DNA of 48,381 nucleotides from a virus. The stretch covers positions 1 to 48,381 of IMG/VR virus record IMGVR_UViG_3300048588_000108. One strand, given 5' to 3'. The notes under the pieces are model-generated. The model saw only the letters and a list, made by a program, of their open reading frames with translations, had not been told where the DNA came from and ran no database searches. Shown here one piece after another: positions 1 through 48,381 of this stretch. The first letter of the stretch is position 1, and the number at the start of each line of letters is the position of its first letter. A program made the translations under genes and the position numbers.

Positions 1-183
1 AATATCGACGCGTGTCGGATCCCGTTCGCCAGTGACGAGGATCGCGCGACAGCCACGCAGACCGCAACGGCCTACAGAGAGGGGCGCGACAGCCACGCAG
101 ACCGCAACGGCCTACAGAGAGGGGCGCGACAGCCACGCAGACCGCAACGCGTACGGCACATTCAGCGACGGCGAGAAGTCGTT
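1..183. repeat. Terminal redundancy, left copy
   Basis: Bases 1-183 correspond to 48239-48381 at the right end. The two copies agree except that the left copy has one more 40-bp tandem unit. This shows that the window is a circular or circularly permuted genome cut inside the methyltransferase gene. Because of the length difference, the ends do not overlap exactly. The unit genome is 48238 bp if the left allele is kept and 40 bp less if the right allele is kept. Confidence 0.95.
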
Positions 184-670
184 AGCGGGATTCGCGGAAC
201 GCAACGCGCTCGGGCGCTGGCCGTCGAACGTGCTCTTCGACGAAGGCGCCGCGGCGATGCTCGACACGATCGCGCCGAACGCGTCGCGATTCTTCTACAG
301 CGGCAAGGCGACGCGATCGGAGCGCGAAGAGGGGCTCGAAGGATTCCCGCGCAAGGATCCGGGCACGTTCGCGCAGGATGAGTGGTCGCGCGAACATATG
401 GGCGGCACGCCCGACGCGAAGCGCAAGCCCGTGGCCAATACTCACGCCACCATTAAGCCCGTCGATTTGATGCGCTGGCTCGTGCGCCTAGTCACGCGCC
501 CGGGTGGGCTCGTGCTCGATCCGTTCAATGGGTCGGGATCGACGGGCGTCGCGGCGATCCTTGAGGGCGCGCGCTATGTCGGCATTGAACGCGAGCCCGA
601 ATACTGCGCGATTTCACGCGCACGACTCACCCACGCCAGCGCGCAGGGGGATCTCTTCTTTGGAACGTGA
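2..670 (+). CDS. DNA methyltransferase, C-terminal part (continues from 47384-48381)
   Basis: This is the 3' half of a beta-class N4/N6 DNA methyltransferase whose 5' half lies at the right end of the window. The SAM-binding motif is clear near the C-terminus: LVLDPFNGSGSTGVAA followed by YVGIEREPEY. In this class the catalytic DPPY comes first, and it is present in the other half. The frame ending at 670 is the true gene frame from about base 150 onwards. Upstream, the third copy of the 40-bp repeat breaks continuity: read in the right-end frame, this allele would stop at 379-381 and lose the SAM motif. A GTG at 32 is in frame with the C-terminal part but is probably not a natural start. With the two-unit allele the whole protein is about 494 residues. 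Confidence 0.85.
   Translation: MSTRVGSRSPVTRIARQPRRPQRPTERGATATQTATAYREGRDSHADRNAYGTFSDGEKSLAGFAERNALGRWPSNVLFDEGAAAMLDTIAPNASRFFYSGKATRSEREEGLEGFPRKDPGTFAQDEWSREHMGGTPDAKRKPVANTHATIKPVDLMRWLVRLVTRPGGLVLDPFNGSGSTGVAAILEGARYVGIEREPEYCAISRARLTHASAQGDLFFGT
44..149 (+). repeat. 40-bp tandem repeat, 2.65 copies, inside methyltransferase gene
   Basis: The unit starts GCGCGACAGCCACGCAG and repeats at 44, 84 and 124 with an exact 40-bp period; the last copy is cut at 26 bases. The right end of the window has only 1.65 copies (48282-48347). Since 40 is not a multiple of 3, each gain or loss moves the reading frame of the gene that contains it. Confidence 0.95.
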
Positions 671-815
671 GCGACCGTATCGGCTGCGCGTGCCGTGGTG
701 GCGTTCGCATTACTGGACCGTCGCCGAGGCGTTCGTGTGGGGCGTGCTCTTCGGGCTCGTCGTGATCGGGCTGCAATTTCTCGAGCTCGCGGGGGCCGTC
801 GTATGGGGTGGCTAG
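660..815 (+). CDS. Small single-pass membrane protein
   Basis: This 51-residue protein has one hydrophobic segment (about residues 20-45) after a basic N-terminus rich in Arg and Trp. I chose the TTG at 660 because AGGGGG lies at 645-650, nine bases upstream; a GTG at 690 in the same frame is the alternative. It overlaps the end of the methyltransferase gene by 11 bases, so translation is probably coupled. No family is recognised. Small membrane proteins recur along this operon. Confidence 0.5.
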   Translation: MERERPYRLRVPWWRSHYWTVAEAFVWGVLFGLVVIGLQFLELAGAVVWGG

Positions 816-892
816 GAATGATCTTGGCGGCACTCGCGGTCGTGATCGGCATCGCCGCGCTGATCCGCAGCGACAGCCGCGACCACTGGTAG
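803..892 (+). CDS. 29-residue membrane protein
   Basis: A very short frame that overlaps the preceding small membrane gene by 13 bases. It encodes a hydrophobic stretch (about residues 4-21, ILAALAVVIGIAALI) and a polar tail ending RDHW. Its size, overlap and membrane segment resemble the 34- and 43-residue membrane proteins at 36378 and 44102. No function can be given. Confidence 0.45.
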   Translation: MGWLGMILAALAVVIGIAALIRSDSRDHW

Positions 893-941
893 GACGGGCG
901 CCGCGCCCCGATCGCGCGGCAACTGAACCGAGGGTAAAGTG

Positions 942-1454
942 ATGACGAAGCGAAAGACCAAGGCGAAGACGGCCGCGCGCAAGCGCAGCACGCCGCGCCA
1001 ACGGGTGCGGACGAAGCCCAAGCCGAAGGCCGCGGCCCCGGCAGCGGATCCGACGCAGATCAACGGCACAACGGCGACGACCAGCGGGGCGGAGTTCGTC
1101 AAGGCCGTTCCGACAGACGCCGAGGCGGCGACGCGGTTCGGCTTGCCGCCCGACTACGCGACGCGCGGCCCCATCGAGCGCGAGCGCTTGGCGCTTGAGG
1201 CCTTGGATCGGCTTGGGCAGAAGCATGACGAATTGTGGGAGCGGTACCGTCGCGACCTCGCCCAAGCGCGCGCGGAAACGCGCGTAATGGAAGCACGACT
1301 CGGCCGCCTGTGGGACGCGTTCCACTTCGCGCACGACCAGATCGGCGACGTTACCGCGAAGCTGGTCAACGTCACCGACCTTTCGGGGGTCGATCGACTG
1401 CACAGCCAGCGCACGGCGCGTAGCCATCGCTTGCCGCACCTCGAAGAGTTCTAG
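942..1454 (+). CDS. Basic-tailed protein with coiled-coil region
   Basis: 170 residues. The first 35 are packed with Lys, Arg, Ala and Pro, like a histone tail, and suggest nucleic-acid binding. Residues 75-130 are charged and helical and probably form a coiled coil. GAGGG at 930-934 favours the ATG at 942 over the GTG at 939. It is the last gene before a rho-independent terminator at 1474-1508, so it closes the transcription unit that carries the methyltransferase. No family is recognised. Confidence 0.7.
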   Translation: MTKRKTKAKTAARKRSTPRQRVRTKPKPKAAAPAADPTQINGTTATTSGAEFVKAVPTDAEAATRFGLPPDYATRGPIERERLALEALDRLGQKHDELWERYRRDLAQARAETRVMEARLGRLWDAFHFAHDQIGDVTAKLVNVTDLSGVDRLHSQRTARSHRLPHLEEF

Positions 1455-1473
1455 GCCCGTTTCACGTGGAACG

Positions 1474-1508
1474 AGGGGGCGTCCTGACGGTTCGGGGCGC
1501 CCCCTTTC
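1474..1508 (+). terminator. Rho-independent terminator
   Basis: An 8-bp stem (1474-1481 with 1498-1505, AGGGGGCG with CGCCCCCT) and a 16-base loop are followed by a T-rich run (TTTCTC). It sits 20 bases after the stop of the gene ending at 1454 and just before the promoter at 1530. Confidence 0.75.
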
Positions 1509-1529
1509 TCATCCCGTTTGGGGTGGTAC

Positions 1530-1558
1530 TTGACACCGGCGGTAACGCCTGTTACTGT
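1530..1558 (+). promoter_or_regulatory. Sigma70-type promoter P1
   Basis: -35 TTGACA at 1530-1535, 17-bp spacer, -10 TACTGT at 1553-1558. The spacer holds two overlapping inverted repeats: GGCG-GTAA-CGCC (1538-1549) and GTAAC-GCCT-GTTAC (1542-1555), the second reaching into the -10, as an operator would. Upstream CCCGTTTGGGG and downstream TTCACCCATAC are closely shared with promoter P2 at 35009. It drives the genes from 1622 to 3945. Confidence 0.8.
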
Positions 1559-1621
1559 TCACCCATACGAACAGCGCGCCCAATCGGGGGGCGCCGAAAC
1601 CAACAGGAAAGGGGTTCGAAG

Positions 1622-1945
1622 ATGGCAACGAATACGACCAACGCGACGAAGTACGGCGTACGCACGACTACGACCGAGGGCTCGGTCGCTGGCACCCAGT
1701 GGTCGGTAACGCTCACGCAATGGAAGGGCGGCGAGTGGCAAGCCGAGGGCGGTATCACGCTCAACGGCGAAGCCGTGCATATGTGCGGCGCGCGCGGCCG
1801 CCGGTCGATGGCGCACCCCGCGGTCCCGAACGAAGTCGGCGCCATTGAGTGCGCGGGGTGGACCTTGAGCGAAGACACGATCGCCGCCTATGCCGCGATG
1901 GTCGCGCAAGTCGCGAAGATCGTCGCGAAGATGGGGGGCCGCTAA
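1622..1945 (+). CDS. Hypothetical protein, first gene after promoter P1
   Basis: 107 residues. The N-terminus is rich in Thr and Asn, residues 20-50 look like beta strands (QWSVTLTQWKGGEWQAEGGITL), and the C-terminus is an Ala-rich helix. The ATG is preceded by AGGAAAGGGG. It is the promoter-proximal gene of the 1622-3945 unit and so is probably made early and strongly, but no family is recognised. Its Thr-rich start resembles that of the gene behind the twin promoter at 35083; the rest is not similar. Confidence 0.75.
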   Translation: MATNTTNATKYGVRTTTTEGSVAGTQWSVTLTQWKGGEWQAEGGITLNGEAVHMCGARGRRSMAHPAVPNEVGAIECAGWTLSEDTIAAYAAMVAQVAKIVAKMGGR

Positions 1946-1946
1946 G

Positions 1947-2156
1947 ATGGCGCGCAACGCTGCGGGGGAACCCCTTTCGCACGATTCGATGTTTGCTCTA
2001 ATTATTGCCGTTGACCGTAACGGCAAAGACACCAATACGAGCGCCGAGATCGTGATCCCGCCGAATCTCACACACTCCGAAGTGCTCGCGTGGTTACGCG
2101 AGAAGGGTAGCCTCAACGATCATAACCGATGCGCGGGCATCTACGAGGTACGCTAA
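1947..2156 (+). CDS. Small hypothetical protein
   Basis: 69 residues, starting two bases after the previous stop, so probably translated by the same ribosomes. The middle reads like a compact alpha/beta fold (FALIIAVDRNGKDTNTSAEIV, then HSEVLAWLREKG). No cysteine cluster or membrane segment is seen, and no family is recognised. Confidence 0.65.
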   Translation: MARNAAGEPLSHDSMFALIIAVDRNGKDTNTSAEIVIPPNLTHSEVLAWLREKGSLNDHNRCAGIYEVR

Positions 2157-2157
2157 G

Positions 2158-2487
2158 ATGACGACTGCCCCGAAGATCCCGAGCACGTGCGCGGGATGCC
2201 GCTTTGCTGAGTGGAACCGCACCGCTAGCGGCACGCTGCACCCCAACGGGTCGGGCTACTGTCGGCACCCGATCGTCGTCGCGCTTGAGGCGCAAGCCGA
2301 AGAACAGATTCGCGCGGGAACTGCGAAAGATCGACAAGGCTTCCGAGCGGGGGTGCGGTACACGCTGCCGATGCCGCTGCCGATGACCGTTCCCGTATCG
2401 GTGTGTGTGCAACACAACATTCAGCGTCGACTAGTGGGGCCGTTCACTGTGAACCGTGAGTGCCCCACGCGTGAGGCTGCCGAATGA
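2158..2487 (+). CDS. Cys-rich, probably zinc-binding protein
   Basis: 109 residues. CAGC at residues 11-14 and CRHP further on look like the first half of a zinc site; later Cys residues (VCVQH, NRECP) may complete it. The layout, CxxC followed by GYCRHP, resembles the shorter protein at 45074 (ESCKFFARW...GTCYRYPP). Both belong to a kind of small zinc protein often seen in phage accessory operons. No precise role can be given. Confidence 0.65.
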   Translation: MTTAPKIPSTCAGCRFAEWNRTASGTLHPNGSGYCRHPIVVALEAQAEEQIRAGTAKDRQGFRAGVRYTLPMPLPMTVPVSVCVQHNIQRRLVGPFTVNRECPTREAAE

Positions 2488-2660
2488 CGCCGAAGAATCC
2501 GAAGCCCCGTTTCGTTCTGCGAGAAGTCGATATGAATGCGGCCGTCTCGCTCTGGCTGGCAGACTACGAATATCGCGACCGCGTGATCTGTGTTCGCGTC
2601 GTTAAGGGCGAGAGCAACGCCGACGCGCTCAAGGCTGCGCTCGAAGAGGCGGCCGAATGA
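2484..2660 (+). CDS. 58-residue hypothetical protein
   Basis: A short gene joined at both ends by ATGA overlaps: its ATG overlaps the stop of the previous gene, and its TGA overlaps the ATG at 2657. It has a likely beta strand (DRVICVRVVKG) and a C-terminal helix (NADALKAALEEAAE). The double overlap is the main evidence that it is translated. Confidence 0.6.
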   Translation: MTPKNPKPRFVLREVDMNAAVSLWLADYEYRDRVICVRVVKGESNADALKAALEEAAE

Positions 2661-2953
2661 TCCGCCGCCGCTACGACCGCGCGGTCTTCCGCGCAGAGTT
2701 CGGCGCCGTGCTGATGGCCGTGATCGCGTTCGGCTACAAGAGCAAGAAGGGCGACCCGAAGATGATCGCGAAGTCGCGCGAGGCGCTGGCGGATGCGCGC
2801 GCGCAGCTGGCGAAGGGCATGAGCCCCGACGCCGAGACGACGTTCGCCTTCGCGATCATGTTCCGCAAAGCGTATTACGGGACGCTCCCCGCGTTCCCGA
2901 AACCCACGGCAGTACGGCGCGCTGAGGCGCGGGAGAGAGTGACCAATGGCTGA
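2657..2953 (+). CDS. Hypothetical protein, helical
   Basis: 98 residues, mostly helical, with a basic start (MIRRRYDR) and a basic end. It is coupled to the previous gene by ATGA and overlaps the nuclease-like gene at 2946 by eight bases. No domain is recognised. Confidence 0.6.
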   Translation: MIRRRYDRAVFRAEFGAVLMAVIAFGYKSKKGDPKMIAKSREALADARAQLAKGMSPDAETTFAFAIMFRKAYYGTLPAFPKPTAVRRAEARERVTNG

Positions 2954-3653
2954 GGCAGATCTTGCGCCAGCTGTGACGCGATACCTGCGCGACTTTGGTT
3001 GTCGGGTGCATCACGAAGTCGTTGCCATGGGCGCGCGCGCCGATGCTGTCGGGCTGCGTGAGACACCGAACGGCGCGACCCTTGTGCACGTCGTCGAGAT
3101 GAAGACCGCGCTATCGCTTGCCGTGTTGGACCAAGCGATTGCGTGGTGTCGACGGGCTCACTTCGTTACCGTAGCAGTTCCAAGCGGTAAACGTCGTTGG
3201 TACGGAACCGCCGTGCTGCACATGTGCAAAGAGTTCGGGATCGGAATTATTGAAGTTGACGCCGATCGGTTCGAGTGGCACGACCGCGCGCGAACAGCAT
3301 TCCGCCGGGTCGTCGACGCCGATCGTGTCATCGCTGCCTGTGTTCCAGAGAACGAAGCCGAATCGGGATCATTGGTCGCGGGGAGCCGCGGCGGCGGCTA
3401 TTCGACACCGTTCTCGCGCACGGTCGAGCGGATCTCACGCTTTGTCGCCGCGCGTGAAAAGCTGACGGATCAGCCGGTTCTCGTCCGCGATGCGCTGACC
3501 ATGGTGGAGCATCACTATTCGTCGCTATCCTCTGCGCGTAGTGCACTGGTCGCGCTGGCACATGCGCGAAAGATCCTACCGCTGCGCGTGGTCCAGAGGG
3601 GCCGCGATATGTACTTTACCACGCAACCAGAGGAACGCACTAATGGCAACTGA
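2946..3653 (+). CDS. PD-(D/E)XK nuclease-like protein with C-terminal helix-turn-helix-like region
   Basis: 235 residues. The N-terminal half carries the spaced acidic pattern of restriction-endonuclease-like folds: RADAVGL (Asp) about residues 27-33, then VVEMKTALS with E-x-K about residues 49-51, and a Gln a little later (LDQAI). This suggests DNA cleavage or binding. The C-terminal third (about 150-230: LVRDALTMVEHHYSSLSSARSALVALAHARKILPLRVV) resembles a winged helix. A second nuclease of this broad superfamily lies at 43246. I infer a role in phage or host DNA processing; the exact family is not certain. Confidence 0.6.
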   Translation: MAEADLAPAVTRYLRDFGCRVHHEVVAMGARADAVGLRETPNGATLVHVVEMKTALSLAVLDQAIAWCRRAHFVTVAVPSGKRRWYGTAVLHMCKEFGIGIIEVDADRFEWHDRARTAFRRVVDADRVIAACVPENEAESGSLVAGSRGGGYSTPFSRTVERISRFVAAREKLTDQPVLVRDALTMVEHHYSSLSSARSALVALAHARKILPLRVVQRGRDMYFTTQPEERTNGN

Positions 3654-3945
3654 CAAACAGGGCTGGCTCGTCGCATCGTGCCCGCGCATGGCGTCGCGGG
3701 TGAACCGCACGACGCGGGAGCGCGTGGTGCTCAAGGACGACGACGGGCAGCCGTACCCATGCGAAGGATCGGTGCGCGCCGCGTTCCGCAGCTACGGCCC
3801 CTCGTGGGGCTACGACGGCGGCGACCCGGGCGCGTTCGAGGCGGACGAATGGGGATCGTGCTCCGACTGTGGCGCGGAGGACTGGACGCAAGCGGAGCGC
3901 GACCAGTTCGACGCGGATCACAGCGAACAGGACGACCGCGACTAG
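3643..3945 (+). CDS. Acidic hypothetical protein with CxxC
   Basis: 100 residues, very acidic at the C-terminus (DQFDADHSEQDDRD), with CSDCGAEDW as a possible half zinc site. The ATG is preceded by ACCAGAGGAAC, the same kind of ribosome-binding site used at 36938 and 32717. It is the last gene of the rightward block; beyond it comes the non-coding convergence zone. Confidence 0.65.
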   Translation: MATDKQGWLVASCPRMASRVNRTTRERVVLKDDDGQPYPCEGSVRAAFRSYGPSWGYDGGDPGAFEADEWGSCSDCGAEDWTQAERDQFDADHSEQDDRD

Positions 3946-3975
3946 ATTCCGTGCAGGTCGGCGCCGTTGAGATTG

Positions 3976-4011
3976 CCCGTTCGTGCGTGGTGCAGAATAG
4001 CGCCCGACGGG
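3976..4011 (+). other. Bulged hairpin
   Basis: CCCGT(T)CG at 3976-3983 pairs with CGACGGG at 4005-4011, giving 7 bp with one bulged T. It has no T run, so it may be an RNA 3'-end stabiliser rather than a terminator. Confidence 0.4.
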
Positions 4012-4020
4012 TAGCAAGGG

Positions 4021-4038
4021 CGGGGAGTGCTCCCCTTT
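4021..4038 (+). terminator. Short terminator-like hairpin
   Basis: GGGGA (4022-4026) pairs with TCCCC (4031-4035) around a four-base loop and is followed by TTTCC. It lies 76 bases after the stop at 3945. The short stem and weak T run make this only a candidate. Confidence 0.4.
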
Positions 4039-4095
4039 CCAGACCTCCTAACCGAGCGCGAAGATCTGCCCTCCCGTCTCCGGTGCCAGTGGTTC

Positions 4096-4165
4096 GGCCG
4101 TGTGGTGTAGCGAACACGTTGGCCCTTGTCGCCAAAGTCGCGGGTATCTATCCCCGCCACGGTCG
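4096..4165 (+). ncRNA. tRNA-like cloverleaf with non-canonical loops
   Basis: Four stems nest exactly as in a tRNA. Acceptor 4096-4102 with 4158-4164 is 7 bp including one G-U. Two linker bases follow. The D-like stem is 4105-4108 with 4114-4117 (4 bp, 5-base loop), then one base. The anticodon-like stem is 4119-4123 with 4131-4135 (5 bp, 7-base loop CCTTGTC), then four variable bases. The T-like stem is 4140-4144 with 4153-4157 (5 bp, 8-base loop), joining the acceptor directly. T8, A14, A21 and a purine at 26 are in place. U33, purine 37, the GG of the D loop and the TTC of the T loop are missing, and no CCA is encoded. It is therefore not an ordinary tRNA; it may be a decayed tRNA or a tRNA mimic. 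Confidence 0.5.
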
Positions 4166-4167
4166 AA

Positions 4168-4200
4168 GCCCCCGCGCACCAGAACACCGGACGCGGGGGC
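4168..4200. terminator. GC-rich hairpin, possible bidirectional terminator
   Basis: A perfect 9-bp stem, GCCCCCGCG (4168-4176) with CGCGGGGGC (4192-4200), has a 15-base loop. It lies three bases after the cloverleaf and between the two convergent gene blocks. No T run follows on either strand, so intrinsic termination would be weak. Confidence 0.5.
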
Positions 4201-4287
4201 GACGTGCGTTCAGACGGGCCGCGCTGGCGCTGTGCGCCCCGCTGTGGCCGTTTCTCGGGGTTCGCCTAGTCCTAGGGCCTTGCGCCC

Positions 4288-4824
4288 CTACAGCGCGCCC
4301 ACGCGGCGCCACACCGCTTCCCGCCCCTCGGTGATTAGCAGCGTGCGGAGTGCCAGCGTTGGCCCGATCGGTACGCCCCCGAACTGGTAGTGCGGCACGT
4401 CGGGTAGCGTAGGCCAGAGCCCGCCCCAATCGAAGCCGAAGGGCTTCACGATCTCAGCCACCGCGGGCCAGTAGTGCTCGGGATCTGGTGGCGTCCAGAA
4501 CTTCGTCGGGTGAATCAGGTCGAACGCCAGCCCGTGCGAATGCCACGACCTTGGCCAGTCGTACGCCTTGGTCACGATGCGGAGCTTGGGCTGCGCGAAC
4601 TTGGGATCGACCTTCGCCGCGATCAGCTGCGCGGCGGTGCGGCCCTTGCCGTATAGGAACGCCACGCGTTCAGGCGTGCGTGTCGTTTCGAAGAGCAACA
4701 CCGGCACGCCGCCCGCGGCGCACGCCGCCAGCACGTCGGGCAACACGCGGCGAATCGCGGGCGCCAGTCCCGCGGGATCGCGCGATTCCCGCACGTTCGG
4801 CACCGGCGCGGGCTTAGTCGTCAC
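4288..4824 (-). CDS. Endolysin, M15-family peptidase
   Basis: A 178-residue peptidoglycan peptidase of the VanY/L-Ala-D-Glu endopeptidase type that cuts cross-link peptides at lysis. The zinc motif SxHxxGxAxD is complete (S93, H95, G98, A100, D102 in RSWHSHGLAFDL), and a later zinc-ligand His is H145 in VPHYQF. RTPERVAFLYGKGRT (about 49-63) is also typical of phage members. The GTG at 4824 is chosen because it overlaps the end of the preceding membrane gene; an upstream extension is Arg-rich shadow sequence. No signal peptide is present, so a holin must release it. It is the last gene of the late operon. Confidence 0.9.
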   Translation of the reverse strand: MTTKPAPVPNVRESRDPAGLAPAIRRVLPDVLAACAAGGVPVLLFETTRTPERVAFLYGKGRTAAQLIAAKVDPKFAQPKLRIVTKAYDWPRSWHSHGLAFDLIHPTKFWTPPDPEHYWPAVAEIVKPFGFDWGGLWPTLPDVPHYQFGGVPIGPTLALRTLLITEGREAVWRRVGAL

Positions 4825-5161
4825 TTCGCCGCGCCATCGTCTCCCGATCTTCGGGCGTGTCGGGGATCGACGACGCGATCGCGCGCGCGATGTCCGCGGG
4901 CAGGCGCGACCCGCCGACAACGCGCGCCTTGTCGATCGGGATCGCGCCAAGGTAGAACGTCGCCGCGAGCGCGAAGATCCCCGAGAAGAACGCCACGGTC
5001 ACGACGACGCCCGGCGCCCACGCCCCGGACAAAAGTTTGTGGGTCCAGTAGCCGCCGACGACCAGTAGCAGCAAGATCAGGAACTGCTCTAGGCGGAGCT
5101 CTAACCCGCCGTCGTCGTGCACGACGAAGAACAGGCGAAGCCACAGGGGGCGCGTGTTCAT
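4814..5161 (-). CDS. Two-pass membrane protein, holin candidate
   Basis: 115 residues with two hydrophobic segments, about 26-40 (FLILLLLVVGGYW) and 50-72 (GVVVTVAFFSGIFALAATFYLGA), and an acidic, hydrophilic C-terminus. It sits directly upstream of the endolysin, overlapping it by 11 bases, and next to another small membrane protein. Position and topology suggest a holin, but no holin family signature is recognised. Confidence 0.6.
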   Translation of the reverse strand: MNTRPLWLRLFFVVHDDGGLELRLEQFLILLLLVVGGYWTHKLLSGAWAPGVVVTVAFFSGIFALAATFYLGAIPIDKARVVGGSRLPADIARAIASSIPDTPEDRETMARRSDD

Positions 5162-5520
5162 TCGTCGTCCTCTGCGCGGCGCCGTTCGTTCGCTTTCTCG
5201 GCGCCGACCAGCCCCGCCACCATCTCGCGGGTATCGCTGACGCGCGCGAGGATCTTGTCGATCTTCTCGTCGGTCTTATCGTGTCGAGCGTGCGAGTCGT
5301 CGGCTCGCTTCTGCGCGTTCTCGACGCGGCCCTTGAGCAAGCCGAACGAGACGCCGCCAGCGAGTACGCCCGACACGAGGGAGAGGATCACGGACGGGCC
5401 GAGCGCGACGACATCAGGCGACGCCGCCGCGACTGCCTGAACGCCCTGCGCGGTCATCCCGACCGCGCTCGCGATCGCGGTCGACACCATCGCCGCCGCT
5501 TCGTGGGTGTTGAGCGCCAT
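5158..5520 (-). CDS. Membrane protein with coiled coil, lysis-cassette candidate
   Basis: 120 residues. The ATG at 5520 overlaps the fibre gene stop by one base. A hydrophobic segment (about 48-68, VILSLVSGVLAGGVSFGLL) follows an Ala/Val-rich, weakly hydrophobic N-terminus. The C-terminal half is charged and helical (KGRVENAQKRADDSHARHDKTDEKIDKI) and looks like a coiled coil. One membrane segment plus a coiled coil fits an inner spanin or an accessory holin. Confidence 0.55.
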   Translation of the reverse strand: MALNTHEAAAMVSTAIASAVGMTAQGVQAVAAASPDVVALGPSVILSLVSGVLAGGVSFGLLKGRVENAQKRADDSHARHDKTDEKIDKILARVSDTREMVAGLVGAEKANERRRAEDDE

Positions 5521-7565
5521 TAGCGAATCACCGCTCCGCAATGCGCCGCCGCCATACGAGCGATGAAGCGTTGCGCCGCGTCAATGTTGTCTGCGGTTAG
5601 GCCCCGCATCACTATGATCTGAGCAACAGAAGCAGGAGTAAAAAGAGAAACGACATTCGCTCTTGAAGCGCAAATGGTCAAACGATTTAGAGCGTTGGAG
5701 CCAGAAACAGGAGATCCCGTTGCGGTCGCCTCTGTACCGAGGCCGTCGCGAACTGCGATAGCGGTACCACTACCGCCACTAACACGGCGAGAGAACAAGG
5801 CAACCATCGTCCCCGCCTCTGGCGCATCCACGGCCGCATATGAGGCAAGATCGACCGTGCTTTCTACGAACGCGTTATTGCGCCGAATCATCACGAGGCC
5901 GAGGTTTTCCGCGCGCGACAAGGAAACCATACCATACGATGCGACAGGCAGGCCCGGCACAGTACCAATCCACGCGATCATCGTGTCAGCGGTGATCTGC
6001 GGTAGCTTCCCGAAATCCACATTGCGGAAGTAGTTATCCGTCCCGTTGAACACGGCCACGGGATAGACTCCGGTGTCATCATAAGATGGGTTGTTCGTTG
6101 CGGGACTCGCGACAAAAGAATAGCGCCGATCGCCAGAGGCAAGCACGAGATTCGCGGAGGGCGTAAGATCTCCCGCCGCACCAGCGGAGCCGCTGTTCGC
6201 ATAGGGAGTCGCGCCGCTGAAGTCATAGCCAAGCAGGAGATCGCTCGAACGAACGACATAGTCGCTCGCGAGCTCGGCGTCGATTTCGCCGTCAGTCAAT
6301 GCCGCTGACCAAACGCGAACGCTTTCGCCGTTGCCACCGATGATCCCGTTGAAAGCGCCGCCCGTGCTGTAGCTATACCGACCAATCGCGATTGGAGTCG
6401 TGGTAGCTGCAAGTGAGATCAGTGCCGCAGGAACGCCGGGAGTGACAACGCTACTCGTCAGAGCGGCCCCTGCCGTCCACGACTCTGTAACTGCGTCATA
6501 TGTCGAGCGTCGGAAGGTGACCCGAGTTGCGTCGGTTCCCGCCGCACCATCGAAGCGCATCGCCAATCGCGCGCGCACACCACCCGCCACACCCAACAGA
6601 CCGTCAACGCGAGAGATAGCCGCGCCGTTGCCGATGAAGGCGACTACACTCGTGCCGCCATTGTCGATTAGAGCCAACTGCGTTCCTGTCGGGCTAGAAC
6701 TTGAAGCGCGAGTTACATATGCCTGTCCCCCCGATGATCCGTTTTGTCTGCACAATTCTAGAACGATTGTCAGGCCCGCGAGCGCATCCATATCCGTCAG
6801 CCCAGATGCACCGACCAGACCCTCGCCCGACACGCCGCTCACATATACCTGACCGTCGTCCGTCTCTGCGCGGCTGTCATTCCACCCCTGCACAAAGCCA
6901 CCACTCACAATTGCCTTGCGCGCCATATCGTAGTGCGCTGAAACCGTGACGCCGATTGCTTCGAGGAACTCGACGGGCGCATTCTCTGGCTGGAAGAAAT
7001 CGATCCACTTGTCGAGGCCGTTCGATAGGTAGCTGATCGCCTCGACCGGATGCGATTCGGCCGCGTCCCGATCCGTGAGGCGCGAGTGCTCGACGGAATC
7101 GAACACCACCTCGCCGCTCTCGTTCGTCTGTAGGATCTGCCCTTCGGATCCCGGCACGATCGACAGCGGATCGACCGCGCCCCATTCGGGTTCGTCGCTC
7201 TCGTTCACGCGCAACACTTGCCCCGCGCTCCCCGCCGCGAGCTTCGTGACGTCGATCGCCGCGTCCGCCGCGATCTGATCGTTCGTAAGCCCAGTGATGC
7301 GAGCGAGTGGCACCGTGCCTGACGCCAGCGCGTCGGCTGCAAGGTTCGTCAGCCCGTCGCCGTCGCCGATGAACGCCTCGGCCGCGAGCACGATCGACGG
7401 CAGCGACAGCGTGCCGCCCGTGCCCGTGATCACGACGTCGCCCTCGGCGTCGACCGCGAAGTCGAGGTAGTTGTCTTCGTCGTAGCCGAGACGAAGTTGC
7501 GCGCCGTCCAAGATCGACGGGTCGCCATTGAACAGCTTGAGCGGACGGTCCAGAAAGTCAGTCAT
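5520..7565 (-). CDS. Tail fibre protein with LamG-like regions
   Basis: 681 residues. The N-terminus carries phage-fibre repeats (VVITGTGGTLSL, AEAFIGDGDGLTNLAADALASGTVPLARI, GQVLRVNESDEPEW, GQILQTNESGEVVF). The rest, from about 170, holds two probable concanavalin/LamG-like jelly-roll regions (for example GRYSYSTGGAFNGIIGGNGESVRVWSAALTDGEIDAELASDY), as expected for carbohydrate receptor binding. The C-terminal half is visibly poorer in GC and uses more A/T-ending codons than its neighbours, suggesting recent exchange of the receptor-binding part. It is the last structural gene before lysis. Confidence 0.8.
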   Translation of the reverse strand: MTDFLDRPLKLFNGDPSILDGAQLRLGYDEDNYLDFAVDAEGDVVITGTGGTLSLPSIVLAAEAFIGDGDGLTNLAADALASGTVPLARITGLTNDQIAADAAIDVTKLAAGSAGQVLRVNESDEPEWGAVDPLSIVPGSEGQILQTNESGEVVFDSVEHSRLTDRDAAESHPVEAISYLSNGLDKWIDFFQPENAPVEFLEAIGVTVSAHYDMARKAIVSGGFVQGWNDSRAETDDGQVYVSGVSGEGLVGASGLTDMDALAGLTIVLELCRQNGSSGGQAYVTRASSSSPTGTQLALIDNGGTSVVAFIGNGAAISRVDGLLGVAGGVRARLAMRFDGAAGTDATRVTFRRSTYDAVTESWTAGAALTSSVVTPGVPAALISLAATTTPIAIGRYSYSTGGAFNGIIGGNGESVRVWSAALTDGEIDAELASDYVVRSSDLLLGYDFSGATPYANSGSAGAAGDLTPSANLVLASGDRRYSFVASPATNNPSYDDTGVYPVAVFNGTDNYFRNVDFGKLPQITADTMIAWIGTVPGLPVASYGMVSLSRAENLGLVMIRRNNAFVESTVDLASYAAVDAPEAGTMVALFSRRVSGGSGTAIAVRDGLGTEATATGSPVSGSNALNRLTICASRANVVSLFTPASVAQIIVMRGLTADNIDAAQRFIARMAAAHCGAVIR

Positions 7566-7580
7566 AGGGATGATCTCGCG

Positions 7581-7928
7581 TTAATCAGTCAGCGGATCGC
7601 CCGACGCGTCGACGACGAGCGGCACGACCTCAGTGAGCACACGAAGCGCGTCGGTCGACACGCTCACTTGTACGACGTAGTTCCCACCCGCTTGCGCGTC
7701 CGCGGACGCCGCAACCCCGAGCCCGAACTGCACCTGCTTGAGTGCGATAACCGCGTCGAGCGTGCCGTCGGTTTCGAACTCCGTCGACACGTCGTCCCAC
7801 ACGCCACCGACCGACCGAGCCACGCGCACGGTTGGCGTGCCGGTCAACGCCTCGGACGTGTCCAGTCGCGCGGTGAAGTCGACCGCGAACGTGTCCGCTT
7901 CTGTCCGTCGCTTGTAAAAGTCGGTCAT
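7581..7928 (-). CDS. Small tail-fibre-associated protein
   Basis: 115 residues, nearly all predicted beta strand (DTFAVDFTARLDTSEALTGTPTVRVARSVGG, NYVVQVSVSTDALRVLTEVVPLVVDASG), resembling an immunoglobulin-like fold. It starts MTDF like the fibre gene 15 bases downstream, which suggests similar N-terminal use. I infer a virion surface or fibre-base protein; the family is not recognised. Confidence 0.6.
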   Translation of the reverse strand: MTDFYKRRTEADTFAVDFTARLDTSEALTGTPTVRVARSVGGVWDDVSTEFETDGTLDAVIALKQVQFGLGVAASADAQAGGNYVVQVSVSTDALRVLTEVVPLVVDASGDPLTD

Positions 7929-7931
7929 GGG

Positions 7932-8177
7932 TCAGCGGGTAGAGATCAGGCCACCGAAGAGCACGAAGCGCGCCCTCGGTTCAGTGTTCGGCAGCGCGGC
8001 GAAGACAAGCGCCCCGTCAGAATCTAGGACGGCCGCAAGGTCGCCGCCATCGTCCGCGAACGCGAAGCGCGCGCCGTCGCTGTCGATCACGAGCACGATC
8101 GGAATCAGTGGGGGGCCGCGGTGCCGCGCCCCGTCGCCGAACACATTGTGCCGCGCCGCCGCGGTATAGGTCTGCAT
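7932..8177 (-). CDS. Small virion-associated hypothetical protein
   Basis: 81 residues, rich in beta strand (PIVLVIDSDGARFAFADDGGDLAAVLDSDGALVFAALP), with a repeated DSDGA motif. The start overlaps the stop of the next gene upstream by one base. Its place between two tail-tip/fibre genes points to a structural part. Confidence 0.55.
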   Translation of the reverse strand: MQTYTAAARHNVFGDGARHRGPPLIPIVLVIDSDGARFAFADDGGDLAAVLDSDGALVFAALPNTEPRARFVLFGGLISTR

Positions 8178-8440
8178 TAGTCGCGCTCCCCGAGGAACAA
8201 GTTCGACCGAGGCACGTTGCCCCGTTCGTGGCGCCCGATCATGCGGCCGCCCTTGGGCATGTCGCCGCGGAACACACGCCCGAAGTAGGCCCGCGACCGT
8301 GAGCGCGCGCAGTCGTACACATCGCCCTCAATGTGCACAAGCCCAAGCTGCGCCAGTTCTTCCGACGTCGCGGGACGTTCGGCGCCGGTGCGCCGGTCGA
8401 TCACCGTCGGCGGTGCGTCGATCTTGCGTAGGTGCGCCAT
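8177..8440 (-). CDS. Small hypothetical protein in tail-fibre region
   Basis: 87 residues, basic in its second half (ARSRSRAYFGRVFRGDMPKGGRMIGRHERGNVPRS). It is coupled to both neighbours by one-base overlaps. No domain is recognised. Confidence 0.55.
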   Translation of the reverse strand: MAHLRKIDAPPTVIDRRTGAERPATSEELAQLGLVHIEGDVYDCARSRSRAYFGRVFRGDMPKGGRMIGRHERGNVPRSNLFLGERD

Positions 8441-9900
8441 TACGAGGACCGTCCTGTTCCGAGGGGGGTGCCACCGGCGCCAAGCGCCAGCCCGAACGCT
8501 TGCGCCAACAGGCCCGACGCCGACGGCGTGTCGTCGATATGCGCGGGGTTAATGTGATCGCCGCGGAAGTGTTTCCAGATGAACGGCAGCGCACCGGTGC
8601 GCGTCGTCTCTTCTGGCCCCATGCCGACGTAGAAGACCGCCTCGCTCCACGCTGTCGGCGGGTACGGCATCACATCGCCGAACGCCACGGGATCACCGGC
8701 GGTGTAGATCGGAATGATGGGGTCGGGTTCGTACGGCGAGATCCGCAGCGCGCCGAAACTGTCCTCGACGAGCCACGCCGTAGCGTCCGCATAGCGCCCG
8801 ACGAACCGAATCGCCCCGTCGCTGTCTTCCGCCAAGTACGCCAGCGTCGACACGTTGCCACCGATCGCGGCCGCTAGACCGATCGTGCCGTCGTCGCGGA
8901 AGAAGGCGAAGGTTTCGACGAACTGTTCACGCGTCGCGGTATAGAGCGGCACGACGGCGGAGTACTCTGCGCTGTCGCCGGGGCGGACCACAAACCGCAA
9001 ATCGCCGCCCTCGGCGAACTCGAGGTACGCTTGCGGGTCGTCGGTCGACCCGACGTGCCAAAGCTTCGTCCCGACCAGCGCCAGCGCGTCCGCGCTCAAG
9101 ATGCACGAGAAGTAGAAGCCGACACCGTGCGTTGGGTCGGGCGCGTCGCGGTACGCCAGCGTGTCGCCGTCGCGGGTGGTCGAACTGAACAGGGCATCGT
9201 TCGGGATCGGTGACGACGCCCACGTGCCCGCCTCAAGTTGTGGCAAGATGAAATCGACCACCGTTCCCGCGGGTACGCGAATGCACCAGCGCGAGCCCGT
9301 CGCGGGCGCGGGGTCGATGTCGGAGTACCGCGCAAACGTCGGGCCAAGAGTGAAGACCTTCGACGACGCGCCTTCGCCCTCGAGCCCCAAGTTGAACGAC
9401 CCCGTGCCCATGGCGAACACGCTGGCCGCGTGCGGCGATCCGCCCGGGGGCGCGACTTGGCCAGAGTTGTACACCCGCGCCTCAGTCGATCCCGCGGAAT
9501 TGTCTAACCGGAACACGCGACCTTGGGGAACGATCTCCTGCAGCCCGGCACGGCGGAGCGCGTCGGTCGCCAGCGGATAGGTGAGGGTCGCCGCCCCGTC
9601 GCCCGCTTTGGTCCAGCCAATGGTCGACGTGGCGACGTTGCGATTGTTCCGCACCAACTGTATCCGCGCGCGCTCGATCTGCATGAGTTGCAACCACGCG
9701 CCGTACAGCGGGCGCCATACCGTCCGCATCGTCTCGGGGAACGCACGCCGCCACACGCCGCGCGCGTCACGCGCGAAGGCTTCCGTTGATCGCTCAACAA
9801 AGAGATCGCCGCCGATGATCGCCTCGCTTCCGAACTCCGAATGGAAGTAGCCGAGCACCGATCGGTAGTCGTAGAAGGGCTGCGCGCCTGAATCCGACAC
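8440..9900 (-). CDS. Large tail/fibre structural protein
   Basis: 486 residues starting at a GTG. The N-terminus (MSDSGAQPFYDYRSVLGYFHSEFGSEAIIGGDLFVERSTEAFARDARGVWRRAFPETMRTVWRPLYGAWLQLMQ) resembles a virion-attachment region. The rest is beta-rich with several carbohydrate-binding-like stretches, for example residues 90-230 and 250-400. It lies between the tail tip protein and the LamG fibre, so it is probably part of the adsorption apparatus. Confidence 0.65.
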   Translation of the reverse strand: MSDSGAQPFYDYRSVLGYFHSEFGSEAIIGGDLFVERSTEAFARDARGVWRRAFPETMRTVWRPLYGAWLQLMQIERARIQLVRNNRNVATSTIGWTKAGDGAATLTYPLATDALRRAGLQEIVPQGRVFRLDNSAGSTEARVYNSGQVAPPGGSPHAASVFAMGTGSFNLGLEGEGASSKVFTLGPTFARYSDIDPAPATGSRWCIRVPAGTVVDFILPQLEAGTWASSPIPNDALFSSTTRDGDTLAYRDAPDPTHGVGFYFSCILSADALALVGTKLWHVGSTDDPQAYLEFAEGGDLRFVVRPGDSAEYSAVVPLYTATREQFVETFAFFRDDGTIGLAAAIGGNVSTLAYLAEDSDGAIRFVGRYADATAWLVEDSFGALRISPYEPDPIIPIYTAGDPVAFGDVMPYPPTAWSEAVFYVGMGPEETTRTGALPFIWKHFRGDHINPAHIDDTPSASGLLAQAFGLALGAGGTPLGTGRSS

Positions 9901-9902
9901 GG

Positions 9903-10379
9903 TTAGCGGTTCCCCTTGGGCTCACGCGCGGGGCGATCCTTCCCGCGATCCTTGCCGCGCGCCAGCATCGCCGCCATGCGCTCGGCGCGCGACGCCATGC
10001 GCGCCGCGCGCTCTTCGCGTCGCGCTTCATTCTCCGCCAGCATGCGACGCGCGCGCGTGTCGCCTAACGTGAACGGGCGATCGGGCGCCGCGGGCAGATC
10101 TTTCACGCGGCGCACCGCGCGGCACGTCTTGAGCCGGTCCACTTCGCCAGAGTCGGGCGTGACCCGCGCATCGAAGCACGACGCGCCATACGTGAGCCGT
10201 GCGCCGCCAATGCCGGGCGTGGTGCGGAACGCCGCCGCCAGAAAGTCCGACACCTCGCCGTCGATCTCGTCGGGATAGTAGTCGACACCCGACGCGGGAT
10301 CGGTCGCGACGATCACCTGCACCATGAGCGCGGGCGTGTGTTCCGCGATCGTCTTTCCGCATGCGTCGCACATTCGCAT
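9903..10379 (-). CDS. Zinc-finger-start tail-region protein
   Basis: 158 residues. It begins MRMCDACGK, a CxxC pair, and a second Cys pair is loosely placed later. The C-terminal third is a strongly basic helix (RARRMLAENEARREERAARMASRAERMAAML). Its role is unknown, but tight coupling to the tail genes suggests assembly. Confidence 0.55.
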   Translation of the reverse strand: MRMCDACGKTIAEHTPALMVQVIVATDPASGVDYYPDEIDGEVSDFLAAAFRTTPGIGGARLTYGASCFDARVTPDSGEVDRLKTCRAVRRVKDLPAAPDRPFTLGDTRARRMLAENEARREERAARMASRAERMAAMLARGKDRGKDRPAREPKGNR

Positions 10380-10639
10380 TAGGTCGTCCCCCGTGGTGGC
10401 GTCTCACGCACGACGACCTCGCCGCGCTTGTCGTCGTAGGTGGCGCGTCCCGTGAAGTCGTTCGCGATCACCGCGCAGAACGCGGCAAGCCCGACGTTCG
10501 CGGCACGCTGCGCTGCCTCCGCCGCCTTGAGCATGGCGCGCGACGCGTTCACTTGCGCGGACGCGTCGACGACGTTGCGCGCCAGCCCGTCGGCAAGGGC
10601 GCGCTGTTCTGGCGTGAGTGCGGTTCGATCGTTGGGCAT
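10379..10639 (-). CDS. Small helical tail-region protein
   Basis: 86 residues, mainly two Ala-rich helices (EQRALADGLARNVVDASAQVNASRAMLKAAEAAQRAANVG). It follows the tail tip gene by one base and overlaps the next gene by one base. No family is recognised. Confidence 0.55.
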   Translation of the reverse strand: MPNDRTALTPEQRALADGLARNVVDASAQVNASRAMLKAAEAAQRAANVGLAAFCAVIANDFTGRATYDDKRGEVVVRETPPRGTT

Positions 10640-10640
10640 G

Positions 10641-13600
10641 TTAGATCGGTAATCCGTTGACTAAGACTGTTCCCCAGAGGCGAACTTCGGTCGCGGTGAT
10701 GTCGATATATGATTCGTAGATACCGCCCAGCAAGTTCGCCGACGACGTCATTTCGATGGTCGCCGCGGGTGCGCCAGACATCCCGGGCAAGAGGAAATCT
10801 AGCGACGTAATGTCGGCAATTCCCGGGGACGCGATGCGATCGCTTTCGATCGTTCCGTAGTTGTCGAGAAAGATCGTGCCCAGTACGCCCGCGTTCCCGC
10901 CGATCGTCACGTCGCCAATGAATGTCCCCGTCGCCGCGATCAGTTCACCAGCAAAGCCCGCGTCGCCGTTGGCTAATAGGTAAAACGAATCGTGTTCGAT
11001 CACCGCCTCGGAACTCTGCGCGTCAAGGTCGATAATGACCTCGGTGCCGATCAGTTGACCACTGACCAAGATTCCCATCCCGTCGGAAATCTCTGAGAGG
11101 GAACCGACGTCGATCGCAAACGCGGTAACGGACCCAGCCGCCAGCGAATCGACCGTCACGCGGCCGTCGCTGTCGACAGAGATCACGCGGCGATACGTCG
11201 CGCCATCGCTCACGCCGTCCAAGTCGTCCGGGTCGCCGCTGCTGGGCTTCGCAAGGAACAAGCTGATCTCGCGGAGGCCGTCGTCGGTTACCGTGCTCTC
11301 GAGCACGATGTTCTCGATGACACGGCCCTCGCCGTCCATGAGCGTAAACAGCCCTTCGCTGTCGCGGATTTCGTCGGGCGTGAGATAGCGCTCGCCAATG
11401 AACCCCGCCAAGAAGTCGCGCTGCATTTCCTCAAGCAGCGCCATCTTCTCCGAGAAGCCGGTATCGAATCCGCCCTTGCCCAAGTCGTCCCAGCGATCGC
11501 GACCGGTGGGCGTGCGTGCGTTGTCACGCGCCCCGTTGTCGAAGGGCGGCACGAAGCCCGACGTCGCGCCCGCGTCGGAGTCGAAGCGCACGTAAATGCG
11601 CTTCGTGCCGTAGCCCGACGCCGGGATCCGAACACGCGAGAGCGCGTACGAGTCGTCAGGGCCAACGACCGCACCGACAATCGGATCCGTGGCCGCGATG
11701 TCGATCACCGCGTCGGGCGGGGCCAGCGGATCGGCGTTCAGTTCGCTGTCGCGATTGGTCCAGATGTACAGCCGCCCACCCGATCCCGCGGGATCGCGCA
11801 CGGTGACCTGATAGTCCCGGCTGGCGATGTTCGGACGCTCAAGGTCGGTCGTCACTTCGTCGACCACATCGGGCGCTTGCGGATCGTAGTCGGCGCCGTT
11901 GTCGGGGACCGCGATCGGCGCCTGTGGGCCTTGCGTGCCCCAGTCGTCCGCCTCTTCTTCGCCGGTGCCTTTGTCGTCGGTTTCGCTGACGTAGGTGTTC
12001 AGCACCTTCACTTCGCACGTCGGCGCCAATGGGCGTTCGAAGAGCACCTTCGGCGTGGACGCTGTGGCCACCGGGCCAGCGGTGCCCGACACGGTGCCGC
12101 TGCCGAACCCCGACCACGGTTCCACCTCGACGACGAGGCGCGCATTCTTTTGCGTGATCGGTACGCCGACAATGCCCTCCAGATCGACGCCCGCGGTAAA
12201 CGCCGCCGCGGAAAAGTCCGACGGGTCGGCGAGTTCGAGATCGTCGGGCTCGGGTTCGTTCGCGGGCACGACCGCCGCGCGGATCCGCACGCCGAGCGCG
12301 AACGCGTTGAGGGTGCCGATCACCTTCGGCACGCCGAACGACGACAGCCCCAGCGACACCGCTGCCTTGAGCACGCGGGGCTGATTCTCTAACTCGAGCG
12401 CGTCTTCGACGTAGGGCGATCGGATGCGGTTCGGCGCGGTGTTCTTCGCGCGCACATGGAACCACCCCGAGCCCGGCGCGTTGCTGAACACGACCTCACC
12501 GGATGCGGTAAGCTCTGCCCGTAGTGGCCAGTTGATCGGTGGGTCGTCGTCGTTGGTGAACGCCGCGTCGATCACCGCCGCGCCGCCGCCAGCGACCCCG
12601 CTTACGGTGACCGTGATGTCGCTCCCATCTTGCGACAGCGCGACCGACGGCGGCCCTAACGGCTGCACCGACGGCCCCATGTCCAAGTATTCGACTTCGC
12701 CGTATGCGGGGTGCCGCTCCACCGACAGCACGCGCACCACGCGCAGCCCCGTGCGCGCACCCGTCTCGGGGTTCGGCGCCTTGAGCGAGCTCTGGTCGAT
12801 GGTGATCAGCTGGCCTTCGTCGATCTGATCCGCGGTCGACCGCCCGACTTCGATCCGCCCGCGGACTGAGCCATCGCGGTACAGGTCGAACACGTCGCGG
12901 GAGATCTGCGCGATGGCGCCCTGCAGCACCGTCCCGCCGAATAGCACCTGCGGATATGTGCGCTCAACAATCCGCGTCGGTTCCATCGCGCCGAAGAGCG
13001 ACAGCGCAAGGATCCGCGTCCCCATCGTCGCCGATGAATCCGCTTCGATCAGGGGCCAGTCCTTCTCGTCGACGATCAGGCCGTCGCCCAACACTTGCGC
13101 CGCGTCGCCCTCACTGATTCCGCTGAACGGTCGCTCGGTGTTGAGATAGCGCCACTGAATTGCGGTGATCGCTTCGCGCCCCGCCAGTCGCCACGACTGC
13201 GCGTTCGCGTTCGACGCGTTGAGTTCGACCAGCGCGAAGGGGTCGACGTTCGTCGGAATCCGCAGGTCGATCAGGCGCCGTTCACCATTCGCCGCGACGA
13301 ATGCGGACAACAGACACGGCGCCCATACGTGGTCTTGCATCCACGCTTCGACGTTTCCGGGCGTCGCGGTGACGCGCAGCCACAGCGACGGGATCGACAG
13401 ATCCGCCTCAAGCGCCGTGATTGCCGCCGCGTCGTAGCGCACGCCCAGCGCATCCCAGACCCGCTTCGTGAGCGTCGCGGGGTGAATGCCGCCGAACTCT
13501 GTTCCCCACGGGTGCGCCGCGTTCGCGATGCCGATATGCAGCGGCGCTTCTGCCGTGGGCGCGGCCGTCGGCGCGTGCACGTAGGCGGGAACGTCGGTGT

Positions 13601-14567
13601 ACGTCGGCCCACCGGCGCCGGTCGGGAAGGTGCCGCGCGGGACAATGATCCACGCGGTGATGGTCACCAGTCGCCCAATGCCGTACGGCGTGGGCACCGA
13701 TTGGAACGTCGTTACCGCGCCGTCAAGCCCGACCGTCGGCAACGATACCTGTTTGATCGTGGGCTCGTCCAGCGTCGTGAGGATTTCGGCGAGGCCCTGA
13801 ATCTTGTCCGCTTCGCGCGGGGTCGACAAGAAATTCGAGAAGCCCGGCAACGTCGCGCCGAACGACACGATCGGGTAGCTCTCCCCGTCGTAGTTGACGC
13901 GCAGCGTTTTGAAGTTGCCCTCGACGGCAGACCATGTCGGGTTGGGGTTGTCGACCAGATCGTTTTCCGCGAACCGGCGGAACGCCGCGGTAACTTCTTG
14001 TCCGCCCGCCTCAAGGCCCGCGGTGATCTCCACCTTGGCGATTGCAACGCCGGGGCCGCCGTTGTTTGTGTTGAGCAAGCGCCCGCGCGCGGGGAGCAAG
14101 CGCACCCACCCGCGCCACGCGGCCGACGGCGTCGACGGGAACAGCCACGTCGTGTTGTCGCCGGTGAACACGCCGCCGCGGCGCGCGACCCATGATTCGT
14201 CTGAGATCTCTAACCGGTACGCGCCCGGGCCGTCGTCCTCTTCCAACGTCGTCAGACGTCCGCCGCCATACGTGACCCAGCCCGCGCCGTCGTCGTTCGC
14301 CTGAACGTCACACAGGCGCCCCACGAAGGACCAGCGGCCCGCCGACGCGAACGCCGCGGACAGCGCGCCCGACACGTCCAAGGCGCGGAACACCACGGGC
14401 CGCATTTCCGACGACCCGCGCAGCGGATCGACGATCGGGCCGTGCACGATCGGGATCTCTGCCAGCGACGCAAGGGACAGCGTCACCGCGACGTAGCCCT
14501 CGACTGCCGGTGCGCCGGGGCTGGCGATGCGTACGCGAATGTCGCGCGTGACAGCCGTTAGCGTCAT
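10641..14567 (-). CDS. Tail tip / central fibre protein (gpJ-like by position)
   Basis: 1308 residues, the largest gene here. The first 600 or so are rich in beta strand, with phage-baseplate-type sequence (for example SWVARRGGVFTGDNTTWLFPSTPSAAWRGW, and DVFDLYRDGSVRGRIEVGRSTADQIDEGQLITI). The middle resembles fibronectin-like repeats (SVALSQDGSDITVTVSGVAGGGAAV). The end (about 1200-1308) has the trimeric-fibre style seen in other tail tips: LANGDAGFAGELIAATGTFIGDVTIGG. Size and position after the tape measure and a small distal-tail gene match tail tip or host-specificity proteins. Direct homology to lambda J was not tested. Confidence 0.75.
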   Translation of the reverse strand: MTLTAVTRDIRVRIASPGAPAVEGYVAVTLSLASLAEIPIVHGPIVDPLRGSSEMRPVVFRALDVSGALSAAFASAGRWSFVGRLCDVQANDDGAGWVTYGGGRLTTLEEDDGPGAYRLEISDESWVARRGGVFTGDNTTWLFPSTPSAAWRGWVRLLPARGRLLNTNNGGPGVAIAKVEITAGLEAGGQEVTAAFRRFAENDLVDNPNPTWSAVEGNFKTLRVNYDGESYPIVSFGATLPGFSNFLSTPREADKIQGLAEILTTLDEPTIKQVSLPTVGLDGAVTTFQSVPTPYGIGRLVTITAWIIVPRGTFPTGAGGPTYTDVPAYVHAPTAAPTAEAPLHIGIANAAHPWGTEFGGIHPATLTKRVWDALGVRYDAAAITALEADLSIPSLWLRVTATPGNVEAWMQDHVWAPCLLSAFVAANGERRLIDLRIPTNVDPFALVELNASNANAQSWRLAGREAITAIQWRYLNTERPFSGISEGDAAQVLGDGLIVDEKDWPLIEADSSATMGTRILALSLFGAMEPTRIVERTYPQVLFGGTVLQGAIAQISRDVFDLYRDGSVRGRIEVGRSTADQIDEGQLITIDQSSLKAPNPETGARTGLRVVRVLSVERHPAYGEVEYLDMGPSVQPLGPPSVALSQDGSDITVTVSGVAGGGAAVIDAAFTNDDDPPINWPLRAELTASGEVVFSNAPGSGWFHVRAKNTAPNRIRSPYVEDALELENQPRVLKAAVSLGLSSFGVPKVIGTLNAFALGVRIRAAVVPANEPEPDDLELADPSDFSAAAFTAGVDLEGIVGVPITQKNARLVVEVEPWSGFGSGTVSGTAGPVATASTPKVLFERPLAPTCEVKVLNTYVSETDDKGTGEEEADDWGTQGPQAPIAVPDNGADYDPQAPDVVDEVTTDLERPNIASRDYQVTVRDPAGSGGRLYIWTNRDSELNADPLAPPDAVIDIAATDPIVGAVVGPDDSYALSRVRIPASGYGTKRIYVRFDSDAGATSGFVPPFDNGARDNARTPTGRDRWDDLGKGGFDTGFSEKMALLEEMQRDFLAGFIGERYLTPDEIRDSEGLFTLMDGEGRVIENIVLESTVTDDGLREISLFLAKPSSGDPDDLDGVSDGATYRRVISVDSDGRVTVDSLAAGSVTAFAIDVGSLSEISDGMGILVSGQLIGTEVIIDLDAQSSEAVIEHDSFYLLANGDAGFAGELIAATGTFIGDVTIGGNAGVLGTIFLDNYGTIESDRIASPGIADITSLDFLLPGMSGAPAATIEMTSSANLLGGIYESYIDITATEVRLWGTVLVNGLPI

Positions 14568-14992
14568 AGCACCGCCGCCCAGTTGCCGCCGTCAATGCGG
14601 CGCAAGCGAAGACGAATCATCCACTCGCCGAACCCGAACCGATCGGGGTCGCGGTCGAGGGTGATCTCTTGCGCGCCGATCACGCTCACGATCACGAACG
14701 GGATCGCGTCGCCGTCGGTCACGCGCTGATACGTGAACGTCCCGTTGCTCTCCAAGCCGTAGCGTACCAACGCGACCAACCCCTCGGGGTCGTTGTCGCA
14801 CCGGATCGTCGCTTCGATGTCCGCGGCGCCGCCTTCAATCAGCACGGTTTCGCGCGTGCGCGCGTCCGCGGACCAGAACTCGAAGCGCTGGCGCGGGAAC
14901 ACTTGGCGAACCTCTTGCAACGGGACAGCAAGCGGGAACGTCACCGACGCGTAGGAGATCGACGCGGATCCACTGAGCGCAGCGCCCGCCAT
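14564..14992 (-). CDS. Minor tail protein after tape measure
   Basis: 142 residues; the ATG at 14992 overlaps the tape measure stop by one base. It is predicted mostly beta (SISYASVTFPLAVPLQEVRQVFPRQRFEFWSADARTRETVLIEGG). Located between tape measure and tail tip, it matches distal-tail or minor tail proteins in position and size. The family is not recognised. Confidence 0.65.
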   Translation of the reverse strand: MAGAALSGSASISYASVTFPLAVPLQEVRQVFPRQRFEFWSADARTRETVLIEGGAADIEATIRCDNDPEGLVALVRYGLESNGTFTYQRVTDGDAIPFVIVSVIGAQEITLDRDPDRFGFGEWMIRLRLRRIDGGNWAAVL

Positions 14993-17853
14993 TAGCGCGC
15001 CCCCCGAAATTGCGCGTCGCGGTTCAGCGCAGAGAATGCGGTGCGCCACCAATCGTCCAGCGCCAGCGCGTCGGGCGTCACCACGCGCGGCCGTTCGGGC
15101 AGCGACGACAAGTCAAGACCGATCACGCCGCCGCCGAGGTTGTGGTTGGCGACGACGTTGCCCGCCGCCGCGGGGACGATCAACTCGGGGCCGCGCTCGC
15201 CCACCCAATACGGGCGGTTCGGTCGCACCGGACCACCGGCGGCACGCTTCGAAATGCCAGCGAGTGAGCCGATCAAGTCCGCCGATCCGGGGAAGATCGT
15301 CGACAACAAGCGCACCGCCGCCAGCTTGATTAGCAGCTTGGCCAGTTCGCGCAGGGCGTACGACACGAAGTCGCTAATTGCATTCTTGGCGCCGGTCGCG
15401 AATCCCGCGAACGCGTCGATGCCCTGTTGCGCGATGCGCGACATAGCGGAACCCACCGGCGCCAGTCGCGCGGGCGCTTCGTCGAAGGTTTTGTATGCTG
15501 CCTTCATGGCCGCCTGATACGTCTCCCATCCGATCACGCCCAAGTCGAACAACTCATTGATTTCGAATAGCGAATTGTTGAGCACGTCTAAGGGCGTGGC
15601 AAACTTCTCCGTCATTGCCGCGCCCGCGGCCGTCATGGCTTGATAGTACCGCTGGGTTTCCGCGGTCTTTCCAATCGCGGTCGTCAGTGCGGTGTACTCC
15701 GCCGACAGCTTGGCAATCGACGTTCGCTGTGGCCCGACCGTGTCGTTCACGCCGACACCAGCAAGCGCCAACGCGTCGATCGCCGTTCGCAACGCCGCCG
15801 CGTCTGCCTCCGATTTGTCGAACGCGGCGCCGAGCACGCTCTGTAGCGTGATGTTTGCGCCGAGGGTCGCGTTCAGCGATTCGAAGGCTTGCTTCACCGC
15901 GTCCGCCTTGCTCTCCCCGTCGCCCGTGCCGCCAACGTTCAGCGTTGGCACCGTGAGGTCGGGCACGTCGGGAATGACAATCGGCGGGATCTTCCCGACC
16001 GCTTCGGTGAGCCCGTCCGCCGCGGCACCAGCTGCCGACAGCGCCATCGTGGCCGCGTGAATGTTTTCGTTGCCCTTGGCGACCGACGTCAGCGCAAATG
16101 CGTCGAAGTCTTTCCGCAGCTGTACGAACGATTCGCCCACCATGGGCACCCACCCGAGCAACTTCTCAAGCGACCGCAGAATGAACCCCACGCCACTGAG
16201 GACAATCTGCTTCACCGCTTCGAACGCCAGCGCCGCTTGATAGCGCAGGACGTCCCAGTGGTACGCGGTGAACGCGACCGCACCGACCAGCAACGCCAGC
16301 GCGGGCACGATTGACGCCACGACGGCGCGCAGCGCTGCCGTTGCGGACGTGAGCGCACTGGTCGCGGCGACTTGCGCGAACGTCGCGGGCGTCATCATGC
16401 GAAGATTCCACAGCCATTCCGAGGCCCACTTGACGACGTTGCTGGCCGCCAGTCCCGCCATGGCGCCGCGCATCGCCGTCAGCGACGGGATCACACCCGC
16501 CAGCGTGACGGTGCGCTGCAGCGTGAGCGCCGTTACCAGACGACCGACCGCGCCGGTCATCATCGTGTAGCCCGCGGTGAACGCGGGCGCCACCGTCGCC
16601 AGTGACCCCAGCAACAACAGCGCCGGGCCAAGCACCGCCAGCAACGAGGCCACTGTCACGGCGAACAGCTGCACCGGCATGGGCAGCGATCCGAACGCGA
16701 CCGCCAGCGCGTCAACCAGCGCCAGCACCGGCCCCATGACGTCCAACAGGCGCATCATGATGGGCACCAGCGCGTTGCCGATCGTGACCGCGGTGAACTC
16801 AATGCGGTTTCGCAGGATTGTCAGGCGCGATTCGGACGTCGCGAACCGCTTCGCCGCTTCGTCCTGCAGGGCCGTGTTCTTTTCGAACTCGAGATTGCCC
16901 TTCGCCATGGCGTTGCGGAGCAAGTCGCCAGCACCAGCCGCGGCAAGAAAGGAGCGCGTCAAACGCTGATCCGTCAGGCCCAGCGCCTCAAGCGTGACGA
17001 TCGCCGCGTTGCCTTGAGTGCCCAGCGCTTCGACGAAATCGACGAACGTCTCTCCCGCGTCGGCTTGGAATGCCGCGGCGAACTCCGCCGCCGTCACGCC
17101 CAGTGTCGACGCGAAGATCTCAAGTTCCTTCCCGCCCGTCTGCACCGCCGTCAGCATGCCGACGATCACCTTCTGTACCGCGGTGCCGCCCGCTTCTGCC
17201 TCAATACCCAGCGACGCGAACGCGGTACCGATGCCAGCGACCGAGCCCACCGTGAGATTCGCCAGCGCGCCCGCACCCGCGATACGCTTCGTGAACTCCA
17301 CGATCTGACTCTCGACCGTCGCAAAGTTGTTGCCCAGCCCGACGACGACCGCGCCTAGTCGGTCGATCTCGTTTTGCGGCAACTGCATCACGTTCGCAAT
17401 CTGAGCGAACGCAAGCGCGCCCTGTTCGCTAGTCAGGTCCGTAGTCACCGCCAGCTTGGCGATCGTGTCTTCAAACTTGAGCACGTTGTCGACGCCGCGA
17501 ATGCCCAGCTGGCCCGCCAGTTCGCCGATCTTGTTGAGTTCGTTCGCGCTGACGGGGATCTGTCGCGACAGTTCGCGGTTCGCATCCGAGAGCCGTTGGA
17601 ACTCCGCCTCGGTAAGATCCATCGTCTTGCGAATGCCAGCGAACGACGACTCGAATTGAATCGCCGCCTTGGTCGACACCAACCCAATGGCGGCGATCGG
17701 CACGGTGAGCGCGGCGGACAACGTCGCACCGATGCGCTGCATTTGTTCGCCAGCGGCGCGCATCGTGCCCGCGGCGCGTTCGAGCGTCGCTTGCAGGTCG
17801 TTGTCGTCGCCAAGGATCTCGACGACGGGCCGCGTTAATACTTGATCGCTCAC
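14992..17853 (-). CDS. Tail tape measure protein
   Basis: 953 residues starting at a GTG that overlaps the tail-chaperone extension. The N-terminal 320 residues match the TP901-type tape measure core (AAIQFESSFAGIRKTMDLTEAEFQRLSDANRELSRQIP, NELNKIGELAGQLGI, LVSTKAA). Strong hydrophobic stretches at about 370-430 (for example LFAVTVASLLAVLGPALLLLGSLATVAPAF) and again near 500-530 are usual for genome-delivery segments. It sets tail length: this length fits a moderate siphovirus tail. There is no lysozyme domain. Confidence 0.92.
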   Translation of the reverse strand: MSDQVLTRPVVEILGDDNDLQATLERAAGTMRAAGEQMQRIGATLSAALTVPIAAIGLVSTKAAIQFESSFAGIRKTMDLTEAEFQRLSDANRELSRQIPVSANELNKIGELAGQLGIRGVDNVLKFEDTIAKLAVTTDLTSEQGALAFAQIANVMQLPQNEIDRLGAVVVGLGNNFATVESQIVEFTKRIAGAGALANLTVGSVAGIGTAFASLGIEAEAGGTAVQKVIVGMLTAVQTGGKELEIFASTLGVTAAEFAAAFQADAGETFVDFVEALGTQGNAAIVTLEALGLTDQRLTRSFLAAAGAGDLLRNAMAKGNLEFEKNTALQDEAAKRFATSESRLTILRNRIEFTAVTIGNALVPIMMRLLDVMGPVLALVDALAVAFGSLPMPVQLFAVTVASLLAVLGPALLLLGSLATVAPAFTAGYTMMTGAVGRLVTALTLQRTVTLAGVIPSLTAMRGAMAGLAASNVVKWASEWLWNLRMMTPATFAQVAATSALTSATAALRAVVASIVPALALLVGAVAFTAYHWDVLRYQAALAFEAVKQIVLSGVGFILRSLEKLLGWVPMVGESFVQLRKDFDAFALTSVAKGNENIHAATMALSAAGAAADGLTEAVGKIPPIVIPDVPDLTVPTLNVGGTGDGESKADAVKQAFESLNATLGANITLQSVLGAAFDKSEADAAALRTAIDALALAGVGVNDTVGPQRTSIAKLSAEYTALTTAIGKTAETQRYYQAMTAAGAAMTEKFATPLDVLNNSLFEINELFDLGVIGWETYQAAMKAAYKTFDEAPARLAPVGSAMSRIAQQGIDAFAGFATGAKNAISDFVSYALRELAKLLIKLAAVRLLSTIFPGSADLIGSLAGISKRAAGGPVRPNRPYWVGERGPELIVPAAAGNVVANHNLGGGVIGLDLSSLPERPRVVTPDALALDDWWRTAFSALNRDAQFRGAR

Positions 17854-18529
17854 GAAACAAAGCCCCCGCGTCGGTTATGGTTCGCCGCCCAACCCTTGAG
17901 TACTTCGGCGAGGTCTTCGGGCTCGACTACCCGCGTTTCTTCTTTGAAAAAGTCGTGCGCGGTGAACATGGGCTTCCCCTTCGGTCGGTGCACGTTATAC
18001 ACCGCGGCCGCGATCATCGCCGCGTTGTACGCGTACGCCTTGTGATCCTCCCGCCGCCGATCGCTGAACGCCCGCATGAGCGCCAGCACTTCGACCGGCG
18101 TTGCGTTCCAATACGTGTCCTCAGCGATCCCAGCGGCGAGAGCGTTCGCCCACAACTCAAGCGGTGTTAGCTCTCGCCGTCCGCTTTTCCCGCGCCGTCT
18201 CCCTCTGCCTCGGTCTGCAATCCGTACGCGGCAAGCACCGCCTCGGTGATCGCCTTGGCCAGATCGCCGAACTGGCGCAGGTCGATCTTCTCGGCGACCT
18301 GTGACGGCGTGAGCGCCTTCGCGCGCGGATCGTGGACAATGCCGCCCCAGACCAGCGCCGTCAGCGCCATGGTGGACATTTGCGCCAGTTCGTTGACCAG
18401 CTGCAGGACCGTCTTCTTGTACGTGCCTTCGATGCGGTTCGTCGCCGCCATCGTGTAGCGAAGCGCGTACGTCGCGCCGCCGATCGTCACTTCGACCGAC
18501 GGCGTTGGGGTTGCTTGCTCAGTCATCAC
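17850..18529 (-). CDS. Tail assembly chaperone, gpGT-type -1 frameshift product
   Basis: Joining the 18529 frame to the 17850 frame by a -1 slip at complement(18185-18191) gives about 226 residues. The slippery heptamer is G_GGA_AAA in the correct phase, 18 bases before the zero-frame stop. After the slip the frame reads SGRRELTPLELWANALAAGIAEDTYWNATPVEVLALM without a stop; TPLELW and TPVEVLALM resemble the T-domain of gpGT proteins. A TTG at 18155 could start the extension alone but has no good reason to. In siphoviruses the G form and the GT form both coat the tape measure during tail assembly. The extension stop overlaps the tape measure start. Confidence 0.8.
18167..18529 (-). CDS. Tail assembly chaperone, gpG-type zero-frame product
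   Basis: 120 residues ending EAEGDGAGKADGES. Starts are GTG 18529 or ATG 18526. A beta-like N-terminus (SVEVTIGGATYALRYTMAATNRIEG) is followed by helices. Together with the frameshifted form it is expected to hold the tape measure protein during tail building. It lies directly downstream of the tail tube gene. Confidence 0.75.
   Translation of the reverse strand: MMTEQATPTPSVEVTIGGATYALRYTMAATNRIEGTYKKTVLQLVNELAQMSTMALTALVWGGIVHDPRAKALTPSQVAEKIDLRQFGDLAKAITEAVLAAYGLQTEAEGDGAGKADGES
18185..18191 (-). promoter_or_regulatory. Programmed -1 ribosomal frameshift site
   Basis: On the minus strand the heptamer is GGGAAAA, read as gcG GGA AAA gcg. This is an X_XXY_YYZ slippery site, located between tail tube and tape measure genes where such sites occur in lambda-like phages. 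A GC-rich stretch follows and may pair to help the slip. Confidence 0.8.
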
Positions 18530-18535
18530 GCGCCC

Positions 18536-18958
18536 TTAGTTGATCGTGATCGCGCCGCTCACCTTGAGCGTCGCGGTGAACGTCGGCGCCGTCTCGTCGA
18601 CCAGCGGCAACGTGCCGCCCGGCGCGGTGAGTACGAACGCGTCGAACTGAATGGTGATCACGTCGGACGAGCCCGACGCGCGCGACGGGAGTGTGATCAC
18701 CACTTCGCGGAGCGCGTCCGGGTCGCCGATGTTGGTCCGCAACTCCGCTTGTCCCGCGTCGGTGAAGTCGAGGATGCCCTCGAGGGTGAGCTCGCCCGCG
18801 TCCTGCATACCCGCGACGAACTCGCGCACCGCGCCCGAGTTGGTGTCGGTGACATCGACCTGCCCGCGCGTCGGCTCGGGAAGCCCGATCGACGTCAGAC
18901 CGCCGATCGCGACGCTATCGAATGAGACGGTCGTCCCATGTGCCCAAAACTTTGCCAT
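18536..18958 (-). CDS. Major tail tube protein
   Basis: 140 residues of mainly beta strand, with the typical tube pattern: MAKFWAHGTTVSFDSVAIGGLTSIGLPEPTRGQVDVTDTNSGAVREFVAGMQDAGELTLEGILD, then VITLPSRASGSSDVITIQFDAFVL. The phrase 'VDVTDTNSG..REFVAGMQDAGELTLEG' is common to siphovirus tube proteins. It sits between the tail terminator and the chaperones as expected. Confidence 0.85.
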   Translation of the reverse strand: MAKFWAHGTTVSFDSVAIGGLTSIGLPEPTRGQVDVTDTNSGAVREFVAGMQDAGELTLEGILDFTDAGQAELRTNIGDPDALREVVITLPSRASGSSDVITIQFDAFVLTAPGGTLPLVDETAPTFTATLKVSGAITIN

Positions 18959-18975
18959 CGCTGTAGCCTCTGTGG

Positions 18976-19416
18976 TTAGGTAGAACTGGTGGGAAGAACT
19001 TCACTGGTCAGCGCCGTGAAGCGGAACGACACGGTGAACTCGGGTCGGTACTTCGAATCGTAGCCGATGAACACCGGCTCCGGGGTGGCCGCGGCGACGC
19101 CGATGTATTCGGTGTCGCCAATGAGCCCCGACGCGCCGTGCAGCGCGGCGATGATCTCACGCGCTTTCGCCGACGCGCCGTCGCCGTCGTAGGCCGCGCC
19201 GCGGACACGCACCTGCGCGCCCACGACCGCCATTGCCGCGTCGGAATACACGCCCGGCGCGGTCTGCTGTGGCGTGCGGCCCCCGTCTTCGGTGATGATC
19301 ACCAGCTGGTCGCCTTGCTCGTCGTGCACACGGCGGCGCACGGATGGCCATGCGGTCGACCCGTCGACAAGCGCAAGCTCCCCAAGGTAGCTCTGCACAT
19401 TTTCCACGATGCCCAT
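18976..19416 (-). CDS. Tail terminator protein candidate
   Basis: 146 residues. The start at 19416 overlaps the upstream stop. The order, neck protein then this then tube, and the end sequence YDSKYRPEFTVSFRFTA match tail-terminator proteins, which cap the tail tube and join it to the head. The fold looks alpha/beta (VENVQSYLGELALVDG..., AMAVVGAQVRVRG, SAKAREIIAALHGASGLIG). Confidence 0.7.
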   Translation of the reverse strand: MGIVENVQSYLGELALVDGSTAWPSVRRRVHDEQGDQLVIITEDGGRTPQQTAPGVYSDAAMAVVGAQVRVRGAAYDGDGASAKAREIIAALHGASGLIGDTEYIGVAAATPEPVFIGYDSKYRPEFTVSFRFTALTSEVLPTSST

Positions 19417-19883
19417 TACCGCGCCCTCCGCTTCGCCGCCGCGGCCGCGCGCCGCCTCTTGCCCGCACGGGACCGGCGCGCAATGGCCGCGACGATCGCG
19501 CGCGACTGCGCTGCCAATGCCTTGAGCGCGGACGACCCGTCGGGCTGCCAGCGTTCGACGCCGCGCACCAGATAGCGCGCCTCGCCGAGCGGGTGTTGGT
19601 ACGTTAGGTCTTCGTGCTGGCGGAGCGCATAGGGCGCCGCGGTGTCGCCAAAGCCCACCACGACGCGCGGACGGCCCGGGGCACCCGTGGGGCCATCTGC
19701 CCGCCCCGAGCCCGCCAGCGCGCCCGTATCGCGCGGCACGCCCGCGCCGGGACGCGACGCCTTGACGTCGGTCAGGATTTCTTCGGCAATCTGGCGCACG
19801 CCCGCGCCCAGCGACGGCACGAAGTCGGCGCGCAGCCGCACCAAATCGCGGGCCGCCGCGGCGAAGTTCTGGCGCGTGCCCAT
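19416..19883 (-). CDS. Neck/tail-completion protein, HK97 gp10-like
   Basis: 155 residues. A helical N-terminus (AARDLVRLRADFVPSLGAGVRQIAEEILTDVKAS) leads to PRDTGALAGSGRADG and a beta region with YALRQHEDLTYQHPLGEARYL. DTGAL..SG... and YA..QH are classic of HK97 gp10-type neck proteins. The C-terminus is Arg/Lys/Ala-rich. Confidence 0.75.
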   Translation of the reverse strand: MGTRQNFAAAARDLVRLRADFVPSLGAGVRQIAEEILTDVKASRPGAGVPRDTGALAGSGRADGPTGAPGRPRVVVGFGDTAAPYALRQHEDLTYQHPLGEARYLVRGVERWQPDGSSALKALAAQSRAIVAAIARRSRAGKRRRAAAAAKRRAR

Positions 19884-19885
19884 CG

Positions 19886-20263
19886 TCAGGCCCCCGGCAA
19901 CGGCGTGCCCGCGACTTGGAGTCGGAGCCGCACGTGGGAGACTTGGCGGTTGATGCGCCGCACCAGCTTGCGCTCGAGGATCGTGTAGGCTTGCGCCTCA
20001 TACGCGACCGTGCCGCCGACTGGCGGGACACTCTCCGCGTCTTCGGGCCGCACGTACGCGGTCGCGTGCACGATCTGGCGCGTGCCGTCGGGCATCGTGA
20101 CAAAGTTCTCGGCACCCGATTGCGTGCCGCCGCCGCCCGCGTAGGCCAGCCAGAGCGCGCGCAGCGTCACCGGCGCGCCGAGGGTGGGCTTGCCTTGCCC
20201 GTCGATCGACGCGACGCCATAGGCCGTCACGGTGACGAGGTTGGACGACGTGAAGAGCGTCAC
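19886..20263 (-). CDS. Head closure (stopper) protein candidate
   Basis: 125 residues, mainly beta: SSNLVTVTAYGVASIDGQGKPTLGAPVTLRALW near the start and VGGTVAYEAQAYTILERKLVRRINRQVSHVRLRL near the end. Position between a connector-like gene and a gp10-like gene matches head-closure proteins of siphoviruses. Confidence 0.65.
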   Translation of the reverse strand: MTLFTSSNLVTVTAYGVASIDGQGKPTLGAPVTLRALWLAYAGGGGTQSGAENFVTMPDGTRQIVHATAYVRPEDAESVPPVGGTVAYEAQAYTILERKLVRRINRQVSHVRLRLQVAGTPLPGA

Positions 20264-20266
20264 GGG

Positions 20267-20638
20267 TTAGTCCCGTGCGAAGCCCGACCCAACGATCAGC
20301 ATTCCGCGGAAGGCGTTCTTCGGGGGAAGAAACGCGGCGCGAACCGTGTTCGTCGGATCGAAGGACGCGGCGGCCGTCAGATATTCGGAGACGACCGGAT
20401 CCCGTTGCGCTTTCTCTTTCACGTCAGCGAGCGACGAATCGACGAGCCGCGGATCCCTGAACGTGGCCAAGGCGCACGCGAGATAGCGCTCGATCATTTC
20501 CAGCTGCACGTTGGCGAGCCCCGCGTCCGACAAGTTGGCCGTTACCCAAGCAGAAGCGTCGGTCGCGAAGGCGTTTAACTGGCTATCGTCGAGGCTCGTC
20601 TCAAGGACTTGCCTGATGCGTAGCGTGTCAGTCCGCAT
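20267..20638 (-). CDS. Head-tail connector (adaptor) candidate
   Basis: 123 residues, helical, with LDDSQLNAFATDASAWVTANLSDAGLANVQLEMIERYLACALATFRDPRLVDSSLADVKEKAQ. The chain of helices and the text 'IERYLACALATFRDPRL' resemble gp6-type adaptors. The ATG at 20638 overlaps the gene ending at 20628. Confidence 0.65.
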   Translation of the reverse strand: MRTDTLRIRQVLETSLDDSQLNAFATDASAWVTANLSDAGLANVQLEMIERYLACALATFRDPRLVDSSLADVKEKAQRDPVVSEYLTAAASFDPTNTVRAAFLPPKNAFRGMLIVGSGFARD

Positions 20639-21032
20639 TGGGTGGCGCCTCGTCCGATAGATCCTGCGGGGCTTCGGCCAACGTGTCGATCGACGGCGGC
20701 GCGGGCTGTACGATCGTGAGAATGTCGGCGACGCGATACGCGCCGCCCGCGCCAGAGCCGCCGCCCGGGGGCAATGCCCGCGGGTCGATGTGGTGATCGC
20801 GCGCGAGTTCGTACGCGCGATCCGATGCGAAGTCGACCCCCTCAAACGCGACGACGGGCGCCGCGGCGATGGGGGTCGAGACTTCGGGCGCGTGGGCGAC
20901 GTGCCCCACGGCCCGAAGTTTGTACCGTCGGCGCGCGAGGTCAGACGGCGCGGGCACGAAGATCTGCCCCCGCTGAATGCGGCGACCGTCCGCCGCCGTG
21001 AAAGGAGCCCCGTCGTTCCGATACTGAATCAT
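20628..21032 (-). CDS. Hypothetical protein after capsid gene
   Basis: 134 residues. The first 50 form a compact beta motif (MIQYRNDGAPFTAADGRRIQRGQIFVPAPSDLARRRYKLRAVGH). A Gly-rich hinge (GGGSGAGG) leads to a Pro- and Asp-rich tail. Placed between capsid and connector genes, it may be a head or neck accessory protein. Confidence 0.6.
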   Translation of the reverse strand: MIQYRNDGAPFTAADGRRIQRGQIFVPAPSDLARRRYKLRAVGHVAHAPEVSTPIAAAPVVAFEGVDFASDRAYELARDHHIDPRALPPGGGSGAGGAYRVADILTIVQPAPPSIDTLAEAPQDLSDEAPPNAD

Positions 21033-21041
21033 CGCGGCGGC

Positions 21042-21500
21042 CTAGTTCTTCTTGGCCGTGATGACCGCTTCGACTTGCGCGCGCGTGAATCGCCCGTCGT
21101 CCCCTTCGGGCGTCATCCCCGCGAAGTCCGTCTCACTCAAGCCCTTCGACATCGCGAACTTCACGACGTTCTCGGGCAAGATCGCGCGGAGCCCGATGTC
21201 GGCGCCCATCACGCTACGCACGCCCGACAGTTCAGCGGCGCCCAGCGGGCGCGCCTTGCCGTCCAACGGCGACCGACCGCGCCGGTTCGTGCGCGCCTCC
21301 GATTCGGTCGCAATGAAGCGCTGGCCCGGTCCCAACTTCACCAGTTCCTTCGCCTCATTGCGGATGTACTTGAAGCCGTCGGTGACTTCGTAGACCTTGC
21401 CCGACGACTTCTGCCCGTTCGCGGTCTTCTGCACGGGCAGGGTGCGGTTCTGTTCGATGGCGCGCGCCGTCTGTGCGCGCGCCTCTTGCATTGCGTTCAT
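21042..21500 (-). CDS. Hypothetical head-region protein
   Basis: 152 residues. AAGGGGT precedes the ATG at 21500; a longer open frame upstream runs through capsid sequence and is rejected. KVYEVTDGFKYIRNEAKELVKLGPGQRFIATE is a likely small beta domain, and the end (SKGLSETDFAGMTPEGDDGRFTRAQVEAVITAKKN) looks like a helical SAP-like tail. It follows the capsid gene. Confidence 0.65.
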   Translation of the reverse strand: MNAMQEARAQTARAIEQNRTLPVQKTANGQKSSGKVYEVTDGFKYIRNEAKELVKLGPGQRFIATESEARTNRRGRSPLDGKARPLGAAELSGVRSVMGADIGLRAILPENVVKFAMSKGLSETDFAGMTPEGDDGRFTRAQVEAVITAKKN

Positions 21501-21514
21501 GGTGACCCCTTGGG

Positions 21515-22546
21515 TTACGACAAGTGAGCGATGCCCGAGGATTCGGACAGCACGGGAAGGACGCCCATCGACAGCGGTTCGCGCGCATACGACACCTTGA
21601 GCGCGGGGGCGCCGACGTTCATCACCGCCCACGACGACGCGAGGCCGCCGTACTGATCCCACGTGATCGACGTGATGTCCTGTCCCGACGCCCACACGGC
21701 GACCGACTGGGTCATCTGCACCATGAGCACCTGCTGCGCGCCCAACGTCGGCAGCACGATGATGCGTCCCACGCCGTCGATCGACAGCAAGCGCTCGCGC
21801 AACGTGCGGTCGCCGAACGCCTTGTAGTCCTTGTCGAGCACGCCGTCGTAGTCGGCGCTGACGTACAGATCGTACGGGCCGCTGAACCCGTCGTTGCGGA
21901 GTGCCGTCCGCATGGCGAGAACGTCGGTGATCGCCGCCTCGGGGTCGCCGCTGATCTCATCCCACGGCACGTCGGAGTACGACACCTGATGACGCGCCGA
22001 GAAGTTCGTGTAGCCCGGCAAGCCGTTGCCGTTCAACACGATGTCGGTCGACCCGTTCACCAGCGTGTCTTCCATCTTCTCCGCCACCGACCGCGTGTGC
22101 TCTTCGAGGTTGGTGAGGTCGACCGGCTGGCCCATGCCCTGACCCGCGGCACGGTGACGGATGTCGAGCGAGAACTGCGACGCCGTGACCGGAACGGGGA
22201 TCGACGACCGGCCGAACCGCACGAGGTCGCGATCGCCCAACGCCGCGAGGATCGACATCGCCTGAGTGGCTTCGCCGACCGGCGTCACGCGATCGAACTC
22301 GTACGACGTGACGCCGATGTTGTTGAGGTTCGCGATCATGCCCGCCTCGCGCAGTCGCGCGACCGCGCGCAAGTCGCGACGCGACACGCGCGTCAGCGTC
22401 TCTTCGATCTGGCGCGTCTCATCTTCGCGAAGAAGGCCGTTGTCGACCAGTTCGCGGTACATCGACACGCGGTCGATCTGGCCATTACGCACCAGATGCC
22501 GCGGGACGATGATCGGGCTCTGCCCGTTCAGAACTTGGAGTGCCAT
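21515..22546 (-). CDS. Major capsid protein (HK97-type)
   Basis: 343 residues. The sequence has the pattern of encapsulin-like/HK97-fold coat proteins: an N-arm (IIVPRHLVRNGQIDRVSMYRELVDNGLLREDETRQIEETLTRVSRRDLRAVARL), then LGDRDLVRFGRSSIPVPVTASQFSLDIRHRAAGQGMGQPVDLTNLEEHTRSVAEKMEDTLVNGS, then a P-domain with SGPYDLYVSADYDGVLDKDY. Position after protease/scaffold and decoration genes agrees. Confidence 0.88.
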   Translation of the reverse strand: MALQVLNGQSPIIVPRHLVRNGQIDRVSMYRELVDNGLLREDETRQIEETLTRVSRRDLRAVARLREAGMIANLNNIGVTSYEFDRVTPVGEATQAMSILAALGDRDLVRFGRSSIPVPVTASQFSLDIRHRAAGQGMGQPVDLTNLEEHTRSVAEKMEDTLVNGSTDIVLNGNGLPGYTNFSARHQVSYSDVPWDEISGDPEAAITDVLAMRTALRNDGFSGPYDLYVSADYDGVLDKDYKAFGDRTLRERLLSIDGVGRIIVLPTLGAQQVLMVQMTQSVAVWASGQDITSITWDQYGGLASSWAVMNVGAPALKVSYAREPLSMGVLPVLSESSGIAHLS

Positions 22547-22564
22547 TTTCGGTTCTCTCGGGGC

Positions 22565-23035
22565 TTAGAGTGAGTAGCCGCCGCCGACGATATTCGCCGC
22601 GGCACCAATGAGGACGGGGACGCGGAGTCGCGTACCCTCAGCGACCGACGGGCCGTCGGAGATCCCGATCGGGACGTCGCCCGCTTCGAGGTCCGCGATG
22701 CGAAGCACGCCGTTGCCCGACGATGCCAACGGCGTTCCGCGGACGGTGATCGTGTCTTCGGTGATCGCGTTCACGACCGCGCCCTGCTGCGGATAGATCA
22801 CCGTACAGCTGTCGTTGATCACGATCGCGTCGCTGATCCCCTTGCCGTTGTTCTCGCGGTTCTCCCGCACGAACATGACGGGGATCACGTTGCCGCCGTC
22901 GGTCGCGTGGAGCTTGACCTGCCCGGGCTCGGCGGTGTCCCACTCCACCAACATGCCCGGGATCAACTGCACGTCGGCGATCGCGGGCACCTCGCGCGCA
23001 TCGCCGTTCAGAAGGATGACGTTCCGGTACGTCAT
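22565..23035 (-). CDS. Capsid decoration protein candidate
   Basis: 156 residues, beta-rich (VQLIPGMLVEWDTAEPGQVKLHATDGGNVIPVMFVRENRENNGKGISDAIVINDSCTVIYPQQGAVVNAIT). 'PGM.VE....G.V..HA..G' is typical of small coat decoration proteins that sit upstream of the major capsid gene, as here. Confidence 0.7.
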   Translation of the reverse strand: MTYRNVILLNGDAREVPAIADVQLIPGMLVEWDTAEPGQVKLHATDGGNVIPVMFVRENRENNGKGISDAIVINDSCTVIYPQQGAVVNAITEDTITVRGTPLASSGNGVLRIADLEAGDVPIGISDGPSVAEGTRLRVPVLIGAAANIVGGGYSL

Positions 23036-23036
23036 G

Positions 23037-23507
23037 TTAGCTCACCTTCTGGTCGAGCGCCGACTCACCACGCGCGCCGCCGAGGATTGGCTTCACGAAT
23101 GAGAAGTCGCCGCCATGGTCCGACGCGTTCGGGCCGCCGCGGCCGCTGTAGTTCGCGACGACGTTCTTCATGACGGTGTTGTGCATCATCTTGAGCGTCG
23201 GCGTGTCCGCGCTCTTGATGACCGCCTCGGGGAAGTCGTGGCGCGCGTTGTGGAACAGAAGATCGTCGATCATCTTCGTGCGCTCTTCCTTCTCCGACTT
23301 GCGCGCGTTCGCCGTGAGCGCGTCGAGTTCGTCGTACTTGCGGCGCCAGTGGCGCGCCTGTTCCCAGCCGTCGCCTTCGCCTTCGGCGTTCGCCGCAACC
23401 GGCGTCGGGTTCAGCGCCGCCAGCTGCGCGTCGCTTAGTGCCTCCGCCGTCGCCGCGGGAACACCATTCGCGACGAGGTGAGCGATCATCTCGTTCCGGT
23501 TCTTCAT
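23037..23507 (-). CDS. Nested scaffold protein, internal start within DUF2213 gene
   Basis: The ATG at 23507 (MKNRNEMIAHLVANG) is preceded by GAGGG with seven spacer bases, an ideal ribosome-binding site in the middle of a gene. The product would have 156 residues, with a helical, charged sequence. Lambda C/Nu3 and many other head proteases use such nested starts for the scaffold. The ribosome site is seen; the scaffold role is inferred from position. Confidence 0.6.
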   Translation of the reverse strand: MKNRNEMIAHLVANGVPAATAEALSDAQLAALNPTPVAANAEGEGDGWEQARHWRRKYDELDALTANARKSEKEERTKMIDDLLFHNARHDFPEAVIKSADTPTLKMMHNTVMKNVVANYSGRGGPNASDHGGDFSFVKPILGGARGESALDQKVS

Positions 23508-24416
23508 GCCTGTACCCTCGTGGGTGTGGTTGCCCGCCGCGTTCGCGGTCGGTTCGTAGACGGTGACGCGGCGAACCGTCGTCGCCTCGCCGAATGTTAC
23601 GCCGCCGTCTTCGGCGATGGTGTACGGCGCGCGGAACAGCGTGTGCGCGCCAGTCTTTTCCATGACGTTGTATACGACTTCGCTTTCTTCGCTGAATACG
23701 TCGTTGATCCAGAGGTCAACGCTTGGATTCGCCGCGCGCAGCGCCGTCGACAACATTTCGTGGCGTTCGCTGTCGGACATGTTCGCGACGGGATCCGCGA
23801 TCGGCTTCGCGCCCCCGCACCCGCACGACCCGCCGCAATTCGTGGCGAGTGCGTTGGCGCCCAGTCCGCAGCCGTCGCCGACTGAGCACGCCCCGACTTC
23901 ACCGGGTAACAACGCCAAGTGGTCGGGAATGATGCCGCGCATGACGTAGTCGTAGGGCTTGCCGTTGTGCACGCCCTTGACCGCTTCCAACGACGCGCCG
24001 AACCCCGTCGACAGTTCGCCCGATTCGCCCGCCTCAGCGTTGGCGATGTACGCCGCGGTGTCGGGCAAGGCCTCAAGTCGCGCGATCTCGACGTACACGT
24101 CGGCGCGCAGCTTGCCGCCTTCGGCGCGCGCGTTGAACAGCATCCCGACGCCGCGATCGTTCAGGATCCGCGGGTCGCGGGCGGAGATCGCACGGCCGCG
24201 CATGGTCGGATGTTTTTCGACGACGGGAATCGCGTTCCACGCGTCGGCGCTGGCTTCGATCTCTTCGGCGGGAAGGAACGTCGCGCCGAGGTTGTTGTTG
24301 AGGACTTGCTCCTGCACCAACACCGCAGGGAATACCTTGTAGTCGCGGCCCTGTAGCGTCGCGTTGGTCACGGCGCCCGTGCGGTGCACGGCGAAGCGGT
24401 GCGAAGTGATCGGCAT
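23037..24416 (-). CDS. DUF2213-type head maturation protease with scaffold region
   Basis: 459 residues. The N-terminal 190 match DUF2213-type prohead proteases (QGRDYKVFPAVLVQEQVLNNNLGATFLPAEEIEASADAWNAIPVVEKHPT, then GELSTGFGASLEAVKGVHNGKPYDYVMRGIIPDHLALLPGEVGACSVGDGCGL). The GxGxxG-like, Cys-rich stretch NCGGSCGCGG comes after. The C-terminal third is charged and helical, like a scaffold, and has its own internal start at 23507. It is the first gene after the terminator at 24442. Confidence 0.8.
   Translation of the reverse strand: MPITSHRFAVHRTGAVTNATLQGRDYKVFPAVLVQEQVLNNNLGATFLPAEEIEASADAWNAIPVVEKHPTMRGRAISARDPRILNDRGVGMLFNARAEGGKLRADVYVEIARLEALPDTAAYIANAEAGESGELSTGFGASLEAVKGVHNGKPYDYVMRGIIPDHLALLPGEVGACSVGDGCGLGANALATNCGGSCGCGGAKPIADPVANMSDSERHEMLSTALRAANPSVDLWINDVFSEESEVVYNVMEKTGAHTLFRAPYTIAEDGGVTFGEATTVRRVTVYEPTANAAGNHTHEGTGMKNRNEMIAHLVANGVPAATAEALSDAQLAALNPTPVAANAEGEGDGWEQARHWRRKYDELDALTANARKSEKEERTKMIDDLLFHNARHDFPEAVIKSADTPTLKMMHNTVMKNVVANYSGRGGPNASDHGGDFSFVKPILGGARGESALDQKVS
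23515..23519 (-). promoter_or_regulatory. Internal ribosome-binding site for nested scaffold
   Basis: GAGGG on the minus strand, seven bases before the in-frame ATG at 23507. The protease reads through it as HEGTG, so the spacing is not forced by the zero-frame codons alone. Confidence 0.6.
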
Positions 24417-24427
24417 TCGGCAACAGT

Positions 24428-24479
24428 GAGAGGAAAACGAAACGGCCCCGACAGCGATGTGGCATCGTGTCGGGGCCGT
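24428..24479 (-). terminator. Rho-independent terminator upstream of DUF2213 gene
   Basis: ACGGCCCCGACA (24442-24453) pairs perfectly with TGTCGGGGCCGT (24468-24479), and inside it CGATG (24455-24459) pairs with CATCG (24463-24467), leaving only one bulged G. In the leftward direction it is followed by TTCGTTTTCC. It lies between the head-assembly genes and the protease gene, so it may reduce expression between packaging and structural genes. Confidence 0.75.
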
Positions 24480-24526
24480 ACGATCTCGCGGGCGAGGCGT
24501 GCGGTGCGTCCTGTGGAGTGGTATCT

Positions 24527-24544
24527 ACACCCCGTCGGGGGTGT
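24527..24544 (-). other. Hairpin after the 24548 gene
   Basis: ACACCCC (24527-24533) pairs with GGGGTGT (24538-24544) around GTCG. It starts four bases after the stop of the small gene ending at 24548, and no T run follows. It may add to the terminator at 24428-24479 or protect the message end. Confidence 0.45.
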
Positions 24545-24547
24545 TCG

Positions 24548-24745
24548 TCAATACCCATCCCCTTTTGTGGGGGCCTCGTCGAGGTCGGTGGACTTGAGGC
24601 GGACTACTTCACGGTAATCCCTGATACCGCCGTCGTTCACCTCGATCTCGAGCGTGACCGTGCGCTTCGTGCGGAGTAGATGCGCGATCCGCGCCAGATA
24701 CCGGCGCGACGCCTCGGACAGCGGGGGGAGGGCTGGGGGGGTCAT
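24548..24745 (-). CDS. Small hypothetical protein
   Basis: 65 residues from the ATG at 24745 (MTPPALPPLSEASRRYLARIAHLLRTKRTVTLEIEVNDGG). A helix is followed by strands. It starts ten bases after the MuF-like gene and ends just before two hairpins. No family is recognised. Confidence 0.55.
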   Translation of the reverse strand: MTPPALPPLSEASRRYLARIAHLLRTKRTVTLEIEVNDGGIRDYREVVRLKSTDLDEAPTKGDGY

Positions 24746-24755
24746 AGCGTTGGGG

Positions 24756-25736
24756 TCAGAGGACGCCGCGGCGCCCGGGGAAGATGAGCCCAACGCCGCA
24801 CCGGCAGTTCGGCCGCGTCGGGGGTTGCATAAACGCGCCTTCGGGGGTCGCGAACGCTTCGTCCAGTCCGCGACCGTTGGGGTTCATGGACGGTATCAGG
24901 GCGTGCTCTTCGGAGAGCCGATCGTCGGGCGTGACGATCCACACGCGCCGCGCGTCGGTGGGCAACTGGCCCGCCTTCATGGCTTGCCGCCAGTTGATCC
25001 GCTGACCTTCGTGCGACGCCGCCAGCGATTCGGTGCGCGCGATGGTCTTCCCGCGCAGATTGCGGAGCGAGGCCGAATACTTGGCGCGCATTTCTTCCGC
25101 GAAGGCGGGGGTCGCGGTGCCGTTCTTGATGGCCGATCGGATCCGCGCTTTGTCGACACCAGAGAGACGGCGCGACGTCGCGGCGGCCGCGTCGCCGTCT
25201 AAGATCTCCTGCACCAGCCGCGACGGCGCCTCGGCGTAGTTGGGTGCCACGCCGACGATCTCCCGAATGGCGCGCGCCAGCTGGTCGTTGGTGATGCCCT
25301 GCTCCGCGCCCAGTGCCATGGTGGTACGGATTGCGGTTCGCACGTCGTCATTGATTGCCGCGACCAGCAGGGACGACCGATCGCGCGCATACAAAACGAC
25401 GTTCGGATCCGATCCGTTGAACGTGACATCGACGCCGAGCGCATCGCTCAATGTCTTCGCCGACGCGGCGCCCGACGTGCGCGACACGTCCGCCAGCGTT
25501 CGCGCTAAGAACTCGTCATACGGCAGGACGACGTTGGGAATGTTCTTCGTGCGAAGGAGATCGGTCATCTGTTCTTCGACTTCGAATCGCGCGCGGATTT
25601 TCGCGACGACCGCAAGGTACGCCTCCGCGATCGCCGGTTCGAACCGCTTCGCCACGCGCGCCGCGTCCGCCCACAGGCGAGAGCGCGGACGCCCCCCTGC
25701 CGCGGTGTTGCACACGTGGCGAACCGCGGTCGTCAT
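24756..25736 (-). CDS. MuF-like minor head protein
   Basis: 326 residues. The C-terminal half has the phage Mu F/SPP1 gp7 pattern: RGKTIARTESLAASHEGQRINWRQA (about 228-255), VWIVTPDDRLSEEHAL (about 268-283), then PPTRPNCRCGVGLIF at the end. These proteins bind the portal inside the head and may be injected. It overlaps the portal gene by four bases, the usual pairing. The N-terminus is helical and there is no added toxin domain. Confidence 0.88.
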   Translation of the reverse strand: MTTAVRHVCNTAAGGRPRSRLWADAARVAKRFEPAIAEAYLAVVAKIRARFEVEEQMTDLLRTKNIPNVVLPYDEFLARTLADVSRTSGAASAKTLSDALGVDVTFNGSDPNVVLYARDRSSLLVAAINDDVRTAIRTTMALGAEQGITNDQLARAIREIVGVAPNYAEAPSRLVQEILDGDAAAATSRRLSGVDKARIRSAIKNGTATPAFAEEMRAKYSASLRNLRGKTIARTESLAASHEGQRINWRQAMKAGQLPTDARRVWIVTPDDRLSEEHALIPSMNPNGRGLDEAFATPEGAFMQPPTRPNCRCGVGLIFPGRRGVL

Positions 25737-27148
25737 GCGTCGGCGTCCGCGTTCGGCGCGGGCGTCAGGTCGACTTCGCTGTCGTCGGGCTGGTCGGGAA
25801 TGTCGAACGGCGACGGGTCGGTGTGCTTCCGCGGCACTAGCCAGATGTCGCGGTTCTCGTCGATCTCCACCAGTGCCAACGGATCGCCGCCGACGGGCGT
25901 GAGCGCCGCCGCCGCTTGCGCGCGCTTGAAGTTCGCGCTCGCGACCGTGTCTTCGGACTCCGCCGCCAGCGGGGGCCAGACACAGGAGTACTTGCCGTTC
26001 CGTGGTGCGGGCAAGATGCCCACCTCGACCAGCCGATCGACGAACGGGCGCAAGAGCACCGGCTCGGCGTATTGGATTTGGCGTTCGCCCACCGATCCGA
26101 AGAAGCTCTTCTGGTCTTCCGACGACGCGCGTTCGCCCGTCTCCGATCCGAACAGGATTCGCGCCGGGTAGTCGGTCGCCGCCGCAATACGCCGCTCCGA
26201 CAACTTCGCCGCGCCGGTCGGGTCGGGTTCATCTTCGATCAGCTTCTCGAGCTTCGCGCCCTTCTGCGCGACGATGCGACCGAGCCCGTGCTGTAGCGCT
26301 TGCAGCGCCTCGGTGTACGCTTTGACCTCGGGTTCCGTGAGTTGCGCCTCGGGGTCGATGATGCCCTGCATGACCGCCACGACGCGTTGCCAGAACGCCT
26401 CGGCGGTGCCGCTGGCAATTTTCTGGTAGTCGATCAGATCGTTCCACGGGCGTTCGAGTGCGGGACGACCGAACACGCGATCGCGTAGCGTGTTCTCGGC
26501 GACGTGAATCACGCGCGACCGGTGCGCGACGATCGACGGCACGGCGCCCGAGAAGCCGCCCGATTCCGTCGCGGTCTGCAGCGTGTATTCCAGCGGCAAG
26601 CCGTACGCGGGGTCGCGCGGATCGGTCACCCACTGGAGGATCGACACGCGGCCCTCGTCGTACGATTGGAGGTACAGCAAGTCCGCGGGGTTGCTCATGC
26701 GCCGCACCGGCTGGCGGTATTCGTCGTCGGTCGCGCGGAACCCCAACAGCAACACGCTGTACCGGCCGATGCGCGCCAGCTTGTCGGCTTGCTCCATGGC
26801 GCGGAACACGTGCAGCCGGTCGCGGATCTCTTTCCAGCCCTTCGAGAACGGCGTCTCCTCGCCCGCTTCGTCGGCGTCGGTCACTTCGGGCGACTTGCGC
26901 CACGTCGTTTCCGCGAACTTGTCGACGATGGTTCCCGCGACGCCGCCGCGCCGGTACGCGGTCCAGTAGTCGGTCGTGGTGATGTGCTGCGGGTAACCCG
27001 CTTCGCGCGAGATGTCCCGCTTGCCGTCGAACGTTTGGAACCCCGAGGCGTACATGCGGCGCGTGATCGCCTCGGACAGTGCGGCGATCACATTCGCGGC
27101 GCGCACTTGCGCCTCGGTCGGATCAGAAAGCGGGGTCGGTGTCGTCAT
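25733..27148 (-). CDS. Portal protein (DUF1073-type)
   Basis: 471 residues from the ATG at 27148; a longer frame to 27226 lies inside the upstream gene. It matches DUF1073-type portals: RRMYASGFQTFDGKRDISREAGYPQHITTTDYWTAYRRGGVAGTIVDKFAETTWRKSPE at the start, IGRYSVLLLGFRA about residue 120, LIDYQKIASGTAEAFWQRV in the middle, and ARILFGSETGERASSEDQKSFFGSV near 320. It forms the ring at the head vertex. Its start lies inside the upstream methyltransferase fusion (26-base overlap). Confidence 0.88.
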   Translation of the reverse strand: MTTPTPLSDPTEAQVRAANVIAALSEAITRRMYASGFQTFDGKRDISREAGYPQHITTTDYWTAYRRGGVAGTIVDKFAETTWRKSPEVTDADEAGEETPFSKGWKEIRDRLHVFRAMEQADKLARIGRYSVLLLGFRATDDEYRQPVRRMSNPADLLYLQSYDEGRVSILQWVTDPRDPAYGLPLEYTLQTATESGGFSGAVPSIVAHRSRVIHVAENTLRDRVFGRPALERPWNDLIDYQKIASGTAEAFWQRVVAVMQGIIDPEAQLTEPEVKAYTEALQALQHGLGRIVAQKGAKLEKLIEDEPDPTGAAKLSERRIAAATDYPARILFGSETGERASSEDQKSFFGSVGERQIQYAEPVLLRPFVDRLVEVGILPAPRNGKYSCVWPPLAAESEDTVASANFKRAQAAAALTPVGGDPLALVEIDENRDIWLVPRKHTDPSPFDIPDQPDDSEVDLTPAPNADADA

Positions 27149-28598
27149 GGCTCTGAGGCTCAAGGCTTGAGGGAACAGCGGGAGCGACGCCAATAAACGC
27201 CGCATCGGGGGCGCCCAACAGTTCACGCGTGCGGCCCGAGAACGACCGCACCCACGGCGTGAGGCGGTGTGCGTTCGCCGTCCACGCGCGGTAATGGCTG
27301 TCGGAGCCCTTCCACGCGACGGCCGCGTTGTGTACCGCGCTCTGGGCGAAGTGCGGGGTGCGCGTCATGGGCACGCCACACAGCACGGCGCGCTCGGCCT
27401 TGAGGTGATGCGCCACAGCGACCGCCAGCAAGCCCGACGCGCCGCCGCCCCATGGCGTGACGACGTGGGTAACTTGCTTCGACCGGGCGCCCTTGCGCGT
27501 CCATGTCGCACCGGCCGCGGGATGCCCGTTCGCGCGCCGCGCCTTGGTCCACGCGTCGATCTTCTCCGCATGCAGCGTCACCCAGTGATCGACCGCGAAC
27601 GGCAAGTGGCACCCGACGTCGTTCACCGCGATCACCAGTCCGCGCCACGGGCCGAACGTGCGATAGAGCTCGCCCAAGTCGTCCCACACGGAACCGCCGC
27701 CGCCGATGATAAGCGCAATCGACGGATCGACCGGCCCGGGCGCGCGGAAGTCGTCGGGGATCCGCGGAAGCGGGGGGCGTTCCACCGGCGCGCTTGGAAT
27801 TTCGTGATGGTTCCCGAGGTGCCGTTCGCGTGGGAGTGTCGGGCGCTGTGGGATCGGACGCCGCACGCGTGGGGGCGCTTGGCGCTGCACGACCCGCGCG
27901 GCGCCGGTGCCGTCGTGGTACGGCGCATTGGTGTAGAACGTGCTTCGCGTGTCGCGCAGTAAGACTTGTCGGTCGCGATGGAACACGATTTCGTATCCAT
28001 TGGCTAACGCCTTCGGGATTACGATCTCGCCTTTCACGGCCCACTGTGGCGCGGTCGCCTCGAGCGCTTTCCAGTTCGCGACGTGCTTCGCGTGGGCGCC
28101 GGTCGGGTCGCCGCCGGGCACGGCGTCGCCGGGGCCGAAGATGTCGTCAATGAGCACGAACAACGGGCGGCACGTGAGCGCGTCCCACATGCGGCCGTGT
28201 GTGACCGACTCCGACGGGCCGTCCAAGTACAACAAGTCGATCGCGTCGAACTGCCCGAGGTACTCTTCGGCGTTGCCGTGGATCAGACGGAAGTGCTTCC
28301 CCGCGGGGACAAGGCGCCGCGCGCATGAGATCGCCAGCGGGTCGGTGTCGATCGCGACCAGTTCGCCCCCGTGGTCCTGTGCATACCACGCCAACGCCTT
28401 GGTCGCGTGGCCGTCTTCGATCGTGCGGTGCCGCTTGCGCGACGTGCCGACTTCGCACAGCGTCACGGGCCGCGCGCTGGTGTGCAAGAACAGATGGGCC
28501 AGCGCTTCGACCAGCGTGTCGCGCCGTCCCGTTGGGGGCGCCGATTCGTGAATGCACGCGCGGACTGAGGCCAGCGCGTCGAAGCTAGGCGCCGTCAT
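27123..28598 (-). CDS. SAM-dependent methyltransferase fused to a MptE/DUF115-like domain
   Basis: 491 residues. The N-terminal domain has a class I methyltransferase pattern: CEVGTSRK (about 48-55), VAIDTDP (81-87), YLDGPSE (125-130) and LIDDI. After a Pro/Arg-rich linker (about 225-265), the C-terminal domain begins ALIIGGGGSVWDD and continues VIAVNDVGCHLPFAVDHWVTLHAEKIDAW and VTPWGGGASGLLAVAVAHHL, resembling DUF115/MptE-like glycan-associated proteins. It is coupled to the glycosyltransferase gene upstream by ATGA. I infer sugar or nucleotide-sugar modification; the target is unknown. Confidence 0.65.
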   Translation of the reverse strand: MTAPSFDALASVRACIHESAPPTGRRDTLVEALAHLFLHTSARPVTLCEVGTSRKRHRTIEDGHATKALAWYAQDHGGELVAIDTDPLAISCARRLVPAGKHFRLIHGNAEEYLGQFDAIDLLYLDGPSESVTHGRMWDALTCRPLFVLIDDIFGPGDAVPGGDPTGAHAKHVANWKALEATAPQWAVKGEIVIPKALANGYEIVFHRDRQVLLRDTRSTFYTNAPYHDGTGAARVVQRQAPPRVRRPIPQRPTLPRERHLGNHHEIPSAPVERPPLPRIPDDFRAPGPVDPSIALIIGGGGSVWDDLGELYRTFGPWRGLVIAVNDVGCHLPFAVDHWVTLHAEKIDAWTKARRANGHPAAGATWTRKGARSKQVTHVVTPWGGGASGLLAVAVAHHLKAERAVLCGVPMTRTPHFAQSAVHNAAVAWKGSDSHYRAWTANAHRLTPWVRSFSGRTRELLGAPDAAFIGVAPAVPSSLEPQSHDDTDPAF

Positions 28599-29347
28599 TC
28601 CGACACCGCCCACGCCAGCGCGCGCGCCGCGCGGTAGACCTTACGCCAGTCATGCCACCCGTCGACGCGGGCGAGCGGGGCGTTCGTGTGATTCGGCTTC
28701 ACGTAGTAGTCAGTCCACTTGAGAAGGTTACCGCGGTCGGACACCTTGCGACCCGACGAAGTATACACCGGCCCGGGCGATACACGGTCGCCGTCGGTGA
28801 ACAGCAACAACGGGCGCCCGCACAAGACGGCAAGGTGCGCCAGCCCTGAGCAGGGCGCGACCACGATCGCCGCTTTGTGCATGGCGGCGATCGTCGCGTC
28901 TAATGGCCGGTCGTAGTGCCACGCCGCGTCACAATCGAGGTCGGTGTCCGATGCGTCGGCAACGCCCCCCGCGAACACGTCGAACCCTGTCGACCGGAAC
29001 GCGTCGACGAGGGCCTGAAAGTGTGGCCAGTTCTTCGCGGGGACGTAATTGCGCTTCCGCGGCGCGATCACGATCGACGGGTTGCCGACGTCCTGCGCGA
29101 CGAACGGCACGGGCACGAAGCGCTCGGCGTGCTTCGTGAGCCCCGACAGCTTGGGGCGATGGTGACGGAACTTGTCGGCGGTCTCAGGCACGCGCGGGAT
29201 GATGTCCCACCGATCCGCCAGCGGATACAGCGCCTCTTCGCCCGCTTCGATCTCGATTGTGTGCCCGCGGCCCAACGCGTACACGTGCGGAACGTGGTGA
29301 AGGATCTTGAGCCCGAACTCGCCCGTATACGCGGGAATGTACGCCAC
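28595..29347 (-). CDS. Glycosyltransferase family 9-like protein
   Basis: 250 residues. The second half matches heptosyltransferase-type glycosyltransferases: APRKRNYVPAKNWPHFQALVDAFRSTGFDVFAGG, then ATIAAMHKAAIVVAPCSGLAHLAVLCGRPLLLFTDG, where the 'APCSGLAHLA' loop binds the sugar nucleotide. The N-terminal half is short, so the acceptor domain may be reduced. It sits in a group of transferase genes between terminase and portal. It may modify the virion or host surface sugars. Confidence 0.7.
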   Translation of the reverse strand: MAYIPAYTGEFGLKILHHVPHVYALGRGHTIEIEAGEEALYPLADRWDIIPRVPETADKFRHHRPKLSGLTKHAERFVPVPFVAQDVGNPSIVIAPRKRNYVPAKNWPHFQALVDAFRSTGFDVFAGGVADASDTDLDCDAAWHYDRPLDATIAAMHKAAIVVAPCSGLAHLAVLCGRPLLLFTDGDRVSPGPVYTSSGRKVSDRGNLLKWTDYYVKPNHTNAPLARVDGWHDWRKVYRAARALAWAVSE

Positions 29348-29718
29348 TAGACGGCGCCCCCGTCGGTGGGCTTCGTGCGGCGCGCGCGTGATCGCGGGAT
29401 CTTCGACGATGCCGCGTCGGCTTCCGCCATCCGTTGTTCGTCGCGTTCGTGGCGGATCGGCTCAAGCGCCGCGCCTATCGTGAGCCGTTCACCCGATGGC
29501 ACCGCGGGAACGTTGAACATTGCCGCGGCGATCCGCGGGTCGGTCGTCACGTATTCGGGCGCGCGGAACTCTGGCACGTCGTCCAACGCGGTGCCCTCTT
29601 TGGGATAGGGCTTCGCATGCGGCGACGACGCGATCAGGAACGCCGCGGCTGTGGCCAGCGCCGCCAGCCCGACCAGCGCCAGAAGGTGAATCGAGAGGTC
29701 GTACAGAATTTGAGCCAT
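29347..29718 (-). CDS. Membrane-anchored hypothetical protein
   Basis: 123 residues. A hydrophobic segment (about 8-31, SIHLLALVGLAALATAAAFLIAS) is followed by a long polar region. It overlaps the glycosyltransferase gene by one base. The N-terminal anchor with soluble tail suggests a membrane-attached accessory protein. Confidence 0.55.
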   Translation of the reverse strand: MAQILYDLSIHLLALVGLAALATAAAFLIASSPHAKPYPKEGTALDDVPEFRAPEYVTTDPRIAAAMFNVPAVPSGERLTIGAALEPIRHERDEQRMAEADAASSKIPRSRARRTKPTDGGAV

Positions 29719-29744
29719 GGGTCGGGCCTGTGGGTTGGTGGTGG

Positions 29745-29987
29745 TTACTTCGCGATCACGGCACGTACGGCCGCGTCTTTCGACTCAAGCAACTTCCGTA
29801 GCGCGACGGTGCGCTCGGGGTTGCGCGGTGTCGTGTCGACAATCTCGGTCGCGAGGTTGTAGAACAGTGCCGACACCTTCTGCAAATGCGGGGGCAGATG
29901 AGCGAACGCGAAGAACTGGAGGATGTGTTCGACTGGCTCAGTACGAACGGTGTCGGACGCTGTCGTCGCGATGGTTCCTTCTTGCAT
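29745..29987 (-). CDS. Small conserved-looking helical protein
   Basis: 80 residues. FAHLPPHLQKVSALFYNLATEIVDTTPRNPERTVALRKLLESKDAAVRAVI looks like a family common in phages: 'HLP.HLQ.VS' and 'PERT.ALRKLLE.KDAAVRA'. It lies between two terminase-side transferase genes. Its function is unknown to me. Confidence 0.65.
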   Translation of the reverse strand: MQEGTIATTASDTVRTEPVEHILQFFAFAHLPPHLQKVSALFYNLATEIVDTTPRNPERTVALRKLLESKDAAVRAVIAK

Positions 29988-30000
29988 AGCTTGGTTCCGG

Positions 30001-30648
30001 TTAGAGTCGGTCCCACTCCCGGCGCGCCCAGCCGGTTGCGGGTGTTTCGGTGATCGCGGGGCGGCCGTGGAAGCACACGATGCGCGCGCCCTTCGGCGGC
30101 CCCTTGCGCGCGTGCGCCTTGTAGCTGAACAGCTGATTGGGGAACGCGTCCTGCAGATACGTGGGGATCGCGAACTGCGTTCGGAGCCACGGATCCATAC
30201 GCCCGTAGCGCTTCTGAATCCCCGCGGGGTCGCGTTGGAACGCGTCGTAGATGTGCGACAGTTCGTCGCCGCGCCACGTCATCACGCCAGAGGCCAACAC
30301 CGACGGGCGGAAGAAGTCGCGGATCCCAGCGGGGCGCCCGTCGTACGCGGCAAGATCGGCCAGCGATCCGACTAGCAACGTGTCCAGTCCGACGGCAATC
30401 ACCCGCTCGTCCGCGGCGAACTGCCCGGGCGCAAACCAGTTGATCAGCGACCAATACGACGTGAGCGACGGATCGCGCAGCGGGGCGCCGCCGAGCGCGG
30501 GCGTGATTGCGTCGCAGTCGGTCAGACAGCGAAAGCCGATCGTATCGCCCGCAACGCGGTGCAGCGCACGGCGGAGCGCATAGACCCATGTCGCGTCATA
30601 GTGCTTGCCCAGCTTGAGCACGCAGAGCAGGGTTGTCTTCGTGTGCAT
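30001..30648 (-). CDS. Glycosyltransferase-like protein
   Basis: 215 residues from the ATG at 30648, which overlaps the terminase stop by one base. VIAVGLDTLLVGSLADLAAYDGRPAGIRDFF matches the core around the metal site of GT-A-fold, family 8-like enzymes ('DLDTvvvGsLddL'). LRRALHRVAGDTIGFRCLTDCDAI near the start fits the nucleotide-binding part. It is the first of three transferase-type genes between terminase and portal. Confidence 0.65.
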   Translation of the reverse strand: MHTKTTLLCVLKLGKHYDATWVYALRRALHRVAGDTIGFRCLTDCDAITPALGGAPLRDPSLTSYWSLINWFAPGQFAADERVIAVGLDTLLVGSLADLAAYDGRPAGIRDFFRPSVLASGVMTWRGDELSHIYDAFQRDPAGIQKRYGRMDPWLRTQFAIPTYLQDAFPNQLFSYKAHARKGPPKGARIVCFHGRPAITETPATGWARREWDRL

Positions 30649-31901
30649 TAGTTCCGCACCAGAATCAGGAAATTGTGATAGTGCTTGATCAGCGGTTCGA
30701 TGGCGTAGCGGATCGCGTCGATCGTGTGGTTGTGCTTGTCGACGATGTCGCGCAGAATGTCCCCCGTGCGCTTGTCGACCTTGTAGGAGTAGAGTCGGCA
30801 CTCTTCCGCCACGTGCTTACAGCGCGTATGCACCACAATCTCGTCGAACTGGCGCAAGTACACGAGGCCGTCCTCGACGGAGCCCGCGCCCTTCTCCACG
30901 GGCACGATGTCGCTGTATCCGTGGCGCCGCAAATAGCTGATCGTTTCGGGCCGCGCGTTCTCGGCGCGAATGCGGTACAGATCAGAGCTCGGGATATCGC
31001 CGCGCCAGCGATCGGGCGTGTCGTCGATCTCCAGCCCGATCTCGTAGCTCTCGCGCTCCACGTACAGCGTGTTTGCGTGGACCCAGCACTTGACGAGCGT
31101 CGTCGGATCTTGCGAGAACCCGAAGTCAGCACCGTGGTATGGGCCGTCCCAATCTTCGCCGGGCGTGAACTCGTCGATCCGCCATTTGCCCGAGAGGATT
31201 TGCGCCTTGCTCTTCGTGTTGTACCCACCTTGCCACACGTGGGCGAACGCGTCGGGGTCGACCCGGCGTAGGCGCTTCGCTTCGTTGCGCGCGACGGACG
31301 TGCAGAACGGGTTATCGGTGTAGTTGACACTCAGCGCGAGCGCGTCGTCGGGCTTCTCTTGACGGAACAGCCGATCGACCGGATCGAGATCGCTGTCGGG
31401 GTTCCACGTGAACCAGATTTGCGACCCTTCGGCGCGGATCGTCGGCAGCAACAGCGACAGCGCCCGCGCGGACAACGTTTGCGCCTCTTCGACCCAACAC
31501 AAGCGGAAGTCCTCAAGCGACTTGATCGAGTCCGCGGTGTGATCTTGCATACCCTGAAACAAAATCAAGCCGTTGCCGTAGTTCGCGCGGATCTCCGTGT
31601 CGAGCACGGTGAACAAGTGCCCGACGCCGAGCTCGCGTATCTTGGCTTCGATCAGACTCTTTACGCTGTACTTAAGCGACTTCTGCACTTCGCGAATGCA
31701 GATACAGCGCAGGTCGGGATCGGCGACCATCCGTTCGACGACGCGCGCCGCGACTTCGTGCGACTTGCCGCCCGCACGGCCGCCATAGATCCCGATGAGG
31801 CGGAGTGTATTCCACTCGCGCACCGCTTCGTTGAGCGGCAACGACCAGCGCGGGATCTTCCGCGTGATCGCGACATTCAGCGCCGCCGTATTGGCGATCA
31901 C
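30648..31901 (-). CDS. terL: Terminase large subunit
   Basis: 417 residues, a PBSX/Terminase_3-type packaging motor. Walker A is GGRAGGKSH (about 40-48), Walker B RLCWVEEA (133-140), and the coupling motif IWFTWNP (162-168). The nuclease half carries GADFGFSQDPTT with its first acidic residue, EKGAGSVEDG, and DAIRYAIEPL near the end. It cuts and pumps DNA into the head. It overlaps the small subunit gene by four bases. Confidence 0.95.
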   Translation of the reverse strand: MIANTAALNVAITRKIPRWSLPLNEAVREWNTLRLIGIYGGRAGGKSHEVAARVVERMVADPDLRCICIREVQKSLKYSVKSLIEAKIRELGVGHLFTVLDTEIRANYGNGLILFQGMQDHTADSIKSLEDFRLCWVEEAQTLSARALSLLLPTIRAEGSQIWFTWNPDSDLDPVDRLFRQEKPDDALALSVNYTDNPFCTSVARNEAKRLRRVDPDAFAHVWQGGYNTKSKAQILSGKWRIDEFTPGEDWDGPYHGADFGFSQDPTTLVKCWVHANTLYVERESYEIGLEIDDTPDRWRGDIPSSDLYRIRAENARPETISYLRRHGYSDIVPVEKGAGSVEDGLVYLRQFDEIVVHTRCKHVAEECRLYSYKVDKRTGDILRDIVDKHNHTIDAIRYAIEPLIKHYHNFLILVRN

Positions 31902-32647
31902 GCGTCGTCGGCGCCGGGGTCTACGACTTCGTGTGTCACCGAGACCTTAATCCCGCCGACGGGCGTCCTCAAGTTGAGGTTATCGGTGAAGATCCCCAAG
32001 TGACGGCCCACGTCGACCAATGCGGCGCGCTGGTCGTGCATCTGCACTTCGAAGCCGTGCTTCGTTGCCTTGACGCCCGCGTACAGCGCCAGCGCTTCGG
32101 CGGAGTACGTCGACGCGTCGTGCACGAACTGAGTCGGCACGCCTTGGCCGAAACATTCGGGGCAGTCGGGATGCGGGGGCTTGCGGGGATCGAAGCCAAC
32201 GCCGCCCTGCGGATCGAACACCGCGGCGCGGTTCTTGGCGTTGCGGATCTGGTACTCAAACTCTGCGGCGACAGCCTCGCGCGGGGTGTACTGGTATTTG
32301 TGATCCGTGCCGTGACAGTAGCGACACGATGCGCGGCGGAACTCGGCGAGCTCGCGCGGATCCGCCGTCGCGATCGCCCATAGGCGCAGCACGACATCGT
32401 CCGCGGCGACCTTGATTCGGTTCGCCCGTTCGGCGAGCGCCGCGTCGATCGCCCGTCGCACGCGCGGCCGTTGCGTCAGCTTCCAGCCCATCAGGCCAGC
32501 GTTCGCCGCGCTGTAGCCCGCGCGACGTGCCGCCGCCGACGCGTTGAGATCGACCAAGAACTCGACCACGAACAGCGCCTCGCGATCGGAACACGGGTCG
32601 TCGTCGGTCAGGCCGTAATCGTCGTCTAGTTCGCTCGCGCTACTCAC
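31898..32647 (-). CDS. terS: Terminase small subunit with zinc-ribbon-like insert
   Basis: 249 residues starting at a GTG. DREALFVVEFLVDLNASAAARRAGYSAANAGLMGWKLTQRPRVRRAI is the helix-turn-helix of Terminase_2-type small subunits. Two Cys pairs, CRYC (108-111) and CPEC (162-165), sit on either side of a beta-rich stretch and probably bind zinc. This makes the protein longer than usual. It recognises the packaging site and is the first gene of the late operon. Confidence 0.88.
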   Translation of the reverse strand: MSSASELDDDYGLTDDDPCSDREALFVVEFLVDLNASAAARRAGYSAANAGLMGWKLTQRPRVRRAIDAALAERANRIKVAADDVVLRLWAIATADPRELAEFRRASCRYCHGTDHKYQYTPREAVAAEFEYQIRNAKNRAAVFDPQGGVGFDPRKPPHPDCPECFGQGVPTQFVHDASTYSAEALALYAGVKATKHGFEVQMHDQRAALVDVGRHLGIFTDNLNLRTPVGGIKVSVTHEVVDPGADDA

Positions 32648-32716
32648 ATCGCCCCCGTTGCCGTTGGTGTCAAGGGGTGTAACTTAACACCACACAACCA
32701 AACACCAGAGGCCAAG
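32648..32716. promoter_or_regulatory. Divergent control region between terminase and membrane gene
   Basis: 69 bases between leftward terS and the rightward gene. On the minus strand TTGACACC lies at 32666-32673, matching the start of the shared promoters, but no good -10 follows and a start there would lie inside terS. GGTGTCA, GGTGTAA and TTAACACC (32666-32692) form direct and inverted GGTGT repeats, so the site may bind the same regulator. The rightward gene has ACCAGAGG as its ribosome-binding site. Confidence 0.45.
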
Positions 32717-33382
32717 ATGGGTAACAGATTTTCGGGATGGTCCGTCGTGATCGTGTTGATCGTCGGCGCGATGTTCTTCGGCGCGATCGAGCGGTACGCG
32801 GTGCTCGCGCGGACGGCGGACGACGCGGGACGCCGGGCACAGATCGAAACGGCGCGGATCCGGGTCGATCGGCTGCGGAAAGTGACGGCCGAACTCGAGA
32901 AACGGCTCGCCGTCGCCGATTCGCTCCGCAAGGCGCGGCCCGAAGTGGTCGTGCGGCCCGTTCCCGGCCCCGCCACGCCACGAACGACCCGACCAACGGC
33001 CCCGAACCATCCGGAGGTGCCGATCGGGCCGCAGACGGGCTTTGTGCGCGATTCCGCCGATATCGTGATCGCGGGGGTTGCGTATCGCGTGCCGAAACCC
33101 GTCGGCGATCTGCTCTCGGGCTTGCTGGTGGAGCTCGCCCACGCCGACAGCGTCGCCGCGGCGGCGGGTCGGGTCGTGGTGGAAGTTGACACCACGGCCA
33201 GCGCCTTGGAGCCCGTGCTTGAGCCCAAGCCCCCGGCGCGGTCGTGGCTCGCCCGGGCCGCGCGGTTCGTCGTGTTGCCGCTGTGCGGCGCCGCTGGCGC
33301 GGGGATCGGCGCGATCGCGGGGTCGGTGCACGGGGCCATTATCGGCGCGTCGGTAGGTGTGGCGGCCTGTTCGGTGCGCTGA
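32717..33382 (+). CDS. Membrane protein with coiled coil and glycine-zipper end
   Basis: 221 residues. The N-terminus has a membrane segment (about 9-26, VVIVLIVGAMFFGAIERY) followed by a coiled coil (about 35-75). The end has another hydrophobic region with a glycine zipper (VLPLCGAAGAGIGAIAGSVHGAIIGASVGVAA). Membrane segment plus coiled coil recalls spanins or superinfection-exclusion proteins. It is the only rightward gene in this segment and its end overlaps the leftward gene at 33339 by 44 bases. ACCAGAGG precedes the ATG. Confidence 0.6.
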   Translation: MGNRFSGWSVVIVLIVGAMFFGAIERYAVLARTADDAGRRAQIETARIRVDRLRKVTAELEKRLAVADSLRKARPEVVVRPVPGPATPRTTRPTAPNHPEVPIGPQTGFVRDSADIVIAGVAYRVPKPVGDLLSGLLVELAHADSVAAAAGRVVVEVDTTASALEPVLEPKPPARSWLARAARFVVLPLCGAAGAGIGAIAGSVHGAIIGASVGVAACSVR

Positions 33383-33932
33383 GGGCGCGGGCGACGTCGT
33401 TCACGCGGCCGACGATCTCGGCCGCGGGCGCGGCGATCCGGGCCACGTCGTCCGCCTTGGCCAAGATCCCCGCGATCGCATAGCGGCGCCGCGCGTCCAC
33501 CAGCGCCTTGCCGAACTGGTGTAGCGCGATCTGGCGCGTCTTCTCGTCGTCGCTGAACACCCGATCGGGCACGGCGTCGGCGTAAGCGTCGGCGATCGCG
33601 TCGCCCATCGTGTTCCGCACCGTGTCGACCCGCGGCGGAATGTGTCCACGGGTCGGGACGTAGTGGCCCAGCCGATCAATGCGGCGCACGATGTCGGACA
33701 CGTCGACCGCGGGGTCGGGTGGTAACGACGCGGCGATGATCTCGCCCGGCGCGGGGAACCACGTCCGCCCCGACTCTTGCAACAGCGTCCGCGTGCCGTG
33801 CGCTAATTGCTCGTCCGTCACGTTGGCCAACGCGATGGCGAACACGTCGCGCGTCGAGCCCGTGATGGCGCGTGTCGGGTAGGCTTCGTGCAGCGCCGCG
33901 ATCGCGGTCGCTACGGCGCGGTTACTGGCCAT
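33339..33932 (-). CDS. Putative helicase-loader-like replication protein
   Basis: 197 residues from the ATG at 33932 (an earlier M at 33971 lies inside the initiator gene). The N-terminus resembles G39P/P-type helicase loaders: AIAALHEAYPTRAITGSTRDVFAIALANVTDEQLAHGTRTLLQESGRTWFPAPGEI. It directly follows the initiator gene with an 11-base overlap. An initiator next to a loader is a common phage replication pair. This assignment is from sequence style and position. Confidence 0.6.
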   Translation of the reverse strand: MASNRAVATAIAALHEAYPTRAITGSTRDVFAIALANVTDEQLAHGTRTLLQESGRTWFPAPGEIIAASLPPDPAVDVSDIVRRIDRLGHYVPTRGHIPPRVDTVRNTMGDAIADAYADAVPDRVFSDDEKTRQIALHQFGKALVDARRRYAIAGILAKADDVARIAAPAAEIVGRVNDVARALSAPNRPPHLPTRR

Positions 33933-34902
33933 CGGGCGGGACGGGGTCGAGGTCGGCGAAGAGTGCCTCACGGCCGCGGGTGATCGCGTTCGACGGTTCG
34001 CCGAGGGCCGTGGTGCGGGTGGTAGAAGCTACTTCGTCGACCCGTCGGCAGTAACCCCGAAGCAGCAGGGAGTTGAACGGCTGGCCGTTCGCGCTGAGTT
34101 CGACCAGCGCGGCCCCGATCGTGTCCAAGCCGAAGGGCTGGCCGTGCCTCCCGGTCTGGATCCTGGTGATCACGGCGTCGATCGCCGCGGGCACCTTCGC
34201 CGATCCGCGAAGCTGGACATACGCCGCGTGGTCCGCCGGGTTGCTGAACTCGTGCAGCTTGATCGCGGGCTCGTCAGCGGTAACGCTTGCCACCTCGCGC
34301 GTGTTGTCGGCGTGTTGTTGTAGTTCTTGCTTCCTGCTTAATGCATACTGCATACTGCTATTGTTGGACATTGCGGACATTTCGGGACGTCCACTATCGT
34401 CCACAATGTCGCGGACATCTTCGGACGCTGGCGTGACATCACCGGATGGTACGTCGGCCAGATCGGGCTCGGGGTCGGCGGATTTGGCGGCCTTTCGCTT
34501 CGCCTCTTCGCGTTCTCGGCGCTTGCGTTCGGCGTCGTATTCGCGGCGCTCTTCTTGGCTGCGGAGCTTGCGGTATTCTTCGTGGTTCACGATGCGCCAA
34601 CCCCAATCCCTGTCAGCACTTAGCGGGATGATGCGGCGCCCTTCTTCTTTCTTCGATCGGCTCTTCGGGTCGGGCTTTTCGAGCCACACGATGCCCTCGG
34701 AAATGATCTCGAACGGGATCCCGGTGCGGCGCGAAATCGCCTCGGGTGTCATATCGAGAATGCCCATCCGATCGGCGAGCACGATCATCTGTTGAAAGGT
34801 CACGAGGGCTTGCCACGGGGCGCCAGAGACGAGGGAGCCGTCGTACATCGACTCGAAAATCTTACCGTACATGGGTGGTCGGGTTCGGGGTTTTGCGGAC
34901 AT
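33922..34902 (-). CDS. Replication initiator protein
   Basis: 326 residues from 34902; ATG 34872 (316 residues) and a TTG at 34959 are alternatives, and none has a clear ribosome site. The N-terminal domain (IFESMYDGSLVSGAPWQALVTFQQMIVLADRMGILDMTPEAISRRTGIPFEIISEGIVWLEKPDPKSRSKKEEGRRIIPL) is a winged-helix type seen in phage initiators. A Glu/Arg/Lys-rich helix and a low-complexity linker (about 155-230) follow, then a C-terminal helical part. The linker is coded by the iteron and AT-rich segment, as the lambda O gene contains its origin. Confidence 0.8.
   Translation of the reverse strand: MSAKPRTRPPMYGKIFESMYDGSLVSGAPWQALVTFQQMIVLADRMGILDMTPEAISRRTGIPFEIISEGIVWLEKPDPKSRSKKEEGRRIIPLSADRDWGWRIVNHEEYRKLRSQEERREYDAERKRREREEAKRKAAKSADPEPDLADVPSGDVTPASEDVRDIVDDSGRPEMSAMSNNSSMQYALSRKQELQQHADNTREVASVTADEPAIKLHEFSNPADHAAYVQLRGSAKVPAAIDAVITRIQTGRHGQPFGLDTIGAALVELSANGQPFNSLLLRGYCRRVDEVASTTRTTALGEPSNAITRGREALFADLDPVPPDGQ
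34311..34430. other. Putative replication origin inside initiator gene
   Basis: An AT-rich stretch (34311-34372), far poorer in GC than its surroundings and holding a tandem GCATACT (34343-34356), adjoins two copies of GCGGACATYTBSGGAC at 34373-34388 and 34411-34426. Between them GTCCAC occurs at 34389 and 34399, ten bases apart. This arrangement of iterons next to an unwinding-prone region within the initiator's own linker is typical of phage origins. Confidence 0.6.
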
Positions 34903-34930
34903 CTGCGGACACAGTCGGACGAACTGCGGA
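34895..34930. repeat. Iteron copies at the initiator start
   Basis: GCGGACATCTGCGGAC (34895-34910) is 15/16 identical to the copy at 34411. GCGGACA recurs at 34905, TCGGAC near 34915 and TGCGGAA near 34924, mostly at 10-base steps. It overlaps the initiator start, so binding here would repress the initiator gene. Confidence 0.6.
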
Positions 34931-34971
34931 AACAAAGCGGACGGGGCGCGGGACCGCAAGGGCCGCCCTCT

Positions 34972-35002
34972 GTTCGGGCAGATCGGCCCGAACCCGTTCG
35001 GG
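34972..35002. other. Overlapping inverted repeats upstream of promoter P2
   Basis: GTTCGGGC (34972-34979) pairs with GCCCGAAC (34986-34993), 8 bp with loop AGATCG. CCCGAA (34987-34992) also pairs with TTCGGG (34997-35002). The two cannot form at once. They lie directly before the -35 of P2, where a hairpin also precedes P1. Confidence 0.55.
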
Positions 35003-35008
35003 TGACAC

Positions 35009-35037
35009 TTGACACCGACTCTCGGCGGTGGTATTGT
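35009..35037 (+). promoter_or_regulatory. Sigma70-type promoter P2 (twin of P1)
   Basis: -35 TTGACA at 35009-35014, 17-bp spacer, -10 TATTGT at 35032-35037, then TTACCCCATAC. Upstream is CCCGTTCGGG. All of these match P1 almost base for base except the middle of the spacer. It drives the rightward block from 35083. Confidence 0.8.
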
Positions 35038-35082
35038 TTACCCCATACCGCTGGACTCACCCCGAACGGAAAGGCTCAGACA

Positions 35083-35640
35083 ATGACGACGACCACGACG
35101 ACCGCCCCGAAGTCCCTCGGCCCCAAGGACACGGCAGCGATGATCCGCAAGGTGTTACGCGCTACCTTCCCCGCGACCAAGTTCTCGGTGACGACCGGCC
35201 GCGGGTCGGGCGTGTCGTCGGTGGACGTGCGGTGGACCGACGGCCCGACGGCGGCCCGGGTGAATGAGTTCGTCGCGTGCTTTCAGGCGGGGCACTTCGA
35301 CGGGATGACCGATATGTACGAATACGACCGCGCCCACTTCGTTGAGATCGACGGCGAGATCTACCGCCCGGCGACGCGCTATGTGCAGACCTCGCGCGAG
35401 TCGTCGCCGCGGGCATTGGCACGGGCGACGTCGGCCGTCGCGTCGTACTGGATGACCACGGCGGAAGAGCGCGCGACGATCGCCGCCGCGATCGCGGATC
35501 TCGAAGCGGGCAACGTCAACGACTTTTGGAACAACGTGCGCCGCTTGCGCTTGACCGCGGCGCCGTCGCGTGACTTCTGCGAGCTCGTCTATCGCGCCCT
35601 CGGCGATCGGACCACCTGCACGTTGGAGGTGGCCGCGTGA
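35083..35640 (+). CDS. LPD29-like hypothetical protein
   Basis: 185 residues starting after a Thr-rich leader (MTTTTTTAPKSLGPKDTAAMI). The core RKVLRATFPATKFSVTTGRGSGVSSVDVRWTDGPTAARVNEFVACFQAGHFDGMTDMYEY resembles the large polyvalent protein-associated domain LPD29 of phage and mobile-element proteins. CGGAAAGG is the ribosome site before the ATG at 35083; a frame extending to 34792 crosses the P2 promoter and is rejected. It is the first gene after P2, so probably early. Confidence 0.7.
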   Translation: MTTTTTTAPKSLGPKDTAAMIRKVLRATFPATKFSVTTGRGSGVSSVDVRWTDGPTAARVNEFVACFQAGHFDGMTDMYEYDRAHFVEIDGEIYRPATRYVQTSRESSPRALARATSAVASYWMTTAEERATIAAAIADLEAGNVNDFWNNVRRLRLTAAPSRDFCELVYRALGDRTTCTLEVAA

Positions 35641-35840
35641 TCGCGTACCCGCTGACGGTGTCGGACTTCCACGTCGCGCGGGAATGGCGCGACGGGAAGC
35701 CGTCCGACTTTTTCGGCGTGTTCCGCGGCTCGGCGCTGGTCGAGGGCGGATTCGGTACGCGCAAGGGCGCCCGCGATTGGCTGCACGCCCAAGTCACGAC
35801 GACGCACGCGGACTACTTGCGCGCCGAGGGCATCGCGTGA
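35637..35840 (+). CDS. Small hypothetical protein
   Basis: 67 residues starting at a GTG that overlaps the previous stop (GTGA). FHVAREWRDGKPSDFFGVFRGSALVEGGFGTRKGARDWLH suggests a small alpha/beta fold. No family is recognised. Confidence 0.65.
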   Translation: MIAYPLTVSDFHVAREWRDGKPSDFFGVFRGSALVEGGFGTRKGARDWLHAQVTTTHADYLRAEGIA

Positions 35841-36100
35841 TCCCCGATCATCCGAACTGCCGATGCGCGATGCCGCCCCACGAACGAACGTGGGAGCTCG
35901 TGGGCGGGAGCGGCGACGGTGATCTCATCGCGCTGCCGTTTGGCGTGTGTCGGATTGAAGTCGCATCACCCCCGTTGTTGGTGGCGTTCGACGAAGAGCG
36001 GAACACCGCCGCGTTCACGATTTACAGCGGCACGTACGCCGCCCACACCGCGCGCGACGTCGCCGACGGTGTTCTCCGCTGGCAAGGTTGGAACCAATGA
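35837..36100 (+). CDS. Small hypothetical protein with HPNCRC start
   Basis: 87 residues from the GTG at 35837 (GTGA overlap); a longer frame back to 35570 has no start signal. It begins with IPDHPNCRC, the same motif that ends MuF-like proteins (RPNCRC at the end of the gene 25736-24756). The rest is mostly beta (VASPPLLVAFDEERNTAAFTIYSG). No function known. Confidence 0.6.
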   Translation: MIPDHPNCRCAMPPHERTWELVGGSGDGDLIALPFGVCRIEVASPPLLVAFDEERNTAAFTIYSGTYAAHTARDVADGVLRWQGWNQ

Positions 36101-36381
36101 ACCGACTACACGAACGCGACGTGCTCGCCGCCGTCGAAGTGTGGTACTACATCGTGAACGGGTGTAGCTGGTCGGATCGGCTAACGATGTGGAGTCCGAT
36201 TTACTACGGCCTGTTAATGGGCGCTCGTTCGCTGACGGGCGTCGATTGGCGCTTCGGGCGCTCAACTTTGTTGCCACCCACTCGGCGGCAAGCGTTGGCG
36301 CTACTCGCGAACGAACTCCGCCTTCACGGCTTCCGCGCGAACGTTCGCACCGGATCACTCACGTATGAGGGCGCGCAATGA
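36097..36381 (+). CDS. Small hypothetical protein
   Basis: 94 residues, joined to both neighbours by ATGA overlaps. Helices with aromatic residues (VWYYIVNGCSWSDRLTMWSPIYYGLLMGARSLTG) precede an Arg/Leu-rich end (RRQALALLANELRLHGFRANVRTG). Not recognised. Confidence 0.65.
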   Translation: MNRLHERDVLAAVEVWYYIVNGCSWSDRLTMWSPIYYGLLMGARSLTGVDWRFGRSTLLPPTRRQALALLANELRLHGFRANVRTGSLTYEGAQ

Positions 36382-36482
36382 CACGGTGCATTGACTCCAA
36401 TGTGGCGTCGCTGATCTCGATCGTCGGCGTGTTGAGTGGGATTGTATTCGGCGCGTGGATCGCGTCACGGGGGCGCCGATGA
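36378..36482 (+). CDS. 34-residue membrane protein
   Basis: A short gene with ATGA overlaps at both ends. Its sequence, SLISIVGVLSGIVFGAWIASRG, is one membrane segment with a basic end. It is a clear relative of the 43-residue protein at 44102 (MLVSIVGTLLGILLGAWIGSGG). Confidence 0.65.
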   Translation: MTRCIDSNVASLISIVGVLSGIVFGAWIASRGRR

Positions 36483-36754
36483 ACGCCGCGGAACTGCGGA
36501 AGCGCGTTGAACTACTCGCGCTCGTGCGCGATGGCGTGGTCGATCCGACCAGCGCACCAGCGGCCGCGGAAACGATCGGCGTCGCCGCCGACATTCTCGA
36601 AGCGCTGGCGATCCTTGAGGAACAGGGGCTCGACCTTTACACGCCGCTATACGTGCCGAACGGTTCCGCGTGGAACTTCACGGGCAACAGAGGGAAGGCG
36701 TTCGAGAGCCCCGTCGCCGCGTTGCTGGCGCTTCGTGCGCGGGTGAAGGGGTGA
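36479..36754 (+). CDS. Small helical hypothetical protein
   Basis: 91 residues, mostly helical (AAELRKRVELLALVRDGVVDPTSAPAAAETIGVAADILEALAILEEQGLDLYTPLYVPNG). It starts on the overlap with the previous stop. No family is recognised. Confidence 0.65.
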   Translation: MNAAELRKRVELLALVRDGVVDPTSAPAAAETIGVAADILEALAILEEQGLDLYTPLYVPNGSAWNFTGNRGKAFESPVAALLALRARVKG

Positions 36755-36945
36755 AGGCCGCGCGCTGGCCGTGGTGGGTCGAGAACGAAAGCGGCGAATG
36801 TATGACGTGCGGCCGCGAGTTCGGCACGGTGCGCGAAGCGTCGGCGCACGCGCGGAAGACAGGCCACTTCGTCAGCGCTGAGAAGGTGCTACAGCGCGTA
36901 TGGAACGGTGAAGACAAACAACCAGAGGCCCCGACCAATGGCTGA
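36751..36945 (+). CDS. C2H2-type zinc finger protein
   Basis: 64 residues from a GTG in a GTGA overlap. CMTCGREF followed by ASAHARKTGH gives a CxxC...HxxxxxH zinc finger, typical of small phage DNA-binding proteins. The end is polar. It is transcribed early behind P2, so it may be a regulator. Confidence 0.7.
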   Translation: MKAARWPWWVENESGECMTCGREFGTVREASAHARKTGHFVSAEKVLQRVWNGEDKQPEAPTNG

Positions 36946-37414
36946 ACAGACCAAGCCGCGCAAACTATCGAAACGCGAGATCCTAACGCACGCCGTCGCG
37001 AACCGCGCTAAGGACGTACACAGTTACGCGCCCGATCGCTGGGAAGCGCTCAACAACGCGAAGAAAAAACTGCTCGACGCGTGGGCCGCGGAAGTGGCGG
37101 AAGCTAGGGCGCTGTCCGAACGGCTTCTGCAAGAGGCACAGATCCACGCGCTCGAAGCGCGCACCGCGAACGCGACGATCGCCGAGATCTATCAAGCCGT
37201 GAGCGGCGCGACGGGTGAGCCGGGCAACTGGCACGGCGCGGCGCCCGTGGTCGAAGAGTTGACGCGACTGCGCGCGATCGTCGACGCGTTCACGCCGCCC
37301 GCGAAAATGCTGTGCGCGATGTACGAAGGATGTCAAGAACAGCCCAAGGGCTGCAGTGACGCATCGTGGAAGATCATCACCGACGCACGGGCGGCGTTGG
37401 CTGGTAACCCTTGA
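36938..37414 (+). CDS. Helical hypothetical protein
   Basis: 158 residues; ACCAGAGG precedes the ATG. The first half is a long helical, Ala/Glu-rich stretch (AWAAEVAEARALSERLLQEAQIHALEARTANATIAEIYQAV). The second half carries Cys at CAMYEGCQEQPKGC. Not recognised. It ends just before promoter P3. Confidence 0.6.
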   Translation: MAEQTKPRKLSKREILTHAVANRAKDVHSYAPDRWEALNNAKKKLLDAWAAEVAEARALSERLLQEAQIHALEARTANATIAEIYQAVSGATGEPGNWHGAAPVVEELTRLRAIVDAFTPPAKMLCAMYEGCQEQPKGCSDASWKIITDARAALAGNP

Positions 37415-37439
37415 CACTCCGAGTATCACCTAATACCTT
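37411..37439 (+). promoter_or_regulatory. Sigma70-type promoter P3, possibly leaderless
   Basis: -35 TTGACA at 37411-37416, 17-bp spacer, -10 TACCTT at 37434-37439. Transcription would start at about 37446, the ATG itself, and no ribosome site is seen. The inverted repeat GTTAT-GA-ATAAC (37443-37454) spans the start codon. Confidence 0.65.
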
Positions 37440-37442
37440 GCG

Positions 37443-37454
37443 GTTATGAATAAC
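37443..37454. promoter_or_regulatory. Palindrome over the regulator start codon
   Basis: GTTAT (37443-37447) and ATAAC (37450-37454) flank GA and overlap the ATG at 37446. A repressor here would block its own transcript, or fold the 5' end of a leaderless message. Confidence 0.5.
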
Positions 37455-37724
37455 ACCGACCAAGCAACACCCGAACTCACGCCGCGCGAGATCCGCCGCC
37501 GCCGCATCGCGACGGCCCTTGCGGTGTCGCGTGTGAGCCTTAAGGACATCTGGCGCCACGTGGAGAAGGACGGCCCCGTGTGCAGCTACAATATGGTTCA
37601 GAAGATCGCCGCCGGGGCCGAGGGCGACTCTGAGATCGGCGCGAAGATCCGCGCCGCCATCGCCGAATTGACGGGGCAACCCGCCGCGGCGCTGTTCGAC
37701 GTCGACGAAAAGGCGTCGACGTAA
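37446..37724 (+). CDS. Putative HTH transcription regulator
   Basis: 92 residues. REIRRRRIATALAVSRVSLKDIWRHVEKDGPVCSYNMVQKIAAGAEGDSEIGAKIRAAIAELTGQPAAALFD looks like a Cro/XRE-type DNA-binding domain; 'AAL..LTGQPAAALF' ends are common in XRE-type phage regulators. It sits behind its own promoter with a palindrome over its start, so self-control is likely. It stands directly before the recombination genes. Confidence 0.65.
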   Translation: MNNTDQATPELTPREIRRRRIATALAVSRVSLKDIWRHVEKDGPVCSYNMVQKIAAGAEGDSEIGAKIRAAIAELTGQPAAALFDVDEKAST

Positions 37725-37751
37725 TTCACCCCGAAGTAGGAGCACAACCTG

Positions 37752-38837
37752 ATGAGTACGGCGGAAGCGACCGACCCGCGCCCGAATGGGGCGGACGGTC
37801 AAAGGCTCGTGACGGGCGCACGCACTGACGAGACGACGGAGCAGCGGCGCGTCCAGTGGTTAGCGGAGCGCAAGAAATACCTCACCGCGACGGATGCGGC
37901 GAAGGTGCTCGGGCTCTCGCCCTATGGCGATGCGGTCGACGTGTGGCTCGAAAAGACGGGCCGCGACGGAGCGGAGTTCGTCGAAACCGCCGAGATGCGC
38001 CGCGGCCGTCGCCGCGAGTCCATCGTCTTGGATCAGTACGAAGAGACGGAGCTCGTGACCCTCACGCGCCCGCTGCCGTACACGCTGGTCGCGTCGGAGA
38101 AGATCCCGCTCCTCGCATTCTCGCCCGACGCGCTGCGCGGGTCGCTGGGGTCGTCACTGATCCCGGTCGACGCGAAGACCGCGCGCTGGGCTGACCCAAC
38201 GATGTGGGGCGAAGACGGGTCGGACGAGTTCCCGATCCACTACGCGATACAGTTGCACGTGCAGATGATCGTGCTGGGCGCTGAGATCGCGCACTTGCCG
38301 ACGGAGTTCGGCGGCGACGAATACCGCTGCTATCACCTTGGGTCGACGCCGTCGCGGCGCGATGGATTGGTGGAGCTATTGGGCGCGTGGTGGCAGAAGC
38401 ACGTGGTCGAAGACACGCAACCCGCCCCGACCGGATCGAAGAGCTACGCGGACTATCTCAAGCGCGTGTATCCGCGCCACGATGCCGGGATCGCGGTCGA
38501 CGTCCGAGGCGATCCAGCGCTCGACGCCTTGGGGCCGCGCTTCGATTCGCTGCGCGATGCCGTCAAGGCGTTGGAAGCCGAGCGCGACGAAGTCGGCAAC
38601 CAGATCCGCAACGCGATGGGATCCGCGGAAGTGCTGCAGGGGTCGATCTGGGGCGCGACGTGGAAGAACAACAAAGACAGCGAAAAGCTGGACGCCGCGG
38701 GCGCGGTGCAGGACTTCCAACGCCTTGCCGCCGCGAACGGCTGGCTCGATGAGTGGCGCACGGTGGTACGGCAACGCACGACGAAACAGCGCGGAGCACG
38801 CACGCTACGCGTTACCCTCAAGTCAGGCAAGGCATAA
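37752..38837 (+). CDS. YqaJ-family exonuclease/recombinase
   Basis: 361 residues. The YqaJ/lambda-exonuclease fold is clear: LTATDAAKVLGLSPY (about 44-58), RGRRRESIVLDQYEE with E89, LAFSPDALRG with D126, VDAKTA with D140-x-K142, and YAIQLHVQM with Q167. It degrades one strand of DNA ends for recombination. TAGGAG precedes the ATG. The following annealing-type protein and SbcC-like ATPase complete a Red-like set. Confidence 0.88.
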   Translation: MSTAEATDPRPNGADGQRLVTGARTDETTEQRRVQWLAERKKYLTATDAAKVLGLSPYGDAVDVWLEKTGRDGAEFVETAEMRRGRRRESIVLDQYEETELVTLTRPLPYTLVASEKIPLLAFSPDALRGSLGSSLIPVDAKTARWADPTMWGEDGSDEFPIHYAIQLHVQMIVLGAEIAHLPTEFGGDEYRCYHLGSTPSRRDGLVELLGAWWQKHVVEDTQPAPTGSKSYADYLKRVYPRHDAGIAVDVRGDPALDALGPRFDSLRDAVKALEAERDEVGNQIRNAMGSAEVLQGSIWGATWKNNKDSEKLDAAGAVQDFQRLAAANGWLDEWRTVVRQRTTKQRGARTLRVTLKSGKA

Positions 38838-38840
38838 CCA

Positions 38841-40103
38841 ATGAGTACCTCGAATGCTCTGGCGCGGCAGGACGACGCGCATTCTCCGACCGGGCTCGCG
38901 CAATCCGCGGGCGTCGCACTGGCCCGCGGCGAAACGTCCGCCGCCAGCGTCGCGGCCCGCGCGAAGGCGGAAGTCGAAGCGCGCGCGCTGATCGCGATCG
39001 GACGGCCGCGCGACGTCGCGCTGTTCCGTATCAAGTTGCTGGAAGCGTGCAAGCGGTCGCGCTTCGCCGAATCGGCGCGCTACAGCAAGCCGGTGGGCAA
39101 GCAGAAGGTCGAAGGCTTTTCGATCCGCTTCGCCGAAGAGTGCGCGCGCAGCTATGGCAACCTCGACATCGCCGCGGTGATCGTGTACGAAGACGACTAC
39201 CGGCGCGTGTTCGATGTCGTCGCGACCGACGTTGAGGCAAACAATACGTACCGGTTCCCCGTGACGATCGAGAAGTCGGTCGAACGGTCGTCGACGAAGG
39301 ACGGCGACGAAGTGCTCGGCAAGCGCACGAACTCACAAGGGCGCCCGACGTACATCATTCGCGCGACCGAGGACGCGCTGCTGAACAAGCAAGCCGCGGC
39401 GATCTCGAAGGCGCGTCGCCAGCTGATCTTACAGCACATCCCGTCGGATATCACCGAAGAGGCGCTGGAACAGATCGCCGCGACGCTGGCGGCCGAAGAG
39501 CGAAGCGACCCCGCGGCGAAGCGCAAGCGCTTGGTCGATGCGTTCTACGCGCTGGGCGTGATGCCCGACCAGATCGCGGAGTTCTTGGGGCTGGCGAAGA
39601 TCGACGCGATGAACGCGGCGCAGATCCGTTTCATGGGCACGATCTACACGGGCCTACGCGACGGCGAGACGACGTGGGCGGAGATCATGGCCAGCACGAA
39701 GAGCGACGACGGCAAGACGACGACGGTCGCGACCGACACGCGCAGCGCTACGGCGCGCCTTGACGCGGCGATCGCGAAGCCCGCCCCCGCCGCGGCCCCA
39801 GTCGTGGTGTCCGATCCGCCGCCGATGGAAGCGCCGCGGCCGCTGGTCGAAGAGGCACCGGTGCGCGACGGCGCTGCGGAATCGGTCGCCGCACCAGAGC
39901 CCAAGGCCATGGACGACGTGGAGATCCGGATGCGCGAGAACGCGCGTGCGAAAATCTCGGAGTACTACGAACACAAGGCCAGCGGCGGACGGCTCAACGC
40001 GGACGAAGTGAAGATGTACAACAAGCTACGGCGCGCGTATCCCGACATCTTCGCGGAGATCACGGGCGCGACGGACACCGACGACGAGGGGGGGCAGTCG
40101 TGA
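38841..40103 (+). CDS. Putative single-strand annealing-type recombination protein
   Basis: 420 residues. The N-terminal 220 (RDVALFRIKLLEACKRSRFAESARYSKPVGKQKVEGFSIRFAEECARSYGNLDIAAVIVYEDDYRRVFDVVATDVEANNTYRFPVTIEKSVERSS) resembles annealing-type proteins by position and beta-rich pattern, followed by a helix (NKQAAAISKARRQLILQHIPSDITEEALEQI). A Pro/Ala-rich linker (about 310-350) ends in a charged C-terminus. It lies directly behind the YqaJ nuclease, the usual pairing. I cannot place it in RecT, Erf or Sak from memory. Confidence 0.6.
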   Translation: MSTSNALARQDDAHSPTGLAQSAGVALARGETSAASVAARAKAEVEARALIAIGRPRDVALFRIKLLEACKRSRFAESARYSKPVGKQKVEGFSIRFAEECARSYGNLDIAAVIVYEDDYRRVFDVVATDVEANNTYRFPVTIEKSVERSSTKDGDEVLGKRTNSQGRPTYIIRATEDALLNKQAAAISKARRQLILQHIPSDITEEALEQIAATLAAEERSDPAAKRKRLVDAFYALGVMPDQIAEFLGLAKIDAMNAAQIRFMGTIYTGLRDGETTWAEIMASTKSDDGKTTTVATDTRSATARLDAAIAKPAPAAAPVVVSDPPPMEAPRPLVEEAPVRDGAAESVAAPEPKAMDDVEIRMRENARAKISEYYEHKASGGRLNADEVKMYNKLRRAYPDIFAEITGATDTDDEGGQS

Positions 40104-41410
40104 AGATCATCGAACTACGCGCCGAGAACTTCAAGCGACTAAGCGCGGTCGCCATCCGTCCCGACGCATCGGGGGCGCTGGTGGAGATCACCGGCGCCAA
40201 CGGCGAAGGCAAGTCGTCGGTGCTGGACGCAATCCTCTTCGCGCTGGCGGGCGCGAAGGGCGCGCCGGTCGATCCGATCCGACACGGCGCTGACAAGACC
40301 GAGGTCGAATTGGACCTCGGGGATCTCAAGGTCCGCAAGGTGCAGACCGAGAAGGGTACGACGCTGACGGTAACCAACGCCGACGGCGCGAAGTACCCGA
40401 AGGCGCAAGCGATGTTAGACGCCCTGCTCGGGGATCTGACGTTCGACCCGTTGGCGTTCGTCACGATGCCGCCCAAGCAACGCCTCGAAGTGCTGCGCGG
40501 GATCGTCACGCTGGACGTCGACCTCGACGCGATCGACCGCGCGATCGCCAGCGACTACGCGGAACGAACCGCGGTCGGGCGCATGGCGGACGAAGCGCGC
40601 GCGAAGGTGGCCGCGTTGGGTGAGCCGGTGCAAGGCGCGCCCTACGTCGACGAACAGCCGATCCTCGGCGAAGTGGCCGCGCTCAAGTCGCGGCGCGACG
40701 TGCTGGCGGATCGTCAGTCCAACGTCACGGCGCTTCGTTTGGAAGTCGCCAACGAACAGAATCAGGCGGCCGCGTGTGAACAACACATCGCGTTGCTGCG
40801 CGCGCAGATCGCGGAAATTGAGAAGCGCCGCGACCAGCACATCGCGCAAGCGACGGCGAAGGCCGCCGAGGCCAGCGTCGCCGTTGACGTGACCGAAGTC
40901 GACGCGGTGAAGGCCGCGCTCGTCGACGCCGAAACACGGCTGACTGTGGCGCGCGAAGCGAACGCGGCCGCACGGCAAGCGCACGGCGCGCTCGAAAAGT
41001 TCAACGCCGCGCACGCCGAGGCTGACAAGTACGCCGCGATGTACGAACGGCTCACCGACCGGATCGACACGGCGCGGAAGATGAAGGTCGAAGCGCTGGA
41101 GCGCGCGGTCTTCCCCGTGCCCGGGCTGTCGTTCGGTGATGGTGACGTATCGCTCGACGCCGTGCCGTTCTCACAGGCCAGCACGGCGCAACAGATCCTC
41201 GCCAGCTTCGCGATTGCGTGCGCCATGAATCCCAAGCTCAAGATCGTGCTCGTTCGGCATGGGTCGTTGTTGGACGATCGGTCGTTAGTGCAGTTGTCGC
41301 ACGCCGCGCACGACGCGGGTTATCAGGTGTGGATCGAACGCGTCGACACGACGGGGCGCGTTGGGTTCGTGATCGAAGACGGTACCGTCATCGCCGCCCC
41401 CTCACTCTAG
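40100..41410 (+). CDS. SbcC/RecF-like AAA ATPase with coiled coil
   Basis: 436 residues, starting at a GTG in a GTGA overlap. The N-terminus is an SMC/RecF head (MKIIELRAENFKRLSAVAI... TGANGEGKSSVLDAI, Walker A 32-39). Residues about 190-330 form a long coiled coil. The C-terminal head carries VSLDAVPFSQASTAQQILASFAIACAMNPKLKIVLVRHGSLLDD, where the signature and Walker B would be, though the canonical Asp-Glu pair of Walker B is replaced. It probably handles DNA ends with the nuclease and annealing protein. Confidence 0.8.
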   Translation: MKIIELRAENFKRLSAVAIRPDASGALVEITGANGEGKSSVLDAILFALAGAKGAPVDPIRHGADKTEVELDLGDLKVRKVQTEKGTTLTVTNADGAKYPKAQAMLDALLGDLTFDPLAFVTMPPKQRLEVLRGIVTLDVDLDAIDRAIASDYAERTAVGRMADEARAKVAALGEPVQGAPYVDEQPILGEVAALKSRRDVLADRQSNVTALRLEVANEQNQAAACEQHIALLRAQIAEIEKRRDQHIAQATAKAAEASVAVDVTEVDAVKAALVDAETRLTVAREANAAARQAHGALEKFNAAHAEADKYAAMYERLTDRIDTARKMKVEALERAVFPVPGLSFGDGDVSLDAVPFSQASTAQQILASFAIACAMNPKLKIVLVRHGSLLDDRSLVQLSHAAHDAGYQVWIERVDTTGRVGFVIEDGTVIAAPSL

Positions 41411-41420
41411 GAGTAGTACC

Positions 41421-42032
41421 GTGTTTCTCAACATTTCGAAGCTGCAGGTCGAGATCGCCCTTGCCGCGGTCGGGCATCACAAGACGCTGTGTCAGAACCA
41501 AGCCGCGCTGTCGCGTCGCTTGGAGATCAGCGAGACCGACGCCAAGGACCAGCTGGCGTGTAACACGTACCTGCAGAGCGTGCTCGACAAGTTCGCCGCC
41601 AGCGACGCCGACACGCATACGCTTGAGTTCGAGGCGCCCATGGCGGCCCGCGCGATGCGCGTCGCGCTGATCCAATGGGTGTCCCTTGCGATCACGCGCA
41701 ACAAGTCGGCGCACGGCGCGACGCTGACGACGGATCTCGGCGCGCGGCGATCCGCAGCGCAGAACTTGGTCGACCAGTTGAGCGACCAGCTGTCACTCCC
41801 GATCGAAGACGTGTCGGCGTTGGTGGCGCGCGCGGGCAAGAAGAGCAGCGCGACGCGGAAGGGGAAGGAAACCCCGACCATGGGCACCAACGACGGGTCG
41901 CAGCTGGACCTCGAGGACGACGACCCGACCGATGCGGTCGACGCCAAGCACGACGCCGAAGACGCCGACATGTGGGACGGTGAAGGGACGGCGGTCGTTG
42001 TCGATGAAGCGGACGAAGAGGTCGCGCACTAA
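41421..42032 (+). CDS. Hypothetical protein with acidic tail
   Basis: 203 residues from a GTG with TAGGAGT upstream. The first 140 are helical (KLQVEIALAAVGHHKTLCQNQAALSRRLEISETDAKDQLACN); the last 60 are strongly acidic (DLEDDDPTDAVDAKHDAEDADMWDGEGTAVVVDEADEEVAH). Acidic tails of this kind occur in DNA mimics and in ssDNA-binding partners. It lies just after the SbcC-like gene. Confidence 0.55.
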   Translation: MFLNISKLQVEIALAAVGHHKTLCQNQAALSRRLEISETDAKDQLACNTYLQSVLDKFAASDADTHTLEFEAPMAARAMRVALIQWVSLAITRNKSAHGATLTTDLGARRSAAQNLVDQLSDQLSLPIEDVSALVARAGKKSSATRKGKETPTMGTNDGSQLDLEDDDPTDAVDAKHDAEDADMWDGEGTAVVVDEADEEVAH

Positions 42033-42421
42033 TGGCGCCCGTGAGTGGGACGGCGCCAGACGGCGCGCACGGGGGCAGCACGTTGCCCCCGTTCGCGGGA
42101 CCACTGGCGCGCGCAAGTGATCCTGAGACATCGCACGACGCGGCCGAAGAGATCCGCAGCGCTGGTCGCGGGCTCAAGGGCCAGATCCTTCTCGTGATGC
42201 AAGCGGGCGCGCGCACCGACTGGACCGCGGGCGAAGTTGCCGACGCGCTGCACCGACACCATTCGCAAATCGGCAAGCGGTTCAGCGAACTCGCCGACGA
42301 GAAGTACATCGCGGAATGCGTCGGCGTGAAGCGGGAGTATCACGCGACGCACACGAAGCAAAACGCCTACGCGCTGACGGATCTTGGGCGCACGGTGCGG
42401 ATCATTGAGGGGGCATCATGA
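42032..42421 (+). CDS. Winged-helix DNA-binding protein
   Basis: 129 residues. RASDPETSHDAAEEIR (about 27-42) is a motif often seen at the start of phage winged-helix proteins; KGQILLVMQAGARTDWTAGEVADALHRHHSQIGKRFSELADEKYIAE is the HTH and wing. ATG overlaps the previous stop. Role: probable regulator or DNA-binding accessory. Confidence 0.7.
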   Translation: MAPVSGTAPDGAHGGSTLPPFAGPLARASDPETSHDAAEEIRSAGRGLKGQILLVMQAGARTDWTAGEVADALHRHHSQIGKRFSELADEKYIAECVGVKREYHATHTKQNAYALTDLGRTVRIIEGAS

Positions 42422-43122
42422 CCGACCAGCTCCCGACCGACCCGACGCCGCAGACGCCCGTGCTCCTGCCGTGCCCGAATTCGTGGTGCGGCGGCAAGCT
42501 GAGCGCCGTTGTCAGCAATCACGGATCAGACGACGATCCGGAGTTCTTCGCCGAATGCCTCTGCGGAGTTACTGGCCCGTCCGCGCTGACAGAAGCAGAA
42601 GCCGCCGCCGCGTGGAACCGCCGCGCTCCCGTGGCGACCCATGCGACCCTGACCACGCCCGCGACCGCTGGGCAGTTGCGGGAGGACGCCGCTGTTATCC
42701 GTGAAGATGTTGAATCTGGAATGTTTCACCCATCAACAGGAGAGCGACACCTCCGCGCCGCCGTCGCGCTCGACGCCGAGGCCGCACGGATGGAGGCGAA
42801 GACGTGGCCGCGTTCAGATGCGGTGACGCGACTCGTCCGCGCCGCTCGGCACCTGATGCTCGACCACGACTGCGACCACGACAGTCACGAGGAAGTGATG
42901 CACGCTATTGCGGCTGTTGAGGCCCCCGCGCACCCCCACGCCGAGTTGCGCGGGTGGGGGGTGATGCGACCGGATGGGACGCTGGTGCACACAGTGTTCC
43001 CGAGCACCGGCGACGGCTGGGTTTTGGAAGATCAGCAGAGACACGTGGACATTATGTACGGCGACACTTGCCGCGCCGTCAAAGTCCGCCTCACCACGGA
43101 GGGGGCAGATGCCGACGTTTAG
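42418..43122 (+). CDS. Lar-family restriction alleviation-like protein
   Basis: 234 residues. LLPCPNSWCGGKL (C19, C24) then ECLCGVTGPSALTEAEAAAAWNRRA (C47, C49) is the Lar zinc ribbon that ends AW.N.R. Lar proteins relieve type I restriction in enterobacteria; here I infer antirestriction of some kind. The C-terminal 160 residues are long for the family and contain HDCDHDSHEEV. Confidence 0.75.
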   Translation: MTDQLPTDPTPQTPVLLPCPNSWCGGKLSAVVSNHGSDDDPEFFAECLCGVTGPSALTEAEAAAAWNRRAPVATHATLTTPATAGQLREDAAVIREDVESGMFHPSTGERHLRAAVALDAEAARMEAKTWPRSDAVTRLVRAARHLMLDHDCDHDSHEEVMHAIAAVEAPAHPHAELRGWGVMRPDGTLVHTVFPSTGDGWVLEDQQRHVDIMYGDTCRAVKVRLTTEGADADV

Positions 43123-43246
43123 CTCTGGCACTTGCTACTGCGGCAAGTGCGCTCAGTGCGCGAATCGACAGACGCGGCGACTGCTAGCGTCGATGACATT
43201 CCACCAACGCAAGGCGTGGCGGAAGTCGCGCACCGAGAGGGCGTGA
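43109..43246 (+). CDS. 45-residue zinc-ribbon-like protein
   Basis: CYCGKCAQCANRQTRRLLASMTF gives CxCxxCxxC, a tight zinc-knuckle pattern, with a basic C-terminus (RKAWRKSRTERA). It starts within the end of the Lar gene (14-base overlap), and its stop overlaps the next ATG. Confidence 0.6.
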   Translation: MPTFSSGTCYCGKCAQCANRQTRRLLASMTFHQRKAWRKSRTERA

Positions 43247-43686
43247 TGCCAGCCAAGCGACTACACCCCTCAGATCTCGCCGCCCCATCGCGCGAGGTCC
43301 AACTCAAGCTGATGGAAGACGCGACGCGCAAGCGCAAGGCGACCGCACACAAGGCAACGAATCACCTGTTCTTCGCGCGGCGCTGCGAAGAGCACGGGCT
43401 CCCGCGCCCGGTGTGGGAGTTCGAGTTCCACCCGTCGCGCAAGTTCCGCGCTGACTTCGCGTGGCCCGCGTATCGCGTGATCTTGGAACTGGACGGCGGG
43501 CTCTTCGGCAAGAAAACGCACGGCGCGATCGCGAAGCTACTCAGCGACCGCGAACGCGATATCGAAACGCAACTCGTCGGGTGGATCGTGCTCCGCATCC
43601 CGTGGGACCGCTACACCGACGACACCACACTCGAACTTGTCGGACGCGCGATCGCGTTTCGGCGGTCGGAGGGTTACCCGAAGTGA
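43246..43686 (+). CDS. PD-(D/E)XK endonuclease-like protein
   Basis: 146 residues from the ATG at 43246 (TGATG overlap). EFHPSRKFRADFAWPAYRVILELDGGLFG carries the Asp (RADFAW) and the acidic E-x-D of the Vsr/DUF559/VRR-type fold, followed by THG and DRERDIETQLVGWIVLRIPWDRY. The sequence resembles small phage endonucleases that process branched or nicked DNA. Confidence 0.7.
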   Translation: MPAKRLHPSDLAAPSREVQLKLMEDATRKRKATAHKATNHLFFARRCEEHGLPRPVWEFEFHPSRKFRADFAWPAYRVILELDGGLFGKKTHGAIAKLLSDRERDIETQLVGWIVLRIPWDRYTDDTTLELVGRAIAFRRSEGYPK

Positions 43687-44105
43687 AAGCGCAGCGCACA
43701 AGAGACGGCTCGCTAGCGACGCTGTCGCACAATGCGTACCTAGTCGACCAAGCAACCGCGCGGATCCGCGCGCAGTACCTCGCGATGTCCGAAACGTACC
43801 GTGCCGACGGCAAGACCATTGTCGCCGAAGTGGTTCGCCTGATTGCGGAACGTGGCCACAAAATCACAACCTGCGCGGGCATTCGACGCGATCTCGGTCT
43901 AGCCCCAGCGACGCTTGCCAGCGCACTGGTGCGCGGCACCGGCCACGGGTCGCGGTGGTGGCTCGATAACTACCGGCTTGCGATCGTGCAACAACTGCGC
44001 GAACGTGCGTCGCTATCACAGGCCAAGATCAGCGAACTCATGAACGCAACGAGTCCGCAGTCGTTCGGTCGTTGGCTTCACCGTACAGAGGGGTATGCCA
44101 AGTGA
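43683..44105 (+). CDS. HTH protein with AraC-like recognition helix
   Basis: 140 residues from a GTG in a GTGA overlap. The C-terminus SLSQAKISELMNATSPQSFGRWLHRTEGYAK is close to the second HTH of AraC-type regulators ('IA..LGF.SPQSF.R.FKR..G.'). A first helix-turn-helix-like region may lie at about 60-90 (ITTCAGIRRDLGLAPATLASALVRG). No ligand domain is present. It may be a regulator of late genes. Confidence 0.6.
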   Translation: MKAQRTRDGSLATLSHNAYLVDQATARIRAQYLAMSETYRADGKTIVAEVVRLIAERGHKITTCAGIRRDLGLAPATLASALVRGTGHGSRWWLDNYRLAIVQQLRERASLSQAKISELMNATSPQSFGRWLHRTEGYAK

Positions 44106-44233
44106 TCGAACCTACGTGTAACGAATCGGCTGGCATGCTGGTCTCCATTGTCGGGACGCTGCTAGGAATCCTTCTCGGCGCTTGGATTGGTTCAGGCGGC
44201 GTCGCCCGCACCTTTGACAGAGATCGACGCTAA
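44102..44233 (+). CDS. 43-residue membrane protein
   Basis: GTG start overlapping the previous stop. MLVSIVGTLLGILLGAWIGSGG is the membrane segment; the end is basic (ARTFDRDRR). Paralogue of the 34-residue protein at 36378 (SLISIVGVLSGIVFGAWIASRG). Confidence 0.65.
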   Translation: MIEPTCNESAGMLVSIVGTLLGILLGAWIGSGGVARTFDRDRR

Positions 44234-44547
44234 TGCGCTCAATGAGCAAGATCGGCATGATCAGCGCGGTGCTGGCCGCCAGCGCCATGGCCGCGCCGCA
44301 CGAAGAGGCGCCGCCGCCCGACGTGCCAGCGCCCAAGCCTAAGCGCGCACGCAAGCGCAGCGGGGAGAAGGAACAGGTGCGGCCCCGGCAGTTCGCGCGG
44401 CGCAATCCGAACGCACAGCGCTTTTCGAAGGCGCGCGCCGATCGCTCCGAGAAGTTCGTCGCGACACTGATTGCGCGTGCTGAGGCGAAGCGTGCCCGAC
44501 GCCGCGCGCGGAATCTTTGGTTCGCGCAGCTGAGGGATCTCAAGTGA
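44233..44547 (+). CDS. Basic hypothetical protein
   Basis: 104 residues. After a short Ala-rich start (MSKIGMISAVLAASAMAAPHEEAPPPDVPAP), which is only a weak signal-peptide candidate, the rest is strongly basic (KPKRARKRSGEKEQVRPRQFARRNP and AKRARRRARNLW). Suggests nucleic-acid binding. It overlaps the previous stop by one base. Confidence 0.6.
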   Translation: MRSMSKIGMISAVLAASAMAAPHEEAPPPDVPAPKPKRARKRSGEKEQVRPRQFARRNPNAQRFSKARADRSEKFVATLIARAEAKRARRRARNLWFAQLRDLK

Positions 44548-45077
44548 TGACGCGCGCCAAGAAGGCCCCGGCGCCGTTCGTCATGGCGGCGAAGACGACC
44601 GTCGCCGCGTCGAAGAGCGCGATGGAACTTGAGAAAATCCTACGCCGCTACGGCGCGACAGGGTTCAGCGTCGCGCGCGATTACACCCACTGGCGGATCG
44701 CGGTCTCGTTCGTGGTGCCCGACACCGCCGACGGGGGCGCGACGTTAGTGCCGGTGAAGATCCCGGTCGAAGTCTCGCGCGTGTATGATCGGCTGTACGG
44801 CATGCCGAAGAAATGGGGCACGGAACGCCGCGCCCCCGTCGGGTACAACAAAGCCAAGATGGAACAGGCCGAACGCGTCGCGTTTCGCAACCTTGTACTA
44901 TGGGTCGACGCTGCCCTCTCCGCGGCAACGATCGGCATGCAAACGATCACCGAGGCCCTGTTCGCGCATGCGGTCGTTGGCGACGGTGGCGAACGCATGA
45001 TCGAAGTCGTGAGCGACGCGCAGGGACAGCTTGCGCTCGGCGTGCGGCGACTCTTGACGTCGGGGGCATCGACATGA
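44547..45077 (+). CDS. Conserved phage hypothetical protein
   Basis: 176 residues from the ATG at 44547. MELEKILRRYGATGFSVARDYTHWRIAVSFVVPDTADGGATLVPVKIPVEVSRVYDRL, and later KMEQAERVAFRNLVLWVDAALSAATIG, match a family common in prophages. Its role is unknown to me. Alpha/beta pattern without a clear active site. Confidence 0.65.
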   Translation: MTRAKKAPAPFVMAAKTTVAASKSAMELEKILRRYGATGFSVARDYTHWRIAVSFVVPDTADGGATLVPVKIPVEVSRVYDRLYGMPKKWGTERRAPVGYNKAKMEQAERVAFRNLVLWVDAALSAATIGMQTITEALFAHAVVGDGGERMIEVVSDAQGQLALGVRRLLTSGAST

Positions 45078-45253
45078 ACGGCGAATCATGTGAGTCGTGC
45101 AAGTTCTTCGCGCGGTGGAATCAAAGCCGCGAAGACGGAACTTGCTACCGATACCCGCCGGGGAACGGAATCACCAAGCGGCCCAAGGTGAGCACCGAAG
45201 AATGGTGCGGTGAGTATCAGCCGATGCCGCCGATTGCTGAGGACAAAAACTAA
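45074..45253 (+). CDS. Small Cys-rich zinc protein
   Basis: 59 residues. ESCESCKFFARWNQSREDGTCYRYPPGNGI...EEWCGEYQPM gives CxxC...C...C. It is like the 109-residue protein at 2158. It starts inside the previous gene's stop. Confidence 0.7.
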   Translation: MNGESCESCKFFARWNQSREDGTCYRYPPGNGITKRPKVSTEEWCGEYQPMPPIAEDKN

Positions 45254-45966
45254 TGGCCACGAAGACCGGTATCGAATGGACGGACCGCACATGGAACCCG
45301 TGGCACGGCTGCACGCATGTCTCGGCCGGGTGCGACAACTGCTACATGTTCACCGAAAAGCGACGCTATGGGCAGGATCCCGAGCAGGTCGTGCGGTCCA
45401 AGACGACGTTCAACGCGCCGCTAAAGTGGGGCGCTGAACCCGCGCGCGTGTTCACGTGTTCGTGGAGCGACTGGTTCCACGTCGACGCTGATCCGTGGCG
45501 TGACGAAGCGTGGGACATTATCCGACGCACACCGCATCTCACGTATCAGATCTTGACCAAGCGCACGGGCCGCATTGCGCGGCATCTTCCCGCCGACTGG
45601 GGCGACGGTTACCCAAACGTGTGGCTCGGGACGAGCGTAGAGTCGCAAGATCAGGTGTTCCGTGCGCGGCAACTTTCGGCCGTGCCAGCCGCGCAGCGCT
45701 TTCTATCCTGCGAACCGCTGATTGGCGCCGTTGACTTGCGCGATGCGCTGAACGGCATCGCGTGGGTGATCGTTGGCGGTGAGAGTGGCCCGAATCACAG
45801 AATGATGAAACCAGAGTGGGCGCGCGCTATTCGTGATGCGTGCGCGACAAGTGGAGTCGCATTCTTTTTCAAGCAATGGGGCGGCCCGAGAGGACACAAG
45901 CGCGGCGGTGAAGATGCGCTGCTCGACGGCGTGCGACACGTGCACTTCCCAGCAGAGGGCAGCTAA
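45253..45966 (+). CDS. DUF5131 / Gp37-Gp68 family protein
   Basis: 237 residues. WNPWHGCTHVSAGCDNCYM gives C20-x6-C27-x2-C30, then FTCSWSDWFH, ILTKRTGRIARHLP, LGTSVESQDQVFRARQL, FLSCEPLIGAVDL and WVIVGGESGPNHRMM, all standard for this family. It resembles radical SAM enzymes; the substrate is not known. Some members are paired with TcmP (three-Cys-motif partner), which I do not see here. Coupled to both neighbours. Confidence 0.85.
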   Translation: MATKTGIEWTDRTWNPWHGCTHVSAGCDNCYMFTEKRRYGQDPEQVVRSKTTFNAPLKWGAEPARVFTCSWSDWFHVDADPWRDEAWDIIRRTPHLTYQILTKRTGRIARHLPADWGDGYPNVWLGTSVESQDQVFRARQLSAVPAAQRFLSCEPLIGAVDLRDALNGIAWVIVGGESGPNHRMMKPEWARAIRDACATSGVAFFFKQWGGPRGHKRGGEDALLDGVRHVHFPAEGS

Positions 45967-46232
45967 TGGCGATGACCGCCGAACGCCGCCGTCTCTATCT
46001 GCGCGACATGTGGCAGCTGGACGAACTCCACAAGCTGGGCGAGATCGAGGTGCGCTTGCTTGACGAGACGAATCATAAGGGGCACTATCGACTGACCTTC
46101 CCGTCGGGGATGGTCGTCGACTTCTGGCCGCATACGGGGCGGTGGAAGCCGCACCCGCTCAAGATAGATCGCCCGGCGTGTACCGGCGGGCTCGACGCGG
46201 CTCGACGCTTCGTGAGGGCGCATACGAAATGA
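45966..46232 (+). CDS. Small hypothetical protein
   Basis: 88 residues, starting on the TAATG overlap. YLRDMWQLDELHKLGEIEVRLLDETNHKGHYRLTFPSGMVVDFWPHTGRWKPHPLKID looks like a small alpha/beta protein with many aromatic residues near the middle. Not recognised. Confidence 0.6.
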   Translation: MAMTAERRRLYLRDMWQLDELHKLGEIEVRLLDETNHKGHYRLTFPSGMVVDFWPHTGRWKPHPLKIDRPACTGGLDAARRFVRAHTK

Positions 46233-46489
46233 AATGCGACGCTGATTTCTTTCCGCCTGTGTTGGTGGCGCTGCTCATTGTTGTCCTGTCGTGCACCGAC
46301 ACGCCGACGGCACCTGCACCGGTGACGCCGACGGGCTGCTGCATGGTCACATGGTATCCGCGCGCCCTTGGCGTCGATACGCTGGCGTGGATCCCTTGCG
46401 CGCAGACCGCGTTCCCCGGTGTGACCACTCTCGCGCGGATCCCATGTTCGTGCGACTCGATCCCGACTCACCTACTCCGCACCCACTGA
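46229..46489 (+). CDS. Phage-encoded lipoprotein
   Basis: 86 residues. VLVALLIVVLSC gives a lipobox VLSC with Cys22, followed by TDTPTAPAP, typical of an exported lipoprotein. The N-terminal charge is low and the start is in an ATGA overlap. It contains extra Cys residues. It may be an outer-membrane lipoprotein for superinfection exclusion, or an o-spanin, though the lysis genes are elsewhere. Suggests a Gram-negative host. Confidence 0.65.
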   Translation: MKCDADFFPPVLVALLIVVLSCTDTPTAPAPVTPTGCCMVTWYPRALGVDTLAWIPCAQTAFPGVTTLARIPCSCDSIPTHLLRTH

Positions 46490-46953
46490 TGACGAAGCAC
46501 GCGAAGCCGCGCCGCACCAAGGGCGCCAAGCGACCCAACCCCGCGGTCGCCGGGCACCGATACCAGATCGTGTACAACTCCCCGCTGGCGCTCTACCTGC
46601 TGGAAAAGCGCACGCCCGACGCGACGCCAGAAGAACGGGCGAAGATGAACTTCGCCTTCACGCTGCCCGCGCTCACGTTCCGCGGCGTGGTCGTGTATGT
46701 CGCGCGCGACTACATCACACAGCGCCACTTGGCGCACGAACTTGGGGGCCACGGCTGGCAGCGGCACCGGATGGGGTTCGCTGACTACGGCGCGACGTAC
46801 AGCTGGCATTATCTGGCGCTGAACAAGGGATGGAAGCAACACCCTATGGAGCTCGAGGCCAAGCGCCGCGAAGAGGAAACGGTCGGGATCTTCCCGCTAC
46901 GGCTGCACGTGCTTGAGGGGCGCGAATACGTCACCTATGCCAAGGCCGCCTGA
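46489..46953 (+). CDS. Metallopeptidase-like protein with HExxxH motif
   Basis: 154 residues from the ATG at 46489. RHLAHELGGHGWQRHRMG (H83, E84, H88) resembles the HExxH helix of zinc peptidases, with the 'WQ..R.G' that follows in related domains, but one residue is inserted between Glu and the second His. A later Glu (E121 or E123) in HPMELEAKRREEE is the possible third ligand. The rest (AALTFRGVVVYVARD) fits the fold. Either a divergent active protein or a non-catalytic relative. Confidence 0.55.
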   Translation: MTKHAKPRRTKGAKRPNPAVAGHRYQIVYNSPLALYLLEKRTPDATPEERAKMNFAFTLPALTFRGVVVYVARDYITQRHLAHELGGHGWQRHRMGFADYGATYSWHYLALNKGWKQHPMELEAKRREEETVGIFPLRLHVLEGREYVTYAKAA

Positions 46954-47387
46954 TGCCGTCGCCAAAGCGAAAAGAGGCGGTCGTCATTGACGGCGGGGGC
47001 TACTCAGGCCACTACATCCGACTGCTACAAGAGGCCGCGAACGAACTCGCCGAACGTGACGCGGTGGCCGCGAAGATCGAGAAGACGCGCGGCGGCCGCA
47101 AGCCGTTTACGCTGCGCGTCGATCGCGGACACTTGTCGACGACCAGCCTAACGGATCTTGCGTTCGCCGCGCTGCCCGCGACGCGCGCCGACGCGAAGAC
47201 GATCGGGGCAATTGCCGAGGAGATCGGACGCGATCGCCGCACGACATCCCGAGCGCTGGTCGATCTGCTCAAGAAGACGAAGCACGTCGCGCGCGATTGG
47301 CGTGCGTTCACCGGCGACGATCGCCGCGGCAAACTCCCCGCGGGCTGGCATTGGTGGCGTGTCGTCGACGACGAGGCCCACTCGTGA
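46953..47387 (+). CDS. HTH-like hypothetical protein
   Basis: 144 residues. The C-terminal half (LTDLAFAALPATRADAKTIGAIAEEIGRDRRTTSRALVDLLKKTKHVARDWRAF) resembles a winged helix: 'IA.EIGRDRRTTSRALVDLLK'. It overlaps the methyltransferase start by four bases. A DNA-binding role is inferred. Confidence 0.6.
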   Translation: MPSPKRKEAVVIDGGGYSGHYIRLLQEAANELAERDAVAAKIEKTRGGRKPFTLRVDRGHLSTTSLTDLAFAALPATRADAKTIGAIAEEIGRDRRTTSRALVDLLKKTKHVARDWRAFTGDDRRGKLPAGWHWWRVVDDEAHS

Positions 47388-48381
47388 GCGGCGCCCGCTG
47401 GGAGATCATCCACGCCGACTGCCGCGACGCTATGCGCGCCATGGACGCGGACAGCGTCGACAGCATCGTGAGCGATCCGCCGTACGGGCTCAGTTTCATG
47501 GGCAAGGAATGGGACCACGGCGTGCCGTCGGTCGAGTTCTGGCTCGAAGCGTACCGCGTCGCGAAGCCCGGCGCGTATCTACTGGCGTTCGGCGGGTCGC
47601 GCACCTATCACCGCTTGACGTGCGCGATCGAAGATGCGGGCTTCGAGATCCGCGACTGTTTGCAATGGCTCTATGCCTCGGGATTTCCCAAGTCGCTGGA
47701 CGTGTCAAAGGCGATCGACAAATTGGACGCGGCCGAGAAGCGATTGCAGCGCGCGTTCGCGTTTACGGCGTGGGTGCGATCGACGGGCGTCACCGCGGCG
47801 GAGATCGACCGCGCGACGAACACCGCGATGGGCAACCACTACACGACGCACCCGACACAGCCCGCGATCGCGACGCGCGAACTCTTCGAGCAGATCCGCC
47901 CGCTACTCAACGGCGCGCCCGTCCCCGATTGGGTCGAAGCGCTGATCGATAATCGGGTCGTTGAGTCGGACAACTTCCGCGCGCGCGAAGTCGTCGCCGT
48001 GGTCGAGATGGCGGACAGTTCGAAGGGCCGCCTTGGGTTCAACGGCCCGACGCACGCGCCAGAGTACAACGGGGAGCGGCGCGACGTCGCCATCACCACG
48101 GCCCACACGGCTGAGGCGCAAGCGTGGGAAGGATGGGGCACCGCACTGAAGCCCGCCTTCGAGCCGATCATCGTCGCGCGGAAACCGCTGCGCGGGACCG
48201 TCGCGGCGAATGTCGTCGCGTTCGGGACGGGCGCGATTAATATCGACGCGTGTCGGATCCCGTTCGCCAGTGACGAGGATCGCGCGACAGCCACGCAGAC
48301 CGCAACGGCCTACAGAGAGGGGCGCGACAGCCACGCAGACCGCAACGCGTACGGCACATTCAGCGACGGCGAGAAGTCGTT
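47384..48381 (+). CDS. DNA methyltransferase, N-terminal part (continues at window start)
   Basis: 332 residues here, starting at GTG 47384 (overlap with the previous stop). Catalytic motif IV is SDPPYGLSFMGKEWDH (about 35-50). The middle (about 120-270) is an additional region that may hold target recognition. The frame runs to the end of the window through the two-unit repeat RATATQTATAYREG-RDSHADRN and joins the C-terminal frame at the window start. Stand-alone methyltransferases of this class usually protect phage DNA from restriction; no matching endonuclease is present. Confidence 0.9.
   Translation, partial: MSGARWEIIHADCRDAMRAMDADSVDSIVSDPPYGLSFMGKEWDHGVPSVEFWLEAYRVAKPGAYLLAFGGSRTYHRLTCAIEDAGFEIRDCLQWLYASGFPKSLDVSKAIDKLDAAEKRLQRAFAFTAWVRSTGVTAAEIDRATNTAMGNHYTTHPTQPAIATRELFEQIRPLLNGAPVPDWVEALIDNRVVESDNFRAREVVAVVEMADSSKGRLGFNGPTHAPEYNGERRDVAITTAHTAEAQAWEGWGTALKPAFEPIIVARKPLRGTVAANVVAFGTGAINIDACRIPFASDEDRATATQTATAYREGRDSHADRNAYGTFSDGEKS
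48239..48381. repeat. Terminal redundancy, right copy
   Basis: Matches bases 1-183 with one 40-bp unit fewer. This copy reads through in the methyltransferase frame. Confidence 0.95.
48282..48347 (+). repeat. 40-bp tandem repeat, 1.65 copies
   Basis: The same unit as at 44-149, with one full unit (48282-48321) and 26 bases of a second. In this number of copies the methyltransferase frame is open. Confidence 0.95.

Follow-up and report, generated by a model that had tools for sequence, protein, structure and literature searches.

The window, by which we mean the whole stretch of DNA analysed here, is an IMG/VR virus record of 48,381 bases. Its two ends carry copies of one and the same locus, a tandem array of a 40-bp unit that lies inside a DNA methyltransferase gene, and the gene itself is split between the end and the start of the record. 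The features of the locus are as follows.

1..183: left-end copy of the overlapping locus, made of 43 b of upstream flank, 106 b of array and 34 b of downstream flank
44..149, plus strand: 2.65-copy array of the 40-bp unit GCGCGACAGCCACGCAGACCGCAACGGCCTACAGAGAGGG, the left-end allele (TRF, exact search)
184..670, plus strand: 3' part of the methyltransferase gene in the 1.65-copy frame, with the SAM-binding motif I DPFNGSGSTG at about 518-547 and the stop codon at 668-670
379..381, plus strand: TGA that terminates the 2.65-copy frame
47384..48381, plus strand: 5' part of the methyltransferase gene, with a GTG start and the catalytic DPPY (motif IV) at 47474-47485 (translation, Pfam PF01555)
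48239..48381: right-end copy of the overlapping locus, shorter by one 40-bp unit, with flanks identical to those of the left end
48282..48347, plus strand: 1.65-copy array of the same unit, the right-end allele (exact search)

With TRF, the array at 44-149 was recovered with a period of 40, 2.7 copies, 100% matches and a score of 212; the next best tandem array scores 66, and no other long tandem repeat is present in the window. Exact copies of the unit's first 26 bases lie at positions 44, 84, 124, 48282 and 48322, and we did not detect any further site in the window, on either strand and with up to 6 mismatches. When the two ends were compared, 1-183 and 48239-48381 were identical except for one 40-bp unit, with a common prefix of 109 b and a common suffix of 100 b. 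This confirms the first-pass annotation, which had described the ends as one locus holding 2.65 copies at the left and 1.65 copies at the right. The array, a perfect repeat with a tandem match of 66 b, is non-random: no match in first-order Markov surrogates of the window exceeds 14 b. Strand folding did not reveal a slippage-promoting hairpin (z from 0.0 to 2.0, with a stability not above that of shuffled sequences), and Rfam and tRNA scans were empty.

If the ends are joined with 1.65 copies, an intact frame of 494 aa begins with the GTG at 47384 and finishes at the stop codon 668-670. An array of 2.65 copies brings the stop at 379-381 into frame after 411 aa, upstream of the SAM-binding motif I, and the motif is lost. 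The 40-bp unit is not divisible by three; arrays of 1.65, 4.65 and 7.65 copies leave the frame open, and other numbers close it: 0.65 copies give a stopped product of 319 aa, 3.65 copies one of 359 aa, and 4.65 copies an intact protein of 534 aa. The effect on the frame that had been claimed earlier, with 1.65 copies reading to the SAM motif and 2.65 copies stopping before it, was thus reproduced by translation. The joined 1.65-copy protein matches Pfam PF01555 (N6_N4_Mtase, E 3.9e-29, 102.6 bits against a curated cut-off of 26.7) and PHROG 67 (E 2.6e-69), and the structurally solved relatives that it matches are CcrM, DpnA, RsrI and PvuII. Motif IV precedes motif I (DPPY at residue 31, DPFNGSGSTG near residue 445), and the alignment with CcrM has the same order. 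The product of the 1.65-copy form is accordingly a phage beta-class N6/N4 DNA methyltransferase. Among annotated phage proteins, its closest relatives are mycobacteriophage DNA methylases, for instance those of Quico, Bircsak and Museum, with identities of about 40-42% across 93-94% of its length; they belong to the same PF01555/PHROG 67 family, with the motif order IV to I and a similar length. A few genes upstream, at 45253-45966, we also observed a DUF5131 gene (PF07505, full-length match, E 1.2e-74).

The array lies in the linker between the motifs TG(A/G)(I/L)N and GRWP, and this linker was collected from 57 relatives. The first-pass annotation had suggested comparing relatives for repeat number, and the comparison went against a switch: a 40-bp-type array or comparable repeat was found in 0/57 linkers, all of them in frame there, in an extraction that requires both motifs in one frame and would miss relatives broken inside the linker. 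In a wider motif scan of the same loci, the upstream and downstream methyltransferase motifs share one frame wherever both were found. Only the relative L031 has a 16-b match, at period 18, in its linker. The relatives' linkers span 12-89 aa around a middle value of about 48 aa and have no such direct repeat, whereas the linker of the window phage, longer than most, counts 61 aa before GRWP, with the repeat inside. The linker is hypervariable and tolerates changes in length, and the relatives keep the frame through it. Tandem repeats at other places in the methyltransferase gene do occur in three relatives, each with a period divisible by three and the frame kept:

L039:4546-4579, tandem repeat in the relative's methyltransferase gene, period 9
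L061:4916-4975, tandem repeat in the relative's methyltransferase gene, period 24
L076:4560-4589, tandem repeat in the relative's methyltransferase gene, period 9

The gene family thus changes in length with its frame kept, and frame switching is not one of its traits. Over the roughly 1.1 Mb of fetched loci, periods divisible by three were found in 13 of the 17 tandem arrays. Among the fetched loci, L179:5240-5289 and L075:4412-4451 hold repeats with periods of 22 and 11, not divisible by three, in stop-free frames of 376 and 281 codons, respectively.

We also looked for other records of the phage. Exact searches of IMG/VR and GTDB returned no other contig with the 40-bp unit, the downstream flank was not found in other IMG/VR contigs, and two neighbouring proteins used as bait gave no further contigs of the window phage, in searches that may leave out records very near the window. 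By means of the RecF/SMC-like ATPase, the same phage was found in a second sample, as IMGVR_UViG_3300048837_000363 (35,704 b; L163 / L164 / L165). This record differs from window positions 6010-41713 by 4 SNPs (27805, 34148, 34233 and 41700), with no indels, and it ends at 6010 and 41713, short of the repeat locus. The repeat number is thus read in one record only, with two numbers within that record.

The contig ends are not physical genome ends, because the methyltransferase gene is continuous across them. A linear genome bounded here by short direct terminal repeats would account for the 109 and 100 exact bases shared between the ends, but the gene that runs across the junction would be cut and the end copies differ by 40 bp. 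Terminal repeats left by concatemer processing are identical. This candidate was rejected, and we regard it as hardly credible. In contigs from circular templates, the two ends often share an exact repeat whose length is k (CheckV, PMC8116208, Extended Data Fig. 3). As in the direct-terminal-repeat contigs of CheckV, both ends of the window carry the same locus; however, the repeats of those contigs are identical and often equal to k, whereas the end copies of the window differ by one unit. The start and end of the window have no exact direct terminal repeat of at least 20 bp, the criterion for a circular contig, and no exact suffix-prefix overlap of at least 10 b. There is no exact terminal repeat of length k, so the circle was left unclosed for a reason.

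To examine the part played by assembly we determined, for each assumed true repeat number, the largest k at which every k-mer of each end occurs in the genome. A genome with 1.65 copies supports both ends only to k = 27, and a genome with at least 2.65 copies only to k = 67; beyond k = 67, the k-mers of both ends cannot all come from a genome with one repeat number. An assembly at k above 67 therefore means that both alleles were present in the reads. At k of 67 or less, the 1.65-copy path can be a walk of the assembler, and a genome with at least 2.65 copies alone suffices. The k-mer result by itself gives no choice between a real polymorphism and an artefact, as it depends on the assembler's k. 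By our own reasoning, the 43 b before the array at the left and the 34 b after it at the right bear more resemblance to read-limited dead ends than to the vertices of a simple loop.

The explanation that we favour, and to which we give about an even chance, is a slippage indel polymorphism with a functional 1.65-copy allele and a loss-of-function 2.65-copy allele, where the circle was left open by the assembler. The only long tandem array of the window, perfect and non-random, sits at the unclosed ends; the 1.65-copy form reads through every motif without a stop and has matches to PF01555, PHROG 67, CcrM, DpnA and RsrI; no single repeat number yields both ends above k = 67; close strains exist, as indicated by the 4 SNPs over 35.7 kb in another sample; and the linker of the relatives varies widely in length with the frame kept. 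Taken together, these observations suggest that both alleles came from real molecules, that slippage was the mechanism and that the 2.65-copy form is a loss of function and not a regulated state. On the other hand, a genome with at least 2.65 copies is enough for both ends if k does not exceed 67, the minor allele could arise by PCR slippage during library preparation, and no second record reaching the locus was found in the IMG/VR and GTDB searches. An artefact, which the first-pass annotation had named as the plain alternative in the form of an assembly error at a circular junction, is quite possible, although short of probable: the phage would have one repeat number, and either a loop was walked differently at each end with k of 67 or less or the library polymerase slipped. 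The true array could then exceed what is seen at either end, and 4.65 copies would also be in frame, with an open gene of 534 aa. Assemblers fail at contig ends, so a repeat found there is selected by the method. However, both ends pass beyond the array into unique sequence (43 b at one and 34 b at the other), and by our reasoning the overhangs do not coincide with the vertices of a simple-loop graph. Above k = 27 a genome with 1.65 copies cannot give the 2.65-copy end by itself, and a walk with 1.65 copies would have restored the gene by chance (1 in 3).

The first-pass annotation had gone further and read the array as phase variation that would let part of the progeny leave its DNA unmodified. 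In this reading the array would be an evolved and reversible on/off switch, and part of the progeny would leave unmodified or unprotected. The two copy numbers and their effect on the frame stand; the step from there to a switch has no further support, in view of the relatives without the array and the minimal copy number, and we consider it improbable. In its favour, the unit is not a multiple of three and sits within the reading frame, before motif I, and one record contains two repeat numbers with opposite effects. Against it, the relatives' linkers are free of the array and in frame, the repeats at other places in the gene of L039, L061 and L076 all have periods divisible by three, no slippage-promoting hairpin was found, the repeat number is known from a single record, and a long unit in only 1.65-2.65 copies is expected to switch at a low rate. 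The tracts of bacterial phasevarions are built from many copies of a short unit, and the copy number that makes a repeat hypermutable varies with unit length. With its 1.65-2.65 copies the array is a long way from a typical hypermutable tract, though the repeat is far beyond chance. Repeat-mediated switching as such is known both in bacterial methyltransferases (PMC13076061) and in phages (PMC11868660). In bacterial mod genes a change in repeat number switches the methyltransferase, and on/off variants have been tested (PMC13076061); in these phasevarions, as here, the frame is set by a coding tandem repeat with a unit length not divisible by three. In Campylobacter phages, a receptor-binding protein is phase-varied by poly-G tracts, with plaque phenotypes (Sorensen et al. 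2021, cited in PMC11868660), which is likewise a change of repeat length in a phage gene. The window phage differs from the former, which are bacterial and whose switching has been tested, and from the latter, with its poly-G tract, receptor-binding protein and plaque phenotypes, in having a single long unit of 40 bp, in 1.65 or 2.65 copies, in a phage methyltransferase gene. The frame switch exists on paper only, and the locus shares the frame logic of such systems, with neither many copies nor conservation in relatives.

For the slippage polymorphism, we propose the following course of events. A tailed phage, circularly permuted or circularising, would encode an ordinary orphan-type beta-class N6/N4 DNA methyltransferase, whose functional gene would be the 1.65-copy allele, with a 26-bp direct repeat 40 bp apart in the variable linker. 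Slippage or recombination between the repeats would add one unit and produce a second, 2.65-copy allele, frameshifted and lacking the SAM-binding motif. The sampled population would have held both alleles, and the read paths would have disagreed, ending the contig with one allele at each end. Removal of 42 bp (the unit plus GC) from the 1.65-copy allele gives DEDRDSHADRNAYGTF, with a 47-aa linker, near the usual length in relatives; the linkers of two mycobacteriophages read DEDR, seven residues, NAIYG. It is plausible that the 1.65-copy allele arose by a 42-bp in-frame insertion, in a linker too variable for proof. An in-frame insertion of 14 codons carrying the 26-bp repeat, followed by one 40-bp slip, would give both alleles with no need for selection for switching.

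Were the array nonetheless a switch, gain or loss of 40 bp would turn the methyltransferase on and off, and the population would mix self-methylating and non-methylating phages as a hedge against hosts that differ in restriction or in methyl-dependent defences, a role that strikes us as unlikely. A switch that proved real and reversible would add DNA modification to receptor binding among the phage functions under repeat-mediated phase variation. The locus also calls for caution in the reading of viral contigs: a circular phage genome can look linear when two short-tandem-repeat alleles block its closure, and a frameshifted allele at a contig end can give the false impression that an intact gene is broken.

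Elsewhere in the window, a YqaJ-type recombinase gene (PF09588), a gene without a Pfam match and the RecF/SMC-like ATPase gene (AAA_23) occupy 37752-41410, and the sole IMG/VR relative found for this ATPase is from the same phage. A glycosyltransferase family 9 match (PF01075, E 4.9e-06) was observed at 28595-29347, in a minus-strand block between the portal and terminase genes.
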